DNA of 64,000 nucleotides from Sporosalibacterium faouarense (GTDB taxonomy: Bacteria > Bacillota > Clostridia > Tissierellales > VENL01). Every line of letters starts with the position of its first letter. The stretch's first letter is position 1. The stretch is from the NCBI RefSeq assembly GCF_016765695.1, contig NZ_JAETGO010000069.1, positions 62,001 to 126,000 on the forward strand. Direction: 5' to 3'. The notes below the pieces were generated by a model, which had not been told where the DNA came from, ran no database searches, and saw only the letters and a list, made by a program, of their open reading frames with translations. Below, piece after piece: positions 1 through 64,000 of the stretch. The position numbers and the translations under genes were made by a program.

Positions 1-1
1 A

Positions 2-73
2 TGGATAGAGAGCGAAGTTAATAAAGGGACAAAATTTACATTTACATTAGATGCGATAAAAAATGAGCAATAG
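2..73 (+). CDS. Sensor histidine kinase, C-terminal end (partial)
   Basis: Only the last 23 codons are in the window. The peptide contains SEVNKGTKFTFTL, which matches the end of a HATPase_c domain (the G3-like 'GKGTxFxFxL' strand) of a two-component sensor kinase. The gene enters from the left edge and stops with TAG. A serine protease of the HtrA type lies just downstream on the same strand. That neighbourhood is known for the WalK (YycG) cell-wall kinase of Firmicutes, so WalK is a reasonable guess, but the fragment is too short to assign a subfamily. Confidence 0.7.
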   Translation, partial: WIESEVNKGTKFTFTLDAIKNEQ

Positions 74-90
74 ATATTGCTCATTTTTTA
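58..90 (+). terminator. Rho-independent terminator of the kinase gene
   Basis: The arms AATGAGCAA and TTGCTCATT close a short loop and are followed by a run of T. The left arm overlaps the kinase stop codon. It ends the kinase transcript before htrA. Confidence 0.85.
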
Positions 91-144
91 ATACAAGTCG
101 AAACTGCATAATTAACAATCTAGGGTCTTGCATGGATACTAGAG

Positions 145-192
145 TTTTATGCAAGCTTGTATTTTAAATAAATATATATTTACAAATTACAT
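145..192. repeat. Possible decayed copy of the dispersed palindromic repeat
   Basis: The stretch starting TTTTATGCAAGCTTGTATTTT resembles one half of the repeat seen intact near 25142, 63731 and 8924. The other arm is hard to recognise. It overlaps the 3' end of the Spo0E-like gene. The assignment is weak. Confidence 0.25.
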
Positions 193-357
193 TATGCTCT
201 CTATAAGTTTTTGATATTTATTTAAAGCATCATCTAAATCTTTACTTGCACGAATTACTTCAGGATGCCGTAAATTTCCTTTTCTAAGGATTAAAGAGTT
301 GAGATTACTTCTTAATTCTTCGATGGTTTTTATTAAAGTCTGTAATTCTAGAGAAAT
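187..357 (-). CDS. Spo0E-like aspartyl-phosphate phosphatase (about 56 aa)
   Basis: The translated peptide has the two-helix pattern of the Spo0E family: IEELRSNLNSLI, then HPEVIRASKDLDDALNKY, which fits the SQELD-type signature as ASKDLDD. Family members dephosphorylate Spo0A-P and so delay sporulation. There is no ATG. A strong AAAGGAG lies just upstream, and the best-spaced start is ATT at 357 (8-nt spacer) or ATT at 360. An in-frame GTG at 366 sits inside the Shine-Dalgarno itself. ATT is a rare start, so either translation is deliberately weak or one of the other starts is used. The gene lies between walK-like and htrA-like genes on the opposite strand. The family call is good; the exact start is not. 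Confidence 0.65.
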   Translation of the reverse strand: MSLELQTLIKTIEELRSNLNSLILRKGNLRHPEVIRASKDLDDALNKYQKLIESIM

Positions 358-478
358 AATAATCACTCCTTTATGAATAGATAAAAAGAATAAATTTACA
401 ATTTATTCATAATTTATTAAATATTATACCCTATAATAAAGATATACAAAACATATATTTTGTAAAGGAGGATTTTTT

Positions 479-1597
479 ATGAGTGATATGCAAATAGATT
501 ATCAAAAAAAATATAAAAGAACTAAGATAATAAACATGGTCTTGGTTTCAGTAGTCATTGGAATACTTATAGGAAGCGCTTTTACTTATGGTTTAATAGG
601 AAATCAAGGGATTATTGAAGGAAGTAAGGTAAGTGCAGATAGTGTCAAAGCCATAAACACTTCTTACACTAGTCCTGTGGTAGAAGTAGCAGATGAAGTT
701 TTGCCTTCTATAGTGATGATAAAAAATAAACAGCAACTCAGTAGTGGATTCATGTCTCAATCAGTTGATAGTGGCACAGGCTCAGGTATTATATATAAAA
801 GTGACGGTTATATAATTACCAATCAACACGTAATTAATGGAGCTAGTGAGATAGAAGTTATACTTCATGATGGAAGAAGCTTTGATGCTAGAATATTAGG
901 AGAAGATGAAAAAACAGATTTGGCAGTTATTAAGATTGAAGGGAACAATTTTCCAGCAGCCAAGCTTGGAAATTCTGATAACATAAAGGTTGGTCAATTA
1001 GCAGTAGCCATTGGAAATCCAATGGGAGAAGAGTTTTCAGGCAGTGTTACAGCAGGAATAATTAGTGCCATGGACCGTACTTTAAATATGGGAACAAATA
1101 AGATAAAGCTTATCCAAACAGATGCTGCAATAAACCCTGGAAATAGTGGCGGAGCATTAGTGAATAAGAATGGTGAAGTAATAGGAATTAATAGTATAAA
1201 ACTTTCAGCTACAGATGTAGAAGGGATGGGATTTTCTATTCCAATTAATGATGCATTACCAATAATTGAAGAATTAGTTGAAAATGGATACATTAAGAGA
1301 CCTTGGATTGGAGTTACAATAGGTAATGTAACTGAAGCTTTATCACAAAGATATAATGTGCCTATAGGAGTGTTTATTAGTCAAGTTGATCCTTCAGGAC
1401 CAGCTGCAAAAGTAGGCTTAAGAACAAACGATATAATAACTGAAATTGAGGGAGATAAAGTAGAAACAGTATCAGAATTATCCAAGATAATGGAAGAATA
1501 TGAACCAAATGATAATATAACCTTAAAGATATATAGAGGAGATAAATACATTGACATCAATCTTCAACTAGGAGTTATGCCTTCTAGGTTGAGTTAA
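479..1597 (+). CDS. htrA: HtrA/DegP-family serine protease with PDZ domain
   Basis: Membrane-anchored, surface-facing S1C protease that degrades or refolds damaged envelope proteins. Residues 17-41 form one N-terminal membrane anchor. The trypsin-like domain spans about 70-265 with the triad His117 (TNQHVING), Asp147 (KTDLAVIK) and Ser223 (NPGNSGGAL). A single PDZ domain follows at about 275-365. The length of 372 aa is normal for Firmicute HtrA. The ATG is preceded by AAAGGAGGA at a good distance. It follows a sensor-kinase gene and is ended by a strong terminator, so it is probably transcribed alone. Confidence 0.95.
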   Translation: MSDMQIDYQKKYKRTKIINMVLVSVVIGILIGSAFTYGLIGNQGIIEGSKVSADSVKAINTSYTSPVVEVADEVLPSIVMIKNKQQLSSGFMSQSVDSGTGSGIIYKSDGYIITNQHVINGASEIEVILHDGRSFDARILGEDEKTDLAVIKIEGNNFPAAKLGNSDNIKVGQLAVAIGNPMGEEFSGSVTAGIISAMDRTLNMGTNKIKLIQTDAAINPGNSGGALVNKNGEVIGINSIKLSATDVEGMGFSIPINDALPIIEELVENGYIKRPWIGVTIGNVTEALSQRYNVPIGVFISQVDPSGPAAKVGLRTNDIITEIEGDKVETVSELSKIMEEYEPNDNITLKIYRGDKYIDINLQLGVMPSRLS

Positions 1598-1649
1598 TAT
1601 AGATAGTTAGGATGTTTAGTTTAACACAAATTTTTAAGAATTATAATAT

Positions 1650-1686
1650 AAAAAAGCTTGGCTCCCCCCTGTGCCAAGCTTTTTTA
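1650..1686 (+). terminator. Rho-independent terminator after htrA
   Basis: The arms AAAAAAGCTTGGC and GCCAAGCTTTTTT enclose a C-rich loop and end in a T run. The rest of the gap to 1943 is AT-rich and holds no supported gene. A weaker minus-strand hairpin at about 1912-1936 (CTAAAAC/GTTTTTAG) may end the regulator transcript coming from the right. Confidence 0.9.
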
Positions 1687-1943
1687 CGTTACATATATAA
1701 TAACATTATGAATATTTAAATTTTCTGACTTCAGAGAAGACTATGGGGTAAAGAGGAATAGAGAAATAATATTAAAGTAAAAATATTTAGAAAAATCAGA
1801 AAAATCATCGCAAATTAGACAATAGCTTCCAAACTTAAATAGATAATATTAGTTTTACTCCTCTAAACTAGTATGCGATTATCAAAAGTGGTTATTGGGC
1901 TTAGGAGCATGTCCTAAAAACAAATGAATGTTTTAGTCCATTA

Positions 1944-3479
1944 TTATTTGTCTTTTCTAAACAAATAGAGACATATTCTAAGATATAATCGCACATCTGG
2001 ATCATCTAAATCAGCGTCAAGAAGCTTGCTTATCTTCTTTAGTCGCTTTGAGAGGCTGCTACGGTGTAAAAATAACTCATCTGCCGTTTTGGTTGGGCGC
2101 ATTTCGTTCTTTAAATAAGTATCTAGTGTTTCAACATAGTCTGTGCTTCTGTTCATATCATATTTGATCAATTTGCGAAATCCTTTAGGATACAGGTATT
2201 CAGCAGAGAATTTACCTGTGGATTGGGACATCATATATTCTAATGCATAGTTACTAAAGTGGTACAATTGATTTTCTTCACTCGTTTGTACACATATCCG
2301 TTCGCCATTCTCAACGGCATAATTTGCTTGTTGTAGGTAAGTATTTATGCGTCTTATATTAGTAAATTCATCGCTCAGTCCAGCAATATATTCCATTTTG
2401 GAGAGAAATTCTTGAAAAAAATTTAGAGTCTCGCTATTTTGAGCAGTTTCAACTCGGCTAAGTTTTATTAGACCAAGTATGGTATCATCCTTAATTACGG
2501 AATACACAGAGCCAGACATCAGCGCACTGAGGGCTGTACACATATAATTTATTGGAAAATATTTCTTAGATTTCTTCTGTCTCAGTTCAAAGGATATCCA
2601 ATGTTCTCCCTCATCCAATGTGAGTATTTTCTGCTCTCTAACTCCAAGTGGTACGTTGTTTAACAAATTTTTAAAAGCAACGATACCTGGTAATTCAAAT
2701 GCCCGCATTCTTTGAAGGTATTTCACAAATGCTTTTTGAAAATAATCAAAAAAATAATTGGCCAGAGAAAAATCACTATCTCTGAATGGTCTGTGTCTTT
2801 CGGATAACGAAATGCATCCTGAGAAGTGTCCAAAAGTATACAAATTGTTACAGTAGCTTCGCGTTCCGTCTATCGATAAAGAAGAGATGAATGGCACAGT
2901 TAGAGATCGCTCTAGCTGACATGCATTTTTTATCATTTCACTAGTTTCGACAGATGGGGAAGTGGGCTCATCATCGACGACGATATCAATTACATTCTCT
3001 CCATCAACTACGATATCGGATTGTAATATGACTAACATTGTGCCGTTAATAACGGACATAGGGTTTCCCAACATACGTATACCTATCTTAAGTATGTTCT
3101 TAATATCAAAGTCAACGTCTGACTCCAGTTCATTCCTAAGGCTGTTTTCCCATTCGTCAAATTTATCATAGATTTTAATAATCTCGTTAAAGACAGTAAA
3201 TAAGCTTTGAGCACTAGTAATCAAAAGGATATTACAACCGTTAGACATCCATTCCTGAGGTGGACGGATATCTACGCATACCACCGAGAGACCTCGTTTT
3301 GGTGGTGTCTTTGGAAGAGTATCAGCCCGTGCTACGTATAATCTATCATTTTCAAACTCATATCCTACCTCATAGAGAAGTGGTCGCTTAAGAGATAGAG
3401 ATCTATTTTCTCGACCAAACCGTTCTAATTGATAGGATTCTGGCAAATTATCGCTTATAATGTCAAGATTTAATTTCAC
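1944..3479 (-). CDS. PucR-type helix-turn-helix transcriptional regulator
   Basis: The last 60 residues (TKTADELFLHRSSLSKRLKKISKLL...DDPDVRLYLRICLYL) are a clear PucR C-terminal HTH (HTH_30). The roughly 450 residues before it look like a sensor region with no domain I can name. There is no N-terminal PucR ligand domain of the kind seen in the 11.9-kb regulator. I chose the GTG at 3479 (MKLNLDIISDNL, 511 aa), which gives a family-like beginning; a TTG at 3515 is also open but lacks a ribosome site. It is divergent from the SDR/404-aa/GcvT genes across a long intergenic region and probably controls them. Its GC content is visibly higher than that of the flanking genes, which may indicate transfer. 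Confidence 0.8.
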   Translation of the reverse strand: MKLNLDIISDNLPESYQLERFGRENRSLSLKRPLLYEVGYEFENDRLYVARADTLPKTPPKRGLSVVCVDIRPPQEWMSNGCNILLITSAQSLFTVFNEIIKIYDKFDEWENSLRNELESDVDFDIKNILKIGIRMLGNPMSVINGTMLVILQSDIVVDGENVIDIVVDDEPTSPSVETSEMIKNACQLERSLTVPFISSLSIDGTRSYCNNLYTFGHFSGCISLSERHRPFRDSDFSLANYFFDYFQKAFVKYLQRMRAFELPGIVAFKNLLNNVPLGVREQKILTLDEGEHWISFELRQKKSKKYFPINYMCTALSALMSGSVYSVIKDDTILGLIKLSRVETAQNSETLNFFQEFLSKMEYIAGLSDEFTNIRRINTYLQQANYAVENGERICVQTSEENQLYHFSNYALEYMMSQSTGKFSAEYLYPKGFRKLIKYDMNRSTDYVETLDTYLKNEMRPTKTADELFLHRSSLSKRLKKISKLLDADLDDPDVRLYLRICLYLFRKDK

Positions 3480-4166
3480 AATAACCCACAATCCTTTCAC
3501 TTCGCTTAGACACAAATCGTAATCAAGTGTCTACCGAGTTATTTTTTCGGAAACAAGTCCGTATAACAAATAACATGCGTCAAATATATTTTTAAGTAAA
3601 AAAAGTGTGTCATTAGTACGTAATATAATAATTGTTAAAGCAATTCTATTGGTATTCTTTGCTAGATATTTAGTCAATATCTATTATTTTAAATTTTTTT
3701 TCATGCTGTATCAGCTTAATATTCTTAATTTAATAATATTTGATATTTTAAAAAGTAGCAGTTTACTGGTGGTTTTGTCGTTGTATATAAACTCATAGTT
3801 TTTTTAAAACCTATCCTCCTTTCTTTTATACAGATTAGAAAAAGTCATACTCAGTAATAAGTATGATTATTGCATAAAATTTGAATTTGTCAAAATAAGC
3901 GGAAAATTTTCATAGGTGTAACTACCATTCGTTTACTTTTGTGCAGTATGAGGTATTAGTTTTGTGCCCCAAATATCCTGTATTGCAAATTACTATTGAG
4001 TAGCAGCTAAAATTAGGAAGTCAAAATGATGCCCGTATAGGGACAAACTTCCATATTGTTGAAGTCTATACGATTTAAAAAAACGTTGATAAAATTGTAT
4101 TAAGATACACGATTTCTATATAAATCATATCATGTATTTAAAATATTTGAAAGGGGTTGACTATTT
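3480..4166. promoter_or_regulatory. Divergent intergenic region, regulator / SDR operon
   Basis: About 690 bases without a supported gene. Visible elements are: a 7-bp hairpin TCATACT/AGTATGA at about 3845-3868, followed on the minus strand by CTTTTT; a spaced inverted repeat GGAAGT...ACTTCC at about 4017-4054 that could be an operator; and a possible promoter TTGTAT (4095-4100), 16 bp, TATATA (4117-4122) facing the SDR gene. An orphan AAGGAGG on the minus strand near 3815-3823 has no start codon at a usable distance. All sites are visual guesses. Confidence 0.35.
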
Positions 4167-4982
4167 TTGAGTTGTAATCGATTTGAAAATAAGCATGTAT
4201 TAGTAGTGGGTGCTGGTGCTGGCATGGGGGAAGCTACTACACTGCAATTTGCTAGGGAAGGCGCAAAAGTTATAGCATTGGATATGTTTCAGGATCGTCT
4301 AGACCGGCTTTCTGTTAAGGCAGATGGACTGGCAGGTAGTGTTGATACTTATCTTGGTGATATATGTGATCCTAAAACAGTAAATGGTGTTGTGGATTAT
4401 GTAAAGACGAAGTATGGAACGCTAGATATTCTTGCGTATGTAGCAGGCATTTTAGATTTTATGTGTCCTCCAGAAGAGGTTGATGACGAGCTATGGGACC
4501 GTGTCATGGATGTAAATGTTAAGAGTGTTTGGCGTATTGTGAAGACAGCAATACCACTAATGAAAAATCACAAGAATAATGAAGCAAGTATAACTATCGT
4601 CTCTTCATTGGGAGGATATGTTGGTTCATCAGCAGGTACTGCTTACATCACTTCTAAGCATGCTGTAGAAGGACTAATGAAGAATCTCGCTTTTACTTAC
4701 AAAGGAGATAACGTAAGGGTTAACTGCGTAGCTCCTGGTGCGTTTAATACGGAAATTATGGAAACTGCTACCCGTATTTTTCCTAATAGAAACTATGAGC
4801 ACGGGTTCTGTCCAAAAGGTCTTTCTATTTATCATCAGCAAGGTATTGGTACGATAAATCCACGAACTAATGTAGGTATCCCGCAGTATATTGCAGACGC
4901 TATTTGTTTCCTATCATCAAAAGAGGCCAAATTTATTACTGGATCGAGCCTTATAGTAGACGGCGGTTGGTATAGCGCATAA
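4167..4982 (+). CDS. Short-chain dehydrogenase/reductase (SDR)
   Basis: Classical SDR, 271 aa. The Rossmann motif is VGAGAGMGEA (usual form TGxxxGxG), followed by LAYVAG for the NNAG strand and the catalytic Ser (IVSSLGG), Tyr and Lys (AYITSKHA). The tail SSLIVDGGWYSA is typical. It oxidises or reduces a secondary alcohol/ketone with NAD(P); the substrate cannot be read from sequence. The start is TTG at 4167, about 10 nt after GAAAGGGG. It is the first gene of a probable operon with the 404-aa protein and the GcvT-like protein, divergent from a PucR-type regulator. Its neighbours suggest a dedicated substrate rather than fatty-acid synthesis. Confidence 0.9.
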   Translation: MSCNRFENKHVLVVGAGAGMGEATTLQFAREGAKVIALDMFQDRLDRLSVKADGLAGSVDTYLGDICDPKTVNGVVDYVKTKYGTLDILAYVAGILDFMCPPEEVDDELWDRVMDVNVKSVWRIVKTAIPLMKNHKNNEASITIVSSLGGYVGSSAGTAYITSKHAVEGLMKNLAFTYKGDNVRVNCVAPGAFNTEIMETATRIFPNRNYEHGFCPKGLSIYHQQGIGTINPRTNVGIPQYIADAICFLSSKEAKFITGSSLIVDGGWYSA

Positions 4983-5161
4983 TGAGTAGTACAAATAACT
5001 GCTAATTTGAACTGTGAAGATGTAAAGAAAAATGATAATGAGGTTTAAATTATGTCTGATATAACTTTCTATAAACAATATGAAAACGATTTCAAACGAT
5101 AATTAATATAAAAAATATGGGTTAAGTTATTTACAAAATTCATTATAAAAGGAGAATAATT

Positions 5162-6376
5162 ATGGATAACAAACGGATTCCTAGAGAAGTTGGCAAGGGG
5201 GTTCTTCCAGACCACCCGGCGATAAAGACACCTTGGGAAAGACTTATTTCATATCACGATGCATATCATTATGTCGTACGACACATTTCAGTTATAGATT
5301 CAGCTTTTATGCAAGCCTTACGCATACTTATTCCGGACTATGTTAAACGTAGCAAATTACTCTGTGAATACAATAAGAAAAATTTGGAACAAATATTTTC
5401 ATCACCTTATAAACGAATTCAAGTAGAAAATCACAATATTCATCCTTTCATGGAAGGAGGATATATCGGTGCTATATTTGGCGATTCTGGTGACGAGCGT
5501 TTATGTATGCCAGGTCGTGTTAACGACTTTGGTCAATTTCGCGTTGAAAAAGAGCTTGATGCATGTCCTTGGGATATAGTTGGATCAGAATTTTGCCGTT
5601 GTACCACATCTTCATTAGAGGGAACTGGTGTAGCTTTTGGAGGGCCTTCAATGGAATACAATATGGTTGAAGCAAAAGGATGTGGAGATTTACATTGCCG
5701 CGTTATCGCAGAAAACCGTGATAAATATCCTATGCCTGAAAAGGAAAGTTGGGAAAAATTTGGTCCAATCGCAACATCAGATCAAATCAAGTTCACACCT
5801 GAAGATAAAATGTACAAAGAACCTCAGCAGTTCAGACAAGAGTGTGATTTTAAATATCGAAATGGCTTGAATGCTGAGATTACACATGATCAATTATATG
5901 GTGGTTTGGCTCATCCCCTTGGTAGTGATATGGTACTCAATGTTCTATACCCTATGATTGAAGCTAAAGAGATTAATAAGGAAGAAATTGAGAATGTCAT
6001 TAAATGTGTATTTGAAGCCTCAGGAAAGATGACATTTGGCGAACATTTTGCTATTAAAGGGCTTCGTGATTGGCTAGGGGTACCAGGTGACGTTAAAGAT
6101 GGTCGCGTACTTGGTGGTTATATTGAAGTAGTTCTTCAAGCTTTAAGGGCTAAATATGATATTCAGAATTTTGACAAGGAAGAAGTTATTTATGATATAA
6201 ACTTGGCAGGTCTTGAGCGCAGGCACCCAATGTTGACAAAAGCTTATCTATCCATGTGGAACGGAATGGGTAAAACTCTAATAGGATCACAGTGGTTCGT
6301 ATGGCGTGAAACAGAAGGAGTTGCTGATGAAATCTTACGTCTAAAGATAGGGAAAAAAATTGATAAATTTTGCTAA
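5162..6376 (+). CDS. Uncharacterised cysteine-rich protein, 404 aa
   Basis: I do not recognise this family with certainty. It is soluble, with no signal peptide or membrane segment. A cluster of cysteines sits in the middle: Cys135 (ACPWDIV), Cys145 and Cys147 (EFCRCTT), Cys174 and Cys179 (GCGDLHCRV). The last block, 'aromatic...GCGDLHCR', resembles the ligand-binding V4R-like / 2-amino-thiazoline-carboxylate hydrolase-like fold, where a GDxxC segment follows earlier conserved Cys residues. That is inference from pattern only. The N-terminal 80 residues and the C-terminal 200 are helical-looking. It has an excellent ribosome site (AAAGGAGAATAATT) and lies 34 nt upstream of a GcvT-like gene. 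The likely role is in substrate binding or catalysis for a pathway shared with the SDR and the folate protein. Confidence 0.75.
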   Translation: MDNKRIPREVGKGVLPDHPAIKTPWERLISYHDAYHYVVRHISVIDSAFMQALRILIPDYVKRSKLLCEYNKKNLEQIFSSPYKRIQVENHNIHPFMEGGYIGAIFGDSGDERLCMPGRVNDFGQFRVEKELDACPWDIVGSEFCRCTTSSLEGTGVAFGGPSMEYNMVEAKGCGDLHCRVIAENRDKYPMPEKESWEKFGPIATSDQIKFTPEDKMYKEPQQFRQECDFKYRNGLNAEITHDQLYGGLAHPLGSDMVLNVLYPMIEAKEINKEEIENVIKCVFEASGKMTFGEHFAIKGLRDWLGVPGDVKDGRVLGGYIEVVLQALRAKYDIQNFDKEEVIYDINLAGLERRHPMLTKAYLSMWNGMGKTLIGSQWFVWRETEGVADEILRLKIGKKIDKFC

Positions 6377-6410
6377 AGCCCCAGTAGAATGAAGAGGAGA
6401 GTGTATAAAA

Positions 6411-7427
6411 ATGTTTAAGAATGTGTACAAGGACGACGCCATGAAGAGAGCACAGCATGAAGCCGTAAGAAATTCCGTGGGGTGGTACCATTTTACGCAT
6501 CAACTTCTTGAAGTTACTGGAGATGATGCAACAGCTTTTCTAGATAAGATGTTTCCAAAGCCTATCGCTAGTATAAAGATTGGTAGAGCTAGATATACAA
6601 CAATGTTAAATGAAGATGGTCTCATCATTGATGATGTTGTAATATTCCGTATCGAAGAGGATAAGTATTGGGTATCAACCCTTTTTGTGAATAAAATGAT
6701 TTCATGGTTCAATGCTCATAAAGTAGAAGAAGTAGTGGAGTATAAAGATATAACTAGCAACATGGACATGTATGCAGTTCAGGGTCCAAAATCTAAAGAA
6801 TTATTAAACAACATATTGGCAAATAAGATTGATGATCAAAAATTCTTTTCTATTAAAGACAACAAGATTGATGATATTCCGATAAAAGTTTCTAGAGCAG
6901 GTTTCTCAGGTGAAAAACTAGGATATGAAATATATGTTGCTCCTGAAAATGTTGAGTTAGTAAGATCAAAACTTACTGAGTATGGAAAAGAGTTGGGAGC
7001 AATGCAAGTTACAGAATTTCAAGTTATGGTTTGGACATTACCAACTGAAAAAGGATTCTATCTAATGTGCGATATTGGTGGCAGAAATCCTTTTGAAGTA
7101 GGTTTAGAGCGTGGAATTGATTGGGATAAAGATTTTATAGGCAAGAATGCACTGGAAAAAGTTAAAGAACAAGGTCCGAAATATAATATGCTTGGATTCA
7201 TTGTCGATGATGATGAGGCTATGATAGAAGCTAGAGATAAGGGAGGACCTGGTGCAGCCGTTATGGTTGAAGGTGAAGAAGTTGGACGAGTGACGAAGTT
7301 CACATATGGATATACAGTTGGAAAAAGCATTGGATATGCTTTGATTGATAGTACCAAAGCAAAAATTGGAGATAAGGTGATAATGAATGGATTCACATCA
7401 ACATTAACAGACAAAAGCTTTGTATAA
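6411..7427 (+). CDS. GcvT-like tetrahydrofolate-dependent C1-transfer protein
   Basis: Aminomethyltransferase (GcvT) family, 338 aa. The conserved folate-site aspartate region is present as NEDGLIIDDVV (Asp74/Asp75), followed by MYAVQGPKSKELL, VSRAGFSGEKLGYEIYV and the C-terminal barrel with GRVTKFTYGYTVGKSIGYALI. Besides the glycine-cleavage T protein, this family includes folate-dependent demethylases (DmdA, LigM/DesA, sarcosine and dimethylglycine enzymes). No gcvH or gcvP is nearby, so a methyl- or formaldehyde-level transfer from a different substrate is more likely than glycine cleavage. It is the last gene of the operon, followed by a terminator. Confidence 0.85.
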   Translation: MFKNVYKDDAMKRAQHEAVRNSVGWYHFTHQLLEVTGDDATAFLDKMFPKPIASIKIGRARYTTMLNEDGLIIDDVVIFRIEEDKYWVSTLFVNKMISWFNAHKVEEVVEYKDITSNMDMYAVQGPKSKELLNNILANKIDDQKFFSIKDNKIDDIPIKVSRAGFSGEKLGYEIYVAPENVELVRSKLTEYGKELGAMQVTEFQVMVWTLPTEKGFYLMCDIGGRNPFEVGLERGIDWDKDFIGKNALEKVKEQGPKYNMLGFIVDDDEAMIEARDKGGPGAAVMVEGEEVGRVTKFTYGYTVGKSIGYALIDSTKAKIGDKVIMNGFTSTLTDKSFV

Positions 7428-7516
7428 TTCTGGTTTGTATAATTTTGGAAAGTAAGATTAGCAAGAAAATGTGAACAATAGAACTTTAAAAACTTCCTTT
7501 GGTATGTATTTATTAC

Positions 7517-7573
7517 AAAACTCCTTTTTAGGCTTAATTAACATTGTAATTATTGCCAGAAAGGAGTTTTTTT
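7517..7573 (+). terminator. Terminator after the GcvT-like gene
   Basis: The arms AAAACTCCTTT and AAAGGAGTTTT enclose a loop of about 30 nt and end in TTTTTTTA. It closes the SDR/404-aa/GcvT operon. Confidence 0.7.
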
Positions 7574-7595
7574 ATAAAATCGTATATTTTTTACA

Positions 7596-8861
7596 CTAGT
7601 TTTCCAATCCTTTATTATACATCTCTTGATATTCAGAATCAGGTACAAAGATTCCTCCTGTTAACCAACAAATATGGGTGTCATTATTATTTGCATTAAC
7701 CAGTGTCGGCCCTAATACACTAGATGCAGCAGAAGGCTCAATTTTAATATTCTCGACGTCTTTTACTAGTCTAAGTAGCTTGAAAAGCTCATCATCTTCA
7801 ATTGTATAAATGCCATCTAAAAAGTTAGAAGCCATTTCAGAAACTAGCTTTGAAGGAGAGCCTACAGCTAAACCATCGGCTTCCGTTATATTATCTATAC
7901 CATAGTTATTAATCTTTAAATCACTATACTTTTCAGTAACAAGTCCTAAAAGCATACATGGGGCATGGGTTGGTTCAACGAAGTAGCAATGAACATTATC
8001 ATCAAAGATATGCTTTAAACCGAAGGCTATACCTCCAGGAGCCCCACCTACACCACAGGGAAGGTAAACGTATAACTGGTGATTTTCATCAACGGAGATA
8101 CTCTTTTCTTCAAGCTGTTTCTTCAATCTTAGAGCTGCTACACTATAGCCTAGAAATAAATCCTTAGAATTTTCGTCATCTATGAAATAAGCGTAATCAT
8201 TTCCTTCACATTGCTTTCTTCCTTCTTCAACTGCCTTAGAATAGTCATCCTCATATTCTATTACATTGGCACCTTTACTTCTGAGAATTTCTTTTTTCCA
8301 CTCCTTAGCATCACTGGACATATGTACATCTACTTTAAAACCTAATGCAGAGGATATTATACCAATACTTAAACCAAGATTGCCAGTAGAACCAACAGCA
8401 ATTTTATAGTTAGAGAATAGCTCTTTGAATTCCTTATTTGCCAGAATAGAATAATCATCATTTACTGATAATATATCCTTTTCAAGAGCAATATCTTCAG
8501 CATGCTTTAAAACTTCATATATTCCACCTCTAGCCTTAATTGAGCCTGCAATCTTTAAATGACTATCACATTTTAGATAGAGCTTTCCCTTAATCTCAGT
8601 TGTATATCTGCTTTCAAGATTATGTTTTAGGCTATTTGTCTCAGCTAATGGAGATTCTATAATTCCATTTTTTGTTTCGGGGAAGAGTCTTTCAATTAAG
8701 GGAGCAAATCGCTCTAATCTGTTTGAAGCATCAACGATATCCTCATATGACATAGGTAAGGAATTAACTATGTCCTTAAAGCTTTCCTTATTTTTGTTCT
8801 TCCATAAAACAGGATTAAGCTTTTTAATTTCTTTGATAACATCCATATTGTAATTATCCAC
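7596..8861 (-). CDS. dsdA: D-serine dehydratase (D-serine ammonia-lyase)
   Basis: PLP enzyme that converts D-serine to pyruvate and ammonia. The Schiff-base lysine lies in HLKIAGSIKARGG (Lys109 counted from the chosen start), the PLP-phosphate loop is GSTGNLGLS, and YLPCGVGGAPGGIAFGLK is typical of DsdA. At 421 aa it is slightly shorter than the usual 440. The start is GTG at 8861, 10 nt from AAGGAGG; a TTG at 8870 lies only 1 nt from the ribosome site and is unlikely. It appears monocistronic, with no DsdC-type regulator or D-serine permease beside it, so detoxification of, or growth on, D-serine from the medium are both possible. Confidence 0.92.
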   Translation of the reverse strand: MDNYNMDVIKEIKKLNPVLWKNKNKESFKDIVNSLPMSYEDIVDASNRLERFAPLIERLFPETKNGIIESPLAETNSLKHNLESRYTTEIKGKLYLKCDSHLKIAGSIKARGGIYEVLKHAEDIALEKDILSVNDDYSILANKEFKELFSNYKIAVGSTGNLGLSIGIISSALGFKVDVHMSSDAKEWKKEILRSKGANVIEYEDDYSKAVEEGRKQCEGNDYAYFIDDENSKDLFLGYSVAALRLKKQLEEKSISVDENHQLYVYLPCGVGGAPGGIAFGLKHIFDDNVHCYFVEPTHAPCMLLGLVTEKYSDLKINNYGIDNITEADGLAVGSPSKLVSEMASNFLDGIYTIEDDELFKLLRLVKDVENIKIEPSAASSVLGPTLVNANNNDTHICWLTGGIFVPDSEYQEMYNKGLEN

Positions 8862-8923
8862 TATTTCCAAACCTCCTTAATATAATTATAATCACATTTT
8901 ATCATAAAGATAGCTATTATGAA

Positions 8924-8992
8924 GTGGGAAAATTACATATATATAACTTGATTAGATTCTTGCATAAAATTTTAATATGCAATTTCCTCAAG
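8924..8992. repeat. Dispersed palindromic repeat, copy 1
   Basis: About 67 bp ending CTTGCATAAAATTTTAATATGCAATTTCCTCAA. This half is almost identical to the copies at 25142-25208 (same orientation) and 63731-63797 (inverted). The left arm here is decayed (GGGAAAATTACAT instead of GAGGAAATTGCAT). It lies between dsdA and ugd. Confidence 0.75.
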
Positions 8993-9003
8993 TTGCTTAA
9001 AAT

Positions 9004-9037
9004 AAAAGAGTAATGGAATATTCCATCACTCTTTTTT
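9004..9037 (-). terminator. Terminator after the ugd operon
   Basis: The arms AAAAGAGTAATGGAAT and ATTCCATCACTCTTTT form a near-perfect hairpin flanked by A and T runs on both sides. It could work in either direction; the gene reading into it is ugd on the minus strand. Confidence 0.8.
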
Positions 9038-9073
9038 ATTTAGCTTTATTTGATTCAAGCTTTCCACTAAATA

Positions 9074-10447
9074 TTAAACAACTATAGATTCTTTGTTTTT
9101 CGTTTTATCTAAGGCATTCAAATTAGTAGTACTAGATGAATATTCATTTGAACCTATTCCCACTCCGTAATAATCAAAACCAATTTTTTTCATTTCGATA
9201 TGATTATATAGATTTCTACCATCAACTAAAACATTGCCCTTCATTAAATTTCTTACATCATCCATTTTTAATCTTTTAAATTGTGGCCATTCTGTAACCA
9301 AGATAATAGCATCACAATTCTTTACGGTTTCATATGGATTTTCACAATAATTTATGGGTGTTGATATATTATCTATAGCATTTTTATGAGCTACAGGGTC
9401 ATAGGCTTTTATATTTGCACCTAATTTATGTAATTCTTCAGATATAAAGAAGGAAGGGGCTTCACGCAAATCATCGGTACCTGGTTTAAAAGCCAAGCCT
9501 AGGAGTCCAATAGTCAAGCCATCTAGACTTTCGAATGCATCAAGTAATGTAGCTATAGGCTTAATTCTCTGTTTTTTATTAACATTTATAACTTCTTTAA
9601 TTATTCCAAAGCTATAGTTAGCTTCTTCACCAATTTTAATTAAACCACTAACATCCTTTGGAAAGCATGCTCCACCGAAACCTATTCCCGCTTTAAGAAA
9701 TTTATTTCCTATACGATTATCCATTCCCATACCTTTTGCTACTTCTCTTACATCAGCTCCTACTTTTTCACATAAGTTTGCAATTTCATTAATAAAGGAA
9801 ATCTTTGTTGCTAAAAAAGCATTTGAAGCATACTTTATCATTTCAGAGCTTTCAGGATTTGTTATTAAATAATCGGTGTTAAATGAATTATAAATCTCTG
9901 TAAGTATTGAAGTGGCTCTTGGTGAGTTACTGCCGATAACTATTCTATCTCCATTGAAGGTATCAAAGACAGCAGTACCTTCCCTCAGAAATTCAGGATT
10001 AGATACTACATCAAAGCTGGCATTCTTATTATCAAGGTTGTTTTTAATAATTGATTTAACTCTTTGGCAGCTACCAACAGGTACTGTACTTTTATTAACA
10101 ATTACTTTATAATCATTTAAATATGTACCAATTTCCCTTGCCACAGAATCAACTTGACTCATATCAACTTCTCCGTTTTCTAAGGAAGGAGTTCCAACAG
10201 CTATAAAAACTACTTTTGAATCTTTAATTCCATTTTTCATAGAAGTAGTGAAGCTAAGTCTGTTTTTCGCAATATTTCTAGCTATCATCTCATCGAGAAA
10301 TTCTTCATGGATTGGAGATATTCCCTGTTTTAACTTATCTATCTTTATGGAATCTATATCTATGCAGGTTACTTCATTTCCCACTTCAGATAGGCAAGTG
10401 CCTGTTACTAACCCCACATACCCAGTTCCAACTACAGAAATTTTCAT
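9074..10447 (-). CDS. ugd: UDP-glucose 6-dehydrogenase
   Basis: Oxidises UDP-glucose to UDP-glucuronate with two NAD. The N-terminal Rossmann motif is VVGTGYVGLVTG. The family blocks VGTPS and STVPVGS are present, and the catalytic Cys261 sits in GFGGACFPKD. The C-terminal UDP-binding domain contains AFKPGTDDLREAPS. The length of 457 aa is normal. A glycosyltransferase gene lies 13 nt upstream on the same strand, so the two form an operon. The UDP-glucuronate probably feeds a surface polymer or a glucuronosyl glycolipid. Confidence 0.95.
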   Translation of the reverse strand: MKISVVGTGYVGLVTGTCLSEVGNEVTCIDIDSIKIDKLKQGISPIHEEFLDEMIARNIAKNRLSFTTSMKNGIKDSKVVFIAVGTPSLENGEVDMSQVDSVAREIGTYLNDYKVIVNKSTVPVGSCQRVKSIIKNNLDNKNASFDVVSNPEFLREGTAVFDTFNGDRIVIGSNSPRATSILTEIYNSFNTDYLITNPESSEMIKYASNAFLATKISFINEIANLCEKVGADVREVAKGMGMDNRIGNKFLKAGIGFGGACFPKDVSGLIKIGEEANYSFGIIKEVINVNKKQRIKPIATLLDAFESLDGLTIGLLGLAFKPGTDDLREAPSFFISEELHKLGANIKAYDPVAHKNAIDNISTPINYCENPYETVKNCDAIILVTEWPQFKRLKMDDVRNLMKGNVLVDGRNLYNHIEMKKIGFDYYGVGIGSNEYSSSTTNLNALDKTKNKESIVV

Positions 10448-10460
10448 AAAAAACCCTCCA

Positions 10461-11615
10461 TTAAGCAGATATTTTATTCCTTTCTTTATCTAATAAGTCT
10501 TTGCTTATTACACTGTTATAGCTATTGAAAAGATTATTAAAAACTTTATGCCAGCTTCTTTCTAATGTGTATTTCCTCGCATTTTTACCTATATTCCTTC
10601 TATAGTCATCACTAGTAATTAGCTGCTCACAAGCATTAAAAAATTCATTTTCTTCTCTAACTCCACATCCTAATCCATTGTAATTATCTTTAAGGTTTTC
10701 AATGATACCACCAGCTAAACAGGCTATGGTAGGGAGACCAGAAGCCATGGCTTCTAAAATCACATTACCATAGGTTTCAGTTGAAGATGGAAACATAAAG
10801 ATGTCAGAAGAAGCATAAACTTTTGCTAGTTCTTTTCCTTTTATAAATCCTGTAAAGGTCATATTATCAGGCTTGCTTTCATCTAATTCCTTTTTCATAG
10901 GACCATCACCCACCATCAGGAAATGAATTTTATCACGATATCTCTGATTTAATCTCTTTGCTACATTCATAAATATATCTAAATCTTTTTCAGGTGACAT
11001 TCTGCCAACATATAAAAAAACTAATTTGTCATTGATTTCAAGGGAATTTCTAAACTCTATATCTCTATGGGTTGGAGAGAATTTATTAGTATCAATACCT
11101 CTGTCCCAAATTTCTAGATTATTTATACCTTCTTCTTTGAGTAGAATGAAGGTTGATTGGGATGGACAATAATTTATTTCACAATGCTTATGGAACCATC
11201 TAAAGAATTCCCAACTTATATTTGCGAGAAAGTTTAATTTAAAATATTCTAGATATTGAGGGATATTGGTGTGATAAGATGAAACCAGTGGTACATTACG
11301 ACTTTTAGCATATCTTAAACCCCAAAGACCTATATTGAATGGTGTAACTACATGAATAATATCTGGCTGAAATTCATCTAATTCTTTAGTTATTGAGTAG
11401 TAATTTGGAAGTGATACTCTACAATCTGGATAGAGAAAAAATTTGAAGCTAAAAAATCTAATAATCCGATTATTATACTCTACATCTCCATCTACTGGAG
11501 CAAAGACCCTATAATCAATATCATTTTCTTCCATATGTTCAATTAATTTTCCTAAGGTCTTAGTCACTCCATTTATCTGAGGTAAAAAAGTGTCTGTAAA
11601 TAAGGCTACTTTCAT
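10461..11615 (-). CDS. GT4-family glycosyltransferase
   Basis: GT-B fold glycosyltransferase, 384 aa. It has an N-terminal Rossmann half with the glycine loop (PQINGVTKTLGKL), HVVTPFNIGLWG, then the donor half with YVGRMSPEKDLD and the E-x7-E signature in SSTETYGNVILEAMASGLP. It resembles the MgtA/PimB-like lipid glycosyltransferases. The start is ATG at 11615, after AAGGGGG. Co-transcription with ugd suggests a glucuronic-acid-containing glycolipid or polymer, but the sugar donor and acceptor are not decided by sequence. Confidence 0.88.
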   Translation of the reverse strand: MKVALFTDTFLPQINGVTKTLGKLIEHMEENDIDYRVFAPVDGDVEYNNRIIRFFSFKFFLYPDCRVSLPNYYSITKELDEFQPDIIHVVTPFNIGLWGLRYAKSRNVPLVSSYHTNIPQYLEYFKLNFLANISWEFFRWFHKHCEINYCPSQSTFILLKEEGINNLEIWDRGIDTNKFSPTHRDIEFRNSLEINDKLVFLYVGRMSPEKDLDIFMNVAKRLNQRYRDKIHFLMVGDGPMKKELDESKPDNMTFTGFIKGKELAKVYASSDIFMFPSSTETYGNVILEAMASGLPTIACLAGGIIENLKDNYNGLGCGVREENEFFNACEQLITSDDYRRNIGKNARKYTLERSWHKVFNNLFNSYNSVISKDLLDKERNKISA

Positions 11616-11848
11616 CAAAATCCCCCTTGATTGTTTTACTATTTTCCTTTAATTTAATAGTAAAACAATATTGTTAAAGCTTTGTGAAAAGGATGTTATG
11701 TTTGAGTAATTATATATATAAAGTAGTTCTATATTTACAAATGTAAATCATTAGAATAAAGTTGTGTATAAGATTTTAGTGTTAAAAAACTTTATTTAGG
11801 AGTTTATATAATATAAGTACGAAATATTTCTATATTAATAAAGACAGC

Positions 11849-11876
11849 TTGATATTGGGATAGTATAATATATAAT
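11849..11876 (+). promoter_or_regulatory. Predicted sigma-A promoter of the pucR-like gene
   Basis: TTGATA (11849-11854), 16-bp spacer, TATAAT (11871-11876). The flanking intergenic region of about 330 bases (11616-11948) is AT-rich and otherwise empty. A ribosome site AAGGAGAG lies shortly before the ATG at 11949. Confidence 0.5.
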
Positions 11877-11948
11877 ATAAAGACAATCTTTTAAAGATAA
11901 GTCATATACTAAATCAATTAGGACAAACTATAAGGAGAGTAAGGTATC

Positions 11949-13580
11949 ATGCCTATTACTGTGAAGAATGTACTACAATTAAATAGCTTCAAAACAGTTA
12001 AGCTAGTGGCTGGATTTAAAGGTATATCTAGAAAAGTAAATAATGCATCTCTTATGGAGGTTCCTGATATTTTTCCATACGTAGAGGCTAATAATTTGCT
12101 AATTACTACACTGTATCCTATTTATGACAATAAGGACGCTATTCAGGAGTTAATACCTAAGCTTGCTTCCCAAGGGCTTGCTGGTATATGCATAAAACCT
12201 GGAAGATATATTGAAGAAATACCAGAAATAATGATTCAGCAAGCTAATAATCTACAATTTCCAATATTGCAGCTTCCACAGGATGCTAATTTATCAGATT
12301 TAGTGAACGATATTCTGGAATTATCATTGGATAAGCATATAAGTACCTTAGAGTTTAGAAATTATGTTCATGATAAACTTATGGACTTATTTTTAAAAGG
12401 AGCTGATATTAAAACACTGGTGGAGAGTTTATCAAATATTGTTGAATTTCCAGTCTTTCTTCTTGACGGTGAATTAAATATCATTTGCACTTCAAAGGAT
12501 ATTGATGTTGAAAATATTTCAGTGATAGCCAATAAAAATATATCTAATATTCATGCAGATGATATTAAAGTTGTGATAAATGGCAAGGAATGTACAAAGG
12601 ATTCGTGTATAATATATTCAATTAATGCAGGAAATACTTGTTTTGGATATATAATTTTATTAAAAGGTCAGGCAAATGGTGAAAATTTAATTGTTGCTGT
12701 CCAACAGGCAGCATTACTAATTGCATCAGTATTTCATAAGAATAGTGCAGTATTAGAGAAAGAAAAGAATTTTCAGGATGCTTTTATTAGGGATATTTTG
12801 CAAGGTAAAGTGAAATCACAAATTGATGCTATAAAGAAAGCCAAGGTTTTCGGGTGGAATCTAGAATTTCCCCAGGTAATTATCGTAATAAAAGTGTTGA
12901 ATAGTGATGAGACTAATAAAAAGACAGTTTATGAGAATATCATTAGCTCTAGTCTTGTTGAAAAGATATTTTTTAAGAGATTATCCATATTCACAGGAAA
13001 TATAAAAACAGTTTATTTAGATGATTCTTTAGTTGTATTTATTAATGCTATATTTATAAATAATATAAAACAATACTGTATTGATATTGGAAACGTGATA
13101 GTGAATGAGCTAAAAAAAGAAACTGATGTAGGTATAGGAATTTCAAAATTGATTGAAGATATAGATAGATTTCCAATAGCATATAGTGAGGCTCATAATA
13201 GTTTAAGTGTGGGCGCTATATTAAATAGAGGTTCTTTCGTCAGCCACTATGATGAATACAGGATTTTTAATATTTTAAAGGAAATAAAAGACGAAGACGT
13301 ATTGAGAGAATACATTGAAAGTAAACTAGGAGAAATAATTAAATATGATAATAAAAATGACCTAAATTTAATGAATACCTTAAGAGTAATTATAGAAGTG
13401 AATTTTAATATGAAAAAGGCAGCAAAAAAGCTATTTATACATTATAATACATTAAGATATAGGGTTGAAAAGCTTAAAGAGCTTGGAATACAAATTGAAA
13501 ATGGATTTGAAATGGGAGAAATTGTTTTAGCATATAATGGGTATTTATGGTTAAAGGCTAAAGGAAAGCTTGATATGTAA
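11949..13580 (+). CDS. PucR-family regulator of the cyclic-ureide operon
   Basis: 543 aa. The N-terminal PucR ligand-sensing domain covers about 1-125 (ITVKNVLQLNSFKTVKLVAG, ASLMEVPDIFPYV, LASQGLAGICIKPGRY). A GAF/CdaR-like middle follows, and the C-terminal HTH_30 reads NFNMKKAAKKLFIHYNTLRYRVEKL. The family regulates purine, allantoin and related ureide catabolism. The gene is immediately upstream of the ring-opening amidohydrolase operon on the same strand, separated by its own strong terminator. It is therefore transcribed alone and is the obvious activator of the operon. Confidence 0.93.
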   Translation: MPITVKNVLQLNSFKTVKLVAGFKGISRKVNNASLMEVPDIFPYVEANNLLITTLYPIYDNKDAIQELIPKLASQGLAGICIKPGRYIEEIPEIMIQQANNLQFPILQLPQDANLSDLVNDILELSLDKHISTLEFRNYVHDKLMDLFLKGADIKTLVESLSNIVEFPVFLLDGELNIICTSKDIDVENISVIANKNISNIHADDIKVVINGKECTKDSCIIYSINAGNTCFGYIILLKGQANGENLIVAVQQAALLIASVFHKNSAVLEKEKNFQDAFIRDILQGKVKSQIDAIKKAKVFGWNLEFPQVIIVIKVLNSDETNKKTVYENIISSSLVEKIFFKRLSIFTGNIKTVYLDDSLVVFINAIFINNIKQYCIDIGNVIVNELKKETDVGIGISKLIEDIDRFPIAYSEAHNSLSVGAILNRGSFVSHYDEYRIFNILKEIKDEDVLREYIESKLGEIIKYDNKNDLNLMNTLRVIIEVNFNMKKAAKKLFIHYNTLRYRVEKLKELGIQIENGFEMGEIVLAYNGYLWLKAKGKLDM

Positions 13581-13605
13581 TTAGTTTACAAGGAATAGCG
13601 TTTTC

Positions 13606-13652
13606 AAAACACGATTAGTTGTCACTCAGTGACAACTAATCGTGTTTTTTTT
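13606..13652 (+). terminator. Strong terminator after the pucR-like gene
   Basis: The 20-bp perfect arms start AAAACACGATTAGTTGTCAC and are separated by TCA, followed by nine T. It insulates the regulator from the operon. Confidence 0.95.
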
Positions 13653-13980
13653 TGTCAGAGTATTATGATGATTATCAAATATTTACATGGTATCATTTAA
13701 TTAACATATGGAATATTAAAGTAAATTAACAATTTTAAAAAGGATAATGATTATAAGCTTTATTAAGAAGTTACCAATGATTATTATTGTAAAAACACTC
13801 AATTGAGATTATCTTAAGGAAATTTCCTAATATTAAAGTGAAGAAGAAGTATTGAAAGTACCAATGGTAAACAAACTATTTTTGGTGATTAGAGTATGAT
13901 GAAAAAATAGTGAGTTTGAACATTGTACAAATCAGTTAACAATCTAAGTGATCACTGAACCATTAAAGGAGGTTATATTT
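13653..13980 (+). promoter_or_regulatory. Operon leader with two palindromes (candidate PucR operators)
   Basis: About 330 bases without a gene. They contain two perfect palindromes, CTCAATTGAG at 13798-13807 and AGGAAATTTCCT at 13817-13828, 9 bp apart. They lie upstream of the amidohydrolase, whose ribosome site AAAGGAGG is at 13966-13973. PucR-type binding here is a guess based on position. Confidence 0.4.
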
Positions 13981-15093
13981 ATGATGGATGTAAATGTATA
14001 CAGGATAGCTATGTCATCGCCTGATGATATAGAAGGACTGAAGGAATTAATTAATAAGGGAGATATAAATCCAGAGGAAATAGTAGCTATACTGGGTAAG
14101 ACTGAAGGTAATGGGTGTGTAAACGATTTCACAAGAGGCTTTTCAACACTAGCTTTTAAAACCTTTTTATCCAATAAACTAGGAAAGTCTGTGGCTGAAA
14201 TTGGAGAACGTATTGCTTTTGTTATGTCTGGTGGCACAGAAGGAGTAATGTCACCACATGCTACAATTTTTACTAAAAAAGAAATTGATCAAGAAAATAA
14301 TAATAGTAATGATGAAAAAGCTCTAGCTGTAAGTGTTGGATTTACTAGAGATTTTCTACCTGAGGAAATAGGTACTATGACCATGGTAAAAGAGGTTGAA
14401 AGAGTAGTTTTAGAGCTTATGGATTCTGCAGCTATAGAGTCTAAGGAAGATGTACATTTTGTACAAATAAAATGTCCTTTATTAACTTCAGATAGAATTT
14501 TAGATGCCCAGGCTAGAGGCAAAAGGGTGATTGTAAATGATACCTATAAATCTATGGGATATTCAAGAGGAGCATCGGCATTAGGAGTGGCAGTTGCACT
14601 AAATGAAATAGATGAAGAAAAGTTAAAAGATGAATCAATTCTTAAAGATTGGTCTTTATTTTCAGAGGTAGCCTCCACATCAGCTGGAGTAGAGCTTCTA
14701 AATTGTGAAATAATTCTTATGGGAAATTCAAACAAATCTAATAGTAGATTTAAAATAGGACATGACGTTATGAAGGACTCAATCGATCTGGAAGCAGTAA
14801 TTAACTCCATGAAAGATGCAGGACTAGAGTTTAATAGTCTTCCTACCGAAGAGGATAAAAGGAAAATTGTCAATGTACTAGCTAAGGCAGAAGCATCACC
14901 AGATGGATATGTGAGAAATAGAAGAACCACAATGTTAACTGACTCTGATATAAATCATACTCGTCATGCAAGGGCAGTGGTAAATGGAGTTATTTCTGCA
15001 ATAGTAGGTGACCCTATGGTTTATGTATCGGGAGGAGCAGAGCATCAAGGACCATCAGGTGGTGGACCGATTGCTGTAATAGTGGAAAGATAA
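13981..15093 (+). CDS. Ring-opening amidohydrolase (cyanurate hydrolase/barbiturase family)
   Basis: 370 aa, the AtzD/TrzD/barbiturase family, which opens a cyclic ureide ring by hydrolysis. The protein is a threefold internal repeat with one Lys and one Ser per unit. The visible ones are Lys40 (LGKTEGNG), Ser83 ([12 protein letters not shown]), Lys164 (QIKCPLL), Ser232/Ser234 (ASTSAGVEL), Lys302 ([10 protein letters not shown]) and Ser350 ([15 protein letters not shown]). The catalytic set is therefore complete. Cyanuric acid gives carboxybiuret and barbiturate gives ureidomalonate; I cannot tell which is used. The start is ATG 13981 (8 nt after AAAGGAGG); a GTG at 13948 lies upstream of that ribosome site. 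It is the first gene of the transport/carbamoyltransferase/carbamate kinase run. Confidence 0.92.
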
Positions 15094-15169
15094 TAATATT
15101 ACTAAACCCACTTAATTAGAGCTATCTGGAGGGTACAGTAAAAAGAGGATAAAACTAAGGGGGAAAATC

Positions 15170-16429
15170 ATGTTAATAATAAATATTTTACCATTAGTGT
15201 TGATAGTAGTTCTTTTGTTTAAAAGAAAGCATATGCTATTTGCTGGAGTGTGCGGTGGAGTGTTAGCAATGATAATTGGAAAAATGACAGTTGGTGATGC
15301 AACCGGAATATTTTTAGGTGGAGTATCGAACATGTTAGGGATTACAGTCCCCATCCTATATGCAGCAACAGCAGCAATGGTTGCCAAGGGAGGTAGTATT
15401 CAATCTCTTGTTGAGCTTTCAAAAAGAGGATTAAAGGGAAAAATAAGTATTTTAGCTGGAATTATGGTATTAATTCAAGCCTTTGCAACTTATATGGCTG
15501 GTATGGGAGCCGGAAACACAATGGTAACTGCTCCTCTAATTGCAATAGCAGTTGGAGCTGTTCCAGAGGTAATTGCTGGCATGGCAATTGCTACAGCTGT
15601 TGGATTTACTACGTCACCTGCTTCTACAGAAACAGCTTTAGCAGCTGAAAGCGCTGGTAGAGAAATAGCAGCTCATGCTGCTGCTATGAGACCATTTACA
15701 ATTCTCTTCTTCCTACTTGCAGCTGGACTTGCAATGTATGGTGTATATAAAAGAGGTGGATTGACAATTAAGGAAACGGTAGCTACCAAAGATGGATCAA
15801 TAGAGGAAAAGGAAGATACCACTACCTTATGGAAGAAGGCCATACCTTCACTTGCATTACTTATAATGGTAGTTGGGGGGAGTAAAATCAACTCTCTAAT
15901 AGGAATATCAATTTTTTCACCTGCTACTACAATAATATTTACTAGTGTATTAACTGTAATATTCACACCACTAAATATCAATAAAACCTCGGAAGCATTA
16001 GTAGATGGTTCGAGATTTATACTAACTACCTTATTTTCAGTAGGAATATTCTTAGGATTTATAAATATGATAGCAGAATTAGGTACTTTTGAGCAGATTG
16101 CAGCAATAGCAGGAAATGCGCCTCAAATGATAGTGGTTCCTGTGGCAATGATTATAGCCTTCTTAATTGCTATTCCAGCAGGTGCATTCTGTGCAGGAGT
16201 TCTTACTCTAGTTTTACCGACTCTTGCAGCTTTAGGATTACCATCAGAAGCAATGGGTTTCGTGGCCATAGCTGCAGGACTAGGAACACAAGTTAGTCCA
16301 GTTCAAATAAATGTGGCAGCATTAGCTGAAGGATTTGATATGGATATTATGGATGTAATTAAAGAAAATATTAAGTTTATAATATCTGCTATGGTAATTC
16401 TAGTTATACTTGCAGTAATAATTGTTTAA
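15170..16429 (+). CDS. Ion-transporter-superfamily permease, substrate unknown
   Basis: 419 aa, about 11-12 membrane segments, with a hydrophilic loop at about 200-222. The small-residue-rich re-entrant-like segments (AGMGAGNTMVTAPLIAIAVG, GFTTSPASTETALAAESAG and IAAGLGTQVSPVQINVAAL) resemble GntP/DcuC/CitMHS-type carriers of organic anions. It has a good ribosome site (AAGGGGGAAAATC). Placed directly after the ring-opening hydrolase, it could import the cyclic ureide anion or exchange it for the acid end product. The second permease of the operon is of the nucleobase class, so the anion/product role is more attractive for this one. Confidence 0.8.
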   Translation: MLIINILPLVLIVVLLFKRKHMLFAGVCGGVLAMIIGKMTVGDATGIFLGGVSNMLGITVPILYAATAAMVAKGGSIQSLVELSKRGLKGKISILAGIMVLIQAFATYMAGMGAGNTMVTAPLIAIAVGAVPEVIAGMAIATAVGFTTSPASTETALAAESAGREIAAHAAAMRPFTILFFLLAAGLAMYGVYKRGGLTIKETVATKDGSIEEKEDTTTLWKKAIPSLALLIMVVGGSKINSLIGISIFSPATTIIFTSVLTVIFTPLNINKTSEALVDGSRFILTTLFSVGIFLGFINMIAELGTFEQIAAIAGNAPQMIVVPVAMIIAFLIAIPAGAFCAGVLTLVLPTLAALGLPSEAMGFVAIAAGLGTQVSPVQINVAALAEGFDMDIMDVIKENIKFIISAMVILVILAVIIV

Positions 16430-16471
16430 AATAATGAATGCTTGGAATCAATTGGTTTAAAATGAGTATTT

Positions 16472-16529
16472 AAATATAAAGGGATAAATGATGTTAAGGA
16501 CAATCATTCTTTCCCTTTATATTTTATAT
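16472..16529 (+). terminator. Hairpin between the two permease genes
   Basis: The arms AATATAAAGGGA and TCCCTTTATATT, with an inner AATGAT/ATCATT extension, are followed by TTATATAAATTT. It is probably a partial terminator that lowers expression of the downstream genes, or an RNA-stabilising hairpin. The downstream genes have no other obvious promoter. Confidence 0.6.
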
Positions 16530-16562
16530 AAATTTACTGGAAGTAATTTTTGAGGTGATATT

Positions 16563-17870
16563 ATGACAAACAAATCAACAGAAATAGATATTATCTATGG
16601 AATTGATGATAAGCCTAAGTTAGCTAATGGAGTACCATTAGCTTTTCAACATATTCTTGCAATGTTTTCAGGAAATATAACGGTACCTCTATTAGTAACT
16701 GGATTACTAGATTTAAGTTCTAAAGAAAGCACTTTCTTAATACAATGTGCACTATTTATGGCTGGAGTAGCTACACTAATTCAAGTCCTTAAATTTAAAA
16801 ACATAGGCTCAGGATTGCCAATAGTCATGGGAACGAGCAATGCTTTTTTACCTGTAGCGCTAGCAATATCTGGAGAATTTGGTATTGGTGCTGTTCTAGG
16901 TGCCGGTTTTATAGGAGGTCTGTTCGAGATTTTAATAGGTAAGAACCTGAAATTACTGAAAAAGATATTTACACCATTAGTTTCTGGCATAGTAATATTA
17001 ACTATCGGAATAACTCTAATTCCAGTAGGAATTAGACATGCAGCCGGAGGAAATGGAGACATAGGATCTCCTCAAAACTTGTTGATAGCTTTAATTGTAC
17101 TAACAACTATAATTATATTTAATCAATTTGGAAATAGATTTTTAAGAACATCATCAATATTAATGGGATTAATTATTGGATATATCATTTCTATTATTTT
17201 AGGCATTATTGATTTATCTCCACTAATGGAGGCAGGATGGTTGTCATTTCCTATACCATTTCAGTATAAGTGGAGCTTTGAACCTTCAGCTATTATAGCC
17301 ATGCTTTTTATGTTTATCGCAACGTCTATAGAAACAATAGGAGATATTTCTGCAATTACAAGTAGTGCAGAGAATAGAACACCAACACATGAGGAATTAA
17401 GTGGTGGAGTAATAGCCGATGGACTTGCCAGTTGTATTTCAGCATTTTTTAATGCCTTTCCCAATACTTCATATACACAAAATATTGGAGTTGTTAATTT
17501 GACAGGAGTATTCAGTAAATATGTGGTTAGAATTGGAGCCATTATATTGATAATATTATCGCTGCTACCTAAATTTGCAGCCATAATAGCTATTATGCCT
17601 GAACCAGTATTAGGCGGGGCAGCCATTGCAATGTTTACAATGGTAGGAGTTTCAGGGATATCTTTGCTAAGAAAGGTTAAATTCAATAATAGGAATATGC
17701 TTATCATGGCTATATCTTTAGGAATTGGAGTGGGGTTAAATCTAGTTCCAGAAGCTACTCAATATTTATCAGAAAACATTCAATTATTTTTAAGGTCTGG
17801 AGTAGTACCCGCTGCTATAGTAGCTATTATTTTAAATATAGTGTTGCCTGAAAAAAATATTAATGAATAG
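16563..17870 (+). CDS. NCS2-family nucleobase (xanthine/uracil-type) permease
   Basis: 435 aa with 12-14 membrane segments. The NCS2 signature is present as SYTQNIGVVNLTGVFSKYVVRIGA, preceded by ATSIETIGDISAITS (the substrate-binding acidic residue in TM8). It imports a purine, pyrimidine or similar ring by proton symport. Barbiturate, urate, xanthine and cyanurate are all shape-compatible. Its position between the ring opener and the carbamoyltransferase genes supports import of the cyclic ureide. Ribosome site GAGGTG. Confidence 0.92.
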   Translation: MTNKSTEIDIIYGIDDKPKLANGVPLAFQHILAMFSGNITVPLLVTGLLDLSSKESTFLIQCALFMAGVATLIQVLKFKNIGSGLPIVMGTSNAFLPVALAISGEFGIGAVLGAGFIGGLFEILIGKNLKLLKKIFTPLVSGIVILTIGITLIPVGIRHAAGGNGDIGSPQNLLIALIVLTTIIIFNQFGNRFLRTSSILMGLIIGYIISIILGIIDLSPLMEAGWLSFPIPFQYKWSFEPSAIIAMLFMFIATSIETIGDISAITSSAENRTPTHEELSGGVIADGLASCISAFFNAFPNTSYTQNIGVVNLTGVFSKYVVRIGAIILIILSLLPKFAAIIAIMPEPVLGGAAIAMFTMVGVSGISLLRKVKFNNRNMLIMAISLGIGVGLNLVPEATQYLSENIQLFLRSGVVPAAIVAIILNIVLPEKNINE

Positions 17871-17920
17871 TATAGAGGAAAATGGTATCTATTAAATAGT
17901 AATCTAGGAGAGGATCAGCT

Positions 17921-18859
17921 ATGTGTACTAAAAATCAAAATAAAATATTTTTTAATTCCCTTTCTTGTGATGAAGGTTTTCTAGATCATTTTCAGGATAA
18001 GAAAGATTATGAGTCTATTGGAAAAATCCACACAATATTTAATAAAGTAATTAATATTGTATATGGTAATAGGATTTATTCAATAGCAGCGTTAGCGGTT
18101 GATAACTCACCATATACTCTAAGAATTGATAACAAGGGATGTAGCTTTAAGGAATTAAATCTTATAGTGGGAAATTCTGCTATAAAAATTAGGAATAGTT
18201 TAATATTAGGAAATAAAATAGTTATTAAATTATATAATACAAAATTATGGAAGCCTTCTAATCGTAAGATAAATATAAAAAACGTAAAAGTAGCTGAAAG
18301 AAATATAATTAAGTTTAATGAAAAAATAGTAGATAAAGGAATTAATGGAGGATGCAAATATTTTTATGAGAGTAGATATCTAGAGAAATATAAGTATAAG
18401 CCAAGTTTAGTAGAAAGAGAGTTATCCAATAGAATTAAGGTTTTTACAGATGAAGTGTATAAAGAAAAAGTCAATATATCTCATATTAATTCTTTGATAG
18501 GGCTGGGAATGGGATTAACTCCTTCAGGGGATGATTTCCTATCAGGATTTTTATCGACAATAAGCATTATAAACTCAAAAAAAACTAATAAAATTTCACA
18601 AAGAATTATACGAGATCTTAATCTTGAAGATATATCTACAACCTATGTAAGTAGGCAGATGCTGATGAATACTTTTGAAGGAAGATATAAGGAAAGAATT
18701 TTAAAACTTATATATTCTTTTATAAATGAAAATGAGTCTGAGTTTATTAAATCTTTAGATAGAGTATTAGCTATTGGTTCATCTTCAGGTACAGATTTAG
18801 CTATAGGAATAGCTACAGCATTTATTTTAGCAATAGATTTTCACAAAATGGAGGGATAA
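17921..18859 (+). CDS. DUF2877 protein, AllH-like carbamoyltransferase component
   Basis: 312 aa. The DUF2877 signature GLGMGLTPSGDDFLSGFL lies at about 190-207. In E. coli the homologue YlbF (AllH) is one of three proteins needed for oxamate carbamoyltransferase, which splits oxalurate with phosphate into oxamate and carbamoyl phosphate. It is followed 2 nt later by the FdrA/AllF-like gene, then the YlbE/AllG-like gene and carbamate kinase, in tight spacing. The N-terminal half is weakly conserved. Confidence 0.88.
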   Translation: MCTKNQNKIFFNSLSCDEGFLDHFQDKKDYESIGKIHTIFNKVINIVYGNRIYSIAALAVDNSPYTLRIDNKGCSFKELNLIVGNSAIKIRNSLILGNKIVIKLYNTKLWKPSNRKINIKNVKVAERNIIKFNEKIVDKGINGGCKYFYESRYLEKYKYKPSLVERELSNRIKVFTDEVYKEKVNISHINSLIGLGMGLTPSGDDFLSGFLSTISIINSKKTNKISQRIIRDLNLEDISTTYVSRQMLMNTFEGRYKERILKLIYSFINENESEFIKSLDRVLAIGSSSGTDLAIGIATAFILAIDFHKMEG

Positions 18860-18861
18860 AA

Positions 18862-20406
18862 ATGATATCTAATACTATAGTAAGAAAAAATGCATACTAT
18901 GATTCTGTTACATTGATGTCATTATCAAGTAAAATACTTGAGCTAGATGGGATAGAAGAAGCAGTGATATCAATGGGTACAGAAATGAATAAAGAACTAT
19001 TGGAAAATGTAGAACTTTCAAACGAAGAGACAAGAGGAGCCAGTAATAATGATCTCATAATAGCAATAAAAGCTATAAACAATGAGGTATATGAAGAAGC
19101 TTTAAAGATTATTGATGAATCTTTAAATTCAAAAAAGAAAGGAAAAGAAAAAAAAGATAGAAATCCAAAAACAATAGTATCTGCCCTTAAAGAAATGAAT
19201 GATGGGAATTTAGCAGTAATTTCAGTGCCAGGACAATATGCTGCAAGAGAAGCTAAAATAGCTTTAGAAAATGGGCTTAATGTAATGTTATTTAGTGATA
19301 ATGTTGATTTAAAAGACGAAAAAGCTTTAAAGGAGCTTGCTAAAGATAAAGGATTATTAGTAATGGGTCCTGACTGTGGAACAGCATCAATAAATAACAC
19401 AGGACTTTGCTTTGCTAATAAAGTAGAAAAAGGGAATATCGGGTTAGTTGCAGCATCAGGAACAGGTTTACAAGAGGTAATGGTACAAATTGATAGATTA
19501 GGTGGGGGCATATCTCAAGCCATTGGAACTGGTGGGAGAGACCTTAAGGAAGAAATTGGTGGAATAATGATGTTAGAAGGACTTAAGGCATTAGATAGAG
19601 ATGAGAATACTGATGTAATAGTTTTAATATCAAAACCACCAGCAAAGAAAGTCGAGAAAAAGATACTAGAGCAAGTTAAAAATATAAAAAAACAGGTAGT
19701 TATATGCTTTATCGAAGGAGATTCGGAAAAGGTAGAGAAATCTAATGCAATTTTTGCTGATAACCTTTATAATGCAGCTAAGAAAGCTGTTGAGGCTTCA
19801 GGATTAGAAATCAAATTAGAGTTAAGAAAGAATGATAATAATGAAATAAATAGGAAAATAACAGAAGCTAAGAGTAAACTAAATGATAACCAAAAATATT
19901 TAAGGGGGCTCTTTGGTGGTGGAACTCTCTGTGCTGAAGCCCTATATATTCTAAGGGATAAACTTACAGGTATACAGAGTAACGTTGCTAAAAGGGAAGA
20001 AGAGAAACTAAAAGATATTAATAATTATAATGGGAATGTTCTCCTTGATCTGGGTGAAGATGAATTTACCGTTGGCAAACCTCATCCAATGATTGAGCCA
20101 ACATTGAGGTTAGATAAAATAAAAGAAACAGCAAAAGATGAATCAGTAGGTGTTGTTTTAATGGATTTTGAATTAGGATATGGCTCCCATGAAGATCCTG
20201 TAGGAGTTACTATTTCAACAATAGAGGAAGCGCAACAAATAGCTAAGAAAGATGGAAGAAATATCATATTTGTAGTATATGTTTGTGGGACAAGCAAGGA
20301 TAAACAGGATTATAAAAAGCAAATACAAATGCTAGAAAATGGAGACATAATAATTGCGGAAAGTAATGTAGAAGCAGCCAATATAGTAGCAAATATTTTA
20401 TCATAG
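18862..20406 (+). CDS. fdrA: FdrA (AllF-like) carbamoyltransferase component
   Basis: 514 aa. It resembles the succinyl-CoA-synthetase alpha/acyl-CoA synthetase fold: VISVPGQYAAREAKIALENG, MGPDCGTASIN, GLVAASGTGLQEVMVQIDRL and GQAIGTGG-like phosphate loops. A charged linker (KKKGKEKKDRNPKT) lies at about 92-106. In E. coli FdrA (AllF) works with AllG and AllH as oxamate carbamoyltransferase; CoA need not be used. It starts 2 nt after the DUF2877 stop, with ribosome site GGAGGG. It is slightly shorter than E. coli FdrA (555 aa). Confidence 0.92.
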   Translation: MISNTIVRKNAYYDSVTLMSLSSKILELDGIEEAVISMGTEMNKELLENVELSNEETRGASNNDLIIAIKAINNEVYEEALKIIDESLNSKKKGKEKKDRNPKTIVSALKEMNDGNLAVISVPGQYAAREAKIALENGLNVMLFSDNVDLKDEKALKELAKDKGLLVMGPDCGTASINNTGLCFANKVEKGNIGLVAASGTGLQEVMVQIDRLGGGISQAIGTGGRDLKEEIGGIMMLEGLKALDRDENTDVIVLISKPPAKKVEKKILEQVKNIKKQVVICFIEGDSEKVEKSNAIFADNLYNAAKKAVEASGLEIKLELRKNDNNEINRKITEAKSKLNDNQKYLRGLFGGGTLCAEALYILRDKLTGIQSNVAKREEEKLKDINNYNGNVLLDLGEDEFTVGKPHPMIEPTLRLDKIKETAKDESVGVVLMDFELGYGSHEDPVGVTISTIEEAQQIAKKDGRNIIFVVYVCGTSKDKQDYKKQIQMLENGDIIIAESNVEAANIVANILS

Positions 20407-20420
20407 GAGGGAGTCACGAA

Positions 20421-21857
20421 ATGAATGGAATAGATAAACTATTTTCAGAGAAGCTTAAGGTTATTAATATAGGAACATCAAAATTCAAGGATGATATTGA
20501 ATTACAGAATGAAGAAGTAATACAAGTTGATTGGAATCCTCCTGCTAGAGGAAATATAGAATTAATTAAAGCATTAGATGATATTTCGAATAATAATAAA
20601 ATTAATGATGCTAATGAAAAGGCGATAAAAATTATAAAGGAATCCCATCCAGTATTGATAGATGTAGATATTGCTATCAATGTAATTCCTGGAATGAAAA
20701 AAAACTTGATACTACATGCAGGTCCTCCAATTAAATGGGAGAGAATGTGTGGTCCAATGCAGGGAGCAATAGTCGGTGCATTGATATATGAAGGATTAGC
20801 TAAGAATGAAGAAGAAGCAAGAGAATTGGCAGCATCAGGAAAAATAGAATTTGCTCCATGCCATGAGCATAATTCAGTTGGACCAATGGCTGGTGTAGTT
20901 TCACCATCTATGCCTGTTCACGTAGTATATAATAAAACATATGGTAACTATGGGTATTGTACAATTAATGAAGGACTAGGTAAGGTATTAAGATATGGAG
21001 CGTTTAGTGATGAAGTAATAAATAGATTGAAATGGATAGAAAAGAAGCTTGCACCTACTTTAAAGGCTGCCTTAGCTTTAATTGAAGATGGAATTGATTT
21101 AAAATCAATTATAGCTCAAGCTGTTCACATGGGTGACGAATGTCATAATAGAAATAAGGCAGCTACAAGTCTGTTTTTTAGGGAGATAGCACCTTATTTA
21201 ATTGCGTCCAACACTGATAATGAAACATTGGTTGAAGTTATAAAATTTATGAAAGGAAATGACCATTATTTCTTAAATCTCTCTATGCCATCATGTAAGG
21301 TTTCGCTAGACGCTGCTCAGGGAATAGATAATTCTACAATTGTAACCACTATGGCAAGAAATGGTGTTGATTTTGGAATTAGAGTAAGTGGATTAGGTGA
21401 AAAACAGTGGTTTACTGCTCCAGCAAATATGGTAAAAGGACTTCTATTTCCTGGATACAAAGAAGATGATGCAAGCCCAGATATAGGAGATAGCACTATA
21501 ACAGAAACAATGGGTATAGGCGGATTTGTAATGGGTGGTGCTCCTGCTATCGTACAATTTGTTGGTGGAACAGTTGTAGATGCTATTAATTACAGTGAGC
21601 AAATGTATGAAATCACTGATGGTGAAAATACGAACTACTCAATCCCTACACTAGATTTTCGTGGTTCAGCTTTAGGTATAAATATTGCTAAGGTAGTAGA
21701 AACAGGAATATTACCAATAATAAATACAGGAATGGCTCATAAAGTCGCAGGAGTAGGACAAATAGGTGCAGGTATTGTACATCCACCGATAGAATGCTTT
21801 GAAAAAGCAATACTAGAATTTACTAATAATGGCAAAAGAGGTGGAAATGATGAGTAG
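20421..21857 (+). CDS. DUF1116 protein, AllG/YlbE-like carbamoyltransferase component
   Basis: 478 aa. DUF1116 features are HAGPPIKWERMCGPMQGAIVGAL, PCHEHNSVGPMAGVVSPSMPV, HMGDECHNRNKA and GVDFGIRVSGLG. The E. coli homologue YlbE (AllG) is the third component of oxamate carbamoyltransferase. The stop codon overlaps the start of carbamate kinase by 8 nt, which shows translational coupling of the enzyme that makes carbamoyl phosphate to the one that uses it. Confidence 0.92.
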   Translation: MNGIDKLFSEKLKVINIGTSKFKDDIELQNEEVIQVDWNPPARGNIELIKALDDISNNNKINDANEKAIKIIKESHPVLIDVDIAINVIPGMKKNLILHAGPPIKWERMCGPMQGAIVGALIYEGLAKNEEEARELAASGKIEFAPCHEHNSVGPMAGVVSPSMPVHVVYNKTYGNYGYCTINEGLGKVLRYGAFSDEVINRLKWIEKKLAPTLKAALALIEDGIDLKSIIAQAVHMGDECHNRNKAATSLFFREIAPYLIASNTDNETLVEVIKFMKGNDHYFLNLSMPSCKVSLDAAQGIDNSTIVTTMARNGVDFGIRVSGLGEKQWFTAPANMVKGLLFPGYKEDDASPDIGDSTITETMGIGGFVMGGAPAIVQFVGGTVVDAINYSEQMYEITDGENTNYSIPTLDFRGSALGINIAKVVETGILPIINTGMAHKVAGVGQIGAGIVHPPIECFEKAILEFTNNGKRGGNDE

Positions 21858-22785
21858 AATTATGGTGGCTTTAGGTGGAAATGCCCTTGGTAAAACACCA
21901 CAGGAACAACTAAAACTAGTTAAAGAAACAGCTAAATCAATAGTTAATCTAATAGAGCAAGGTCATGAAGTAATTATTGCCCACGGTAATGGTCCACAAG
22001 TCGGCATGATTAATTTAGCTATGGAGATAGCATCAAGTACAAATGAAACTGTTTCACAAATGCCTTTTCCAGAATGTGGAGCTATGAGTCAAGGATATAT
22101 TGGATATCATATGCAAAATGCAATTAGAGAAGAATTGACTAAAAGAAGTATAGACAAATCGGTAGCTACAATCATTACTCAAGTAATAGTGGATGAGAAC
22201 GATGAAGCTTTTAGAAAGCCTTCAAAGCCAATAGGAAGCTTCTACTCTAAAGAAGAAGCAGAGAAGCTAATAAATGAAAAGGGTTATGAAATGGTTGAGG
22301 ACTCGGGTAGAGGATATAGAAGAGTTGTTCCTTCTCCAAAGCCTGTAGATATTGTAGAAAAGGACATAGTAAAAGTACTTGTAGAAAAGGGGCAAGTGGT
22401 TATAACTGTTGGGGGTGGAGGAATTCCAGTAGTTAAGCAAGGTAGTTCTCTTCAAGGAGTGCCAGCAGTTATAGATAAGGACTTTGCAAGTGAAAAAATG
22501 GCTGAAATAGTTGATGCAGATTATTTATTTATATTAACTGCAGTTGATAGAGTAGCTATTAATTTTGGAAAACCTAATCAAATTGAATTAAAAAGTATTT
22601 CAGTAGAAGAAGCGAGAGAATACATTGATGAAAATCAATTTGCACCAGGAAGTATGCTTCCAAAAGTAATAGCTGCAATTAAATTTGTGGAATCGAAACA
22701 GGGTAGAAAGGCTATAATAGCTTCTCTTGAAAAAGCTAGGCAGGCATTGCTAGGAGAAAGTGGTACTACTATTTATAAAAAATGA
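21850..22785 (+). CDS. arcC: Carbamate kinase
   Basis: 311 aa. It converts carbamoyl phosphate and ADP to carbamate and ATP in fermentation. The amino-acid-kinase motifs are MVALGGNALG, AHGNGPQVGM, VITVGGGGIPV, IDKDFASEKMA and APGSMLPKVIAAIKFVE. I chose the ATG at 21850 (MSRIMVALGG), which matches the family N-terminus and lies 5-8 nt after AGAGGTGG; earlier in-frame ATGs are at 21847 and 21829. It is the last gene of the cyclic-ureide operon and equals AllK in function. No arginine deiminase genes are nearby, so the carbamoyl phosphate comes from the AllFGH-type proteins. Confidence 0.95.
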   Translation: MSRIMVALGGNALGKTPQEQLKLVKETAKSIVNLIEQGHEVIIAHGNGPQVGMINLAMEIASSTNETVSQMPFPECGAMSQGYIGYHMQNAIREELTKRSIDKSVATIITQVIVDENDEAFRKPSKPIGSFYSKEEAEKLINEKGYEMVEDSGRGYRRVVPSPKPVDIVEKDIVKVLVEKGQVVITVGGGGIPVVKQGSSLQGVPAVIDKDFASEKMAEIVDADYLFILTAVDRVAINFGKPNQIELKSISVEEAREYIDENQFAPGSMLPKVIAAIKFVESKQGRKAIIASLEKARQALLGESGTTIYKK

Positions 22786-22795
22786 ATATTATTCC

Positions 22796-22824
22796 TTGAC
22801 AATATACAAAATAATAAATATAAT
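22796..22824 (+). promoter_or_regulatory. Sigma-A promoter of the thrS T-box transcript
   Basis: Consensus TTGACA (22796-22801), 17-bp spacer, TATAAT (22819-22824), about 20 nt ahead of the T-box stem I. Confidence 0.85.
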
Positions 22825-22842
22825 GAATAAAAATAAAAGGAT

Positions 22843-23110
22843 TAAAGCGATGATAGGATGAGTAAATTGGTTTTAATCTATCAGAGAAGGGATGTCGTGG
22901 CTGGAAGCACCCTAGATGAACCCAATTGAAAACTAACCTTGAGTGTATCTAAAATCCATTAATTTGGGTAAGGATTTCCGTTGATTACGTTATAATCATT
23001 AGAGTGGACGTTTATATATAATGTTATATATGAATGGTTTTAATTAGGGTGGAACCGTGTGAGTAACCTCTCGCCCCTAGCATTGCTAGGAGTGAGAGGT
23101 TTTTTTGATT
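22843..23110 (+). ncRNA. T-box leader of thrS (tRNA-Thr responsive)
   Basis: The canonical T-box bulge AGGGTGGAACCGTG is at about 23046-23059 and would pair with the uncharged tRNA CCA end. Stem I begins near 22845 with the AGCGATGATAGGATGAGTAA (AG-bulge/GA motif) segment; its 3' side AACTAACCTTGAG holds ACU and ACC threonine codons for the specifier. The terminator is the hairpin ACCTCTC...GAGAGGTTTTTTT (23066-23107), mutually exclusive with the antiterminator. Transcription of thrS continues when tRNA-Thr is uncharged. Confidence 0.95.
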
Positions 23111-23140
23111 TTTAAATAATAAATAAGAGGAGGAGTTGTG

Positions 23141-25054
23141 ATGTCAATGATTAAAATTACTTTACCAGATGGATCAATTAGAGAGTATGAAAATAAGATT
23201 ACGGTTTTAGATGTTGCAAAGGACATAAGTGAAGGCTTAGCTAGGGTGATTGTTGGAGCTGAGTTAAATGGAGAACTAGTGGGTGTACAAGAAACTATAG
23301 AAGAAGATTCTAAAATAAACCTTTTAAAGTTTGATAGTGAAGAAGGTCAAGATGTATTTAGACATACAAGTGCTCATATCCTAGCTCAAGCAGTTAAGCG
23401 CCTTTTCCCAGATGTAAAACTAGCAATAGGACCAGCAATTAAGGATGGATTTTATTATGACTTCGATACAGAGCATAGATTTACTCCAGAAGACTTAGAG
23501 AAGATTGAAAAAGAAATGAAAAAAATAGTTAAGTCTGATTTACATCCAGAAAAGTTTATTAAGCCTAGAAATGAAGCAATAGAGTACCTTAAAGAAATTG
23601 GAGAAGATTATAAGGTTGAATTAGTTCAAGATTTACCAGAGGATGCTGTAATATCCTTCTATCAGCAAGGAGACTTTGTTGATTTATGTAAGGGACCTCA
23701 TTTACCAACAACTAAAAAAGTTAAAGCCTTCAAATTAACAAGCATTGCTGGAGCATATTGGAGAGGCGATGAAAAGAGACCAATGCTTCAAAGAATTTAT
23801 GGAACATCCTTTGAAAAGAAGAAGGATTTAGATGAGTATTTAGAAAGACTTGAAGAAGCTAAGAAAAGAGACCATAGAAAGCTTGGAAAAGAATTAGGAT
23901 TATTTAGTATGCATGGAGAGGGACCGGGATTTCCATTCTTCCACTCTAAGGGAATGATTTTATGGCGCAACATAGAAGAGTTCTGGAGAGAAGAGCATGT
24001 AAAGAGAGGATACTCTGAGGTTAAAACTCCAATAATATTAAATGAACAATTATGGCATCAATCAGGACACTGGGATCATTATAAAGAAAATATGTATTTC
24101 ACAAATATAGATGATTCAGATTTTGCAATAAAACCAATGAACTGTCCAGGAGCTATGTTAATATATAAATCAAATATGTATAGTTATAGAGATTTACCAT
24201 TAAAAATGGCAGAGCTTGGACTTGTTCACAGACATGAGTTAGCAGGGGCTCTTCATGGATTAATGAGAGTTAGAAGCTTTACTCAAGATGATGCCCATAT
24301 ATTTATGCTTCCAGAGCAGGTAAAAGATGAATTGAAGAATGTTATAGAACTTGCAGATCATATGTATGAAGTATTTGGATTTAAATACCACATAGAGCTT
24401 TCTACAAGACCAGAAAAGGCAATGGGAACAGAAGAGCAATGGAATATGGCAACAAATGCATTACGAGAAGCTCTGGAGGAAATGGAGATTAATTATGTGG
24501 TTAATGAAGGCGATGGAGCTTTTTATGGGCCAAAGATTGACTTCCATCTTGAAGATAGTATAGGACGTACTTGGCAATGTGCAACTATTCAACTTGACTT
24601 TCAAATGCCAGAAAGGTTTGATTTAACTTATGTGGGCAAGGATAATGAAAAGCATAGACCAGTTATGATTCATAGAACTATATTGGGAAGTATGGAAAGA
24701 TTTATTGGAGTTTTAATAGAGCACTTTGCAGGTAAATTCCCAGTATGGTTAGCTCCAACTCAGGTTAGCATATTACCTATATCTGATAAATTCAATGATT
24801 ATGGATATGAAGTAGCAGAAGCCCTTAAAGCAAAGGGAGTAAGGGTTGAAGTTGATACTAGATCTGAGAAAATCGGATACAAGATAAGAGAAGCACAATT
24901 AGCTAGAAATCCATACATGCTTATTGTAGGAGAAAAAGAAGTAAACGACGAAACTGTATCGGTTAGAGATAGAGAAGAAGGCGATATAGGTGCAATGAAG
25001 ATTGAAGAGTTTGTTAATAAAGTGGTTGAAGAAATAGAGACTAAAAAACAATAG
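23141..25054 (+). CDS. thrS: Threonyl-tRNA synthetase
   Basis: 637 aa, full length. Domains are TGS (1-60), the SAD editing domain (about 70-225, with HTSAHILAQAVKRLFP and the HxxxH sites), the class II catalytic core, and the anticodon-binding domain (about 535-637). Zinc-binding residues lie in MNCPGAM, VHRHELAGALHG and PVMIHRTILGS; motif 2 is MRVRSFTQDDAHIF. The start is ATG 23141, 5-7 nt from GAGGAGGAG; the GTG at 23138 is too close to the ribosome site. Regulated by the T-box just upstream. Confidence 0.98.
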   Translation: MSMIKITLPDGSIREYENKITVLDVAKDISEGLARVIVGAELNGELVGVQETIEEDSKINLLKFDSEEGQDVFRHTSAHILAQAVKRLFPDVKLAIGPAIKDGFYYDFDTEHRFTPEDLEKIEKEMKKIVKSDLHPEKFIKPRNEAIEYLKEIGEDYKVELVQDLPEDAVISFYQQGDFVDLCKGPHLPTTKKVKAFKLTSIAGAYWRGDEKRPMLQRIYGTSFEKKKDLDEYLERLEEAKKRDHRKLGKELGLFSMHGEGPGFPFFHSKGMILWRNIEEFWREEHVKRGYSEVKTPIILNEQLWHQSGHWDHYKENMYFTNIDDSDFAIKPMNCPGAMLIYKSNMYSYRDLPLKMAELGLVHRHELAGALHGLMRVRSFTQDDAHIFMLPEQVKDELKNVIELADHMYEVFGFKYHIELSTRPEKAMGTEEQWNMATNALREALEEMEINYVVNEGDGAFYGPKIDFHLEDSIGRTWQCATIQLDFQMPERFDLTYVGKDNEKHRPVMIHRTILGSMERFIGVLIEHFAGKFPVWLAPTQVSILPISDKFNDYGYEVAEALKAKGVRVEVDTRSEKIGYKIREAQLARNPYMLIVGEKEVNDETVSVRDREEGDIGAMKIEEFVNKVVEEIETKKQ

Positions 25055-25078
25055 GAGTTCAATTCAGATATTGATGAC

Positions 25079-25113
25079 TAAAGGGTCATAGGCTTAATAA
25101 GTCTATGACCTTT
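25079..25113 (+). terminator. Hairpin after thrS
   Basis: The arms AAGGGTCATAGGCTT and AAGTCTATGACCTTT form a good stem; the T tail (TTTGTT) is short. Confidence 0.7.
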
Positions 25114-25141
25114 GTTATAAACTATAAGTAATTAATGCAAA

Positions 25142-25208
25142 TGAGGAAATTGCATATTTACAAATTAAATATAATCTTGCATAAAATTTTAACATGCAAC
25201 TTCCTCAA
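25142..25208. repeat. Dispersed palindromic repeat, copy 2 (best preserved)
   Basis: 67 bp with the outer arms TGAGGAAATTGCAT and ATGCAACTTCCTCAA, so the whole unit can fold as one long hairpin. Nearly identical to the reverse complement of 63731-63797. It sits directly in front of the rsmE ribosome site, so it becomes part of that mRNA leader. It has no coding capacity. Confidence 0.85.
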
Positions 25209-25229
25209 ATATTAAGAAAGGAAAAGTAT

Positions 25230-25937
25230 ATGAACCTAATAATACTATTTGAAGAAGATTTTATTGAAGAAAATAAGGTTAGATTACAGGGTAGAAGACT
25301 TAAGCATGTTCAATCAATTCATAAGGCTGATATAGGAGATACATTAAGAGTAGGATTACTAAATGGCAAAATGGGAGAAGGAAAAATTATCTCATTGACT
25401 AAAGAATCTATAGAAATGAATGTAAATTTAATTGATAATCCATCGGAGCCATCTAATATTAAATTAATATTGGCTATGCCAAGACCAAAGGTATTTAAAC
25501 GTATTCTTCAAGATGTTACTACAATGGGAATTAAAGACATATATCTAATAAAAACGTGGAGAGTAGATAAAAGCTATTGGGGGAGTTCTTTATTAAGTGA
25601 TGATAATCTATTGAAGCATATGATATTAGGCTTAGAACAAGGTAAGGATACGATATTACCAAGAATTCATATCAAAAAGCTTTTTAAGCCATTTGTAGAA
25701 GATGAAATTCCCAATATCATTAAGGGAACTAGACCGATTGCTGGACACCCAACTGGTGAAAGAGAATGTCCTAGAGGCATTTACGAACCTGTGACTCTAA
25801 CCATTGGTCCAGAGGGAGGCTTTATACCCTACGAAGTTGAAATGTTAAAGAAACAAGGCTTTGAAATTGTTAGTCTGGGAAAAAGAATTTTGAGAGTAGA
25901 AACTGCTGTACCTTATTTAATAGGGAGACTTTCCTGA
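25230..25937 (+). CDS. rsmE: 16S rRNA m3U1498 methyltransferase
   Basis: 235 aa, SPOUT methyltransferase that methylates U1498 of 16S rRNA using SAM. The N-terminal PUA-like part holds VRLQGRRLKHVQSIHKADIGD. The knotted SAM site is TIGPEGGFIPYEVEMLKKQGF and LGKRILRVETA. I took the ATG at 25230, preceded by AAAGGAAAAG; an ATG at 25194 lies inside the repeat and would add an unrelated 12-residue tail. It is not next to prmA as in many Firmicutes. Confidence 0.92.
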   Translation: MNLIILFEEDFIEENKVRLQGRRLKHVQSIHKADIGDTLRVGLLNGKMGEGKIISLTKESIEMNVNLIDNPSEPSNIKLILAMPRPKVFKRILQDVTTMGIKDIYLIKTWRVDKSYWGSSLLSDDNLLKHMILGLEQGKDTILPRIHIKKLFKPFVEDEIPNIIKGTRPIAGHPTGERECPRGIYEPVTLTIGPEGGFIPYEVEMLKKQGFEIVSLGKRILRVETAVPYLIGRLS

Positions 25938-25983
25938 CTTAATAGAAATATATAATTATTTATTTTTAAAGTGTTAATAATAA

Positions 25984-26019
25984 AAAAATGACTGTCACTT
26001 TTACATGACAGTCATTTTA
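25984..26019. terminator. Bidirectional terminator between rsmE and BCAT
   Basis: The arms AAAATGACTGTCA and TGACAGTCATTTT have A and T runs on both sides. It serves rsmE from the left and the aminotransferase from the right. Confidence 0.9.
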
Positions 26020-26032
26020 AATAAATTTCAAA

Positions 26033-27058
26033 TTACTCTACTTCTACAATCCAACCTTCTGGTGCTTCAACATCACCAAATTGAATTCCATATAAAGTAT
26101 CATAAAGCTTCTTAGTTACAGGACCAACTTCTGTTTCACTATGGAACACATGAAGATCTCCTTTGTACTCTATACCACCGATTGGTGTTATAACTGCTGC
26201 AGTACCGCAAGCTCCTGCTTCTTTGAATTCATCTAATTTATCGATAAATACATCTCTTTCGATAACTTCCATTTCTAAATATTCTTTAGCAATATGCATT
26301 AATGAATACTTAGTTATACTTGGAAGAATAGATGGTGAATTAGGTGTAATGAATTTATCGTCATTAGTAATTCCAAAGAAGTTAGCAGCCCCAACTTCCT
26401 CAATCTTAGTGTGAGTTTTAGGGTCAAGATAAATTGCATCTGCAAATCCTTTTTTCACAGCTTCTTCGTGAGGTAAAAGACTTCCTGCATAGTTACCTCC
26501 AACCTTAGCTGCTCCTGTTCCATAAGGCGCTGCTCTATCGTAATCAGCAATAGTAAAGTTTACTGGTGCCATGCCACCTTTGAAATAAGGTCCTACTGGA
26601 ACACAGAAAACACAGAAAATATATTCAGGAGCTGGTTTAACTCCTAGATTATCTCCTACACCAATTACAAAAGGTCTAAGATACAATGTTGCACCAGAAC
26701 CGTATGGTGGTACAAAATGCTCATTAGCTTTAACAACTTGTTTACATGCATCAATAAATTTTTCTACTGGAACTTCTGGCATTAGTACACGCTTACAACT
26801 ATTTTTAAGACGGGAAGCGTTTTCATCAGGTCTAAAAAGCTGAATCTTATTTTCCTTTGTGCGATAAGCCTTTAGTCCTTCGAAACATTGTTGTCCATAA
26901 TGTAAAGCAGTAGAGGCTTCACTAATTGAAAGTCTATTATCCTCAACTAACTTTCCATCATCCCATTTTCCATCTTTCCATCTGGATATATAACGGAAAT
27001 CCGTTTTCATGTAACTAAATCCTAATTTGCTCCAATCAATATTTGTTTGTTTACTCAT
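26033..27058 (-). CDS. ilvE: Branched-chain amino acid aminotransferase
   Basis: 341 aa, fold-type IV PLP enzyme of the larger BCAT form. It interconverts leucine, isoleucine and valine with their 2-oxo acids using glutamate/2-oxoglutarate. The PLP lysine is Lys185 in [28 protein letters not shown] and [12 protein letters not shown] are also family blocks. ATG start with AAGGGGGATT upstream. It stands alone, away from ilv biosynthesis genes, so a catabolic (Stickland-type) role is as likely as biosynthesis. Confidence 0.95.
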
Positions 27059-27551
27059 ATAATCCCCCTTGCTATAATTTAGTTTATTAGTTTGTAGAAA
27101 ACTTGAAATTTAGAGCTAAAGCATAGAATTTTATAAATAATAATAATTCTATATTTTTATTTTTCTCTATGCTCGTTATTATAGTACATTTAAATTATAA
27201 CATAATAAGAAAAAAGTGCATAATCCAAAATAAGTTAGCATATATTACTTTTTTATAATAATTTCTAGTTTTTGAGTTGATGTATTGAAAATAGTAATCA
27301 TGTTATATATAATGTGATATAACTACACTATATCTTTCCTATGAATTTTTCCAGGTACTTTTAAATAAAATAAGTTATGAGTTTGTCTAGTATAATAGTT
27401 AATATAAGAAAAACTTTAAATATACATTTTCAACTATAAAATTAGCAAAATTATAATTAATTTTTGATTTAATATTTTTTATGGGTAAATAATTAAAAAT
27501 GATCTCAGTAAAAATTTAATAAAATATAAAACAAGTATGGAGATGGTTGTG
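27059..27551. promoter_or_regulatory. Intergenic region, ilvE / clpE
   Basis: About 490 very AT-rich bases between divergent genes. One nested inverted repeat (AGCATAGA...TCTATGCT, with an inner TAGAATT/AATTCTA) spans about 27120-27173 and would lie in the ilvE leader or promoter. I see no T-box, no riboswitch core and no coding sequence. Confidence 0.4.
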
Positions 27552-29900
27552 ATGAAAAAATGTTCTATTTGTAAGAAGAATATGGCTGTTGCTTTTATAT
27601 CAAAACTGGAAAATGGTAAGCCCAAAATGGAAGGTATATGTATAGAATGTGCTAAGAAAATGGGTTTTCCAATTATGAATCAATTGATGGAGCAAACAGG
27701 GATGTCTTCGGAGGAAGTAGAAAATCTTACTGAACAGATGAATGCAATGTATGAAAATGGTGAGATGGATGATATGGAAATAGATGAAGAAAATGCATTT
27801 AAGGATATATTTAGAGGTGCATTACCATTTATGAAAGGATCAAAGGATTTAGAATCTGATGATTTAGAATCTGATGAGTTAGAGTCTAATAAGTTAGAGT
27901 CTAAGGAAGAAAAGACTCAAAAATCAGATAACATAAAACAAACAAAGGAAAAGGATAAAAAAGATACCAAAGGAAAGAAATCAAAGAAAAAGAAGAAAAA
28001 GTATTTGGATACTTATGGTACAAATTTAACAGATAAAGCAAAAAATAATCAAGTTGACAAAATTGTTGGAAGACATAGAGAAATTGATAGGGTAATTCAG
28101 ATTTTAAATAGACGTCAGAAAAATAATCCTATACTTATTGGTGAACCAGGAGTTGGTAAAACAGCTATTGCAGAAGGTTTAGCAGTTAGGATTGTGGAAC
28201 AACAAGTTCCAATAAAGCTATTTGATACGGAAGTTTATTTATTAGATTTAACCGCTGTAGTGGCTGGAACTCAATTTAGGGGTCAATTTGAAGGTAGAAT
28301 GAAATCTATCATTAAAGAAGCTTCTGAATGTGGAAATGTTATTTTAGTAATTGATGAAGTTCATAATATAATGGGTGCAGGTGAAGTACATGGAGGAGTC
28401 ATGAACGCTGCTAACATACTAAAACCTGCTCTTGCAAGGGGAGAAATACAGATAATAGGTGCAACAACTATTGATGAATACAGAAAGCATATTGAAAAGG
28501 ATACAGCCCTTGAAAGAAGATTCCAACCAGTTTTAGTAGAGGAACCATCAATAGATGAATCCATTGAAATATTACAAGGGATAAAAGATTATTATGAAGA
28601 TTATCATCAAGTAAAAATTTCTAATGATGTAATTGAGGTGGCTGTCAAGCTATCACAAAGATATATTAATGATAGATATCTACCTGATAAAGCTATTGAT
28701 GTAATAGACGAAGCAGGATCTAGAGCTAACTTGAAAAATAAAGGCTTAGTTGAGCTTGCTGCACTTGAAGAAGAGTTAGATGATATTGAAGTAGAGAAAG
28801 AGATTGCAGCTGAAAATAGTGATTATGAAAAGGCAGCAGACTTAAAAATGAATGAAATTAAGATTCAGGAAAAGATAGAGAAAATAAAAGAAGAATGTAC
28901 AGAAGTTGAGATAACAGTTGAGGATATTGCATATGTAATTGAAGCATGGACAAAAATCCCTGTTCAAAAAATTACGGAAGAAGAAGCTGCAAAGCTATTG
29001 AAATTAGAAGATAGACTTCATAACAGGGTGATTGGTCAAAATGAAGCTATAGAAAGTATTTCCAAGGCAATAAGACGTAATCGTTCAGGATTCAAAAAAC
29101 GTAAGAAGCCATCATCTTTTATCTTTGTAGGACCTACAGGAGTTGGTAAAACAGAATTAGTTAGAGCTTTAGCCCATGAAATATTCGGTAGTGAAGAAGC
29201 TATGATTAGAATTGATATGTCTGAATATATGGAAAAACATACAGTATCTAAATTAATTGGTGCTCCTCCAGGATATGTAGGATATGACCAAGGTGGACAG
29301 TTAACTGAAAAAGTACGTAGAAAGCCTTATTCAGTTATACTTTTAGATGAAATTGAAAAAGCCCATTATGATGTTTTCAATATGTTATTACAGATTCTAG
29401 AGGATGGAAGGCTGACTGATAGTCAAGGTAGAACAGTTTATTTTGATAATGCAATAATAGTAATGACATCAAATGCTGGAACAAATTTAAAGTCTAGTGG
29501 TATAGGATTTGGAAAACAAGGATATGATGCTTTAGAAAATAAAGTCAAAGAGGCTCTTAAAGATATTTTTAGACCAGAATTCTTAAATAGAGTAGACGAT
29601 ACAATAGTATTTACTAAACTAACAAGAGAAGAACTTCGTAAGATAATAGATTTAATGCTTAAGGAGATTATTATTGAAGCGAAGGAAAAGAATATTACAA
29701 TAGATGTTGATGATAAGGTAAAAGAGTTTATACTTGAAAAAGGGTACGATGAGAAATATGGAGCTAGACCTTTAAGAAGAACTATCCAGAAATATATTGA
29801 GGATGAAATAGCAGAGCAATATATTCAAAATAAAGTTGTAGATGGAGCTTATGTGAAGGTAGTAATGAAGGATGATAAGGTTACTCTAGAAGTAGCATAG
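27552..29900 (+). CDS. ClpE-like ATP-dependent Clp protease ATPase subunit
   Basis: 782 aa, class I Hsp100 with an N-terminal zinc finger (Cys4, Cys7, Cys30, Cys33) in place of the usual Clp_N repeats, as in ClpE. Next comes an acidic four-fold 5-residue repeat (DLESD-type, DNA 27846-27905) and a Lys-rich stretch up to about 150. AAA1 has Walker A GEPGVGKT (198-205) and Walker B VILVIDE. A UVR-like coiled coil follows at about 410-455. AAA2 has GPTGVGKT and [11 protein letters not shown]. The loop tripeptide IGF after [11 protein letters not shown] is the ClpP-docking element, so it should unfold substrates for ClpP. The start is ATG 27552, 9 nt after GGAG. No CtsR operator or ctsR/mcsAB genes are adjacent. 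Confidence 0.92.
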
Positions 29901-29924
29901 GTATAATTAAGAAATAGAATAATG

Positions 29925-29960
29925 AAAAAAATGTGAGATTAAAAAGCTCACATTTTTTTT
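29925..29960 (+). terminator. Terminator after clpE
   Basis: The arms AAAAAATGTGAG and CTCACATTTTTT are followed by further T. Confidence 0.9.
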
Positions 29961-30078
29961 ATGAAAATATCTTCTTTTGATATAGTTTTAAAACATTATA
30001 AGCTAATAAATTTACTTTTAATGGAACTAATGGTAAAATGATATATAATTAGAACTTCTCTAAAGTTGAGGTGAGTAA

Positions 30079-30432
30079 ATGTTATTAGAATCAAAAGTTA
30101 CAAAGAAAGTAATAATGCTATTTGTAAGTTATCCTATTTTATTAATTATAGCTAAGCTCATAGGGGATAGGGATTTATCATTTAAGAGTATTATGATTTC
30201 CTTAGCTATTTATCTAGCTGTTTCATTAATCATTACTACATTAATCTTTATTAATAGAGATAATAAGGTTATAGATGCTCTAAAAGTTTTTTTATATAAG
30301 TCACCTAATAAGTTTATCGCTTTTATTTTATTTGCTTTATTATTTGTACTTATAGAAGAAAATCTAAGTTATATATATCTTTGGATATTTATAGGAATGA
30401 CTTTATCTGTAAATGTATTTCTTAGAGATTAG
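30079..30432 (+). CDS. Small integral membrane protein, unknown function
   Basis: 117 aa with four probable membrane helices (about 10-28, 36-58, 78-93, 97-113) and a polar loop in the middle (NRDNKVIDALKVFLYKSPNK). No family recognised. It has a GAGGTGAG ribosome site. A decayed palindromic repeat starts at its stop codon. Confidence 0.7.
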   Translation: MLLESKVTKKVIMLFVSYPILLIIAKLIGDRDLSFKSIMISLAIYLAVSLIITTLIFINRDNKVIDALKVFLYKSPNKFIAFILFALLFVLIEENLSYIYLWIFIGMTLSVNVFLRD

Positions 30433-30490
30433 GAAATTACATATTAAAATCATGCAAGAAATACATTTAATTATTAAATATGCAAATCAA
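30431..30490. repeat. Dispersed palindromic repeat, decayed copy
   Basis: AGGAAATTACATATTAAAAT followed by CATGCAAGA and AATATGCAAAT follows the order of the 63731 copy with several changes. It touches the stop codon of the 117-aa gene. Confidence 0.5.
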
Positions 30491-30538
30491 TCGAATATAA
30501 ATAGAAACCTATAACAAAAAAACAAAGAAAAAAATAAA

Positions 30539-30586
30539 AAAGACTTGTTGCACAATATTTTGAGAACATTGTGCAACAAGTCTTTT
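30539..30586 (-). terminator. Terminator after the DUF401 gene
   Basis: The 18-bp perfect arms AAAGACTTGTTGCACAAT and ATTGTGCAACAAGTCTTT are followed on the minus strand by TTTTTATTTTTTT. The stem abuts the DUF401 stop codon. It can also stop read-through from the left. Confidence 0.95.
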
Positions 30587-31826
30587 AAAATATATTCAAA
30601 AGATAAATTACAATCATGGACAGATATGTAATAGGAAGAATATACACATAGTTTTTATAAAGATTTTTTACCTTAACATCAAAATATTCTATAGTTAGTA
30701 CCTGACATAAATGCAATGGGGAAATATAATAGAAGGTGAATGCACTAACATATATAAACATTGCATAGTTTAGCTTCATACCATAGCTAGTAGCCAAAGG
30801 TAATATCATTGGAAATAGTAATGCAATACTTGGCTGAGTAGACGCCATGGAGAAAGATATAACAGCACATCCAATTATAATTAATAACTCTAAGGGGATG
30901 CCTTTATCTAAAAAACCATTTAATTGTACATATATTTCATCAATGTTGTTTACAACGTTTTTAAATAGCATTATTCCTAATATAGCGACTACCATTGGAA
31001 TTTTTAAACCTTGAAAAATAGTTTTAAAAACTCTTTGGTTAGTATCATATTTAGAATCCTGTCTTTTATCATATATGTTTATAGATATGGATATTAAAAT
31101 ACCAAAGAGTAATGAAATATAAAAAGGTAATCTTAGTACTATAACTCCTAAAAGACTTATTAATATTGGAGATGCATATAATAGGAACTCTTTAATTGAA
31201 ATCATGTATTCTTTAAGACTAGTTTTTTCTGGTTTAGTGTCATCGCATTTTCTTAATAAGAAAATATAACCTAATATATACATAACTATAGTGATAGGAA
31301 ATTGAAGCTTAATGAAATCCCATAAATTAATATTTCCTACCTCTGCTGCTAAAATTATGGCAGGAGATAAAGGATATACAAAATACAAGGCATGTCTGAA
31401 AATAAGATTAATTGATGCTCTTTTATCATTTGGTAAATTAAGCTTGTCACCTAATTTATCAACTACTGGACACGACATTAAAGCCCCTCCAGTAACCAAT
31501 AATGTTCCAATTATTGCGGGTGTGAATAAAATCGTTATCTTTGCACTTCTTAATACCTTTTCTAAGCTAGATATCATTCTATCTAGTATTAAATACTTAT
31601 CCATTAAATGGCTTAATATAGTAATCAAGCCTATGGTTATGGCTAATGTGACTGATGAGTAGTCAGAGAATGTCTGCCAAACTAAACTTAATATTTTAAT
31701 TGGAGACATTTTATTTAAAAGGGCTAATAAAACTGCTCCAATCATTAGAGAATATCCAATATTCACTTTTTTACTTACTATGATAAGAACCACTGTGATA
31801 GAAATAATTAATGTTATTATTGCCAA
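30585..31826 (-). CDS. DUF401 family membrane protein
   Basis: 413 aa, about 10-11 membrane segments. The blocks TVTLAITIGLITILSHL-like, GTLLVTGGALMSCPVVDKLGD, RHALYFVYPLSPAIILAAE and FSMASTQPSIALLFPMILPLA match DUF401, a family in the ion-transporter (anion permease-like) superfamily with no known substrate. The start is TTG at 31826 after AGAGGAG. Monocistronic. Confidence 0.85.
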   Translation of the reverse strand: MAIITLIISITVVLIIVSKKVNIGYSLMIGAVLLALLNKMSPIKILSLVWQTFSDYSSVTLAITIGLITILSHLMDKYLILDRMISSLEKVLRSAKITILFTPAIIGTLLVTGGALMSCPVVDKLGDKLNLPNDKRASINLIFRHALYFVYPLSPAIILAAEVGNINLWDFIKLQFPITIVMYILGYIFLLRKCDDTKPEKTSLKEYMISIKEFLLYASPILISLLGVIVLRLPFYISLLFGILISISINIYDKRQDSKYDTNQRVFKTIFQGLKIPMVVAILGIMLFKNVVNNIDEIYVQLNGFLDKGIPLELLIIIGCAVISFSMASTQPSIALLFPMILPLATSYGMKLNYAMFIYVSAFTFYYISPLHLCQVLTIEYFDVKVKNLYKNYVYILPITYLSMIVIYLLNIF

Positions 31827-32043
31827 TTTATCATCTCCTCTTTTATGAAATTTAGCGTCTCTAAATTTATATCCTATTTAGTTATATCATAGTTCAAAGA
31901 AAAACAAAACAAAAAGATAGTGGATAACTCTGCATACTATTTAATATTCAACACCTCAAATAAATATTAGCATGAGTAAGTCAATTGTAAAAGATAAAAG
32001 TCTAGGTTATAATATTAAGAAGTTATGAAAAGGAGAGAGGTAG

Positions 32044-32781
32044 ATGAGAAATATCAAGCTTTTAATTAAATATGACGGCTCTAAATATAAAGGGTGGCAA
32101 CGATTAAAAAATAGTGATAAATCTATTCAACAGAAAATAGAAGAAACACTTTCAAGAATTACACAAGAGGATATAAAAATAATTGGGTCTGGTAGAACAG
32201 ATGCAGGAGTTCATGCTATAGGTCAAGTAGCTAATTTTAAGACAAATTCTGACATGATTTTAAATGATCTTCAAGATTATTTAAATATTTATCTGCCTCA
32301 AGATATAGTGATTGGTGAAGTTAAAGAGGTACATGATAGATTTCATTCAAGATATAATGCCATAAGAAAAACTTATTTATATAAAATATGGAATGAAAAA
32401 TATAGAAATCCTTTTGTCAGAAATTATTCTGAACATATTAATGAAAGCTTAAATGTAGAGGCTATGGAAAAAGGTGCTAAATTTTTAGTTGGAGAAAATG
32501 ATTTTTCTAGCTTTGTTACATCAAAATCTAAGAAAAAATCTAATGTTAGGACAATATACTCTATAGATATTACTAAAAGTGATGGTTTGATAGAAATAAA
32601 AATAGTTGGAAATGGATTTCTATATAATATGGTAAGAATAATCGTAGGAACCCTAATAGAGGTTGGAAAGGGCAATCTGAAGCCTCAGAAGGTTAACGAT
32701 ATATTAAAGAAAAAGAATAGACAACTAGCTGGACCAACTGCCTCAGCTCAAGGCCTTTACTTAGTAGAAGTAGAATATTAA
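32044..32781 (+). CDS. truA: tRNA pseudouridine(38-40) synthase
   Basis: 245 aa. Isomerises uridines 38-40 of the tRNA anticodon arm. The catalytic Asp53 is in SGRTDAGVHA; LLIKYDGSKYKGWQR and GNGFLYNMVRIIVGTLIEVG are family blocks. ATG with AAGGAGAGAGG. It stands apart from the ribosomal-protein/ecf cluster where truA is often found, so it may be a second truA copy. Confidence 0.95.
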   Translation: MRNIKLLIKYDGSKYKGWQRLKNSDKSIQQKIEETLSRITQEDIKIIGSGRTDAGVHAIGQVANFKTNSDMILNDLQDYLNIYLPQDIVIGEVKEVHDRFHSRYNAIRKTYLYKIWNEKYRNPFVRNYSEHINESLNVEAMEKGAKFLVGENDFSSFVTSKSKKKSNVRTIYSIDITKSDGLIEIKIVGNGFLYNMVRIIVGTLIEVGKGNLKPQKVNDILKKKNRQLAGPTASAQGLYLVEVEY

Positions 32782-33132
32782 ACAAGAAGCGAACTAGAAT
32801 AAAATAGAAATGAAAAAAATATAAGAAAATAATTACAAGATTTGCAGTAGTATAGATTTAGAACGAATAATTGATAAGTAATTTGAGAAAAAAAGAATAT
32901 ATGTGGGTTACAGAAAAGTTAGGGTTAAGAATATTTTTGACCTTAATTTTTTTATTACATCAAATAACTACTTAACGGAAGGAAGTTTTCGTAAAATTAA
33001 TCGCATAATTTGACGTATATTGACGAAATATAATTAATAAATGTTTTAGCAAAGCATATATGAAGTCTAAATATATATTGAAATAGCAAATGGCAGATTG
33101 TTTAATTTAAATTAGATTTTTAGGAGGGTTTT
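32782..33132. other. AT-rich intergenic stretch without a recognisable feature
   Basis: About 350 bases. I find no ORF with a ribosome site and no convincing terminator or promoter, apart from the strong TAGGAGGG site in front of the next gene. Confidence 0.4.
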
Positions 33133-33603
33133 ATGGAATACTCATTTTTTATAAGTATTACTTTAATTGTGCTTATTTCTTTTTTAGTAAAAAAGAATAA
33201 ATTTAGTATAAATGAAATTATATTTTTATGGTTAGTAGCTTCTTTCTTATATACTTTCGTGGAAGATATAGCTATTGTAAATTACAAGGTTGTTAGATTG
33301 AATAGTAATATTGCACTTTATTGGAATTCTCGTATAATAGATGTGATTCTTATTCCCATAGTAATAATAAGCTATATAGAATTAATGGTAGGATATAAAG
33401 TACTCTTAGTAAGAATTTGCTTAACAATAATATTCACTGGAATACTAATAGCGATACAGTATTTAGCGATTTATTTTAATATAATTGAAAAATTTAAATT
33501 AAGAATAGTAACTCAAAGTTTTTTTTTGATAGCTTTGCTAATAACAACATTTCTTTTATTTCAACCATTTAGAAAAGTATATATAAGAGAGGGGAAGAAA
33601 TAA
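33133..33603 (+). CDS. Small integral membrane protein, unknown function
   Basis: 156 aa, about five membrane helices with short loops, ending in a basic tail (FRKVYIREGKK). Excellent ribosome site AGGAGGGTTTT. The next membrane-protein gene starts 1 nt after its stop, so the two are co-translated and may form a complex. It has the look of the small multispanning membrane proteins common in spore-forming Firmicutes, but I cannot name a family. Confidence 0.75.
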   Translation: MEYSFFISITLIVLISFLVKKNKFSINEIIFLWLVASFLYTFVEDIAIVNYKVVRLNSNIALYWNSRIIDVILIPIVIISYIELMVGYKVLLVRICLTIIFTGILIAIQYLAIYFNIIEKFKLRIVTQSFFLIALLITTFLLFQPFRKVYIREGKK

Positions 33604-33604
33604 A

Positions 33605-34111
33605 GTGCCTTTACCTGAAACGTTTGACCAGAATGAGATTTTTGTAATTATTTTTTTTATAATCACATTTTTTGTTGCAATAAAGCTACCAAAACGATTT
33701 TCATTATCTACAATTATTCTAATATTATTAATTGGACTTGTAGTCCCAAGAATTTCTGATCATTTATTAGCTCCAAGGCCCTATGATTTATACGATGTTT
33801 TAGATGGAGAACCCTTTGAATTATTTGAGATAATCATATATATATTTTTTGCTTTAACTTCATATATTTTTCTAAATATATATGATAGATTGAAGCCAAA
33901 GGGCATAAATATTATGTTGTTTATCCTAATATCATCACTGATAGGGACTATAATAGAATATATTATGGCAATTTTTAATGTGTTTCAGTATAAAGAGTGG
34001 GAAATACAATATTCGTTCCCTGTCTATCTATTAGTTCAATCCCTTACTATACTCACCTTTCATTTAATACAATATGATAAGAGCTGCAAAAATGGTAAAA
34101 GTAACTTATAA
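33605..34111 (+). CDS. Small integral membrane protein, unknown function
   Basis: 168 aa, about five membrane helices (17-31, 38-53, 82-97, 104-122, 139-155). The acidic loop between helices 2 and 3 (PRPYDLYDVLDGEPFELFE) is unusual. GTG start, 8 nt after GAGAGGGG, which lies inside the previous gene. Partner of the 156-aa protein; function unknown. Confidence 0.75.
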   Translation: MPLPETFDQNEIFVIIFFIITFFVAIKLPKRFSLSTIILILLIGLVVPRISDHLLAPRPYDLYDVLDGEPFELFEIIIYIFFALTSYIFLNIYDRLKPKGINIMLFILISSLIGTIIEYIMAIFNVFQYKEWEIQYSFPVYLLVQSLTILTFHLIQYDKSCKNGKSNL

Positions 34112-34190
34112 AAATATATTAATAAATGAAGATATGTGATTATATATTAAAAGATTGCTGATGATTAAATGAAATGCTTAATAGATAAAA

Positions 34191-34249
34191 CAAAAAAACA
34201 GAGAATACTAATACATCCATTATTGGTACAGTGTAAAGTATCCTCTGAT
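34191..34249 (-). terminator. Terminator after the FAD dehydrogenase gene
   Basis: On the minus strand, the arms CAGAGGATACT and AGTATTCTCTG enclose a loop of about 25 nt, followed by TTTTTTTG. Confidence 0.65.
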
Positions 34250-34258
34250 TTATTTAAT

Positions 34259-35677
34259 CTATTTTTTTTCTAATATCCTAGCCATTTGAACTCCTGAGCA
34301 TGATGCCATCATAAGCCCTCGAGTTAACCCACATCCATCTCCAAGAAAATGTAGATTTTCAATATTGGCCTTAAAATTGTTATCTAAAATGACCTTGTTT
34401 GAATAAAACTTAACTTCTGGTCCATATAATAGGGTTTCTGGACTGGCAAAGCCTGGAACAATTACATCCATAGCTTGTATAAAGTTTATTATATTCATCA
34501 TTGGTCTATAAGGAATAGCAGATGTTAGATCTCCTGCTACTGCATCTTTAAGAGTAGGTATCACATTTGACTGCGATAATTCCTTCGGCCAAGTTCTTTT
34601 TCCATCTACTATATCTCCATATCTCTGAACTAATATTTTATTATCTCCCAGCATATTTACAAGCTCAGCAACTTTTTTTCCATATTCTATAGGCTGATTA
34701 AAAGGATATTCGAAGTTATGGGAGCTTAGTATTGCAAGGTTCGTGTTTTTGGACTTATTATCTTTATATGAGTGACCATTTACAATTGACAACTTATTAT
34801 CATACCTTTCTTCAGCCACAAAACCACTTGGATTTTGACAGAAGGTTCGTACCTTATCTTTAAAAGGCTTAGGATGACCTATTAGTTTACCTTCATATAA
34901 GACATCATTTATTTCTGCCATTACTTCATCTCTAACTTCTACTCTTACACCAACATCTACGGTTCCTGCTCTATGATTAATATTGTGCTTTAGACACATA
35001 GTTTTGAGCCAATTTGCACTTTTCCTACCTACACATAAAACTACTTTATCTCCATAAATTTCTTCTATATTCTCTAAATGTCCTTTTTTATATTCCTGAG
35101 ACTTTATAACCCTTACGCCTTTTATAGTGTTATCTTCTATTATTAAATCTTCTGTATAAAGATTATCTCTTAAGTCTACACCGCAGTCGATGATATGATC
35201 TTGAATACGCTTAAATATATCATGGGCTTTTTCAGTTCCTAGATGCCTAATAGGACAGAGGACTAGTTTCAGATTAGCTTTTATAGCTTTTTTACGAATT
35301 TCTTGAATAGCTTCTTCATTTTCTATACCCTCTACATGCTCATCAGCACCAAAGTTCAAGTATGTTTTATCTACATAATTAATTAACTCAACTGTATTAT
35401 CATGACCAATATAATTTGGTAATTCTCCTCCAACTTCTGGACTTAAGCTAAGCTTTCCATCAGAAAAAGCTCCTGCGCCTGAAACTCCAGCTGTTATACT
35501 ACAATATGGTTGGCAATCAACGCACTCATTAGTTTTCTCTTTAGGACATTTTCTATTTTCAACTTTTTTTCCTTTTTCAATTAATAGAACTTTTTTATTT
35601 TTATTAAGCTTTATTAACTCCATAGCCGTGAACAATCCCGATGGACCTGCACCAACTATAATAATATCGTATTTCAT
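34259..35677 (-). CDS. FAD-dependent dehydrogenase (COG2509 type)
   Basis: 472 aa. The N-terminal dinucleotide-binding motif is IIIVGAGPSGLFTAMEL with LLIEKG. A Cys cluster CPKEKTNECVDCQPYC (about 44-60) leads into the GVSGAGAFSDGKLSLSPEVGG block diagnostic of COG2509. The C-terminal FAD motif is FLGDGCGLTRGLMMASCSG. Physiological substrate unknown; members are predicted flavoprotein oxidoreductases. ATG with AGGTGAG. Single gene, opposite in direction to the genes on either side. Confidence 0.88.
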   Translation of the reverse strand: MKYDIIIVGAGPSGLFTAMELIKLNKNKKVLLIEKGKKVENRKCPKEKTNECVDCQPYCSITAGVSGAGAFSDGKLSLSPEVGGELPNYIGHDNTVELINYVDKTYLNFGADEHVEGIENEEAIQEIRKKAIKANLKLVLCPIRHLGTEKAHDIFKRIQDHIIDCGVDLRDNLYTEDLIIEDNTIKGVRVIKSQEYKKGHLENIEEIYGDKVVLCVGRKSANWLKTMCLKHNINHRAGTVDVGVRVEVRDEVMAEINDVLYEGKLIGHPKPFKDKVRTFCQNPSGFVAEERYDNKLSIVNGHSYKDNKSKNTNLAILSSHNFEYPFNQPIEYGKKVAELVNMLGDNKILVQRYGDIVDGKRTWPKELSQSNVIPTLKDAVAGDLTSAIPYRPMMNIINFIQAMDVIVPGFASPETLLYGPEVKFYSNKVILDNNFKANIENLHFLGDGCGLTRGLMMASCSGVQMARILEKK

Positions 35678-35906
35678 AATAATCTCACCTTTCCTTCTTT
35701 GGATACATTAATATAATAACACAATATACGAACATTTTAAATAAATTTTAAAATAATATTTGTGTTTTAATTTTTTGCTATAAAAAAGGAATCTTCGAAT
35801 ATTAAGTGGAATATAGGATATATAAATAAATAATGACAAATCAGATAGTTATAATTATAATTCAGATTACTTTAAATGTTTCAATCGTAAAAGGGGTGCA
35901 TAGTAA

Positions 35907-37559
35907 GTGTATGAAAATTTATGTAGTAATATTAAAGACAATTTATTAAATTTAGTTTCCATAAAAAGTGATACTGGAACTAGATTAGAAAGAAAAATTG
36001 AATTTTTTATTCATGACCAATTAAGTAGAATAAACTACTATAAAGAAAATACTGAATTATACGGAGCATATAAGCTTGAGAAAGATCACTTAGAAAGGGC
36101 TATTGTATGGAGTTTAGTCAAGGGGAAAGGTAAGGACACAGTTATTCTACTTCATCATCATGATGCAGTAGATGCCGATGACTATAGACAATTGTCTAAG
36201 TTTGCATATGATCCAGATGCTCTCTCTAATGAGCTAAAAAAATTATCATTATCAGAAGAGGTAAGAAAAGACCTTGAAGGAAATGAATGGATTTTTGGAA
36301 GAGGTACGGCAGATATGAAAGCTGGAGCAGCAATACAACTATCTCTGATAGAGAAATATTCGAAAAAAACAAATTTTAATGGTAATATCCTATTGTTATC
36401 AGTGCCCGATGAAGAAAATCTGTCATTAGGGATGAGAGAAGCAGTAAAACTATTAAATAAACTAAAAAAAAGCTTTAATTTAGAATATAAGTTATTAATA
36501 AACTCTGAGCCCCATGGGAGAAGAGAAGATGAAATAGCAACCCTATATGAAGGGTCTGCAGGAAAGGTTACGCCATTGATTTATGTAAGAGGTAAGCAGA
36601 CTCATATTTTAGATGTATTTCAAGGGATTAATCCAATAGCATTGTTGTCGGAAGTAATTAAAAGGTCAGAAATGAATTTGGATTTTGTTGATAAAGTAGG
36701 TAAAGAGCAATCACCACCACCAGCTTGGATAAATACTAGAGATAGGAAAATAGCTTATGACATTTCCATTCCCCAAGCAGCAGGTGGATATTTAAATGTT
36801 ATAACCCTTAATAGTAGTCCAAAGGAAGTAATAAATAAGATAAAGAATATTTGTGAAAGTAGCTTTAGTGAAGCTATAGAAATAATAAGAGAAAAATATA
36901 AGAAGTATGAATCTCTAGTAGAAAAGGATATAGTAGACATGAAGATACCTTGGAAAGTCAATGTAAAGGACTTTTCAGAAGTATATAAACAAGCATATAA
37001 TAAATATGGCAATGTCTTTATTGAAGATTATAAAAGAGCAATGGATGAGGTTAAGAGAAAAATTGAGAACAATGATATTAATATGCAAGAGGGTACATTT
37101 GAATTGATTGAGAAAACGTTAGAATATATAGATGATTTTTCACCTATTATGGTTATTGCTGTATCACCTCCATATTATCCTAACGTATCAAATATTACCA
37201 TGGAAAATTTATCAGAAATGGTATTAAACTTAAATCAAGAAATCTCAAAATATTCTAAAGAAAAATGGAACATATCCTATGAAAAGCAGAATTATTTTAT
37301 GGGAATATCTGATATGAGCTATGTATCCCTATCTGATAGCATGGAGGATGTATCCTCAATTGGAGATAATATGCCTTTGTGGGATAACATATATAGCATA
37401 GATTTTAAAGGTATAAAGTCTCTTAATATTCCAGTAATGAATATTGGACCATGGGGAAAAGACATTCATAAATTTAGTGAAAGAGTTTTTAAAAAGGATG
37501 TATATGAGAGAGTTCCTGAGTTGATAGAGTTTACAATAAAGAAAATTTTAAATCAATAA
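35907..37559 (+). CDS. RocB-like M20 family metallohydrolase
   Basis: 550 aa, the long M20 peptidase form called RocB (arginine utilisation protein). Metal-site blocks are VILLHHHDAVDADD, IFGRGTADMKAGAA, SVPDEENLSLGMREA and INSEPHG. A long middle insertion and PYYPNVS / MGISDMSYVSLSD complete the family pattern. It probably hydrolyses a peptide or acyl-amino acid; the substrate is unproven even in Bacillus. The start is GTG at 35907 after AAAAGGGG. No roc regulon genes flank it here. Confidence 0.87.
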   Translation: MYENLCSNIKDNLLNLVSIKSDTGTRLERKIEFFIHDQLSRINYYKENTELYGAYKLEKDHLERAIVWSLVKGKGKDTVILLHHHDAVDADDYRQLSKFAYDPDALSNELKKLSLSEEVRKDLEGNEWIFGRGTADMKAGAAIQLSLIEKYSKKTNFNGNILLLSVPDEENLSLGMREAVKLLNKLKKSFNLEYKLLINSEPHGRREDEIATLYEGSAGKVTPLIYVRGKQTHILDVFQGINPIALLSEVIKRSEMNLDFVDKVGKEQSPPPAWINTRDRKIAYDISIPQAAGGYLNVITLNSSPKEVINKIKNICESSFSEAIEIIREKYKKYESLVEKDIVDMKIPWKVNVKDFSEVYKQAYNKYGNVFIEDYKRAMDEVKRKIENNDINMQEGTFELIEKTLEYIDDFSPIMVIAVSPPYYPNVSNITMENLSEMVLNLNQEISKYSKEKWNISYEKQNYFMGISDMSYVSLSDSMEDVSSIGDNMPLWDNIYSIDFKGIKSLNIPVMNIGPWGKDIHKFSERVFKKDVYERVPELIEFTIKKILNQ

Positions 37560-37654
37560 TAAAAAGTGCAAATAAGGGTATAAAAGTCATGAAATATAAA
37601 TTATATATTAAAATTAAAGTTAGTTTTCCGTGAATATTGTTAATATTTTGTAAA

Positions 37655-37695
37655 GAAACCTACATTTATGTATTAGGTGTAGGTTTCTCCTTGTC
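37655..37695 (+). terminator. Terminator after the rocB-like gene
   Basis: The perfect arms GAAACCTACA and TGTAGGTTTC are followed by TCCTTGTCTT; the T tail is weak. Confidence 0.6.
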
Positions 37696-37736
37696 TTCAA
37701 CAGGATAGAATTATATGGGTAAAAAAGTAAATTATC

Positions 37737-37765
37737 TTGACATGTGAACGAGCGTTCACTATAAT
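37737..37765 (+). promoter_or_regulatory. Promoter with embedded palindromic TetR operator
   Basis: Consensus TTGACA (37737-37742), a spacer of exactly 17 bp, TATAAT (37760-37765). The spacer contains GTGAACGAGCGTTCAC, with perfect 7-bp arms GTGAACG/CGTTCAC. A repressor bound there would block RNA polymerase. The TetR-family gene starts 45 nt downstream, so autoregulation, together with control of the following activase fusion, is very likely. Confidence 0.92.
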
Positions 37766-37810
37766 AAATTATTATAGATATAATAGAAAAGAAGGTGGAA
37801 GAACAAGGAT

Positions 37811-38425
37811 ATGGAACAATTAAATGATACTAAAAGGTTAATTATAGAGACATCATTAAGATTATTCTCTGAAAAAGGATTTAACTCTACTTCTGTCAGG
37901 GAAATTGCAAGGGAAGTAGGGGTAAGAGAAAGTGCTATATATAACCACTTTAAAAGCAAAGGAGAAATAATTAATACTATTTTTCATATGTATGGAATAG
38001 GTAAGGCTAGAATATATATAGAGCAGATGATGAATGACGAGAAATTTCTAGATGATCCATATCATTTTCTTAAGCACATAGCATTAGATGAAATTTTAGA
38101 GATTATTTGTAATAAAGAGTTTAATAAGTTTAAGAGAATTGTGGTAATGGAAATGTTTTGTGAGGAAAATGCCAGATATATTATAGAAAGAGAAATCTTT
38201 GATCAGACTAGAGGTTTGCTAAGAGAAATTTTCGAATTAATGGCAAAGAGGCAAGTCATTAAGAATCATGATCCAGCTGTCTTAGCCAACGAGTTTTTGG
38301 CTCCCCTGGGATTAGTAAACTTAGAACATCTAATAATTGGATCTGAAGATGGTGATGAAAAGTATTATAAAGATCAAATAGAGAGTCATATAGATTTCTT
38401 TTGGAATGCAATTAAGCTTGATTAG
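37811..38425 (+). CDS. TetR/AcrR-family transcriptional regulator
   Basis: 204 aa. The N-terminal HTH is [43 protein letters not shown] (about 12-54). The C-terminal 150 residues are the variable ligand domain. The gene is 17 nt upstream of the activase/dehydratase fusion, in one operon behind the promoter-operator at 37737. A ligand such as an acyl-CoA or fatty acid would fit the neighbour but cannot be read from sequence. Confidence 0.92.
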
Positions 38426-38442
38426 CACTTGGGGGTGAAATA

Positions 38443-41400
38443 ATGTATAAGGTTTATAATATTGGATTAGATGTTGGATCAACTACAGTTAAAATGGTAG
38501 TTTTAGATGGTGATGCAAATATATTTTATAAGAAATATATGAGACATTATTCTGATATAAAAAAGACTGTAACTTCTATGTTTGAAGATGTGAAGGGACT
38601 GCTCAATAATAAGGCTGTATCAATTGTGATTACTGGCTCAGGTGGATTAGGTATAGCTCAAAAACTTAAAATTCCTTTTACACAAGAAGTTATTGCTTGC
38701 ACAACTGCAATAGAGAAATTTATTCCTGATACTGATGTTGCCATAGAACTCGGTGGAGAAGATGCAAAAATAACATATTTTGGTGAATCTTTAGAGCAAA
38801 GAATGAATGGTACATGTGCAGGAGGTACGGGAGCATTTATTGATCAGATGGCTTCTCTATTACAGACTGATGCTTCGGGACTTAATGAGATGGCTAAAGA
38901 TTATAAGCAGATATATCCTGTAGCATCTAGATGTGGAGTTTTTGCAAAGACTGATATTCAACCTTTGTTAAATGAAGGTGCTGCTAAGGAAGACATCTCA
39001 GTCTCAGTTTTACAAGCGGTTGTAAACCAAACAATAAGCGGATTGGCTCAGGGCAAGCCTATAAGAGGAAATGTTGCATTTTTAGGTGGACCTTTAAACT
39101 TTATGTCAGAGCTTAGAAAAAGATTCATTGAAACTTTGAAAATGGATGATGAAAATATTATATTTCCTAAGAATTCTCAGTTTTTTGTGGCTATTGGAGC
39201 GGCTCTTTCTGCTGTAGAAGAAGAAACTCAATCCTTTGATATCTTATACAGTAAATTACCCGAGATAGATAAATTAAATGACGATGAAAATAAGGAGTTA
39301 GAACCATTATTTGAAAATGAAGATGAATATAATAAATTTGTGAAAAGACATTCTAAACACAAGGTTAAAAGAATTGATATAGAAAAATATGAAGGTAAAG
39401 CATTTTTAGGGATAGACGCAGGATCTACTACTACAAAGGTAGCTTTAATTGATGAACAGGGAGCTTTACTATACTCCTATTATGGTAGCAATATGGGAAG
39501 TCCATTGCAATCAACTATAAAAGCATTAAAGGATTTATACAGTAAAGTTAATAATAAAATAGATATTGTGAATTCAGCTGTTACAGGATATGGTGAACAC
39601 CTTCTAAAGTCAGCTTTAAAGATAGATCATGGAGAAATTGAAACAGTTGCCCACTATAAAGCAGCGGATTATTTCTTGCCAGGAGTGGATTTTGTTTTAG
39701 ATATTGGTGGCCAAGATATGAAGAGCTTAAAAATACATGATGGAGTGATAGATTCAATCATGTTAAATGAGGCTTGTTCTTCTGGATGTGGCTCTTTTAT
39801 TGAGACATTTGCTAAATCATTGAATATAGAAATTAAAGATTTTGCAAAGCATGGTTTGAAAAGTAAAAAACCTGTTGACCTTGGTACTAGATGCACAGTA
39901 TTTATGAATTCTAGAGTGAAACAGGCTCAAAAAGAGGGGGCAACGGTTAATGATATATCCGCTGGCATATCAACCTCTGTTATAAAGAATGCTTTATTTA
40001 AAGTTATTAGATTACGTAGTCCTGAAGACTTAGGAGAAAAGATAGTAGTTCAAGGTGGAACCTTCTATAATGATGCAGTCCTTCGTTCTTTAGAGCAAAT
40101 TTCTGATAGAGAAGTGGTTCGACCAGATATAGCTGGAATTATGGGAGCATTTGGTGCTGCTTTAATTGCCAGAGAGAAATATACCCTAAATTATCAAACA
40201 ACTATGTTAAAAGCGGACCAATTGGATGATTTTTCTGCTAATACCACTATGGAAAGATGCAAGCTTTGTGGTAATAATTGTTTATTAACTATAAATGAGT
40301 TTTCAAATGGCGGTAAGTTTATTTCTGGAAATAGATGCGAAAAGGGCGCAGGAATCCAGAAAAAGAAAAAGGATATACCTAATTTATTTGAATATAAATA
40401 TAAAAGAGCTTTTAGCTATAAATCTCGCCCAGTTAATGAAGCTCCTCGAGGATTAATTGGGATTCCTAGAGTTCTAAATATGTATGAGGATTATCCATTC
40501 TGGTTTACATTCTTTACAGAATTAGGATATAAAGTTGTTATTTCAGGACGTTCTTCTAAGAGAATATATGAGATGGGAATGGAAACAATTCCTTCTGAAT
40601 CAGTATGTTATCCTGGAAAATTGGTACATGGACATATTGAAGATTTAATAAACAAGAGGATAAATAAGATATTCTATCCTTGTATACCTTTAAATATTAG
40701 AGAGGATGAGAACTCTGATAATCACTATAATTGTCCTATAGTGACATCATATCCTGAAACTATAGCTGCGAATATGGATAAATTGAATGATAAATCTATT
40801 ATATTCTTTAAGCCTTTCTTACCTTTAGATAATCAAAAAAGGTTAGTGAAGAGGTTAAATGAAGAGTTAATTGAAGAGAAAATTAATAAAGATGAAATAC
40901 AAATTGCCGTTGATAAGGCATATAAAGAGCTTGAAAAATTTAAATGTGATGTGAAAAATAAGGGTGAAGAAGCCCTTAAATATATAAGAGAAAATGACAT
41001 GAAAGGTATTGTACTAGCAGGTAGACCTTATCATGTGGATCCAGAAATAAATCATGGAATCCCTGAAATGATAAATTCCTTTGACTATGCAGTACTTACT
41101 GAAGACTCTATTAGTCATTTAGCCGATGTGGAAAGACCAATTAGAGTAGTTGACCAATGGGTATATCATTCAAGATTGTATGCTGCAACAACCTATGTTG
41201 CTAATCATAATGATCTAGAGTTAGTTCAGCTGAATTCTTTTGGTTGTGGTCTAGATGCTGTTACAACTGATCAAGTACAAGAAATTTTAGAAGACCATGG
41301 GAAAATATATACTCTGCTTAAAATAGATGAAATTAATAACCTAGGAGCTGCTAGGATTCGTATACGTTCACTTATTGCAGCAATCAAGGAGAGGGATAGA

Positions 41401-42738
41401 AGAGGTTTCGAACCTAAAAAACTATCAGAAGCACCAAAGAGGGCCGTGTTCACTAAGGAAATGAAGGAAAAACACACAATTTTAGCTCCTCAAATGTCTC
41501 CAATTCATTTTCAATTTTTGAAAACTGCCTTTGATAAGGCTGGATATAATCTTGAAGTGCTTCCATCAGTTGACAAAAAAGCTGTTGACGAAGGATTAAG
41601 ATACGTAAACAATGATGCTTGCTATCCATCCATTATCGTTGTTGGACAGCTTATGAAGGCATTAAAGTCGGGAGAATATGATGTAAATAATACTTCGGTA
41701 ATAATATCTCAAACTGGAGGAGGTTGCAGGGCTACCAATTATATTGCTTTTATGAGAAAGGCTCTAAAGGATGCGGGTATGGAGCAGGTTCCTGTAATAT
41801 CATTGAATGCCTTAGGGTTTGAAAAAAATCCAGGATTTAAATTAACTCCTTCTTTGATTCATAATTTAATGAAGGCAGTGGTTTATGGGGATTTACTTAT
41901 GAGAATCCTGTACAAAGTGAGACCTTATGAGAAGATACCAGGCTCTGCAAATAAACTTTATGACCATTGGATAGAAAAATGTAAATATTCCTTAATGAAT
42001 GAGAGATTTAAAGAATTTAAAGAAAATATATATAAAATTGTTAATGATTTTGATAACCTGGAAATACAAGAAGATTTAAGAAAACCAAAGGTTGGAATAG
42101 TGGGTGAAATACTTGTTAAGTTCCATCCAACGGCCAATAATAATATTGTGGACTTACTTGAAGATGAAGGGGTAGAGGCAGTAATGCCTGATTTAATTGA
42201 CTTCTTCTCCTATACTGCCTATAATAGTCAAGTAAAGTATGAAAAGCTTTCTGGAAGCTTTAAGGGTATGTTGAGTAGTAAAGTTATTATTAAGGCAATA
42301 GAATTTTATAGGAAGGATATGAAAAAGGCTCTTAATGAAAGTCAAAGATTTGAAGCACCAAAATCTATTGAAGATCTTGCAGAAGGAGCTGCAAGGCATC
42401 TATCTTTAGGTAACCAAACAGGAGAAGGATGGTTTTTAACAGCAGAAATGGTTGAGTTGATTGAAAGTGACGTAAATAATATAGTATGCCTACAGCCATT
42501 TGCTTGTTTGCCAAATCATATTACCGGTAAAGGTATGATTAAGGAATTAAGAAGGGCATATCCTAAATCTAATATTGCTGCTATCGACTATGACCCTGGG
42601 GCAAGTGAAGTTAATCAATTAAATCGAATTAAGCTTATGTTATCGGTAGCGTTTAAAAATATGGAAAAAGAAGTTACTGATATATCTAATGAGTTAAATA
42701 AAAGAAGCAAAGAACAGATTGCTGCGACTAACATATAG
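38443..42738 (+). CDS. 2-hydroxyacyl-CoA dehydratase activase/dehydratase-like fusion protein
   Basis: 1431 aa. Two tandem BcrA/BadF-type ASKHA ATPase domains: the first at about 5-265 ([50 protein letters not shown]), the second at about 325-580 ([42 protein letters not shown]). Each keeps the two Cys that bridge a [4Fe-4S] cluster. Next is a Cys-rich [10 protein letters not shown]...NRCEKG motif (about 607-635), a DUF2229-like region ([20 protein letters not shown]), and an HgdB-like dehydratase half with several Cys ([31 protein letters not shown]). Known activases use ATP to push electrons to very negative potential; this architecture carries activase and acceptor in one chain. The reaction is unknown. 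The gene is under TetR control. Confidence 0.9.
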
Positions 42739-42776
42739 TTTTCATATGGATTACTCTATTTAGAGATAAGATTATT

Positions 42777-42808
42777 GAAAAGAGGGGTTTAAAACCCTTC
42801 TTTTTTAT
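42777..42808 (+). terminator. Terminator after the activase fusion
   Basis: The arms AAAAGAGGGGTTT and AAACCCTTCTTTT form a hairpin followed by a T run. Confidence 0.9.
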
Positions 42809-42936
42809 TATACAATACTAAGAGATAGGGCTTGTTCATAATTTGTTCATATTTTCGTAATACTATTGTTATATAATTGTTTATAATATGTGACATTTAT
42901 GAATTTGTTGAAATTATAGAATATGGAGGGGAATCT

Positions 42937-43917
42937 ATGATAGAAGTTAAAGGGTTAACTAAAAGGTATGGTAATCTAGTTGCTGCCGATAACTTAAACT
43001 TTACTGTTCAAGAAGGCGAAATACTAGGCTTTTTAGGACCTAATGGTGCAGGAAAATCTACCACAATGAAAATGATGACAGGATATATGCCATCAACTGA
43101 AGGTACCGTTTTAATAGATGGATTAGATATCATCGACGATGCTCAAGAGGCTAAAAGAAAGATTGGATATGTACCTGAAATTCCACCGTTATATAAAGAT
43201 ATGACTGTAACAGAATATTTAAGATTTGTAAGTGAATTAAAAAATATTCCTAAGAAGGAGATAAAGGAAAAAATTCAATATGCTGTTTCAAAGCTGAGAC
43301 TTGAAGATGTTAAGAATAGATTAATAAGAAACATTTCAAAGGGATTTAGACAGAGGGTTGGTCTAGCCCAGGCAATACTCGGTAAGCCAGAAATTCTTAT
43401 CTTAGATGAACCAACAGTTGGACTTGATCCAAAACAAATTATTGAAATGAGGGAATTAATTAGAGAACTAGGTAAGGAGCATACTATTATGATAAGCTCA
43501 CATATTCTCTTTGAGATCAACCAATTATGTGAGAGAGTAATTATTATTAATAAGGGAAAAATAGTTGCAATTGATTCTCCTGAAAACCTTTCTAAAAGAT
43601 TGAGTACTGCTTCAAGATTATCTTTAAGAATAGTTGGAGATGAAGAGAAAGTTATAAATACCATCAAAGAAATTCCCGGAGTACAAAGTGTATCGGTAAT
43701 AGGTCAGGTTGAACAGGAATCATATGATTATAATGTGTTATCAGATACAAACTATGATATAAGAAAAAGAGTATTCTTTGATATGTCTAAGGCGGGATTC
43801 CCCATATTAGAGATGAAGACAGTAGAGCTTACTCTAGAAGAAGTATTCCTTCAACTTACTGGATTAAGTGAAAAGGGAGAAGGAGTAGTAGAAGAGGGGG
43901 AAAGTGAGGATGAATAA
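42937..43917 (+). CDS. ABC transporter ATP-binding protein (GldA/NatA-like)
   Basis: 326 aa. Walker A GPNGAGKST, Q-loop YVPEIPPLY, signature ISKGFRQRVGLAQ, Walker B ILILDEP and H-loop SSHILFE. The C-terminal roughly 90 residues form the extension usual in ABC-2 exporters. The start is ATG 42937 after GGAGGGG; an upstream ATG at 42877 has no ribosome site. First gene of a four-gene operon with an ABC-2 permease, a GldG-like protein and a DUF4340 protein. Confidence 0.94.
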   Translation: MIEVKGLTKRYGNLVAADNLNFTVQEGEILGFLGPNGAGKSTTMKMMTGYMPSTEGTVLIDGLDIIDDAQEAKRKIGYVPEIPPLYKDMTVTEYLRFVSELKNIPKKEIKEKIQYAVSKLRLEDVKNRLIRNISKGFRQRVGLAQAILGKPEILILDEPTVGLDPKQIIEMRELIRELGKEHTIMISSHILFEINQLCERVIIINKGKIVAIDSPENLSKRLSTASRLSLRIVGDEEKVINTIKEIPGVQSVSVIGQVEQESYDYNVLSDTNYDIRKRVFFDMSKAGFPILEMKTVELTLEEVFLQLTGLSEKGEGVVEEGESEDE

Positions 43918-44620
43918 AACTGCAACAATATTTAAGAGGGAAATGAAGTCATATTTCTATTCACCTTTAGCGTATGTTATTATTTCGGTTTTCCTAGTTA
44001 TATCAGGATATCTATTTACAACTAGTATTCTTTTTACTAAATCGTCATATATGCAAGATGTATTTACCAATATGGTAACTTTAATGATATTTTTGATTCC
44101 TTTACTTACTATGGGACTATTAACTGAAGAAAGGAAGCAGGGGATTGACCAACTATTATTTACAACTCCCCTTGGAGTTACAGAATTTGTTATGGGTAAG
44201 TTTTTAGCTGCATTTTCTGTTTATAGCATTATGCTAGTCTTTACTTTTATGTATCCAGGGGTACTAGAGATATTTGGAACACCAGACTATGGTTCAATAG
44301 TAAGTGGGTATATAGGTCTTTTATTAGTTGGTGGAGTATTTATTTCGGTTGGTTTATTTGCATCCTCCTTAACTGAGAGTCAAGTTATAGCAGGGTTAGT
44401 ATCCTTTGGTATACTATTAACTATTTGGCTACTTACAATGCTAAAATCAGTACTGAGTGGTATTCTAGTTACTATTGTATTAAAGATAGACTTATTTAAT
44501 TATTTCTACGATTTCCAAAATGGAATATTAGATTCTAATGCAATTATAGTTTATCTAAGTTTTATCTTTGTATTTTTATTCTTGACCACTAGAGTAATTG
44601 ATAGAAGACGTTGGAAATAA
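43910..44620 (+). CDS. ABC-2 type permease (GldF-like)
   Basis: 236 aa with six membrane helices. It starts MNKTATIFKREMKSYFYSPLAYV, the typical ABC-2 membrane-subunit beginning; LTMGLLTEERKQGIDQLLFTTPL is the conserved cytoplasmic coupling segment. The start ATG 43910 overlaps the ATPase gene by 8 nt; GTG 43904 is also possible. Partner of the ATPase before it. Confidence 0.9.
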   Translation: MNKTATIFKREMKSYFYSPLAYVIISVFLVISGYLFTTSILFTKSSYMQDVFTNMVTLMIFLIPLLTMGLLTEERKQGIDQLLFTTPLGVTEFVMGKFLAAFSVYSIMLVFTFMYPGVLEIFGTPDYGSIVSGYIGLLLVGGVFISVGLFASSLTESQVIAGLVSFGILLTIWLLTMLKSVLSGILVTIVLKIDLFNYFYDFQNGILDSNAIIVYLSFIFVFLFLTTRVIDRRRWK

Positions 44621-44632
44621 GGGGGGCAGAAA

Positions 44633-46024
44633 ATGAAGAAATTATTTAATATGAGAAGATTAAAATACGGAAGTAATTCAATAATTCTAACTGTATCAAT
44701 TGTTGGAATTGTTATTCTTTTTAATATATTAATAAGTAATTACAATATGAGAATAGATATGACACAGAACAAACTACACACATTATCAGATAAAACTAAG
44801 CAAGTATTAAGTAATTTAGATAATGATATAGAAATTATAGGATTTTTTACTGATGATTCAGACTTACTTCCTCAAATAAATGAACTATTGAAGGAATACA
44901 AACATCATTCTGACGATCTTACAATTTCATTATTGGATATAAACTCAAATCCTGTAAAAGCTAGACAATATGATGTTACTGACTATGGAACAGTTGTAGT
45001 TAAAAGTGGAGATAGAATTGTTAGAATCAGAAGAAATGATTTTTATCAGATGGACTTTAGAACTACTGAAAATGTATTTGCAGGAGAGGAAAAAATTACT
45101 CAAGCCATTGTTGATGTAACAACTGAGAAGCAGAATAAAGCATATTTCTTACAAGGTCATGGAGAATTGTCAGGAGATAGCATACACTGGTTTAAAAGTT
45201 CTGTTGAAGGAGAAGGATATATTGTTGATGATTTAAATATGGCACAGGAAAATGGAATACCAGAGGATGCTGATTTATTAATCATTCCTGGTCCTACAAA
45301 GGATTTTACCTCAGATGAATTGTGGTATTTAACTCAATATACCGACAATGGTGGTAGAATAATGTTCTTGATGAGAAGGGTACAAGATCAGGCCTCAATA
45401 AATGGCCTTCTGGGGTATATGAGAAGTCTTGGAGTACAGGTAAATAATGACTTAGTTATTGATCCTGAAAGAAATTACTTTAATGACCCAATTACGATTA
45501 TTCCAGAATATAAAACACAAACTATAGTAAATAAGCTTAAACAAGCAGGACTATATGTGATTTTAACAGATGCTATTAGCATCGAAAAATCAGAAAATAT
45601 AAAGGATAACACTTTATATGAACCGCTTCTTGAAACTAGTAATAAAGCATGGGGTGAAACAAATTTAACAGCAGATGATATTAATTTTGATGAAAATGAT
45701 CATGAAGGTCCATTAACCGTAGCAGCAGCAATTACTAAAAATGGAAGACAAAAGGCTATGAAGGTAGTTGTGATTGGTAATGTAGCTATTGCGACAAATG
45801 AGTTGATAAATGAACAGGGAAATATGGACTTTATAGTCAATGCTATAAACTTTACTCAGGATAAAGAAGAATTGATATCCATAAGGACAAAGAATAGAGT
45901 AATGGAACCTTTAACAATTCAAGGTAATCAAGGTACATTCTTATATGTAGTTCTTGTAGGAGTAATTCCTCTGATAATATTTGCAGCAGGACTTATCATC
46001 TTCATAAGGAGGAGAAGAAGGTGA
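44633..46024 (+). CDS. GldG-like ABC transporter auxiliary protein
   Basis: 463 aa. One N-terminal helix (about 18-37), a large external domain typical of GldG/DUF4350-type proteins (MRIDMTQNKLHTLSDKTKQVLSNLD, IEIIGFF, YFLQGHGEL, DLLIIPGPTKDFTSDELWYLTQY) and one C-terminal helix (about 438-458) ending RRRRR. In Bacteroidetes GldAFG support gliding; here the set is a transporter of unknown cargo. Ribosome site AGGGGGG. Confidence 0.88.
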   Translation: MKKLFNMRRLKYGSNSIILTVSIVGIVILFNILISNYNMRIDMTQNKLHTLSDKTKQVLSNLDNDIEIIGFFTDDSDLLPQINELLKEYKHHSDDLTISLLDINSNPVKARQYDVTDYGTVVVKSGDRIVRIRRNDFYQMDFRTTENVFAGEEKITQAIVDVTTEKQNKAYFLQGHGELSGDSIHWFKSSVEGEGYIVDDLNMAQENGIPEDADLLIIPGPTKDFTSDELWYLTQYTDNGGRIMFLMRRVQDQASINGLLGYMRSLGVQVNNDLVIDPERNYFNDPITIIPEYKTQTIVNKLKQAGLYVILTDAISIEKSENIKDNTLYEPLLETSNKAWGETNLTADDINFDENDHEGPLTVAAAITKNGRQKAMKVVVIGNVAIATNELINEQGNMDFIVNAINFTQDKEELISIRTKNRVMEPLTIQGNQGTFLYVVLVGVIPLIIFAAGLIIFIRRRRR

Positions 46025-46938
46025 GAAAGTTTAGAGGTACGATTATAATAGCTATAGTATTTATAGTTTTCCTTGGGTATTATTATTTAGTGCCTAGAGA
46101 TACTGGACTAGAGGGTTATGAATCACTAGTAGGAAATATTGAAGGAAAGACCATAAATGAAGTCATTGTAGAGCAAGAGGAAGGAAATAAAACTATAATT
46201 AATGAGGATAATACTTGGTATGTAATAGATGAAAATAAGTATGTTGCCGACCAGCAGACTATAGAAGAGATGGTAGGTAAACTATCAAAACTTGAATCTA
46301 TTGGGATAATTGAAACCAATCCAGATAATTTTGACCAATATGGCTTAAAAAATCCAAAGTATAAGCTCTTTATGAAAGCAGATGGCAATACGCAGGAAGT
46401 TGATATTGGAGATTATACTCCATCAGGAGATTGCTATTTTGCTAAGCTTCCAAATAATGATACAGTTTATAAAGTAGGAGCAACTAGATTTAAAGAAGTA
46501 ACTAAGCCTATTGACGAGCTTCGAACCAAACAAATCTTTACTGGAGATCTGGAAGATATGAAGAAAATTGAGGTTACTCGAGAAGATAAAAGATTGTTGA
46601 CCTTAATAAATGATGGTGGATGGAAGATACAAGAAGGAAAAGATTCATTTGATATAGACCAAGAGCAACTATCTAATTTTGTGAATGATTTAAAGAAGAT
46701 TAAAATAGCTAATTTTCACAATGAAGAAAATGAAGAGATATCTTTCTATGGATTAGATAACCCTTCACTAACAATAATACTAACCTATAGTGATGAGGAA
46801 GTTGAAAAGTTAGTGCTAGGTTCATCAGCTGGATTAGGAGAAATATACGGAAAAAGAGGAGATGGAGAAGGGATATTCAGTGTTCCCTATGATGAAGTTA
46901 AGTTCTTTGAAACTATGACTGTAATAAAGAAAAATTAA
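46021..46938 (+). CDS. DUF4340 domain protein
   Basis: 305 aa. A single N-terminal membrane anchor (about 5-25) followed by two similar beta-rich halves (VIVEQEEGNKTIINEDNTWYV and IEVTREDKRLLTLINDGGWKI), which are DUF4340 repeats. GTG start overlapping the previous stop by 4 nt. It always travels with GldFG-like genes, so it is likely an extracytoplasmic partner of that transporter. Confidence 0.88.
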   Translation: MRKFRGTIIIAIVFIVFLGYYYLVPRDTGLEGYESLVGNIEGKTINEVIVEQEEGNKTIINEDNTWYVIDENKYVADQQTIEEMVGKLSKLESIGIIETNPDNFDQYGLKNPKYKLFMKADGNTQEVDIGDYTPSGDCYFAKLPNNDTVYKVGATRFKEVTKPIDELRTKQIFTGDLEDMKKIEVTREDKRLLTLINDGGWKIQEGKDSFDIDQEQLSNFVNDLKKIKIANFHNEENEEISFYGLDNPSLTIILTYSDEEVEKLVLGSSAGLGEIYGKRGDGEGIFSVPYDEVKFFETMTVIKKN

Positions 46939-46978
46939 AATAATAACGACCATATCTTGATATGGTCGTTATTATTTT
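46937..46978. terminator. Bidirectional terminator between the ABC operon and the CAP lipoprotein
   Basis: The 20-bp perfect arms beginning AAAATAATAACGACCATATC are separated by TT, with A/T runs on both sides. Serves the converging genes. Confidence 0.92.
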
Positions 46979-46994
46979 AAGCTAAATAAAGGAT

Positions 46995-47876
46995 TTATTT
47001 TGGCTTACTTATGAACATTTGTGTATAGATATATCCATATTTATCACTTGGAGTTATTCCAATTCCAATATGAGTAAAGTCTGGACTTAGAATATTCTTC
47101 CTATGACCACTTGAATTCATTAGTGCGTTATGGGCATTTTCTACGCCAGAATTACCAGCTAAATTTTCTCCTGCGTGTAAGTATTCTATACCAAAGCTTT
47201 TCATCATATCAAATGGACTACCATAGTTAGGAGAATAATGGCTGAAATAATTATTTTCTGCCATATCTTGAGCTTTAATTCTTGCAACCCTTGCTAATTC
47301 TAAATCAACCTCTAATGGAGGTAAGTCATTTTTAGTCCTTTCCATGTTGACTAACTCTACCATTCTTTGTTCTTGATCGGTTAACCTTTTAACAGGGTTA
47401 GCCGGTGATTGTGTATTGTTTTGATTAGTGTTAGGCGTTGTGTCTGGTTGATTATTAGGTGTTTGGTTGTTTGTATTAGGTTCTTGGTTATTACCTGTGT
47501 TTGGTTGATTTGGCTGCGTTTGGTCAGAATTCGGTATATTGTTTGGTTGTTTAGCAGTATCTGTTTCTTTTATAACTGGTTGTACTGACTCATTATTTAC
47601 ACATCCAACACGATTGTTATCTAGCTTAATGACATACCAATCTCCTACCTTACCAAGTACGTTTGCTACATCATTTTGATTTAAGGTTCCAATTGTATCA
47701 AAGCTTTCTCCTGCACCTGATTTAACATCGCATCCATTTCTAAGAATTTTAACATTTTTAACTTCTGCAGTTTCAAAAATTGATGATTCATTAGTATCCA
47801 TAGGTTTTTCACTAGGACTAGTACAGGAAGTTAGTAAAAGCAAAATTATAGTCAATACTAAATATTTCTTTTTCAT
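46995..47876 (-). CDS. CAP-domain (YkwD-like) lipoprotein with SH3 domain
   Basis: 293 aa. Lipoprotein signal with lipobox LLTSC (Cys18). A bacterial SH3-like domain (about 40-103, VKSGAGESFDTIGTLNQNDVA...GDWYVIKL) is followed by a low-complexity Asn/Gln/Pro/Thr linker (about 110-163), then the CAP (SCP/PR1) domain at about 165-293 with NMERTKNDLPPLEVD, NNYFSHYSPNYGSPF, AGENLAG and SGHRKNILSPDFTHIGIG. Cell-surface protein, probably wall- or spore-associated; the biochemical role of bacterial CAP domains is not settled. Ribosome site AAAGGAGG. Confidence 0.92.
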   Translation of the reverse strand: MKKKYLVLTIILLLLTSCTSPSEKPMDTNESSIFETAEVKNVKILRNGCDVKSGAGESFDTIGTLNQNDVANVLGKVGDWYVIKLDNNRVGCVNNESVQPVIKETDTAKQPNNIPNSDQTQPNQPNTGNNQEPNTNNQTPNNQPDTTPNTNQNNTQSPANPVKRLTDQEQRMVELVNMERTKNDLPPLEVDLELARVARIKAQDMAENNYFSHYSPNYGSPFDMMKSFGIEYLHAGENLAGNSGVENAHNALMNSSGHRKNILSPDFTHIGIGITPSDKYGYIYTQMFISKPK

Positions 47877-48001
47877 TGTGCACCTCCTTTAATTAATTTG
47901 TTAGATAATTTTACTTATCAGAAATATTATTTGTTTTATTTTACTTAAATATTAAAGTTAAAAATAATTTAAGCTTGGAAATATAAGTTAGCAAAAAAAT
48001 A

Positions 48002-48028
48002 AACCCTGATGATTTATCAGGGTTTTTT
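48002..48028 (-). terminator. Terminator after the 32-aa sORF
   Basis: The arms ACCCTGAT and ATCAGGGT with a 5-nt loop have T-rich sequence on either side (minus strand: TTTATTTTTTT). It is the end signal of the minus-strand small gene. Confidence 0.8.
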
Positions 48029-48051
48029 CATTATGTTAATTTATAGTTTAT

Positions 48052-48150
48052 CTAAAGTACTGACAATAAAACAATTAAGATTAGTATAGCGATGATTCCT
48101 CCAACGATCCAATACAGGAACTTTTTCTTTACAAAAAATATTTTGGTCAT
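48052..48150 (-). CDS. 32-aa single-span membrane peptide (sORF)
   Basis: ATG at 48150 with AGGAGGG 7 nt upstream, 32 codons and TAG, then a terminator at the proper distance: a complete small gene. The sequence is MTKIFFVKKKFLYWIVGGII followed by a run of Ile/Leu/Val: a short basic N-terminus and one membrane helix. It resembles the signal-anchor start of polysaccharide deacetylases or amidases of spore formers, so it could be the remnant of one. Its neat expression signals argue for a living small membrane protein. Confidence 0.65.
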   Translation of the reverse strand: MTKIFFVKKKFLYWIVGGIIAILILIVLLSVL

Positions 48151-48380
48151 GGAAAACCCTCCTTAAAATCCTTTGATGGCAAAAGGACTATAATATCTCA
48201 TATTAATAATCTATTTCATAAAATCATAATATATGACTAATTGATTAAAATATTAATAAATAGAAACAAATTGCTCCTAAATAACGGTAGGATGAATAAT
48301 TATAATTTGTATGTAATAATTACACGACAAAAGCAAATAATGTTAACTGTCAATTGTCCGAAAATTAACAATATTACAAC

Positions 48381-48459
48381 TTGTCATAATTTTCAAAAAT
48401 GATATAATAATACTATAATTATTAATATTTCGTAACAATTATTAATAATTATAGTATTA
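48381..48459 (+). promoter_or_regulatory. NSS transporter promoter with a 20-bp inverted repeat at the start site
   Basis: TTGTCA (48381-48386), 16 bp, TATAAT (48403-48408). Immediately after it, TAATACTATAATTATTAATA (48408-48427) is repeated in perfect inversion at 48440-48459 around a 12-nt loop. The expected start site lies in the left arm, so this may be an operator, or a 5' hairpin that protects the mRNA. The rest of the gap 47877-48380 contains the sORF and its terminator. Confidence 0.6.
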
Positions 48460-48506
48460 GGAGTAAAGTTACTTCTAATAAAAAATTAACAAGGGGGGAA
48501 TTTTTA

Positions 48507-50021
48507 ATGGAAAAAAGACAACAGTGGGATAGCAGAATGATTTTTATTTTTGCAGCAATTGGTTCAGCTGCTGGCCTAGGAAATGCATGGAGATTTCCGT
48601 ATATGGCAGCCTCTAATGGCGGTGGTGCATTTTTAATTCCTTATTTTATTGCACTTATTACTGCGGGTATACCGTTATTAATTCTTGAGTTTGGTATTGG
48701 ACATAAGTTCCAAGCTGGAGCACCAACAGCATTCAGTAAAGTTAAAAAAGGTTGGGAAGGCTTAGGCTGGTGGTCTATCGGTGTTAGTTTCGTTATAGTT
48801 ACATACTATGCTGTAATTATGGCATGGGTATTTGACTATCTATGGTATTCACTTTCATTGGCATGGGGTGATGCACCGGCAGATTTCTTCTTAAATAATG
48901 TTCTTAAGCTTTCAGAAGGACCAGGTCATTTAGGAGGATTCAGCATTCCAGTGCTTATAGGTCTAATTTTAGCTTGGCTAGCTGTTTACTGGACAATTAG
49001 AGACGGAGTAAAATCTGTTGGTAAGGTTGTTAAGTGGACTGTTCCTTTACCAATTATAATGCTTGGAATCCTTGTAATTAGAGGATTAACATTGCCAGGT
49101 GCTATAGATGGTATCAATTACTATCTAAATCCTGATTTCTCTAAGTTATTGGATCCAAAGGTTTGGGCTAGTGCCTATGGACAGGTATTCTTCTCATTAA
49201 GTGTTGCTTTTGGTGTTATGATTGCCTATGCTAGTTATTTACCTAAGAAATCTGACATAACTAACAATGCATTCATTACTGCATTTGCAAACTGTGGAAT
49301 TAGTTTCATGGCTGGTTTTGCAGTATTTGGAACAATGGGATATATGGCAGCTGAGAAAGGTGCTTCAGTGGCTGAAGTTGCAGGCACAGGAGGAATTGGA
49401 TTGGCTTTCTGGGTATATCCAGAGGCTATAAGACTACTACCATTTGGATCTGTAGTTTTTGCACTAGTATTTTATATTATGTTATTAACTCTTGGTATTG
49501 ATTCATTCTTCTCACTTGTAGAAGGTGTGGTTGCAGGGGTATCTGATAAGTGGGGCTTTGGTAAGAAGAAGACAACTATTGGAGTTATATTAGTTGGATT
49601 TGTTATTAGTTTAATCTATGCAACTAAAGGTGGTTTACACTGGTTAGATATAGTTGATAGATATGTAAATAACTATGGTATTATTGGTGTTGCTTTATTT
49701 GAAACTATAGCTATAGGTTGGATTTACAAATCTAGGAAACTACGTGAATATGTAAATCCAATATCTGAGGTTCATCTAGGTGGATGGTATGACGTCTTAA
49801 TTAAATTTATAGCACCTTTAGCTTTAGCAGGTATTCTTGTATGGAATATTGTGCAAGAAATTATTGATGTTACACAAGGAAATGCCTATGGTGGATATCC
49901 AGTTTGGGCAATAGCCGTAGGTGGTTGGTTAGTAGCGATAGTACTTATAGTTGGCTCAATTATATTAGGAAAATCAAAGTCTAGTTATGTTATGGAAGAG
50001 GCTTCTGAGGAAGTAGAATAA
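48507..50021 (+). CDS. Sodium:neurotransmitter symporter family (NSS) amino-acid transporter
   Basis: 504 aa with 12 membrane segments of the LeuT fold. TM1 contains AAIGSAAGLGNAWRFPYMAASNGGGAF, the unwound sodium/substrate site of bacterial NSS proteins. It imports an amino acid with sodium. The MetS-like small subunit encoded next suggests the MetP type (methionine, alanine). It has an AAGGGGGGAA ribosome site and its own promoter. Confidence 0.93.
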   Translation: MEKRQQWDSRMIFIFAAIGSAAGLGNAWRFPYMAASNGGGAFLIPYFIALITAGIPLLILEFGIGHKFQAGAPTAFSKVKKGWEGLGWWSIGVSFVIVTYYAVIMAWVFDYLWYSLSLAWGDAPADFFLNNVLKLSEGPGHLGGFSIPVLIGLILAWLAVYWTIRDGVKSVGKVVKWTVPLPIIMLGILVIRGLTLPGAIDGINYYLNPDFSKLLDPKVWASAYGQVFFSLSVAFGVMIAYASYLPKKSDITNNAFITAFANCGISFMAGFAVFGTMGYMAAEKGASVAEVAGTGGIGLAFWVYPEAIRLLPFGSVVFALVFYIMLLTLGIDSFFSLVEGVVAGVSDKWGFGKKKTTIGVILVGFVISLIYATKGGLHWLDIVDRYVNNYGIIGVALFETIAIGWIYKSRKLREYVNPISEVHLGGWYDVLIKFIAPLALAGILVWNIVQEIIDVTQGNAYGGYPVWAIAVGGWLVAIVLIVGSIILGKSKSSYVMEEASEEVE

Positions 50022-50068
50022 GCAGGAAGGATAATATTACAAGTACCTTACAATGAGGGGGAATATAT

Positions 50069-50170
50069 ATGTCATTAGGTGCATGGATAATGCTTATATT
50101 TGGGATTGTTATTCTGTATGGAGGGCTTTTTTGGGCAGTTTCAAATGCTAGAAAGAGTACTAATAAATAG
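50069..50170 (+). CDS. MetS-type small subunit of the NSS transporter (33 aa)
   Basis: 33 aa: a membrane helix beginning MSLGAWIMLIFGIVILYGG and a short polar tail ending SNARKSTNK. This is the pattern of the MetS family, the small subunit found directly after MetP-type NSS genes (in Corynebacterium MetP needs MetS for methionine uptake). ATG preceded by GAGGGGG. It lies 47 nt after the transporter gene and before the shared terminator. Confidence 0.85.
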   Translation: MSLGAWIMLIFGIVILYGGLFWAVSNARKSTNK

Positions 50171-50190
50171 AATAATAATTTGTTAGTAAT

Positions 50191-50224
50191 AAAGGAGGAC
50201 TGCAGTTGAATGCGGTCCTCTTTT
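50191..50224 (+). terminator. Terminator of the NSS/MetS operon
   Basis: The arms AAAGGAGGACTGC and GCGGTCCTCTTTT form a hairpin with one mismatch, followed by TTTTG. Confidence 0.85.
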
Positions 50225-50298
50225 GATTACAATTTCTTTTTTTAGCTTTAGCTATACCTTTTAATATTAAGTTGTTAAGCAAATTAATATTAACCTAA

Positions 50299-50352
50299 GT
50301 AAATTGCATATTACAACCTTATTAGAAACACATTTGTTTTGTAAATATGACT
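50299..50352. repeat. Possible decayed copy of the dispersed palindromic repeat
   Basis: GTAAATTGCATATTACAA and TTTGTAAATATGAC match the arm order of the 63731 copy, but the centre has drifted. Confidence 0.35.
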
Positions 50353-50387
50353 TTTTTATTTAGCTACAATAGGTTTCTGATGGCTTG

Positions 50388-51092
50388 CTATTCTAAGGGG
50401 TCTAATTCTATAATGTACTCAATCTCTTCATTATTGTAGCTAGTATACTTTGGCATCTTTATCAACTCTTCTAAAGTAATAGCTTTTTCTCCATCTTTTC
50501 CGTTAACTGTCAATCCATCGTAATACCAAGTCATTGATTTCTCAATATTAATAATTTTCCATTCATTATCTATTTTCTGTAGAGTATAGCGTTTGTTAAC
50601 ATAATCAACTGTATTTTTTTCATCATGGAATTTTGTAATTCTTTGAGTGAATACATATCTGAAGTCATTAACATTAGGATCATATACATCTGATATCTTT
50701 AATGTATTTTCGACATTTTCATTGGAAATAAAAGAAGTCATGTTGTATTGCATATCTTTTTTTAGCTTTTCTTTATGTGCTTTTAAATCATCTATAGATA
50801 ACCCCTTTAAATCAATTCCTTTAAACTCTTTTAATTGACCATTTTCATCATAAGAAGAAAATATCACTTCATCATCTAAATCAGGAAACCAGTCCACAAG
50901 TATTCCTTCTATATTAGATTTATAATCGGAATAGGTTATGTCTAAGTGCTTGAACTTAATATCATTAACTGCTAATATCTTAACTTTATCAATCATTTTC
51001 TCTTCTATACTTTGTGAAGAACTTTCTTGAGTTTCACAACCGGAAATAAGGAATAAAAGAATTAAAATAGATATAAACATACTTTTTTTCAA
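50388..51092 (-). CDS. Lipoprotein, unknown function
   Basis: 234 aa. Lipoprotein signal MKKSMFISILILLFLISGCET with lipobox LISGC. The rest is a polar mixed alpha/beta domain (DIKFKHLDITYSDYK, VFTQRITKFHDEKNTVDYVNKRYTLQKIDNEWKIINIEKS), with the look of NTF2-like or DUF4829-type extracytoplasmic domains; no firm family. I chose the TTG at 51092, 6 nt after GGGGGGA, because it gives a proper signal peptide; an ATG further up has no ribosome site. Confidence 0.75.
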   Translation of the reverse strand: MKKSMFISILILLFLISGCETQESSSQSIEEKMIDKVKILAVNDIKFKHLDITYSDYKSNIEGILVDWFPDLDDEVIFSSYDENGQLKEFKGIDLKGLSIDDLKAHKEKLKKDMQYNMTSFISNENVENTLKISDVYDPNVNDFRYVFTQRITKFHDEKNTVDYVNKRYTLQKIDNEWKIINIEKSMTWYYDGLTVNGKDGEKAITLEELIKMPKYTSYNNEEIEYIIELDPLE

Positions 51093-51275
51093 AATAATCC
51101 CCCCATAATATAAATATTTTATCAATTATTTCCATTATATAACTTATTGATAAATTAGACAAATGACTTAAATAAGGACAATAATTTTAAAATAACGATA
51201 ATTAAATTATTTAATTTTAAAATTAATAAAAAGAAAAAAAGAATAAACAATATTAATAAAATGCATAGAATTATA

Positions 51276-51303
51276 TTGACACATAAATAAAATTTAGTAT
51301 AAT
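51276..51303 (+). promoter_or_regulatory. Promoter of the first MFS transporter gene
   Basis: TTGACA (51276-51281), 16 bp, TATAAT (51298-51303). The roughly 290-bp region around it is otherwise AT-rich and empty. Confidence 0.8.
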
Positions 51304-51380
51304 GATATTATAACGCAATAAATTTAAAATACATATAATAAAAATCAAAGTTTAATTCAACAATATTAAGGGGGAGTTGC

Positions 51381-52730
51381 ATGGACACTGTAATAAAAAA
51401 GAAAGAGAAGATTATTTTTCGAAATAGGGACTTTATGCTTTTATTACTAGGTCAACTAGTGTCTAATATAGGAAATGCAGTTCATTCTGCAGCAGTATCC
51501 TTGTATATTATGGATTTAGTTGGTGAAGGTAATTCTGGTATGTTTATAGGTATTTTTGGAATATGTATGGCTGTTCCAGGAATTATATTTGGACCATTAT
51601 CAGGAGTATTTGCTGATAAATTTGATAGAAAAAAGATTATTGTTGGTACAGATTTCATCAGAGGTATATTAATGTTAATATTATTAGGATTTATATATTT
51701 TGATATAGTGCCATTGATTGCACTTTTTACGATGACTGCAATAAGCGCATTTTTTGGAAGTTTCTTTAATCCAGCAGTAAGCGCATCAATACCAAATATT
51801 GTAGAAGAGAAAAATTTGACTAAGGCAAATTCCTTTAGTGGTATGGGAAGACAACTGACTTGGATAGTTGGAATGGCAATATCAGGATTCTTATATTACT
51901 ATATAGGGTTTGTAGGCGTATTAGTAGTTAATGGTCTCTCATTTATCTTATCAGCTCTTTCAGAAATGTTTATTAATATTCCCCAAAATAAAAAGAAAGT
52001 AGAAAAGCTGTCCAATGAATCAGATAATAAAGAGGAATATTCGAAAGAAGAAACTGAAATTGGTCAATCCGATGAAAATGAAAAGGTTCAATCATCCTTT
52101 TGGGAGGATTTTAAGGATGGGCTTCGAGTGATTCGAGGACAAAAAGCAATAATGACTTTATTGGGATTTGTGATAGTTCTTAACTTCTTATTTAATCCTA
52201 TTTTCCAAGTGGTTTTCCCAAAGACCATTAAATTCACTTTAGGTATGGGAGCAAGGGAGTATGGACTATTGTATGCTGTTTCACCTGTAGGATCAATTCT
52301 TGGAATGCTCCTTTTATCTATTTTACCTCAAAAGGAAAAAAATTATGGTATGATGATGTTTACGATATTTATGCATGGATTTTTATTAGCAATCTTAGGA
52401 TTACCTATATTACCATTTATTCTAGGAAACATAAGCAATTCAATGGCATTCTTTATATTCTGTGCAATATTCTTTATGTTCGGAGTCTTTAATGCATTAC
52501 TAAATGTACCCCTGACAACTACCTTTCAAAAAAAGATACCTGATGAGTATAGAGGAAGATTCTTTGGCATTTTAGGAACTGTGTCCCAGGGGATTACACC
52601 TCTAGGTCTATTAGTAATCGGCTTTATAGCTGATACATTTCATCCATCAGCTATTTTTATAACTGTGGGATTAATGTCAATTTCATTAACAATATGGATG
52701 TTGTTTGTAAAAGAGTTAAAGGAGTTATAG
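51381..52730 (+). CDS. MFS transporter (MFS_3/macrolide-efflux-like)
   Basis: 449 aa with 12 membrane helices. LGQLVSNIGNAVHSAAVSLYI and GVFADKFDRKKIIVGTDFIRG (the A-motif of drug-efflux type MFS) place it with the MFS_3/MefA group. A central cytoplasmic loop of about 50 charged residues (KKKVEKLSNESDNKEE...) is long for the family. Probable exporter of unknown substrate. Followed 43 nt later by a GNAT gene in the same direction. Confidence 0.88.
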   Translation: MDTVIKKKEKIIFRNRDFMLLLLGQLVSNIGNAVHSAAVSLYIMDLVGEGNSGMFIGIFGICMAVPGIIFGPLSGVFADKFDRKKIIVGTDFIRGILMLILLGFIYFDIVPLIALFTMTAISAFFGSFFNPAVSASIPNIVEEKNLTKANSFSGMGRQLTWIVGMAISGFLYYYIGFVGVLVVNGLSFILSALSEMFINIPQNKKKVEKLSNESDNKEEYSKEETEIGQSDENEKVQSSFWEDFKDGLRVIRGQKAIMTLLGFVIVLNFLFNPIFQVVFPKTIKFTLGMGAREYGLLYAVSPVGSILGMLLLSILPQKEKNYGMMMFTIFMHGFLLAILGLPILPFILGNISNSMAFFIFCAIFFMFGVFNALLNVPLTTTFQKKIPDEYRGRFFGILGTVSQGITPLGLLVIGFIADTFHPSAIFITVGLMSISLTIWMLFVKELKEL

Positions 52731-52773
52731 TGCAAACATTTTATGAAAAAATATTAGATATGGGGGAATATAA

Positions 52774-53673
52774 ATGAATAAAGTATCAAACTTTCAATGG
52801 AAAGTGATTGAAAAGGAAGATAAGAAAAATATTATTAATTTTATAAAAGTGTTAAATGAAGTAGATAATTTAGAAGCTACTGTTTCTGAGGAAATGTTGG
52901 ACTATTTTCTAAGCAAACCAAACTTTAAAGATAGTATGTTTTTAATTTATGAAGAAGGTAAGCTTATAGGGATAGGTACATGTATATCATCAGGAACATC
53001 TAAATATGAAGGTGGATTTGAGGTTTACGTTCATCCAAAATTTAGGGGGATGGGCATTGAGGATAGCATCTATGATATTCTTGTAAAAAAAGCTAAGGAA
53101 AAGAAATTAAGAAAAGTAACTGCTAGTTCAAATGAGGATATTGAATATTTGAGAAGCTTATTTGAAAGAAATAAGTTTAAAGAGTATGAATACATGTGGC
53201 ATATGAAGTTACACCTAAGAGATAAAAAGTTTGAGAGTTTGGAAAATAACGAATTAAGTTTTGTTAAGACCGATATAAAAGATTTATCTAGATTTACTGA
53301 TTTAATGAATGATGGATTTAGGGAAGGTAAAGAAGGAAAATATACAGAGGAAGCTTTAGAAAATAAGTTCTCTGACCCAAATACTGACATATATCTACTT
53401 AAAAAAGATGATGAGTTAATTGCATGTACAAGTATTACTTTTCAAGAAGAAATGTCTATTGGATATATTTCAGGATTAGCAGTTTATAAAATATATAGAG
53501 GTAAAGGATTTGGACAAATACTACTTAACTTAAGTATAAGAAAAATAAAGGAAAGAGGATTAGATACTGCTTCTTTACATGTAGTAGGGACAAATGAAAG
53601 CGCATTGAAACTCTACAAGAAATCAGGATTTGATGAATGTGGAAAAGTAATAAGATATGAAAAAGAATTTTAA
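52774..53673 (+). CDS. GNAT-family acetyltransferase, two tandem domains
   Basis: 299 aa. The N-terminal GNAT-like half (about 10-140, FEVYVHPKFRGMGIEDSIYDIL) looks degenerate at the acetyl-CoA loop. The C-terminal half (about 150-299) has an intact AVYKIYRGKGFGQILLNLSIRKIKERGLDTASLHVVGTNESALKLYKKSGF. The layout is like MshD-type double GNATs; substrate unknown. Co-directional with the MFS gene before it. Confidence 0.88.
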   Translation: MNKVSNFQWKVIEKEDKKNIINFIKVLNEVDNLEATVSEEMLDYFLSKPNFKDSMFLIYEEGKLIGIGTCISSGTSKYEGGFEVYVHPKFRGMGIEDSIYDILVKKAKEKKLRKVTASSNEDIEYLRSLFERNKFKEYEYMWHMKLHLRDKKFESLENNELSFVKTDIKDLSRFTDLMNDGFREGKEGKYTEEALENKFSDPNTDIYLLKKDDELIACTSITFQEEMSIGYISGLAVYKIYRGKGFGQILLNLSIRKIKERGLDTASLHVVGTNESALKLYKKSGFDECGKVIRYEKEF

Positions 53674-53683
53674 TCTAAATATG

Positions 53684-53722
53684 ATAGGGAAGAAAGAATA
53701 GCTATTCTTTCTTCCCTATTTC
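53684..53722. terminator. Terminator shared by converging genes
   Basis: Perfect 18-bp arms ATAGGGAAGAAAGAATAG / CTATTCTTTCTTCCCTAT with no loop spacing. The right arm overlaps the last codons of the minus-strand Cys-rich gene. Confidence 0.8.
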
Positions 53723-53959
53723 TATAATGGCACCTATCTTAGACATTACGTGATCATATCCACCTTTGCTATGGGGAATCATACAATTACTGCAGTCTTT
53801 TATTTTATTTTTATAGCTAAAGTTACCTCCACAGTTTTCCTTTAATGCATATAATGGACAATAGCAAAATAAGCAATTAAAATGCTCAGAATCATTAGTG
53901 TTATGGCAAGGGAAAAATTCACATTTTGTATTTTGAACAAACTTATAATTTTCACTCAT
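53702..53959 (-). CDS. Cysteine-rich small domain protein
   Basis: 85 aa. Eight Cys in the order of the Cys-rich small domain family: NTKCEFFPCH, NCLFCYCPLYALKENCGG, DCSNCMIPHSKGGYDHV. It likely binds zinc or an Fe-S cluster. In other genomes the domain appears near cobalamin genes, but none are here. ATG with AGGAGG. Confidence 0.88.
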   Translation of the reverse strand: MSENYKFVQNTKCEFFPCHNTNDSEHFNCLFCYCPLYALKENCGGNFSYKNKIKDCSNCMIPHSKGGYDHVMSKIGAIIEIGKKE

Positions 53960-54051
53960 TTCAAATCCTCCTAAAAGTTTTTCTTATCTCTGATTATATA
54001 GCATATGGAATTATTGTAAATACTTATATTAAAATTAAGATTTTTTAACAA

Positions 54052-54080
54052 TTTACATATTTATTGTACTTCTGTATAAT
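54052..54080 (+). promoter_or_regulatory. Promoter of the degV-like gene
   Basis: TTTACA (54052-54057), 17 bp, TATAAT (54075-54080). Confidence 0.7.
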
Positions 54081-54112
54081 TAAATTAAAGGATGAAATAA
54101 GGAGATGAGAGA

Positions 54113-54970
54113 ATGAGCGTAAAAATAATAACTGATAGTGGCTGTGACTTACCTAAGAATATTTTAGAACAATATGACATAGAGTTACTTTCTTTAGGGG
54201 TTCATCTAGAAGACAAGAATTATTTGGATGGAGTGGATTTAGAACCAAAAAAACTATACGATAAAATGAGAGAGGGCAAGGTTGCAACAACCTCACAGGT
54301 TTCTCCGCAAACTTTTATGGAAGTATTCACTAAGCATGCAAAAAATAATCAAAGTTGCATATATATCGCTTTTTCTTCTCAACTATCTGGTACATATGAA
54401 ACCTCTGAGATGATTTTTCAGCAGGTTAAAGAAGAGTATCCTGATTTTGATTTAGATATTATTGATACAAAGTGTGCTTCTTTAGGAGATGGGTTAGTTG
54501 TATATAAGGCTGCACAGATGGCAAAAGAGGGAAAATCTAAGGAGGAAATCCTAGAAAGTATAAACTTCTATAAGGAGCATGTTGAGCATGTATTTACTGT
54601 AGATGACTTAGAGTATCTCTTTAGAGGAGGTAGAGTAAGTAAAACAGCCGCATTTCTAGGCACTTTGCTAAATATCAAGCCTTTGCTAGATGTTGAGGAT
54701 GGAAAGCTTATTCCAAGAGAAAAGGTTAGGGGAAGAAAAAAAGTTCTTAAAAGATTAGTCAAAATTATGGGTGAAAGAGGAGTTAACTTAAAGAATCAAC
54801 TTATTGCTATTTCTCATGGTGATGATGAAAAAGGGGCATTACAATTGAGAGATATGATTCAGGAAGAGTATGGATGTGAAGATTTTCTCATAAATATGAT
54901 TGGTTGTGCAATTGGTGCCCATTCAGGGCCAGGAACTATATCTTTATTTTTCTTGAATAAAGAAGAATAA
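54113..54970 (+). CDS. DegV family fatty-acid-binding protein
   Basis: 285 aa. It begins VKIITDSGCDLPKNIL, then ATTSQVSPQTFMEVF, SSQLSGTYETSEM and the fatty-acid carboxylate/entry segment LEYLFRGGRVSKTAAFLGTLLNIKPLL. This resembles FakB, which presents fatty acids to the FakA kinase for incorporation into phospholipid. No fakA is adjacent. Single gene with its own promoter and terminator. Confidence 0.93.
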   Translation: MSVKIITDSGCDLPKNILEQYDIELLSLGVHLEDKNYLDGVDLEPKKLYDKMREGKVATTSQVSPQTFMEVFTKHAKNNQSCIYIAFSSQLSGTYETSEMIFQQVKEEYPDFDLDIIDTKCASLGDGLVVYKAAQMAKEGKSKEEILESINFYKEHVEHVFTVDDLEYLFRGGRVSKTAAFLGTLLNIKPLLDVEDGKLIPREKVRGRKKVLKRLVKIMGERGVNLKNQLIAISHGDDEKGALQLRDMIQEEYGCEDFLINMIGCAIGAHSGPGTISLFFLNKEE

Positions 54971-55035
54971 GAGAGATGAGTTTTTAATTATTAAAATAAT
55001 ATTACAAAAAATTTTAGAAGAATATAAGCAAGATT

Positions 55036-55075
55036 AAAAGAAGTGATGAAGTTTGTTTCGTCACTTCTTTTATAT
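55036..55075 (+). terminator. Terminator after degV
   Basis: The arms AAAAGAAGTGATGAA and TTCGTCACTTCTTTT (one bulge) are followed by a T-rich run. Confidence 0.88.
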
Positions 55076-55161
55076 TATTTTTATATAATGTAAAAAACTA
55101 TTTACAAAATATGTATACTATTATATAATGCCTACTAATAATCTTTTTTGGGGGTGAGTCT

Positions 55162-56358
55162 ATGGATATAAATAAGAATATTAAAAATTATTATTTTTAT
55201 TCAACATTTGCAGAACTGCTGATACTTGGGCCTATCATGGTATTGTTTTTATTAGCTAAGGGATTATCCTTTACTCAAATAATGCTATTACAATCAATAG
55301 CAGCAGTTTCAGTTGTAGTATTTGAAGTTCCTACTGGGGCTGTGGCTGATAAGTTTGGAAGAAAGCTTAGTATGATATTAGGAGCAAGCTTTTGGGGAAT
55401 AAGTTTATTTGTATACATGGTTGGAAAAAGTTTTATAGTTTTCATGATTGCTGAGATAGTATTTAGCATAGGAGCTACTCTGAAATCAGGAGCCGATACT
55501 GCACTTATATATGATTCACTTAAAAAGCATAAAGTAGAAGGTGAATTTCAAAGGATAGAAGGTAATGCCAGAGCATTTTCTTTATACGCTCAAGCCATTG
55601 GCTCAATTATCGCAGGATTTATTTATGGAATAGATAGAAATTTACCAATGTTAGTTTCAATTATATTTATGATTATAACAATAATAGTGGCTATTAGATT
55701 CGATGAGCCACCTATTGAAGAGAAAGAAGGGAGTCACGAGGCTAAATACTTATCACATATAATAGAAAGTGGAAAGTACATTATAAAGCATGAGAAGATA
55801 AAAGCCATATTATTATTTTCAACAGTGTTCTTTGTATTTTATAGGGCCGGATTTTGGTTTTTCCAGCCTTACATGAAATCAGTAAATATTCCTGTTGAGG
55901 CATTTGGAATTATATTTTTTGTATTTAATATTACAGCAGCTTTCGTTTCCAAACGTAGCCATAAGATAATGCAGATGACTAAGCCAAGAACTTTAACTTT
56001 TATGGCAGTATTGATTATAGTATCATTTCTTATTCTAGGGGTGACTAAAATATGGGTTGGAGTCGCTGCTATTCTCCTACAGCAAGCTGCTAGAGGCTTA
56101 TATAGACCAGTAACTAGAAAATATTTAAACAAGCATATACCATCGGATAAAAGAGCAACGATCCTATCATTTAATAGCTTAGTTACTAATATTGCTGTAG
56201 CAATAGCTTTACCTTTTATGGGAGTATTAATGGATTCAACAAATGTTTATATTTCCCATTTGATTTTAGCATTGGTAATGATAATATTAATTGGAATGTC
56301 GTCGATATATATGAATAAAAGGTTGGGAAAGAAGAATAAATTAAAGGAATTAGCATAA
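55162..56358 (+). CDS. MFS transporter
   Basis: 398 aa with 12 membrane helices. VFEVPTGAVADKFGRKLSMILGASFWG is a clean MFS A-motif; a second half with GVLMDSTNVYISHLILALVM completes the fold. Drug/metabolite exporter subgroup, substrate unknown. Starts after GGGGGTGAG. Confidence 0.88.
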   Translation: MDINKNIKNYYFYSTFAELLILGPIMVLFLLAKGLSFTQIMLLQSIAAVSVVVFEVPTGAVADKFGRKLSMILGASFWGISLFVYMVGKSFIVFMIAEIVFSIGATLKSGADTALIYDSLKKHKVEGEFQRIEGNARAFSLYAQAIGSIIAGFIYGIDRNLPMLVSIIFMIITIIVAIRFDEPPIEEKEGSHEAKYLSHIIESGKYIIKHEKIKAILLFSTVFFVFYRAGFWFFQPYMKSVNIPVEAFGIIFFVFNITAAFVSKRSHKIMQMTKPRTLTFMAVLIIVSFLILGVTKIWVGVAAILLQQAARGLYRPVTRKYLNKHIPSDKRATILSFNSLVTNIAVAIALPFMGVLMDSTNVYISHLILALVMIILIGMSSIYMNKRLGKKNKLKELA

Positions 56359-56491
56359 ATACTAGGATTTAAATAAAGAATGAATTATACATTCTAAAAG
56401 CTTATATTCTCTAATTCTATCTTTCAACTAATTTATTATTTTTAAATAATACTTGTTTGATAGACATCTTTTAGTAAAAAAGACATCAATA

Positions 56492-56517
56492 GCGGGAATC
56501 TTTTTGAGATTCCCGTA
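56492..56517. other. Intergenic hairpin
   Basis: CGGGAATC...GATTCCCG in the gap 56359-56645. Without a clear T tail on the plus strand, it may be a poor terminator for the MFS gene. Confidence 0.4.
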
Positions 56518-56645
56518 AAGTACTAAAAAATTATCTTATATAACTATATAACAAAAATATCATTCTCTAAATTATATTAAATTTCTCTTAAGAGCAAGAA
56601 ACACTGATATGTTTAATTTTTTTATTCCTTTATACTATATATACT

Positions 56646-56876
56646 CTAATACTTTTGAATCTCAAATAATCCTTCTACCCTTTCATTCATATATTTATAT
56701 GAATCATAAATTCCTTGATTATAAAACTCTTTGGCAAGATGTTCAGTAAAAAAATCTAGGATAATCATAGCTGCTAAATCACCTAAATCTTCATTACGTT
56801 CTTCTAAAAAGAATTTCTTAATAGCATCTAACATTTTTTTTTGATTTTCTTGACTAATTTCAAATTTTTTGTCCAA
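56646..56876 (-). CDS. DUF2164 family protein
   Basis: 76 aa. The family pattern is clear: ISQENQKKMLDAIKKFFLEERNEDLGDLAAMIILDFFTEHLAKEFYNQGIYD. Small soluble helical protein, function unknown. Start TTG at 56876, 8 nt from AGGAGG. Confidence 0.88.
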   Translation of the reverse strand: MDKKFEISQENQKKMLDAIKKFFLEERNEDLGDLAAMIILDFFTEHLAKEFYNQGIYDSYKYMNERVEGLFEIQKY

Positions 56877-56999
56877 AATAAAATCCTCCTTATTATATTG
56901 ATAAAATTGTATAATAAAATTTTCTTAAACACTTGAATTTAGGCATTTATTCATAATATCTGAAAAAATCATTCATTACAATAGGATATAAGCATTATA

Positions 57000-57734
57000 T
57001 CATTTTTCAACTAGGTATTTCCAATATTTCATTGGCATATTACTTTTCTGTAGCTTTGGATTAATCCTGTTTTTAATAGCAATACTATCAAAATACTTTA
57101 TCCAAAGTCTTTGATAAAAAATCTCATCTTTACTAAACTCTAAATCACTTTCTAAATTAATATCCTTTACTACCCATTCTTTCTGATTGTATAGAACTCC
57201 AATGCCTCTTTTAATATCGTGTATAACCCAATTTTGATCGGATAGACGCTCAATAAAATGCGGAGCAATCAAAGCAGTGATATTATAGTCCGGTTCATAT
57301 TCTGCATAATAAATATTATTCTTTAACTCTTTGAACCTAAGTAAACCTAGCATAAAATGGATTTCTCTTGTGACTTTCCTTCTTATATTATGTATTGTTG
57401 ATACCCTGTCATCTGATATATGGAGGTCCACATTTCTACCTATTTTCCAGCCGTACCTAAGATATTGATAAATTAGAGTTCCAATATCATCAAACTCTGA
57501 TAGATAGACATAAAAAACATTTTGTAGTGTTTTAACAGATATTTTTTTTCTAATTGAATTATAGACCTTCTCTGCTTTTTCTGGAACAGTTTCTATGTGG
57601 ATGTATTCCACAAGTAGCTCTCTCTGATAGTTATTTATGCTCAGTATTTTTAGAGGATTGTCTTTTCGATAATATGCCTCATAAATTGATGTTAATAAAC
57701 CTTCAAAACTTCCATCATATATATAATAAATCAT
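57000..57734 (-). CDS. Putative DNA-repair protein (TIGR03915/DUF4130 type), partner of the radical SAM enzyme
   Basis: 244 aa. It starts MIYYIYDGSFEGLLTSIYEAYYRK and continues with YLRYGWKIGRNVDLHISDDRV, GLLRFKELKNNIYYAEYEPDYNITALIAPHFIERL and WVIHDIKRGIGVLYNQKEW. This matches the family that is almost always encoded with the radical SAM protein TIGR03916, in some genomes fused to a uracil-DNA-glycosylase-like domain. The ATG overlaps the radical SAM stop by 4 nt, so the two are translationally coupled. Function is inferred from partnership: DNA repair or modification. Confidence 0.9.
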   Translation of the reverse strand: MIYYIYDGSFEGLLTSIYEAYYRKDNPLKILSINNYQRELLVEYIHIETVPEKAEKVYNSIRKKISVKTLQNVFYVYLSEFDDIGTLIYQYLRYGWKIGRNVDLHISDDRVSTIHNIRRKVTREIHFMLGLLRFKELKNNIYYAEYEPDYNITALIAPHFIERLSDQNWVIHDIKRGIGVLYNQKEWVVKDINLESDLEFSKDEIFYQRLWIKYFDSIAIKNRINPKLQKSNMPMKYWKYLVEK

Positions 57735-59044
57735 TTGAAGTCCTCTCCTATTTCTATAAGGTGGTTTTCTACAGGAGCTAAACTTGGATATAATGAAAAA
57801 ATAGAAAGCTGTTCACCTTGCTTTTTATTATTATTCTGTTTGCTAGAATCCATTAATAAACTTTTCTTGATTCTATTCTCATCTATACCAACTTCACCGT
57901 AATACTTTCCTTGGCAAGTTATGAAAAATCTAGCTCTCTTTAAAACAGCACCAATTTTTTTGAGATTATCATATGTTAGAGGTCCAAAACGCCTTGCTGC
58001 TAGAATTTTTTTAGCTGACTTTATTCCTATACCCGGTATCCTAATAAGCATTTCGTAATCAGCTTTATTTATTTCCACAGGAAATAGGTGTAGATTTCTA
58101 AGGGCCCAATTACATTTAGGATCAAAATCTATATCAAAGTTTGGAGAGTTTTTATCTAATAACTCAGACGAAGTAAATCCATAGAATCTCAATAACCAAT
58201 CTGCTTGATATAGTCTGTGCTCTCTTAATAATGGAGGTGTACTTATATCAGGTAGATTAGGATGCTTTGATACAGGTACATATGCTGAAAAGTATACCCT
58301 TTTTAAGTGATATTTGTTGTATAGAGATTCAGAAAGATTTAAAATAGTAAAGTCTTCGTCATCAGTAGCACCTACGATCAATTGAGTGCTTTGACCGGCA
58401 GGAACAAATTTATTAGCAGATCTATAACGTTGTAAGGCATATTTGTTTTCTATAATTTTTGAATCAATCTGTCCCATAGGAGTAAAAATAGAATTCATAT
58501 TCTTTTGTGGTGCAAGCAATTTTAAGCCTTTATCCGACGGAAGCTCTATATTAACACTCATTCTATCTGCAAATCTACCTGCTTCTTCTATTATCTCTAT
58601 ATTAGCTCCAGGTATGGCTTTGAGATGTATATATCCATTAAAATTATAATCTAATCTAAGTTTTTTCACAGTATGGAGTAACAACTCCATTGTATAATTT
58701 GGATTATTAATTATACCAGAGCTTAGAAAAAGACCTTCTATATAATTTCTGCGATAAAAACTAATAGTCAGCTTAGCTAGTTCGTCAGGAGTAAAAGCAG
58801 CTCTTGGAACGTCATTAGTAACTTTATTAACACAATATTTGCAATTATAAATGCAATAATTCGTAAAAAGTATTTTTAACAATGAAATACATCGACCATC
58901 ATCTGACCAACTATGACATATTCCACTTATATGACTGTTGCCTATCCCACCTTTAGTATTCTTCCTTGAACTTCCACTGGAGGAACATGAAACGTCATAT
59001 TTGGCTGCATCGGCTAATATTTTTAATTTATCTAAAATCTCCAT
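57731..59044 (-). CDS. Putative DNA modification/repair radical SAM protein (TIGR03916 type)
   Basis: 437 aa. The radical SAM cluster motif CxxxCxxC is in NYCIYNCKYCVNK (about 73-80). An earlier Cys pair sits in DVSCSSSG. A C-terminal helix-hairpin-helix DNA-binding segment (MLIRIPGIGIKSAKKILAARRFG, about 330-352) is followed by the family tail. The pair with the TIGR03915 protein is conserved and predicted to act on DNA; the reaction is unproven. The promoter is overlapped by a LexA/DinR-like box, which adds independent support for a DNA-damage role. Confidence 0.93.
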   Translation of the reverse strand: MEILDKLKILADAAKYDVSCSSSGSSRKNTKGGIGNSHISGICHSWSDDGRCISLLKILFTNYCIYNCKYCVNKVTNDVPRAAFTPDELAKLTISFYRRNYIEGLFLSSGIINNPNYTMELLLHTVKKLRLDYNFNGYIHLKAIPGANIEIIEEAGRFADRMSVNIELPSDKGLKLLAPQKNMNSIFTPMGQIDSKIIENKYALQRYRSANKFVPAGQSTQLIVGATDDEDFTILNLSESLYNKYHLKRVYFSAYVPVSKHPNLPDISTPPLLREHRLYQADWLLRFYGFTSSELLDKNSPNFDIDFDPKCNWALRNLHLFPVEINKADYEMLIRIPGIGIKSAKKILAARRFGPLTYDNLKKIGAVLKRARFFITCQGKYYGEVGIDENRIKKSLLMDSSKQNNNKKQGEQLSIFSLYPSLAPVENHLIEIGEDFK

Positions 59045-59073
59045 GAAATCACCTCTAATGGTAATATAGGATT

Positions 59074-59113
59074 ATTTTAACATAAAAAATACAATAAATC
59101 AAACGTATGTTCG
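59074..59113 (-). promoter_or_regulatory. SOS-type promoter: LexA/DinR box over the -35 of the radical SAM operon
   Basis: Minus strand: CGAACATACGTTTG (59113 to 59100) fits the Gram-positive LexA consensus CGAAC-N4-GTTYG/C. Its last bases are the first part of the -35 TTGATT (59102-59097), followed by a 17-bp spacer and the -10 TAAAAT (59079-59074). The radical SAM ATG is 30 nt further on. LexA binding would block the polymerase. Confidence 0.8.
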
Positions 59114-59228
59114 TAATTTTTTGTCTAGTATTGATTAGAGAGGAATCATAGGAAAAATTGTCAAATATTTAATAAAATTTGGGAAAAATGATATAATTAT
59201 TTTAATAAAATAAACAGGGGGAATCATT

Positions 59229-60257
59229 ATGAAGATTAACATTAGATTTGATACAATTGATGAGATGTTAAATTTATGTAGGCAGGTTAAGGAGGGGAAA
59301 TTAGAAATTAGTAGATTAGAAAAGCTATTGGATCATGATGATTATCAAGTAGAGTTTCAACGATATAAAGGTAGAGTTTCTAGAAAAGAATTTATTAATT
59401 TCTTCTCAAACTTTCCAAATCTTGAATATGAAGAAATAACTAACAAAGATTTTAAAGTTCATTACGACCATTTTAAGTACCTATTTGATAACCTTGACCT
59501 ATATGAGAAGGAATGTAAAAAGCTAAAGGATTTTTCAGAAGAAATGTTCATGGAACAGACAAATCATGCCCTTAAAGGCCTACCAGAAAATGTAAATTTG
59601 CATGAACTAAATTTTATTTTCACTATAAGTATTGGAATGAGCTATGGTTGGGTTTATGAGAATAATAGTCACTATGATTTTATTCAAATGATAAAGAATT
59701 CTTCTGTAGAAGAATTTAAAGCTTGTCTAGCTCATGAAATTCATCACATAGGAATGAATAGTATTTTCGATAACTCAAAAATTGCTAATTTTTCACCTGA
59801 AGAACTTTTTTACTTATACTTTGCTGGAGAAGGATTAGCAGTAAAGTATTGTAATAATGCTCAAGGTAAGTTATCTAACAGTATTTATGATGGAGAAAAA
59901 AATATTGGATTGGATAGCTTTACTTGGAACTATTTAAATGATGAATTTGATGAAAACTTTAAGGTATTTAAAGAGCATATTAATAAAATGAGAATGGGAG
60001 AAATCACTAGTCAAGAAGGAGTTATGAAGATAATTCAAGAATATTGGATGAATTTTCATACAAAAGATCAAGAACAAAATGAACCACCTAAGCTTAAGCA
60101 AGGGAGATGGTATGCCTTTGGGAATGACATATGGGGAGTCATACATGATGTATTTGGCAGAGCTAAGGTTTTTGAAATTTTAGAAGATCTAAGTGAGTTC
60201 CCCGAAGTGTATAATATGGCAGTTACAAAGATAGGAAAAGAAGAATATATGATTTAA
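59229..60257 (+). CDS. Putative zinc metalloprotease (DUF5700/DUF2268-like)
   Basis: 342 aa, no signal peptide. The HExxH motif is in FKACLAHEIHHIGMN (about 177), with a downstream glutamate in YFAGEGLAVKYCNNAQG (about 206-222), as in gluzincins and the DUF5700/DUF2268 groups. N-terminal 90 residues: FLNFFSNFPNLEYEE-like helices of unknown role. Cytoplasmic zinc peptidase, target unknown. Start ATG after AGGGGGAA. Confidence 0.82.
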   Translation: MKINIRFDTIDEMLNLCRQVKEGKLEISRLEKLLDHDDYQVEFQRYKGRVSRKEFINFFSNFPNLEYEEITNKDFKVHYDHFKYLFDNLDLYEKECKKLKDFSEEMFMEQTNHALKGLPENVNLHELNFIFTISIGMSYGWVYENNSHYDFIQMIKNSSVEEFKACLAHEIHHIGMNSIFDNSKIANFSPEELFYLYFAGEGLAVKYCNNAQGKLSNSIYDGEKNIGLDSFTWNYLNDEFDENFKVFKEHINKMRMGEITSQEGVMKIIQEYWMNFHTKDQEQNEPPKLKQGRWYAFGNDIWGVIHDVFGRAKVFEILEDLSEFPEVYNMAVTKIGKEEYMI

Positions 60258-60387
60258 TGAATAATTATATATGGGTTATTATATAATTTAAAAATTACAT
60301 TTTTTTAACAATTCGATTTTTTAAATTCTATTGACAGGATAAACAGCTGATGTTAATATATAAAAAATAATTTACTTTTGAACTATG

Positions 60388-60520
60388 GGAGTGCTTCTAG
60401 GGTTCCGAGTTTTTAACTGTCTGGTCCGAGGGAAGCAGCTGTAAAACAGTACACCGTGGGTATAAAAGACTCTAGCGGTAGGTTCCATTTGGAATCTACT
60501 GTGGAGTCTTTTTTTCTTAT
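60388..60520 (+). ncRNA. ykkC-class riboswitch (divergent; ligand not assigned) with terminator
   Basis: The ykkC core is plain: GCTTCTAGGGTTCCG, then CTGGTCCGAGGGAAGC (GCTTC pairs with GAAGC), then ACACCGTGGGTATAAAAGA. In the guanidine-I form the 3' block is normally ACACGG...ATAAAAGCCCGGGAG; here it is ACACCG...ATAAAAGACTCTAGCGG, a clear departure. The 3' end forms an expression-platform hairpin AGACTC...GGAGTCTTTTTTT. The RNA lies about 120 nt before a GNAT gene. Guanidine, ppGpp, PRPP and nucleoside-diphosphate classes all share this scaffold. Confidence 0.85.
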
Positions 60521-60640
60521 ATTCAAACAAAAAGACTCTAAATACTAAAATAGTGTAATAATAATTTATTATTAATTCTTTTATCGGTGTTTTAAGTATG
60601 GGTTAAAGGTAATCAAATAATTCTAGGGGAGGGTATTATC

Positions 60641-61180
60641 ATGTTATTAGGTAAAAAAGTTAAGTTAAGAGGAATCAAGGAAGAGGACGTACAACTAGCT
60701 TATGAGTATATGAATGATCCAGACGTTATTAAAAATTTAACTCCAGGAATTCCATATCCAATGACTTTGCAAAGGGAAAAGGCTTGGTATGAAAATCAAA
60801 AAGAAATGAAGGACACTTATAATTTTGCTATTGAAGATTTAGAAAAGGGTATTTATATCGGAGGATGTGGTGTAAATACTGTTGATTGGAAAAATAGTGT
60901 GGCCATTGTAGGTATATTTATTGGACACTCTGATTATCGAGGAAAGGGATATGGAACAGATGCAATGAAGATATTACTAGACTTTATTTTTAATGAAATG
61001 AATATGAATAAGGTACAACTTAATGTATACAGTTTTAATGAGAGGGCTATTAAATCGTATAGAAAAAACAGATTTGTTGAGGAAGGAAGACTTAGACAAA
61101 GAATTTTTAGGAATGGAGAATATCATGATGAAGTTATTATGGGAATACTAAGAGATGAGTATTTTAGTAATAATAATTAA
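60641..61180 (+). CDS. GNAT-family acetyltransferase (RimJ/SpeG-like)
   Basis: 179 aa. MLLGKKVKLRGIKEEDVQLAYEYMNDPDV, then the acetyl-CoA loop IFIGHSDYRGKGYGTDAMKILLDF and VYSFNERAIKSYRKNRFVEEGRLRQ. The RimJ/RimL/MccE-like group acetylates N-terminal amino groups, polyamines or aminoacyl-nucleotide toxins. It is the first gene after the ykkC-type riboswitch, so expression should depend on its ligand. Good ribosome site TAGGGGAGGG. Confidence 0.9.
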   Translation: MLLGKKVKLRGIKEEDVQLAYEYMNDPDVIKNLTPGIPYPMTLQREKAWYENQKEMKDTYNFAIEDLEKGIYIGGCGVNTVDWKNSVAIVGIFIGHSDYRGKGYGTDAMKILLDFIFNEMNMNKVQLNVYSFNERAIKSYRKNRFVEEGRLRQRIFRNGEYHDEVIMGILRDEYFSNNN

Positions 61181-61206
61181 TATATTGAAGTTGGGAGGTG
61201 AAATTA

Positions 61207-62229
61207 GTGAGGTATCCAAAGGCACTAATAAAGGGCGATACTATTGGAGTAACAGCACCGTCAAGTGGGGTAACAGGAGTATTCAATAAAAGAATAGATA
61301 ATGCAATTAAGAGGCTTGAAAACTTAGGATTTAAGGTTGTAGAAACTGAATCTCTAAGAAAAAATAATAAATTTGTTAGCGCTGATCCAGAAACAAGGGC
61401 AATTGAATTTATGGAACTTTATAGAAATAAAAATATAAATGCTATAATACCACCCTGGGGTGGAGAGTTTCTTATGGATATGCTACCATACTTAGATATT
61501 GAGGAACTAAGGAATCTCGAATCAAAGTGGATTATGGGATTCTCAGATACTAGTACTTTAAATTTTGTATTAACAACTAATTGTGACATGGCTACAGTTC
61601 ATGGACCAAACCTTAGTGACTTCGGTGCCGAACCAGTTGATCCATCAGTTATGGAAGCTATAAATATCTTGATGAGTACTAAAGGCTTTTCTCAAGTTAA
61701 TCTGGAATCATATCAGAAAAGCTGGGGAAATGTGCAAAAGGACCCATTTGTACCTTATCAGCTTACAGAAAGAGTTGAATGGAAAAGTCTATGGAAGGCA
61801 GATGAAGAGATTAAATTTAGTGGGAGATTGATAGGGGGATGTCTAGATGTTATTTGTAAATTAATCGGGACTCCCTATGATAAAGTTACAGATTATATCA
61901 CTAAGTATAAGGATGACAAGATAGTATGGTATTTTGAAAGCTGTGAAATGAATGCTGGAGATATATATAGAACGGTATGGCAGATAAAAATGAATGGATG
62001 GTTTGATAACTGTTCAGGAGTATTGATTGGTAGACCAGCTGGAGAAGTAGACATGGGAGATTTTGATTTTAAAGATGCATTAAAAAGCTCTCTAGAGTCT
62101 TTAAGTATACCTGTAATATATGATGTAGATATTGGTCATCTTCCTCCTCAAATTACAATAATAAATGGAGCTTTTGGAACTGTTGAATATGAAAACGGTG
62201 CAGGGAAAATTCATCAGGTTTTAAGATAG
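61207..62229 (+). CDS. S66 family serine peptidase, MccF-like
   Basis: 340 aa. S66 fold: KGDTIGVTAPSSGV, nucleophile Ser113 in WIMGFSDTSTLNF, the Glu in WYFESCEMNAGD, and His in DIGHLPPQITIINGA. The length, the PPWGGEFLMDMLPYLD block and the W-rich loop fit the MccF subgroup (which cleaves microcin C-type aminoacyl-nucleotides) better than LD-carboxypeptidase A of wall recycling (about 300 aa). Start GTG 61207, 8 nt from GGGAGG; a GTG at 61198 overlaps the ribosome site. Starts 26 nt after the GNAT stop, so probably the same transcript. Confidence 0.88.
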   Translation: MRYPKALIKGDTIGVTAPSSGVTGVFNKRIDNAIKRLENLGFKVVETESLRKNNKFVSADPETRAIEFMELYRNKNINAIIPPWGGEFLMDMLPYLDIEELRNLESKWIMGFSDTSTLNFVLTTNCDMATVHGPNLSDFGAEPVDPSVMEAINILMSTKGFSQVNLESYQKSWGNVQKDPFVPYQLTERVEWKSLWKADEEIKFSGRLIGGCLDVICKLIGTPYDKVTDYITKYKDDKIVWYFESCEMNAGDIYRTVWQIKMNGWFDNCSGVLIGRPAGEVDMGDFDFKDALKSSLESLSIPVIYDVDIGHLPPQITIINGAFGTVEYENGAGKIHQVLR

Positions 62230-62347
62230 TCTCATATGGAGGAAGTGCATATAAAATTCTTTAGGAGTTTTTATTCTAGTGGCTACAGTATTTAGATAAT
62301 TTGTAATTTTAGAATGATTAAAAGTGATATTTATAGGGGGGATTTTG

Positions 62348-62893
62348 ATGGTAAGTATAAAGGAAACTCAATACATAAAAGGTAATAACAATATTATTAT
62401 AAGAAGTGCAAGAATAGAAGATGCGGAGGAACTATTGAAACATGTACATAAGATCCATGAAGAAACTACATTTTTACTTAGAGAACCAGAGGAATTTGAT
62501 TTAACTATAGAAGAAGAAGAGAAATTTATATCGTCGAGCCTATCTTCAGATAATGAAGCATTTATTATCACCGAAGTAAATGGCAAGATAGCAGGTTCAT
62601 GTACTTTAAAGATAAGTGCTTTAAAAAGAGAGAGGCATAAAGGTACTTTAGGAATAGCTTTACAAGAAGATTTCTGGGGGCTAGGAATAGGAACTAAGCT
62701 AATGGAAACAGTTATTAACTGGGGAAAAACAAAAAGACTAATAAAAATCTCACTTAAAGTGGATACATCTAATCGTAGAGCTATCAATTTGTATAATAAA
62801 ATGGGATTTGAAGTAGAAGGAAAACTTCTAAAGGATAAAGTGTTAAAGAATGGAAGTTATAAGAATTCATATGAAATGGCTTTATTTTTATAA
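62348..62893 (+). CDS. GNAT-family acetyltransferase
   Basis: 181 aa. IIIRSARIEDAEELLKHV, then LGIALQEDFWGLGIGTKLMETVINWGK (acetyl-CoA loop) and LKVDTSNRRAINLYNKMGFEVEG. Similar to the PA4866-type and RimI-like GNATs; substrate unknown. Start ATG 62348 after AGGGGGG; the GTG at 62324 lies before the ribosome site. Part of the riboswitch-proximal cluster. Confidence 0.9.
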   Translation: MVSIKETQYIKGNNNIIIRSARIEDAEELLKHVHKIHEETTFLLREPEEFDLTIEEEEKFISSSLSSDNEAFIITEVNGKIAGSCTLKISALKRERHKGTLGIALQEDFWGLGIGTKLMETVINWGKTKRLIKISLKVDTSNRRAINLYNKMGFEVEGKLLKDKVLKNGSYKNSYEMALFL

Positions 62894-62924
62894 TTATTAA
62901 ATATAATTTATAAATGGGAGTATT

Positions 62925-63695
62925 ATGTTTGAAAAAAAGGAATATCCAATATTAGAATTTGATCCATGTAGAAAGTCATATATAGAACCAAAGGAGCATA
63001 TTGAACCAATAGATATTCCAGAATCTTGTGTTATAACATTCTTTAGGGATGTCATTGAATATAAGAATAAACAAGGAGAGTTAAAAGAGATTGCATCTTT
63101 TCGTTCAGAGACAGTAGATACTCCAGTTTATGAAACTATATATGATGGAAAGAGAGTTGCCCTTACATTAGGAGTTGTTGGAGGAGCAGGATCAGCAGGA
63201 ATATTAGAGCAATTAATCGCATTAGGATGCAAGAAGTTTATAGTGTGTGGTGGAGCGGGAGTCCTACAGAAGGACATTGCTGTAGGTAACCTTATAATTC
63301 CAACTTCAGCAGTTAGAGATGAAGGAGTATCCTATCATTACGTTGAACCTTCACGTGAGGTTGAGGCAAATGATAGGTTGATTAAGATTTTAGAAAATGA
63401 ACTTGAAGAAAAAGGCATTAAATATTTAAAAGCAAAGACATGGACAACTGATGCATTTTTTAGAGAGACAAAAGAAAAGGTGAAATTACGTGTTTCAGAG
63501 GGTTGTTTAACAGTTGAAATGGAAGCAGCGTCATTATTTGCAGTTGCAAAATTTAGAGAAGTCGAGCTGGCTCAGATACTTTATGGTGGAGATGACTTAA
63601 GTGGAGAGAATTGGGATAATAGAAGCTGGAATAGTAGAAAGGATATTCGAAGAAATTTAGTTGATCTATCTATGGAGATATGTACAAAGATATAG
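62925..63695 (+). CDS. Nucleoside phosphorylase (PNP/UDP family 1)
   Basis: 256 aa. GVVGGAGSAGILEQLIALGCKKFIVCGGAGVLQ (phosphate/ribose region), DEGVSYHYVEPSREV and the family stretch CLTVEMEAASLFAVAKFREV with YGGDDLSG. It cleaves a nucleoside with phosphate; base specificity cannot be read. The last complete gene before the palindromic repeat. With the MccF-like peptidase and GNATs it would fit processing of nucleoside-linked compounds, or ordinary salvage. Confidence 0.92.
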   Translation: MFEKKEYPILEFDPCRKSYIEPKEHIEPIDIPESCVITFFRDVIEYKNKQGELKEIASFRSETVDTPVYETIYDGKRVALTLGVVGGAGSAGILEQLIALGCKKFIVCGGAGVLQKDIAVGNLIIPTSAVRDEGVSYHYVEPSREVEANDRLIKILENELEEKGIKYLKAKTWTTDAFFRETKEKVKLRVSEGCLTVEMEAASLFAVAKFREVELAQILYGGDDLSGENWDNRSWNSRKDIRRNLVDLSMEICTKI

Positions 63696-63730
63696 GTGGA
63701 ATCTTGATTAATATAAGATTTAGATATAAG

Positions 63731-63797
63731 TGAGAAAATTGCATATTAAAATTTTATGCAAGATTATATTTAATTTGTAATTATGCAATTTCATCAA
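63731..63797. repeat. Dispersed palindromic repeat, copy 3 (inverted)
   Basis: TGAGAAAATTGCATATTAAA at the left and ATTATGCAATTTCATCAA at the right. Its reverse complement follows the 25142-25208 copy nearly base for base, with only a handful of differences. It lies in the gap before the last gene. Confidence 0.85.
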
Positions 63798-63841
63798 GTA
63801 ATTAGTTTGGTATAAAATTTAATATAATTAGGGGGGGAAAA

Positions 63842-64000
63842 ATGAGATTTGAGAAATATGATTCAATATCTGAGTTTGAAAAAACAACAGAAAAGTTATT
63901 ACTAAAGAATGAAGTTGAAAATAATCTTCCTTTGGGAATTATTAATGGAATATCTAATAATCCTGAAAGCTTTGAAGATAAAGAGAAGGCTTTTCTTGGT
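63842..64000 (+). CDS. GNAT-like acetyltransferase, N-terminal part (runs off the window)
   Basis: 53 codons visible: MRFEKYDSISEFEKTTEKLL then LKNEVENNLPLGIINGISNN. 'NEVENNLPLGII' is the beginning seen in one GNAT subgroup with an extra N-terminal domain. ATG with AGGGGGG 6 nt upstream. The remainder is beyond the right edge. Confidence 0.55.
   Translation, partial: MRFEKYDSISEFEKTTEKLLLKNEVENNLPLGIINGISNNPESFEDKEKAFLG

Follow-up and report, generated by a model that had tools for sequence, protein, structure and literature searches.

An operon of Sporosalibacterium faouarense probably encodes a phosphorolytic pathway that conserves energy from cyanuric acid, in which carboxybiuret and phosphate would yield carbamoyl phosphate and allophanate, followed by ATP formation. 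This reading draws on comparisons of the encoded proteins and of gene neighbourhoods across genomes.

Gene order and enzymes of the operon

Eight intact ORFs lie on a single strand between positions 11949 and 22785 of the window, by which is meant the whole stretch of 64,000 nucleotides that was analysed. The gene names are backed by Pfam and NCBIfam, and the current Pfam names for DUF2877 and DUF1116 are AllH and AllG. The features are as follows:

11949-13580, forward strand: pucR-type regulator with PucR, GGDEF-like and HTH_30 domains, a separate transcription unit
13606-13648, forward strand: strong intrinsic terminator in the pucR/atzD interval, with a 20-pair stem and a T-run
13981-15093, forward strand: atzD, predicted cyanuric acid hydrolase type; the ORF opens at GTG 13948 and a ribosome-binding site precedes ATG 13981
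15170-16429, forward strand: DcuC-like transporter by a weak profile match, candidate cyanurate carrier
16563-17870, forward strand: NCS2 permease (xanthine/uracil family), from Pfam and NCBIfam
17921-18859, forward strand: allH (DUF2877), carbamoyltransferase subunit, from Pfam, with an AlphaFold model
18862-20406, forward strand: fdrA/allF, carbamoyltransferase subunit with succinyl-CoA-synthetase-like domains and homology to E. coli FdrA
20421-21857, forward strand: allG (DUF1116), carbamoyltransferase subunit, from Pfam and homology to E. coli AllG
21829-22785, forward strand: carbamate kinase (TIGR00746), the opening of whose ORF falls within allG

An earlier note had described these genes as a tightly spaced row on one strand; all eight ORFs were confirmed, with pucR set apart by its own terminator. 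Because this 20-pair terminator lies 3′ of pucR, the regulator would be a neighbour of the operon and not its first gene. The row was also said to contain no allantoinase, which holds for the entire window. From atzD to the carbamate kinase gene, the intergenic gaps measure 76, 133, 50, 2, and 14 bases, followed by one overlap, and the single terminator-like site is a weak one (5 pairs) at 17811, within the NCS2 gene. A promoter scan was uninformative (57 sites vs. 61 expected). ATG 13981, located 8 bases downstream of AAAGGAGG, appears a more likely start for atzD than GTG 13948, and the true start of carbamate kinase is probably 21847 or 21850.

All three carbamoyltransferase subunits are present, sharing 36% (AllF/FdrA), 48% (AllG), and, over 133 residues, 26% (AllH) identity with their E. 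coli counterparts, and the carbamate kinase scores 396.9 bits against TIGR00746 (arcC; cut-off 358.25). The AlphaFold model of AllH is of good confidence (mean pLDDT 86.6); it gave no Foldseek match in the PDB at E ≤0.001 and no VIA-align match at Z ≥5, and we do not claim the fold as new. The first permease matches DcuC at 28 bits (cut-off 100) and has no Pfam match at E 0.001. DcuC-like relatives were found in 23 of 34 AtzD loci compared with 0 of 42 AllG loci without AtzD, where locus gene counts are lower bounds from BLAST matches above 80 bits to the proteins of the window or of E. coli. The 42 loci include the short contig L121, which shares its source genome with the AtzD locus L047 and was classed as 'other' in one tree analysis and relabelled in another; L119 is likewise a short contig.

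The ring opener and its genomic partners

The AtzD of the window scores 555.5 bits against NF052395, the NCBIfam equivalog model for cyanuric acid amidohydrolase (cut-off 360, margin 195). It carries the cyanuric acid hydrolase (CAH) letter at 20 and the barbiturase letter at 3 of 24 diagnostic columns, which are those separating four solved CAHs from two barbiturase-type proteins (PDB 5hwe and a Nonomuraea protein sharing 74% identity with it). The three Ser-Lys dyads, Glu230, and three active-site Arg residues are all retained (K40, S79, K156, S226, K285, S333, E230, R52, R188, and R314 in 4nq3 numbering). Arg is found at a column where barbiturase 5hwe has Asn; a Gln is stated for the barbiturase subgroup at the CAH Arg188 position (PMC4051656), with which the Asn of 5hwe is at odds. 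An experimental reference is the CAH of Moorella thermoacetica (PDB 6bum; 65% identity), a proven cyanurate enzyme that is inhibited by barbiturate (PMC6557486). In loci L042-L044, AtzD proteins 95-97% identical to this crystallised enzyme adjoin AllG, FdrA, and AllH, and carbamate kinase is encoded a few genes further along. Judged by its residues, the ring opener of the window is of the CAH type and not a barbiturase. The AtzD proteins of L049-L051 are atypical, with 9 of 24 CAH columns and Lys at position 188.

The earlier note had offered a second branch, in which AtzD opens barbiturate to ureidomalonate and AllFGH converts this to malonamate and carbamoyl phosphate. The AtzD family does include barbiturases, overall similarity is about equal for barbiturase 5hwe (E-value 2e-91) and CAH 4nq3 (8e-93), and the NCS2 and DcuC-like carriers could conceivably transport barbiturate and malonate-like acids. 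We nevertheless set this branch aside because of the CAH-type residues and the NF052395 match. It is further contradicted by the Moorella-type CAH in the same kind of locus and by the characterised CAHs, for which barbiturate is reported as an inhibitor and not a substrate (PMC4051656), and we regard it as barely credible.

A genome search for the same gene order, as the earlier note had suggested, placed AtzD beside AllFGH in 27 of 34 AtzD loci (AllG or FdrA nearby, and on the strand of AtzD in every one), with the truncated contigs L007, L020, and L022 scored as misses; L008 and L009 were taken as duplicates of L038 and L041 and dropped before the counts. Among 398 genomes of the phylum, AtzD occurs in 13 (including an AtzD fragment in G446), AllG in 60, and both in 11, a linkage that exceeds chance (Fisher p 2.4e-8, relatedness ignored). 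AtzD-AllFGH loci are found in Bacillota, Chloroflexi, Melaminivora, Rokubacterium, an archaeal MAG, and plasmids.

AllG and AtzF, the allophanate hydrolase, nearly exclude each other across AtzD genomes. In 42 such genomes, assembled by similarity to the window's AtzD, from relatives in its order, and from two even draws, AllG alone occurs in 28, AtzF alone in 12, both in 1, and neither in 1 (Fisher 1.5e-8, relatedness ignored); G446, the genomes of L017, L020, L021, and L022, and plasmids were left out of this table. When AllG is scored as absent from G424 and G700, where its matches are weak (115 and 108 bits), the counts become 27, 13, 0, and 2, respectively. The 14 sampled Pseudomonadota AtzD genomes comprise 12 with AtzF and 2 with AllG, one of the latter weak. 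Two cross-lineage cases fit the exclusion: G316, from the phylum of the window, has AtzF and a BiuH-type enzyme without AllG, and G505, an alphaproteobacterial MAG, has AllG without AtzF. A Klebsiella oxytoca plasmid on which atzF lies 5 kb from the cassette speaks against strict exclusion.

The genome of the window contains no AtzF match of any strength, and neither urease nor biuret or triuret hydrolase was found in it; none of its three isochorismatases is close to BiuH or TrtA, the best match being 37% identical over residues 118-208 of the BiuH-type query. As this genome is 97% complete, such absences are not proof. Urease scored above the Pfam cut-off in 8 of 29 genomes; in six of these the match spans no more than 62 positions at 24 to 31 bits and was taken for another type of amidohydrolase.

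Carboxybiuret is reported as the product of both AtzD and the triuret hydrolase TrtA, whose diagnostic residues are F35, N41, E160, Y187, and I205 (PMC7948467). TrtA-like enzymes occur in seven loci; all five residues are present in L016, and the other six enzymes keep F35, N41, and I205 with H160 and F187 in place of E160 and Y187. In both the AllG and FdrA trees (AllG ORFs below 350 and FdrA ORFs below 400 residues excluded), a Peptoclostridium locus with a TrtA-like enzyme and without AtzD over the 19 kb examined pairs with the AtzD locus L024, and the TrtA-like loci L101 and L108 group with Moorella-type AtzD loci. On two AllFG branches, AtzD is thus apparently swapped for a TrtA-like enzyme; the H160 of six of the seven TrtA-like enzymes counts against this reading. 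The BiuH residue set was found in L040, L047, and L048, of which L040 and L047 are AtzD-AllFGH loci, and their BiuH-signature enzymes would also suit allophanate or biuret, which weakens the case for carboxybiuret. Ten AllFGH/AtzD neighbours in L015, L110, L111, L112, and L118 included no additional carboxybiuret maker. In the trees, the AtzD-linked sequences do not group together, either for AllG or for FdrA (11 changes each, at least six of them forced), so a dedicated specificity would have evolved several times unless the enzyme is permissive, a point against the main reading.

The proposed route and its alternatives

Cyanurate would be imported by a permease, for which the DcuC-like transporter is the candidate, and AtzD would hydrolyse the ring to carboxybiuret, a chemistry known from relatives. 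Carboxybiuret differs from oxalurate by an additional NH ahead of the carboxylate. AllF-AllG-AllH would then act with phosphate on its terminal carbamoyl group to give carbamoyl phosphate and allophanate, and carbamate kinase would form ATP, NH3, and CO2, with an expected yield of one ATP per ring. Allophanate would decarboxylate to urea, because the genome yielded no allophanate hydrolase and no urease. In some relatives, a TrtA-like enzyme may supply or replace the ring-opening step, with the same product. The urea-bound nitrogen would go unused, which counts against the route. The claim of the earlier note that AllFGH and carbamate kinase form a route for the ring opener's product, unlike the hydrolytic ones, gains from the linkage, the AtzF exclusion, and the hydrolytic enzymes not found. 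Its cyanurate branch is favoured by the CAH-type enzyme and the recurrent linkage; the conversion of carboxybiuret and the formation of ATP are inferred.

The substrate of AllFGH would be carboxybiuret or, as a second choice, biuret, which forms from it by spontaneous or assisted decarboxylation with a half-life of ~20 min in vitro (PMC7948467) and would be phosphorolysed to carbamoyl phosphate and urea. Since searches of the genome recovered neither urease nor AtzF, both schemes would end in urea. Biuret, however, is without the carboxylate common to oxalurate and carboxybiuret, and the AtzF near the K. oxytoca plasmid cassette suits an allophanate product, not urea; we consider biuret an unlikely substrate. 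It is more doubtful still that AllFGH is the ordinary oxalurate enzyme of purine breakdown and its adjacency to atzD incidental. The PucR regulator and xanthine-type permease at the locus would fit, as would AllFGH with different neighbours in other genomes and an allantoinase-like ORF outside the window (337 bits, cut-off 358). Against this, the oxalurate-forming ureidoglycolate dehydrogenase (AllD) has 0 matches in the genome and none above cut-off in 29 AtzD genomes (weaker matches in 11), there is just one AllG in the window's genome, and the linkage recurs in distant lineages and in a plasmid cassette. A wider role, with triuret- or biuret-type compounds or unknown cyclic ureides as natural substrates and cyanurate only one among them, is suggested by the TrtA-like enzymes and by a deaminase-like amidohydrolase adjoining AtzD in 14 of 34 loci, which hints at an amino-substituted precursor; the operon of the window has neither, and this seems highly improbable.

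Comparison with known systems

To our knowledge, cyanuric acid breakdown has been described as hydrolysis without energy gain. The atzDGEHF genes of Pseudomonas sp. ADP reportedly encode such a hydrolytic pathway. Like the Rhizobium pathway of atzD and isochorismatases, it shares the AtzD first step with the proposed route but continues by hydrolytic steps that yield no ATP. E. coli AllFGH reversibly converts oxalurate and phosphate to oxamate and carbamoyl phosphate (PMC11326118). The E. coli allFGHK genes (oxamic transcarbamylase and catabolic carbamate kinase; PMC11326118) resemble those of the window in having three subunits and the kinase in one operon, and their products are presumed to catalyse the same type of reaction on an N-carbamoyl amide. 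They adjoin allB, allC, allD, and allE and use oxalurate, whereas the window has a CAH ahead of allFGH and its genome no detected AllD. In comammox and AOA clusters, allFGHK is reported beside trtA, biuH, and atzF, that is, beside carboxybiuret- or allophanate-making genes, while upstream purine genes, and trtB in comammox, are described as absent (PMC12625717). Unlike the window, those genomes are reported to have no atzD, and allFGHK was interpreted there as serving to degrade oxalurate (PMC12625717).

The main text of the Moorella CAH paper mentions no operon, gene cluster, genome context, or carbamate (PMC6557486). A phosphorolytic cyanurate route was not found in a literature search whose scope did not extend to the primary papers likeliest to treat AtzD gene context. 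Cyanuric acid is a large-scale product used as a pool chlorine stabiliser (PMC6557486). If the proposed route is correct, one carbamoyl group is kept as carbamoyl phosphate and cyanuric acid becomes an energy source, anaerobes such as Moorella gain a reason for retaining CAH, the newly found AllFGH enzyme has a broader substrate range, and allFGHK beside triuret genes in nitrifiers acquires a new reading. There is about an even chance that AllFGH is a general acylurea phosphorylase of a wide, unrecognised pathway, by which anaerobes ferment cyanuric acid, and triuret, via carboxybiuret and carbamoyl phosphate to ATP. This pathway would replace hydrolytic AtzE/BiuH-AtzF and would recently have moved onto enterobacterial plasmids, perhaps under selection by isocyanurate disinfectants. 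At least 80% of the cassette was found on 47 plasmid records.

Operon layout and type of the ring opener

The operon and its upstream regulator comprise the following features:

11949-13580, +, pucR
13606-13648, strong terminator between pucR and atzD
13981-15093 (ORF from 13948), +, atzD
15170-16429, +, DcuC-like transporter
16563-17870, +, NCS2 permease
17921-18859, +, allH
18862-20406, +, fdrA/allF
20421-21857, +, allG
ending at 22785, +, carbamate kinase

The complete set named in the earlier note (pucR, an atzD-type gene, two permeases, allH, fdrA, allG and carbamate kinase) was found on a single strand, but pucR shares only the strand, since the terminator cuts it off from the remaining genes. 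Directly behind carbamate kinase is a sigma-70-like promoter match (12/12, 22796-22824), ahead of a gene from 23138 whose translation reads as threonyl-tRNA synthetase. A D-serine ammonia-lyase gene is found a few genes upstream of the operon (7596-8870, minus strand; TIGR02035, 579 bits, cut-off 368). The AlphaFold model of AllH is confident (mean pLDDT 86.6), and Foldseek found no clear PDB relative of it (no match at E 0.001 or better).

Against the NCBIfam model for cyanuric acid amidohydrolase, AtzD reaches 555 bits, well over the cut-off of 360, and its best solved relative is the Moorella cyanuric acid hydrolase (CAH) 6bum (E 1e-143). Its E-values against barbiturase 5hwe (2e-91) and CAH 4nq3 (8e-93) are nearly equal, so that overall similarity alone cannot settle the enzyme type. 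A type-diagnostic column alignment was therefore made of AtzD, four solved CAHs, 5hwe and a Nonomuraea protein, the best 5hwe match. AtzD carries the CAH letter in 20 of the 24 type-separating columns and the barbiturase letter in three, and the Ser-Lys dyads and three active-site arginines are conserved. The re-engineered Moorella CAH shares 97, 97 and 95% identity with the AtzDs of three further loci (L042, L043 and L044), each of which is adjoined by AllG, FdrA and AllH; carbamate kinase follows a few genes later. According to PMC6557486, Moorella CAH has cyanurate as its substrate and barbiturate as an inhibitor. Judged by sequence, these near-Moorella AtzDs tie this operon type to proven cyanurate chemistry. 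The AtzDs of L049-L051 are atypical, with Lys in the Arg188 column, and have two consecutive AllG genes and a deaminase-like gene alongside; they may act on a different ring.

Linkage of AtzD and AllFGH in genomes and plasmids

The earlier note called for a search of genomes for the same arrangement, which indeed recurs: AllG or FdrA is within reach in 27 of 34 AtzD loci (flanks of up to ~10 kb per side in most), always on the strand of AtzD. The seven loci with neither in reach are L007, L013, L019, L020, L022, L048 and L052. Among 398 genomes of the window's phylum, AtzD was found in 13 and AllG in 60, including 11 of the 13 with AtzD (p 2.4e-8). Linked loci were seen, among others, in Tissierella, [Clostridium] ultunense, Amphibacillus, Proteiniclasticum and Melaminivora, in Solobacterium MAGs and in one MAG each of Halanaerobiales, Chloroflexi, Pelolinea, Rokubacterium and an archaeon. 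By BLAST, the 34 loci also hold carbamate kinase (15), a DcuC-like carrier (23), an NCS2 permease (18), an isochorismatase (7) and a cytosine-deaminase/AtzC-like amidohydrolase (14, e.g. L006 11140-12336; not in the window), which may convert ammelide to cyanurate or take another amino-triazine or pyrimidine. The DcuC-like carrier was not found in any of the 42 AllG loci that lack AtzD and is therefore a candidate for cyanurate uptake.

In L111 (5650-11041), a stretch without AtzD, FdrA-AllG adjoins opposite-strand genes for a PfkB kinase and for a fused Indigoidine_A-pyrophosphatase. Ankyrin-TPR proteins are encoded near FdrA-AllG in two genomes (L112 11027-12289; L118 5011-6372); a similar ankyrin gene, yahD, is found near the E. 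coli yahFG paralogues.

The same gene set is present on a Klebsiella oxytoca plasmid, where the CAH is 62% identical to that of the window and the carrier gene precedes atzD instead of following it:

10713-19642 of L123 (CP026716.1), cassette DcuC-like-atzD-permease-allH-fdrA-allG-carbamate kinase

This plasmid holds atzF as well as the cassette. A scan of 72,556 plasmid records gave 50 that match the cassette; 47 cover 80% or more of its length, and 47 have an identity of at least 99%. The matching plasmids are from Citrobacter, Klebsiella, Enterobacter, Leclercia, Raoultella, Escherichia, Aeromonas, Shewanella and Serratia, and some of them come from showers, a drain or patients. The near-identical cassette in many enterobacteria reflects a recent spread, perhaps tied, at a guess, to isocyanurate disinfectants. 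Nothing on the cassette was found in the literature covered on cyanuric acid with carbapenemase plasmids.

Hydrolytic tail or AllFGH

In the window's genome (4.12 Mb, 99 contigs), the allophanate hydrolase AtzF had no match at any score, and neither urease nor the oxalurate-forming dehydrogenase AllD was found; the genome being 97% complete, these absences are strong hints, not proof. The earlier note had seen no oxalurate-forming or allantoinase gene, and the search for AllD bears out the former genome-wide, but an allantoinase/hydantoinase-like ORF below the cut-off (337 bits against 358) is found on another contig (L158 1429-3525). It adjoins a ~200-aa isochorismatase, a possible second ureide pathway. 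The genome encodes three isochorismatases, none close to biuret hydrolase (BiuH) or triuret hydrolase (TrtA).

AtzF matches in 27 of the other 28 AtzD genomes are below the cut-off only and were taken for other amidases; as such amidases match elsewhere, the lack of any match in the window's genome makes an AtzE-type enzyme unlikely there too. The one AtzD genome of 29 with AtzF above the cut-off, G316 of the window's phylum, has a BiuH-type isochorismatase and no AllG. AllG is found in the remaining 28 (weakly in G424). Two of these 29 genomes have full-strength urease matches: G424 and the Alphaproteobacteria MAG G505. A BiuH/TrtA relative at an identity of at least 50% was found in four of 16 AtzD genomes queried, the window's not among them.

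As an outside control, 398 genomes were drawn from the phylum of G505. AtzD occurs in 14 of these; 12 of the 14 have AtzF above the cut-off, and two have AllG, one weakly. G505, the strong-AllG genome, lacks AtzF above the cut-off, as does one other of the 14. Around the 13 newly added AtzD genes of this phylum, AllFGH was not seen, and three of these loci have BiuH/TrtA-type genes and AtzF. Across 42 AtzD genomes, with the K. oxytoca plasmid left out, one has both AtzF and AllG, 12 AtzF only, 28 AllG only and one neither (p 1.5e-8, relatedness not corrected). To follow AtzD, then, most genomes retain just one of two options, the hydrolytic tail or AllFGH; the K. oxytoca plasmid carries both.

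The compound taken by AllFGH

According to PMC7948467, carboxybiuret is the product of both AtzD and TrtA, and it breaks down to biuret (half-life near 20 min). In Peptoclostridium acidaminophilum, one replicon carries the operon together with an isochorismatase, and AtzD was not seen within the 19 kb covered; this locus pairs with the AtzD-bearing L024 in the AllG and FdrA trees (SH-aLRT 98 and 96). The isochorismatase loci L101 and L108 group with Moorella-type AtzD loci in the same trees (99 and 100). All three isochorismatases have the TrtA letters F35, N41 and I205, with His at 160; that of the archaeal locus L016 has the complete TrtA residue set, and those of L040, L047 and L048 the BiuH set. 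Upstream enzymes that share one product have been swapped on two branches of AllFG, which speaks for carboxybiuret as the AllFGH substrate. Like oxalurate, on which the E. coli enzyme acts, carboxybiuret has an H2N-CO-NH-CO- group and a terminal carboxylate. Against this reading, AtzD-linked AllG and FdrA are scattered in the trees (11 changes each). In some hosts allophanate or biuret matters too, as shown by the BiuH-type enzymes of two AtzD-AllFGH loci and by the atzF gene close to the cassette on the plasmid.

The set and type of the enzymes, their linkage and the genes not found in the genome can be read from the DNA itself. The chemistry of CAH and TrtA was demonstrated by others in relatives, as was that of AllFGH, involving oxamate and carbamoyl phosphate (PMC11326118). 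In the proposed pathway, AllFGH would attack carboxybiuret, the reaction would run towards carbamoyl phosphate, the gain would be ATP and the waste allophanate, then urea; the roles of the carriers are likewise putative.

No published link of CAH to AllFGH was found in the literature covered, many subscription papers lying outside it, and only PMC12625717 was found to use both CAH- and AllFGH-type vocabulary. There, comammox allFGHK adjoins trtA, biuH and atzF, trtB is missing, no atzD is reported in the nitrifiers, and allFGHK is read as oxalurate degradation. Our analysis suggests that comammox allFGHK may act on carboxybiuret, not oxalurate.
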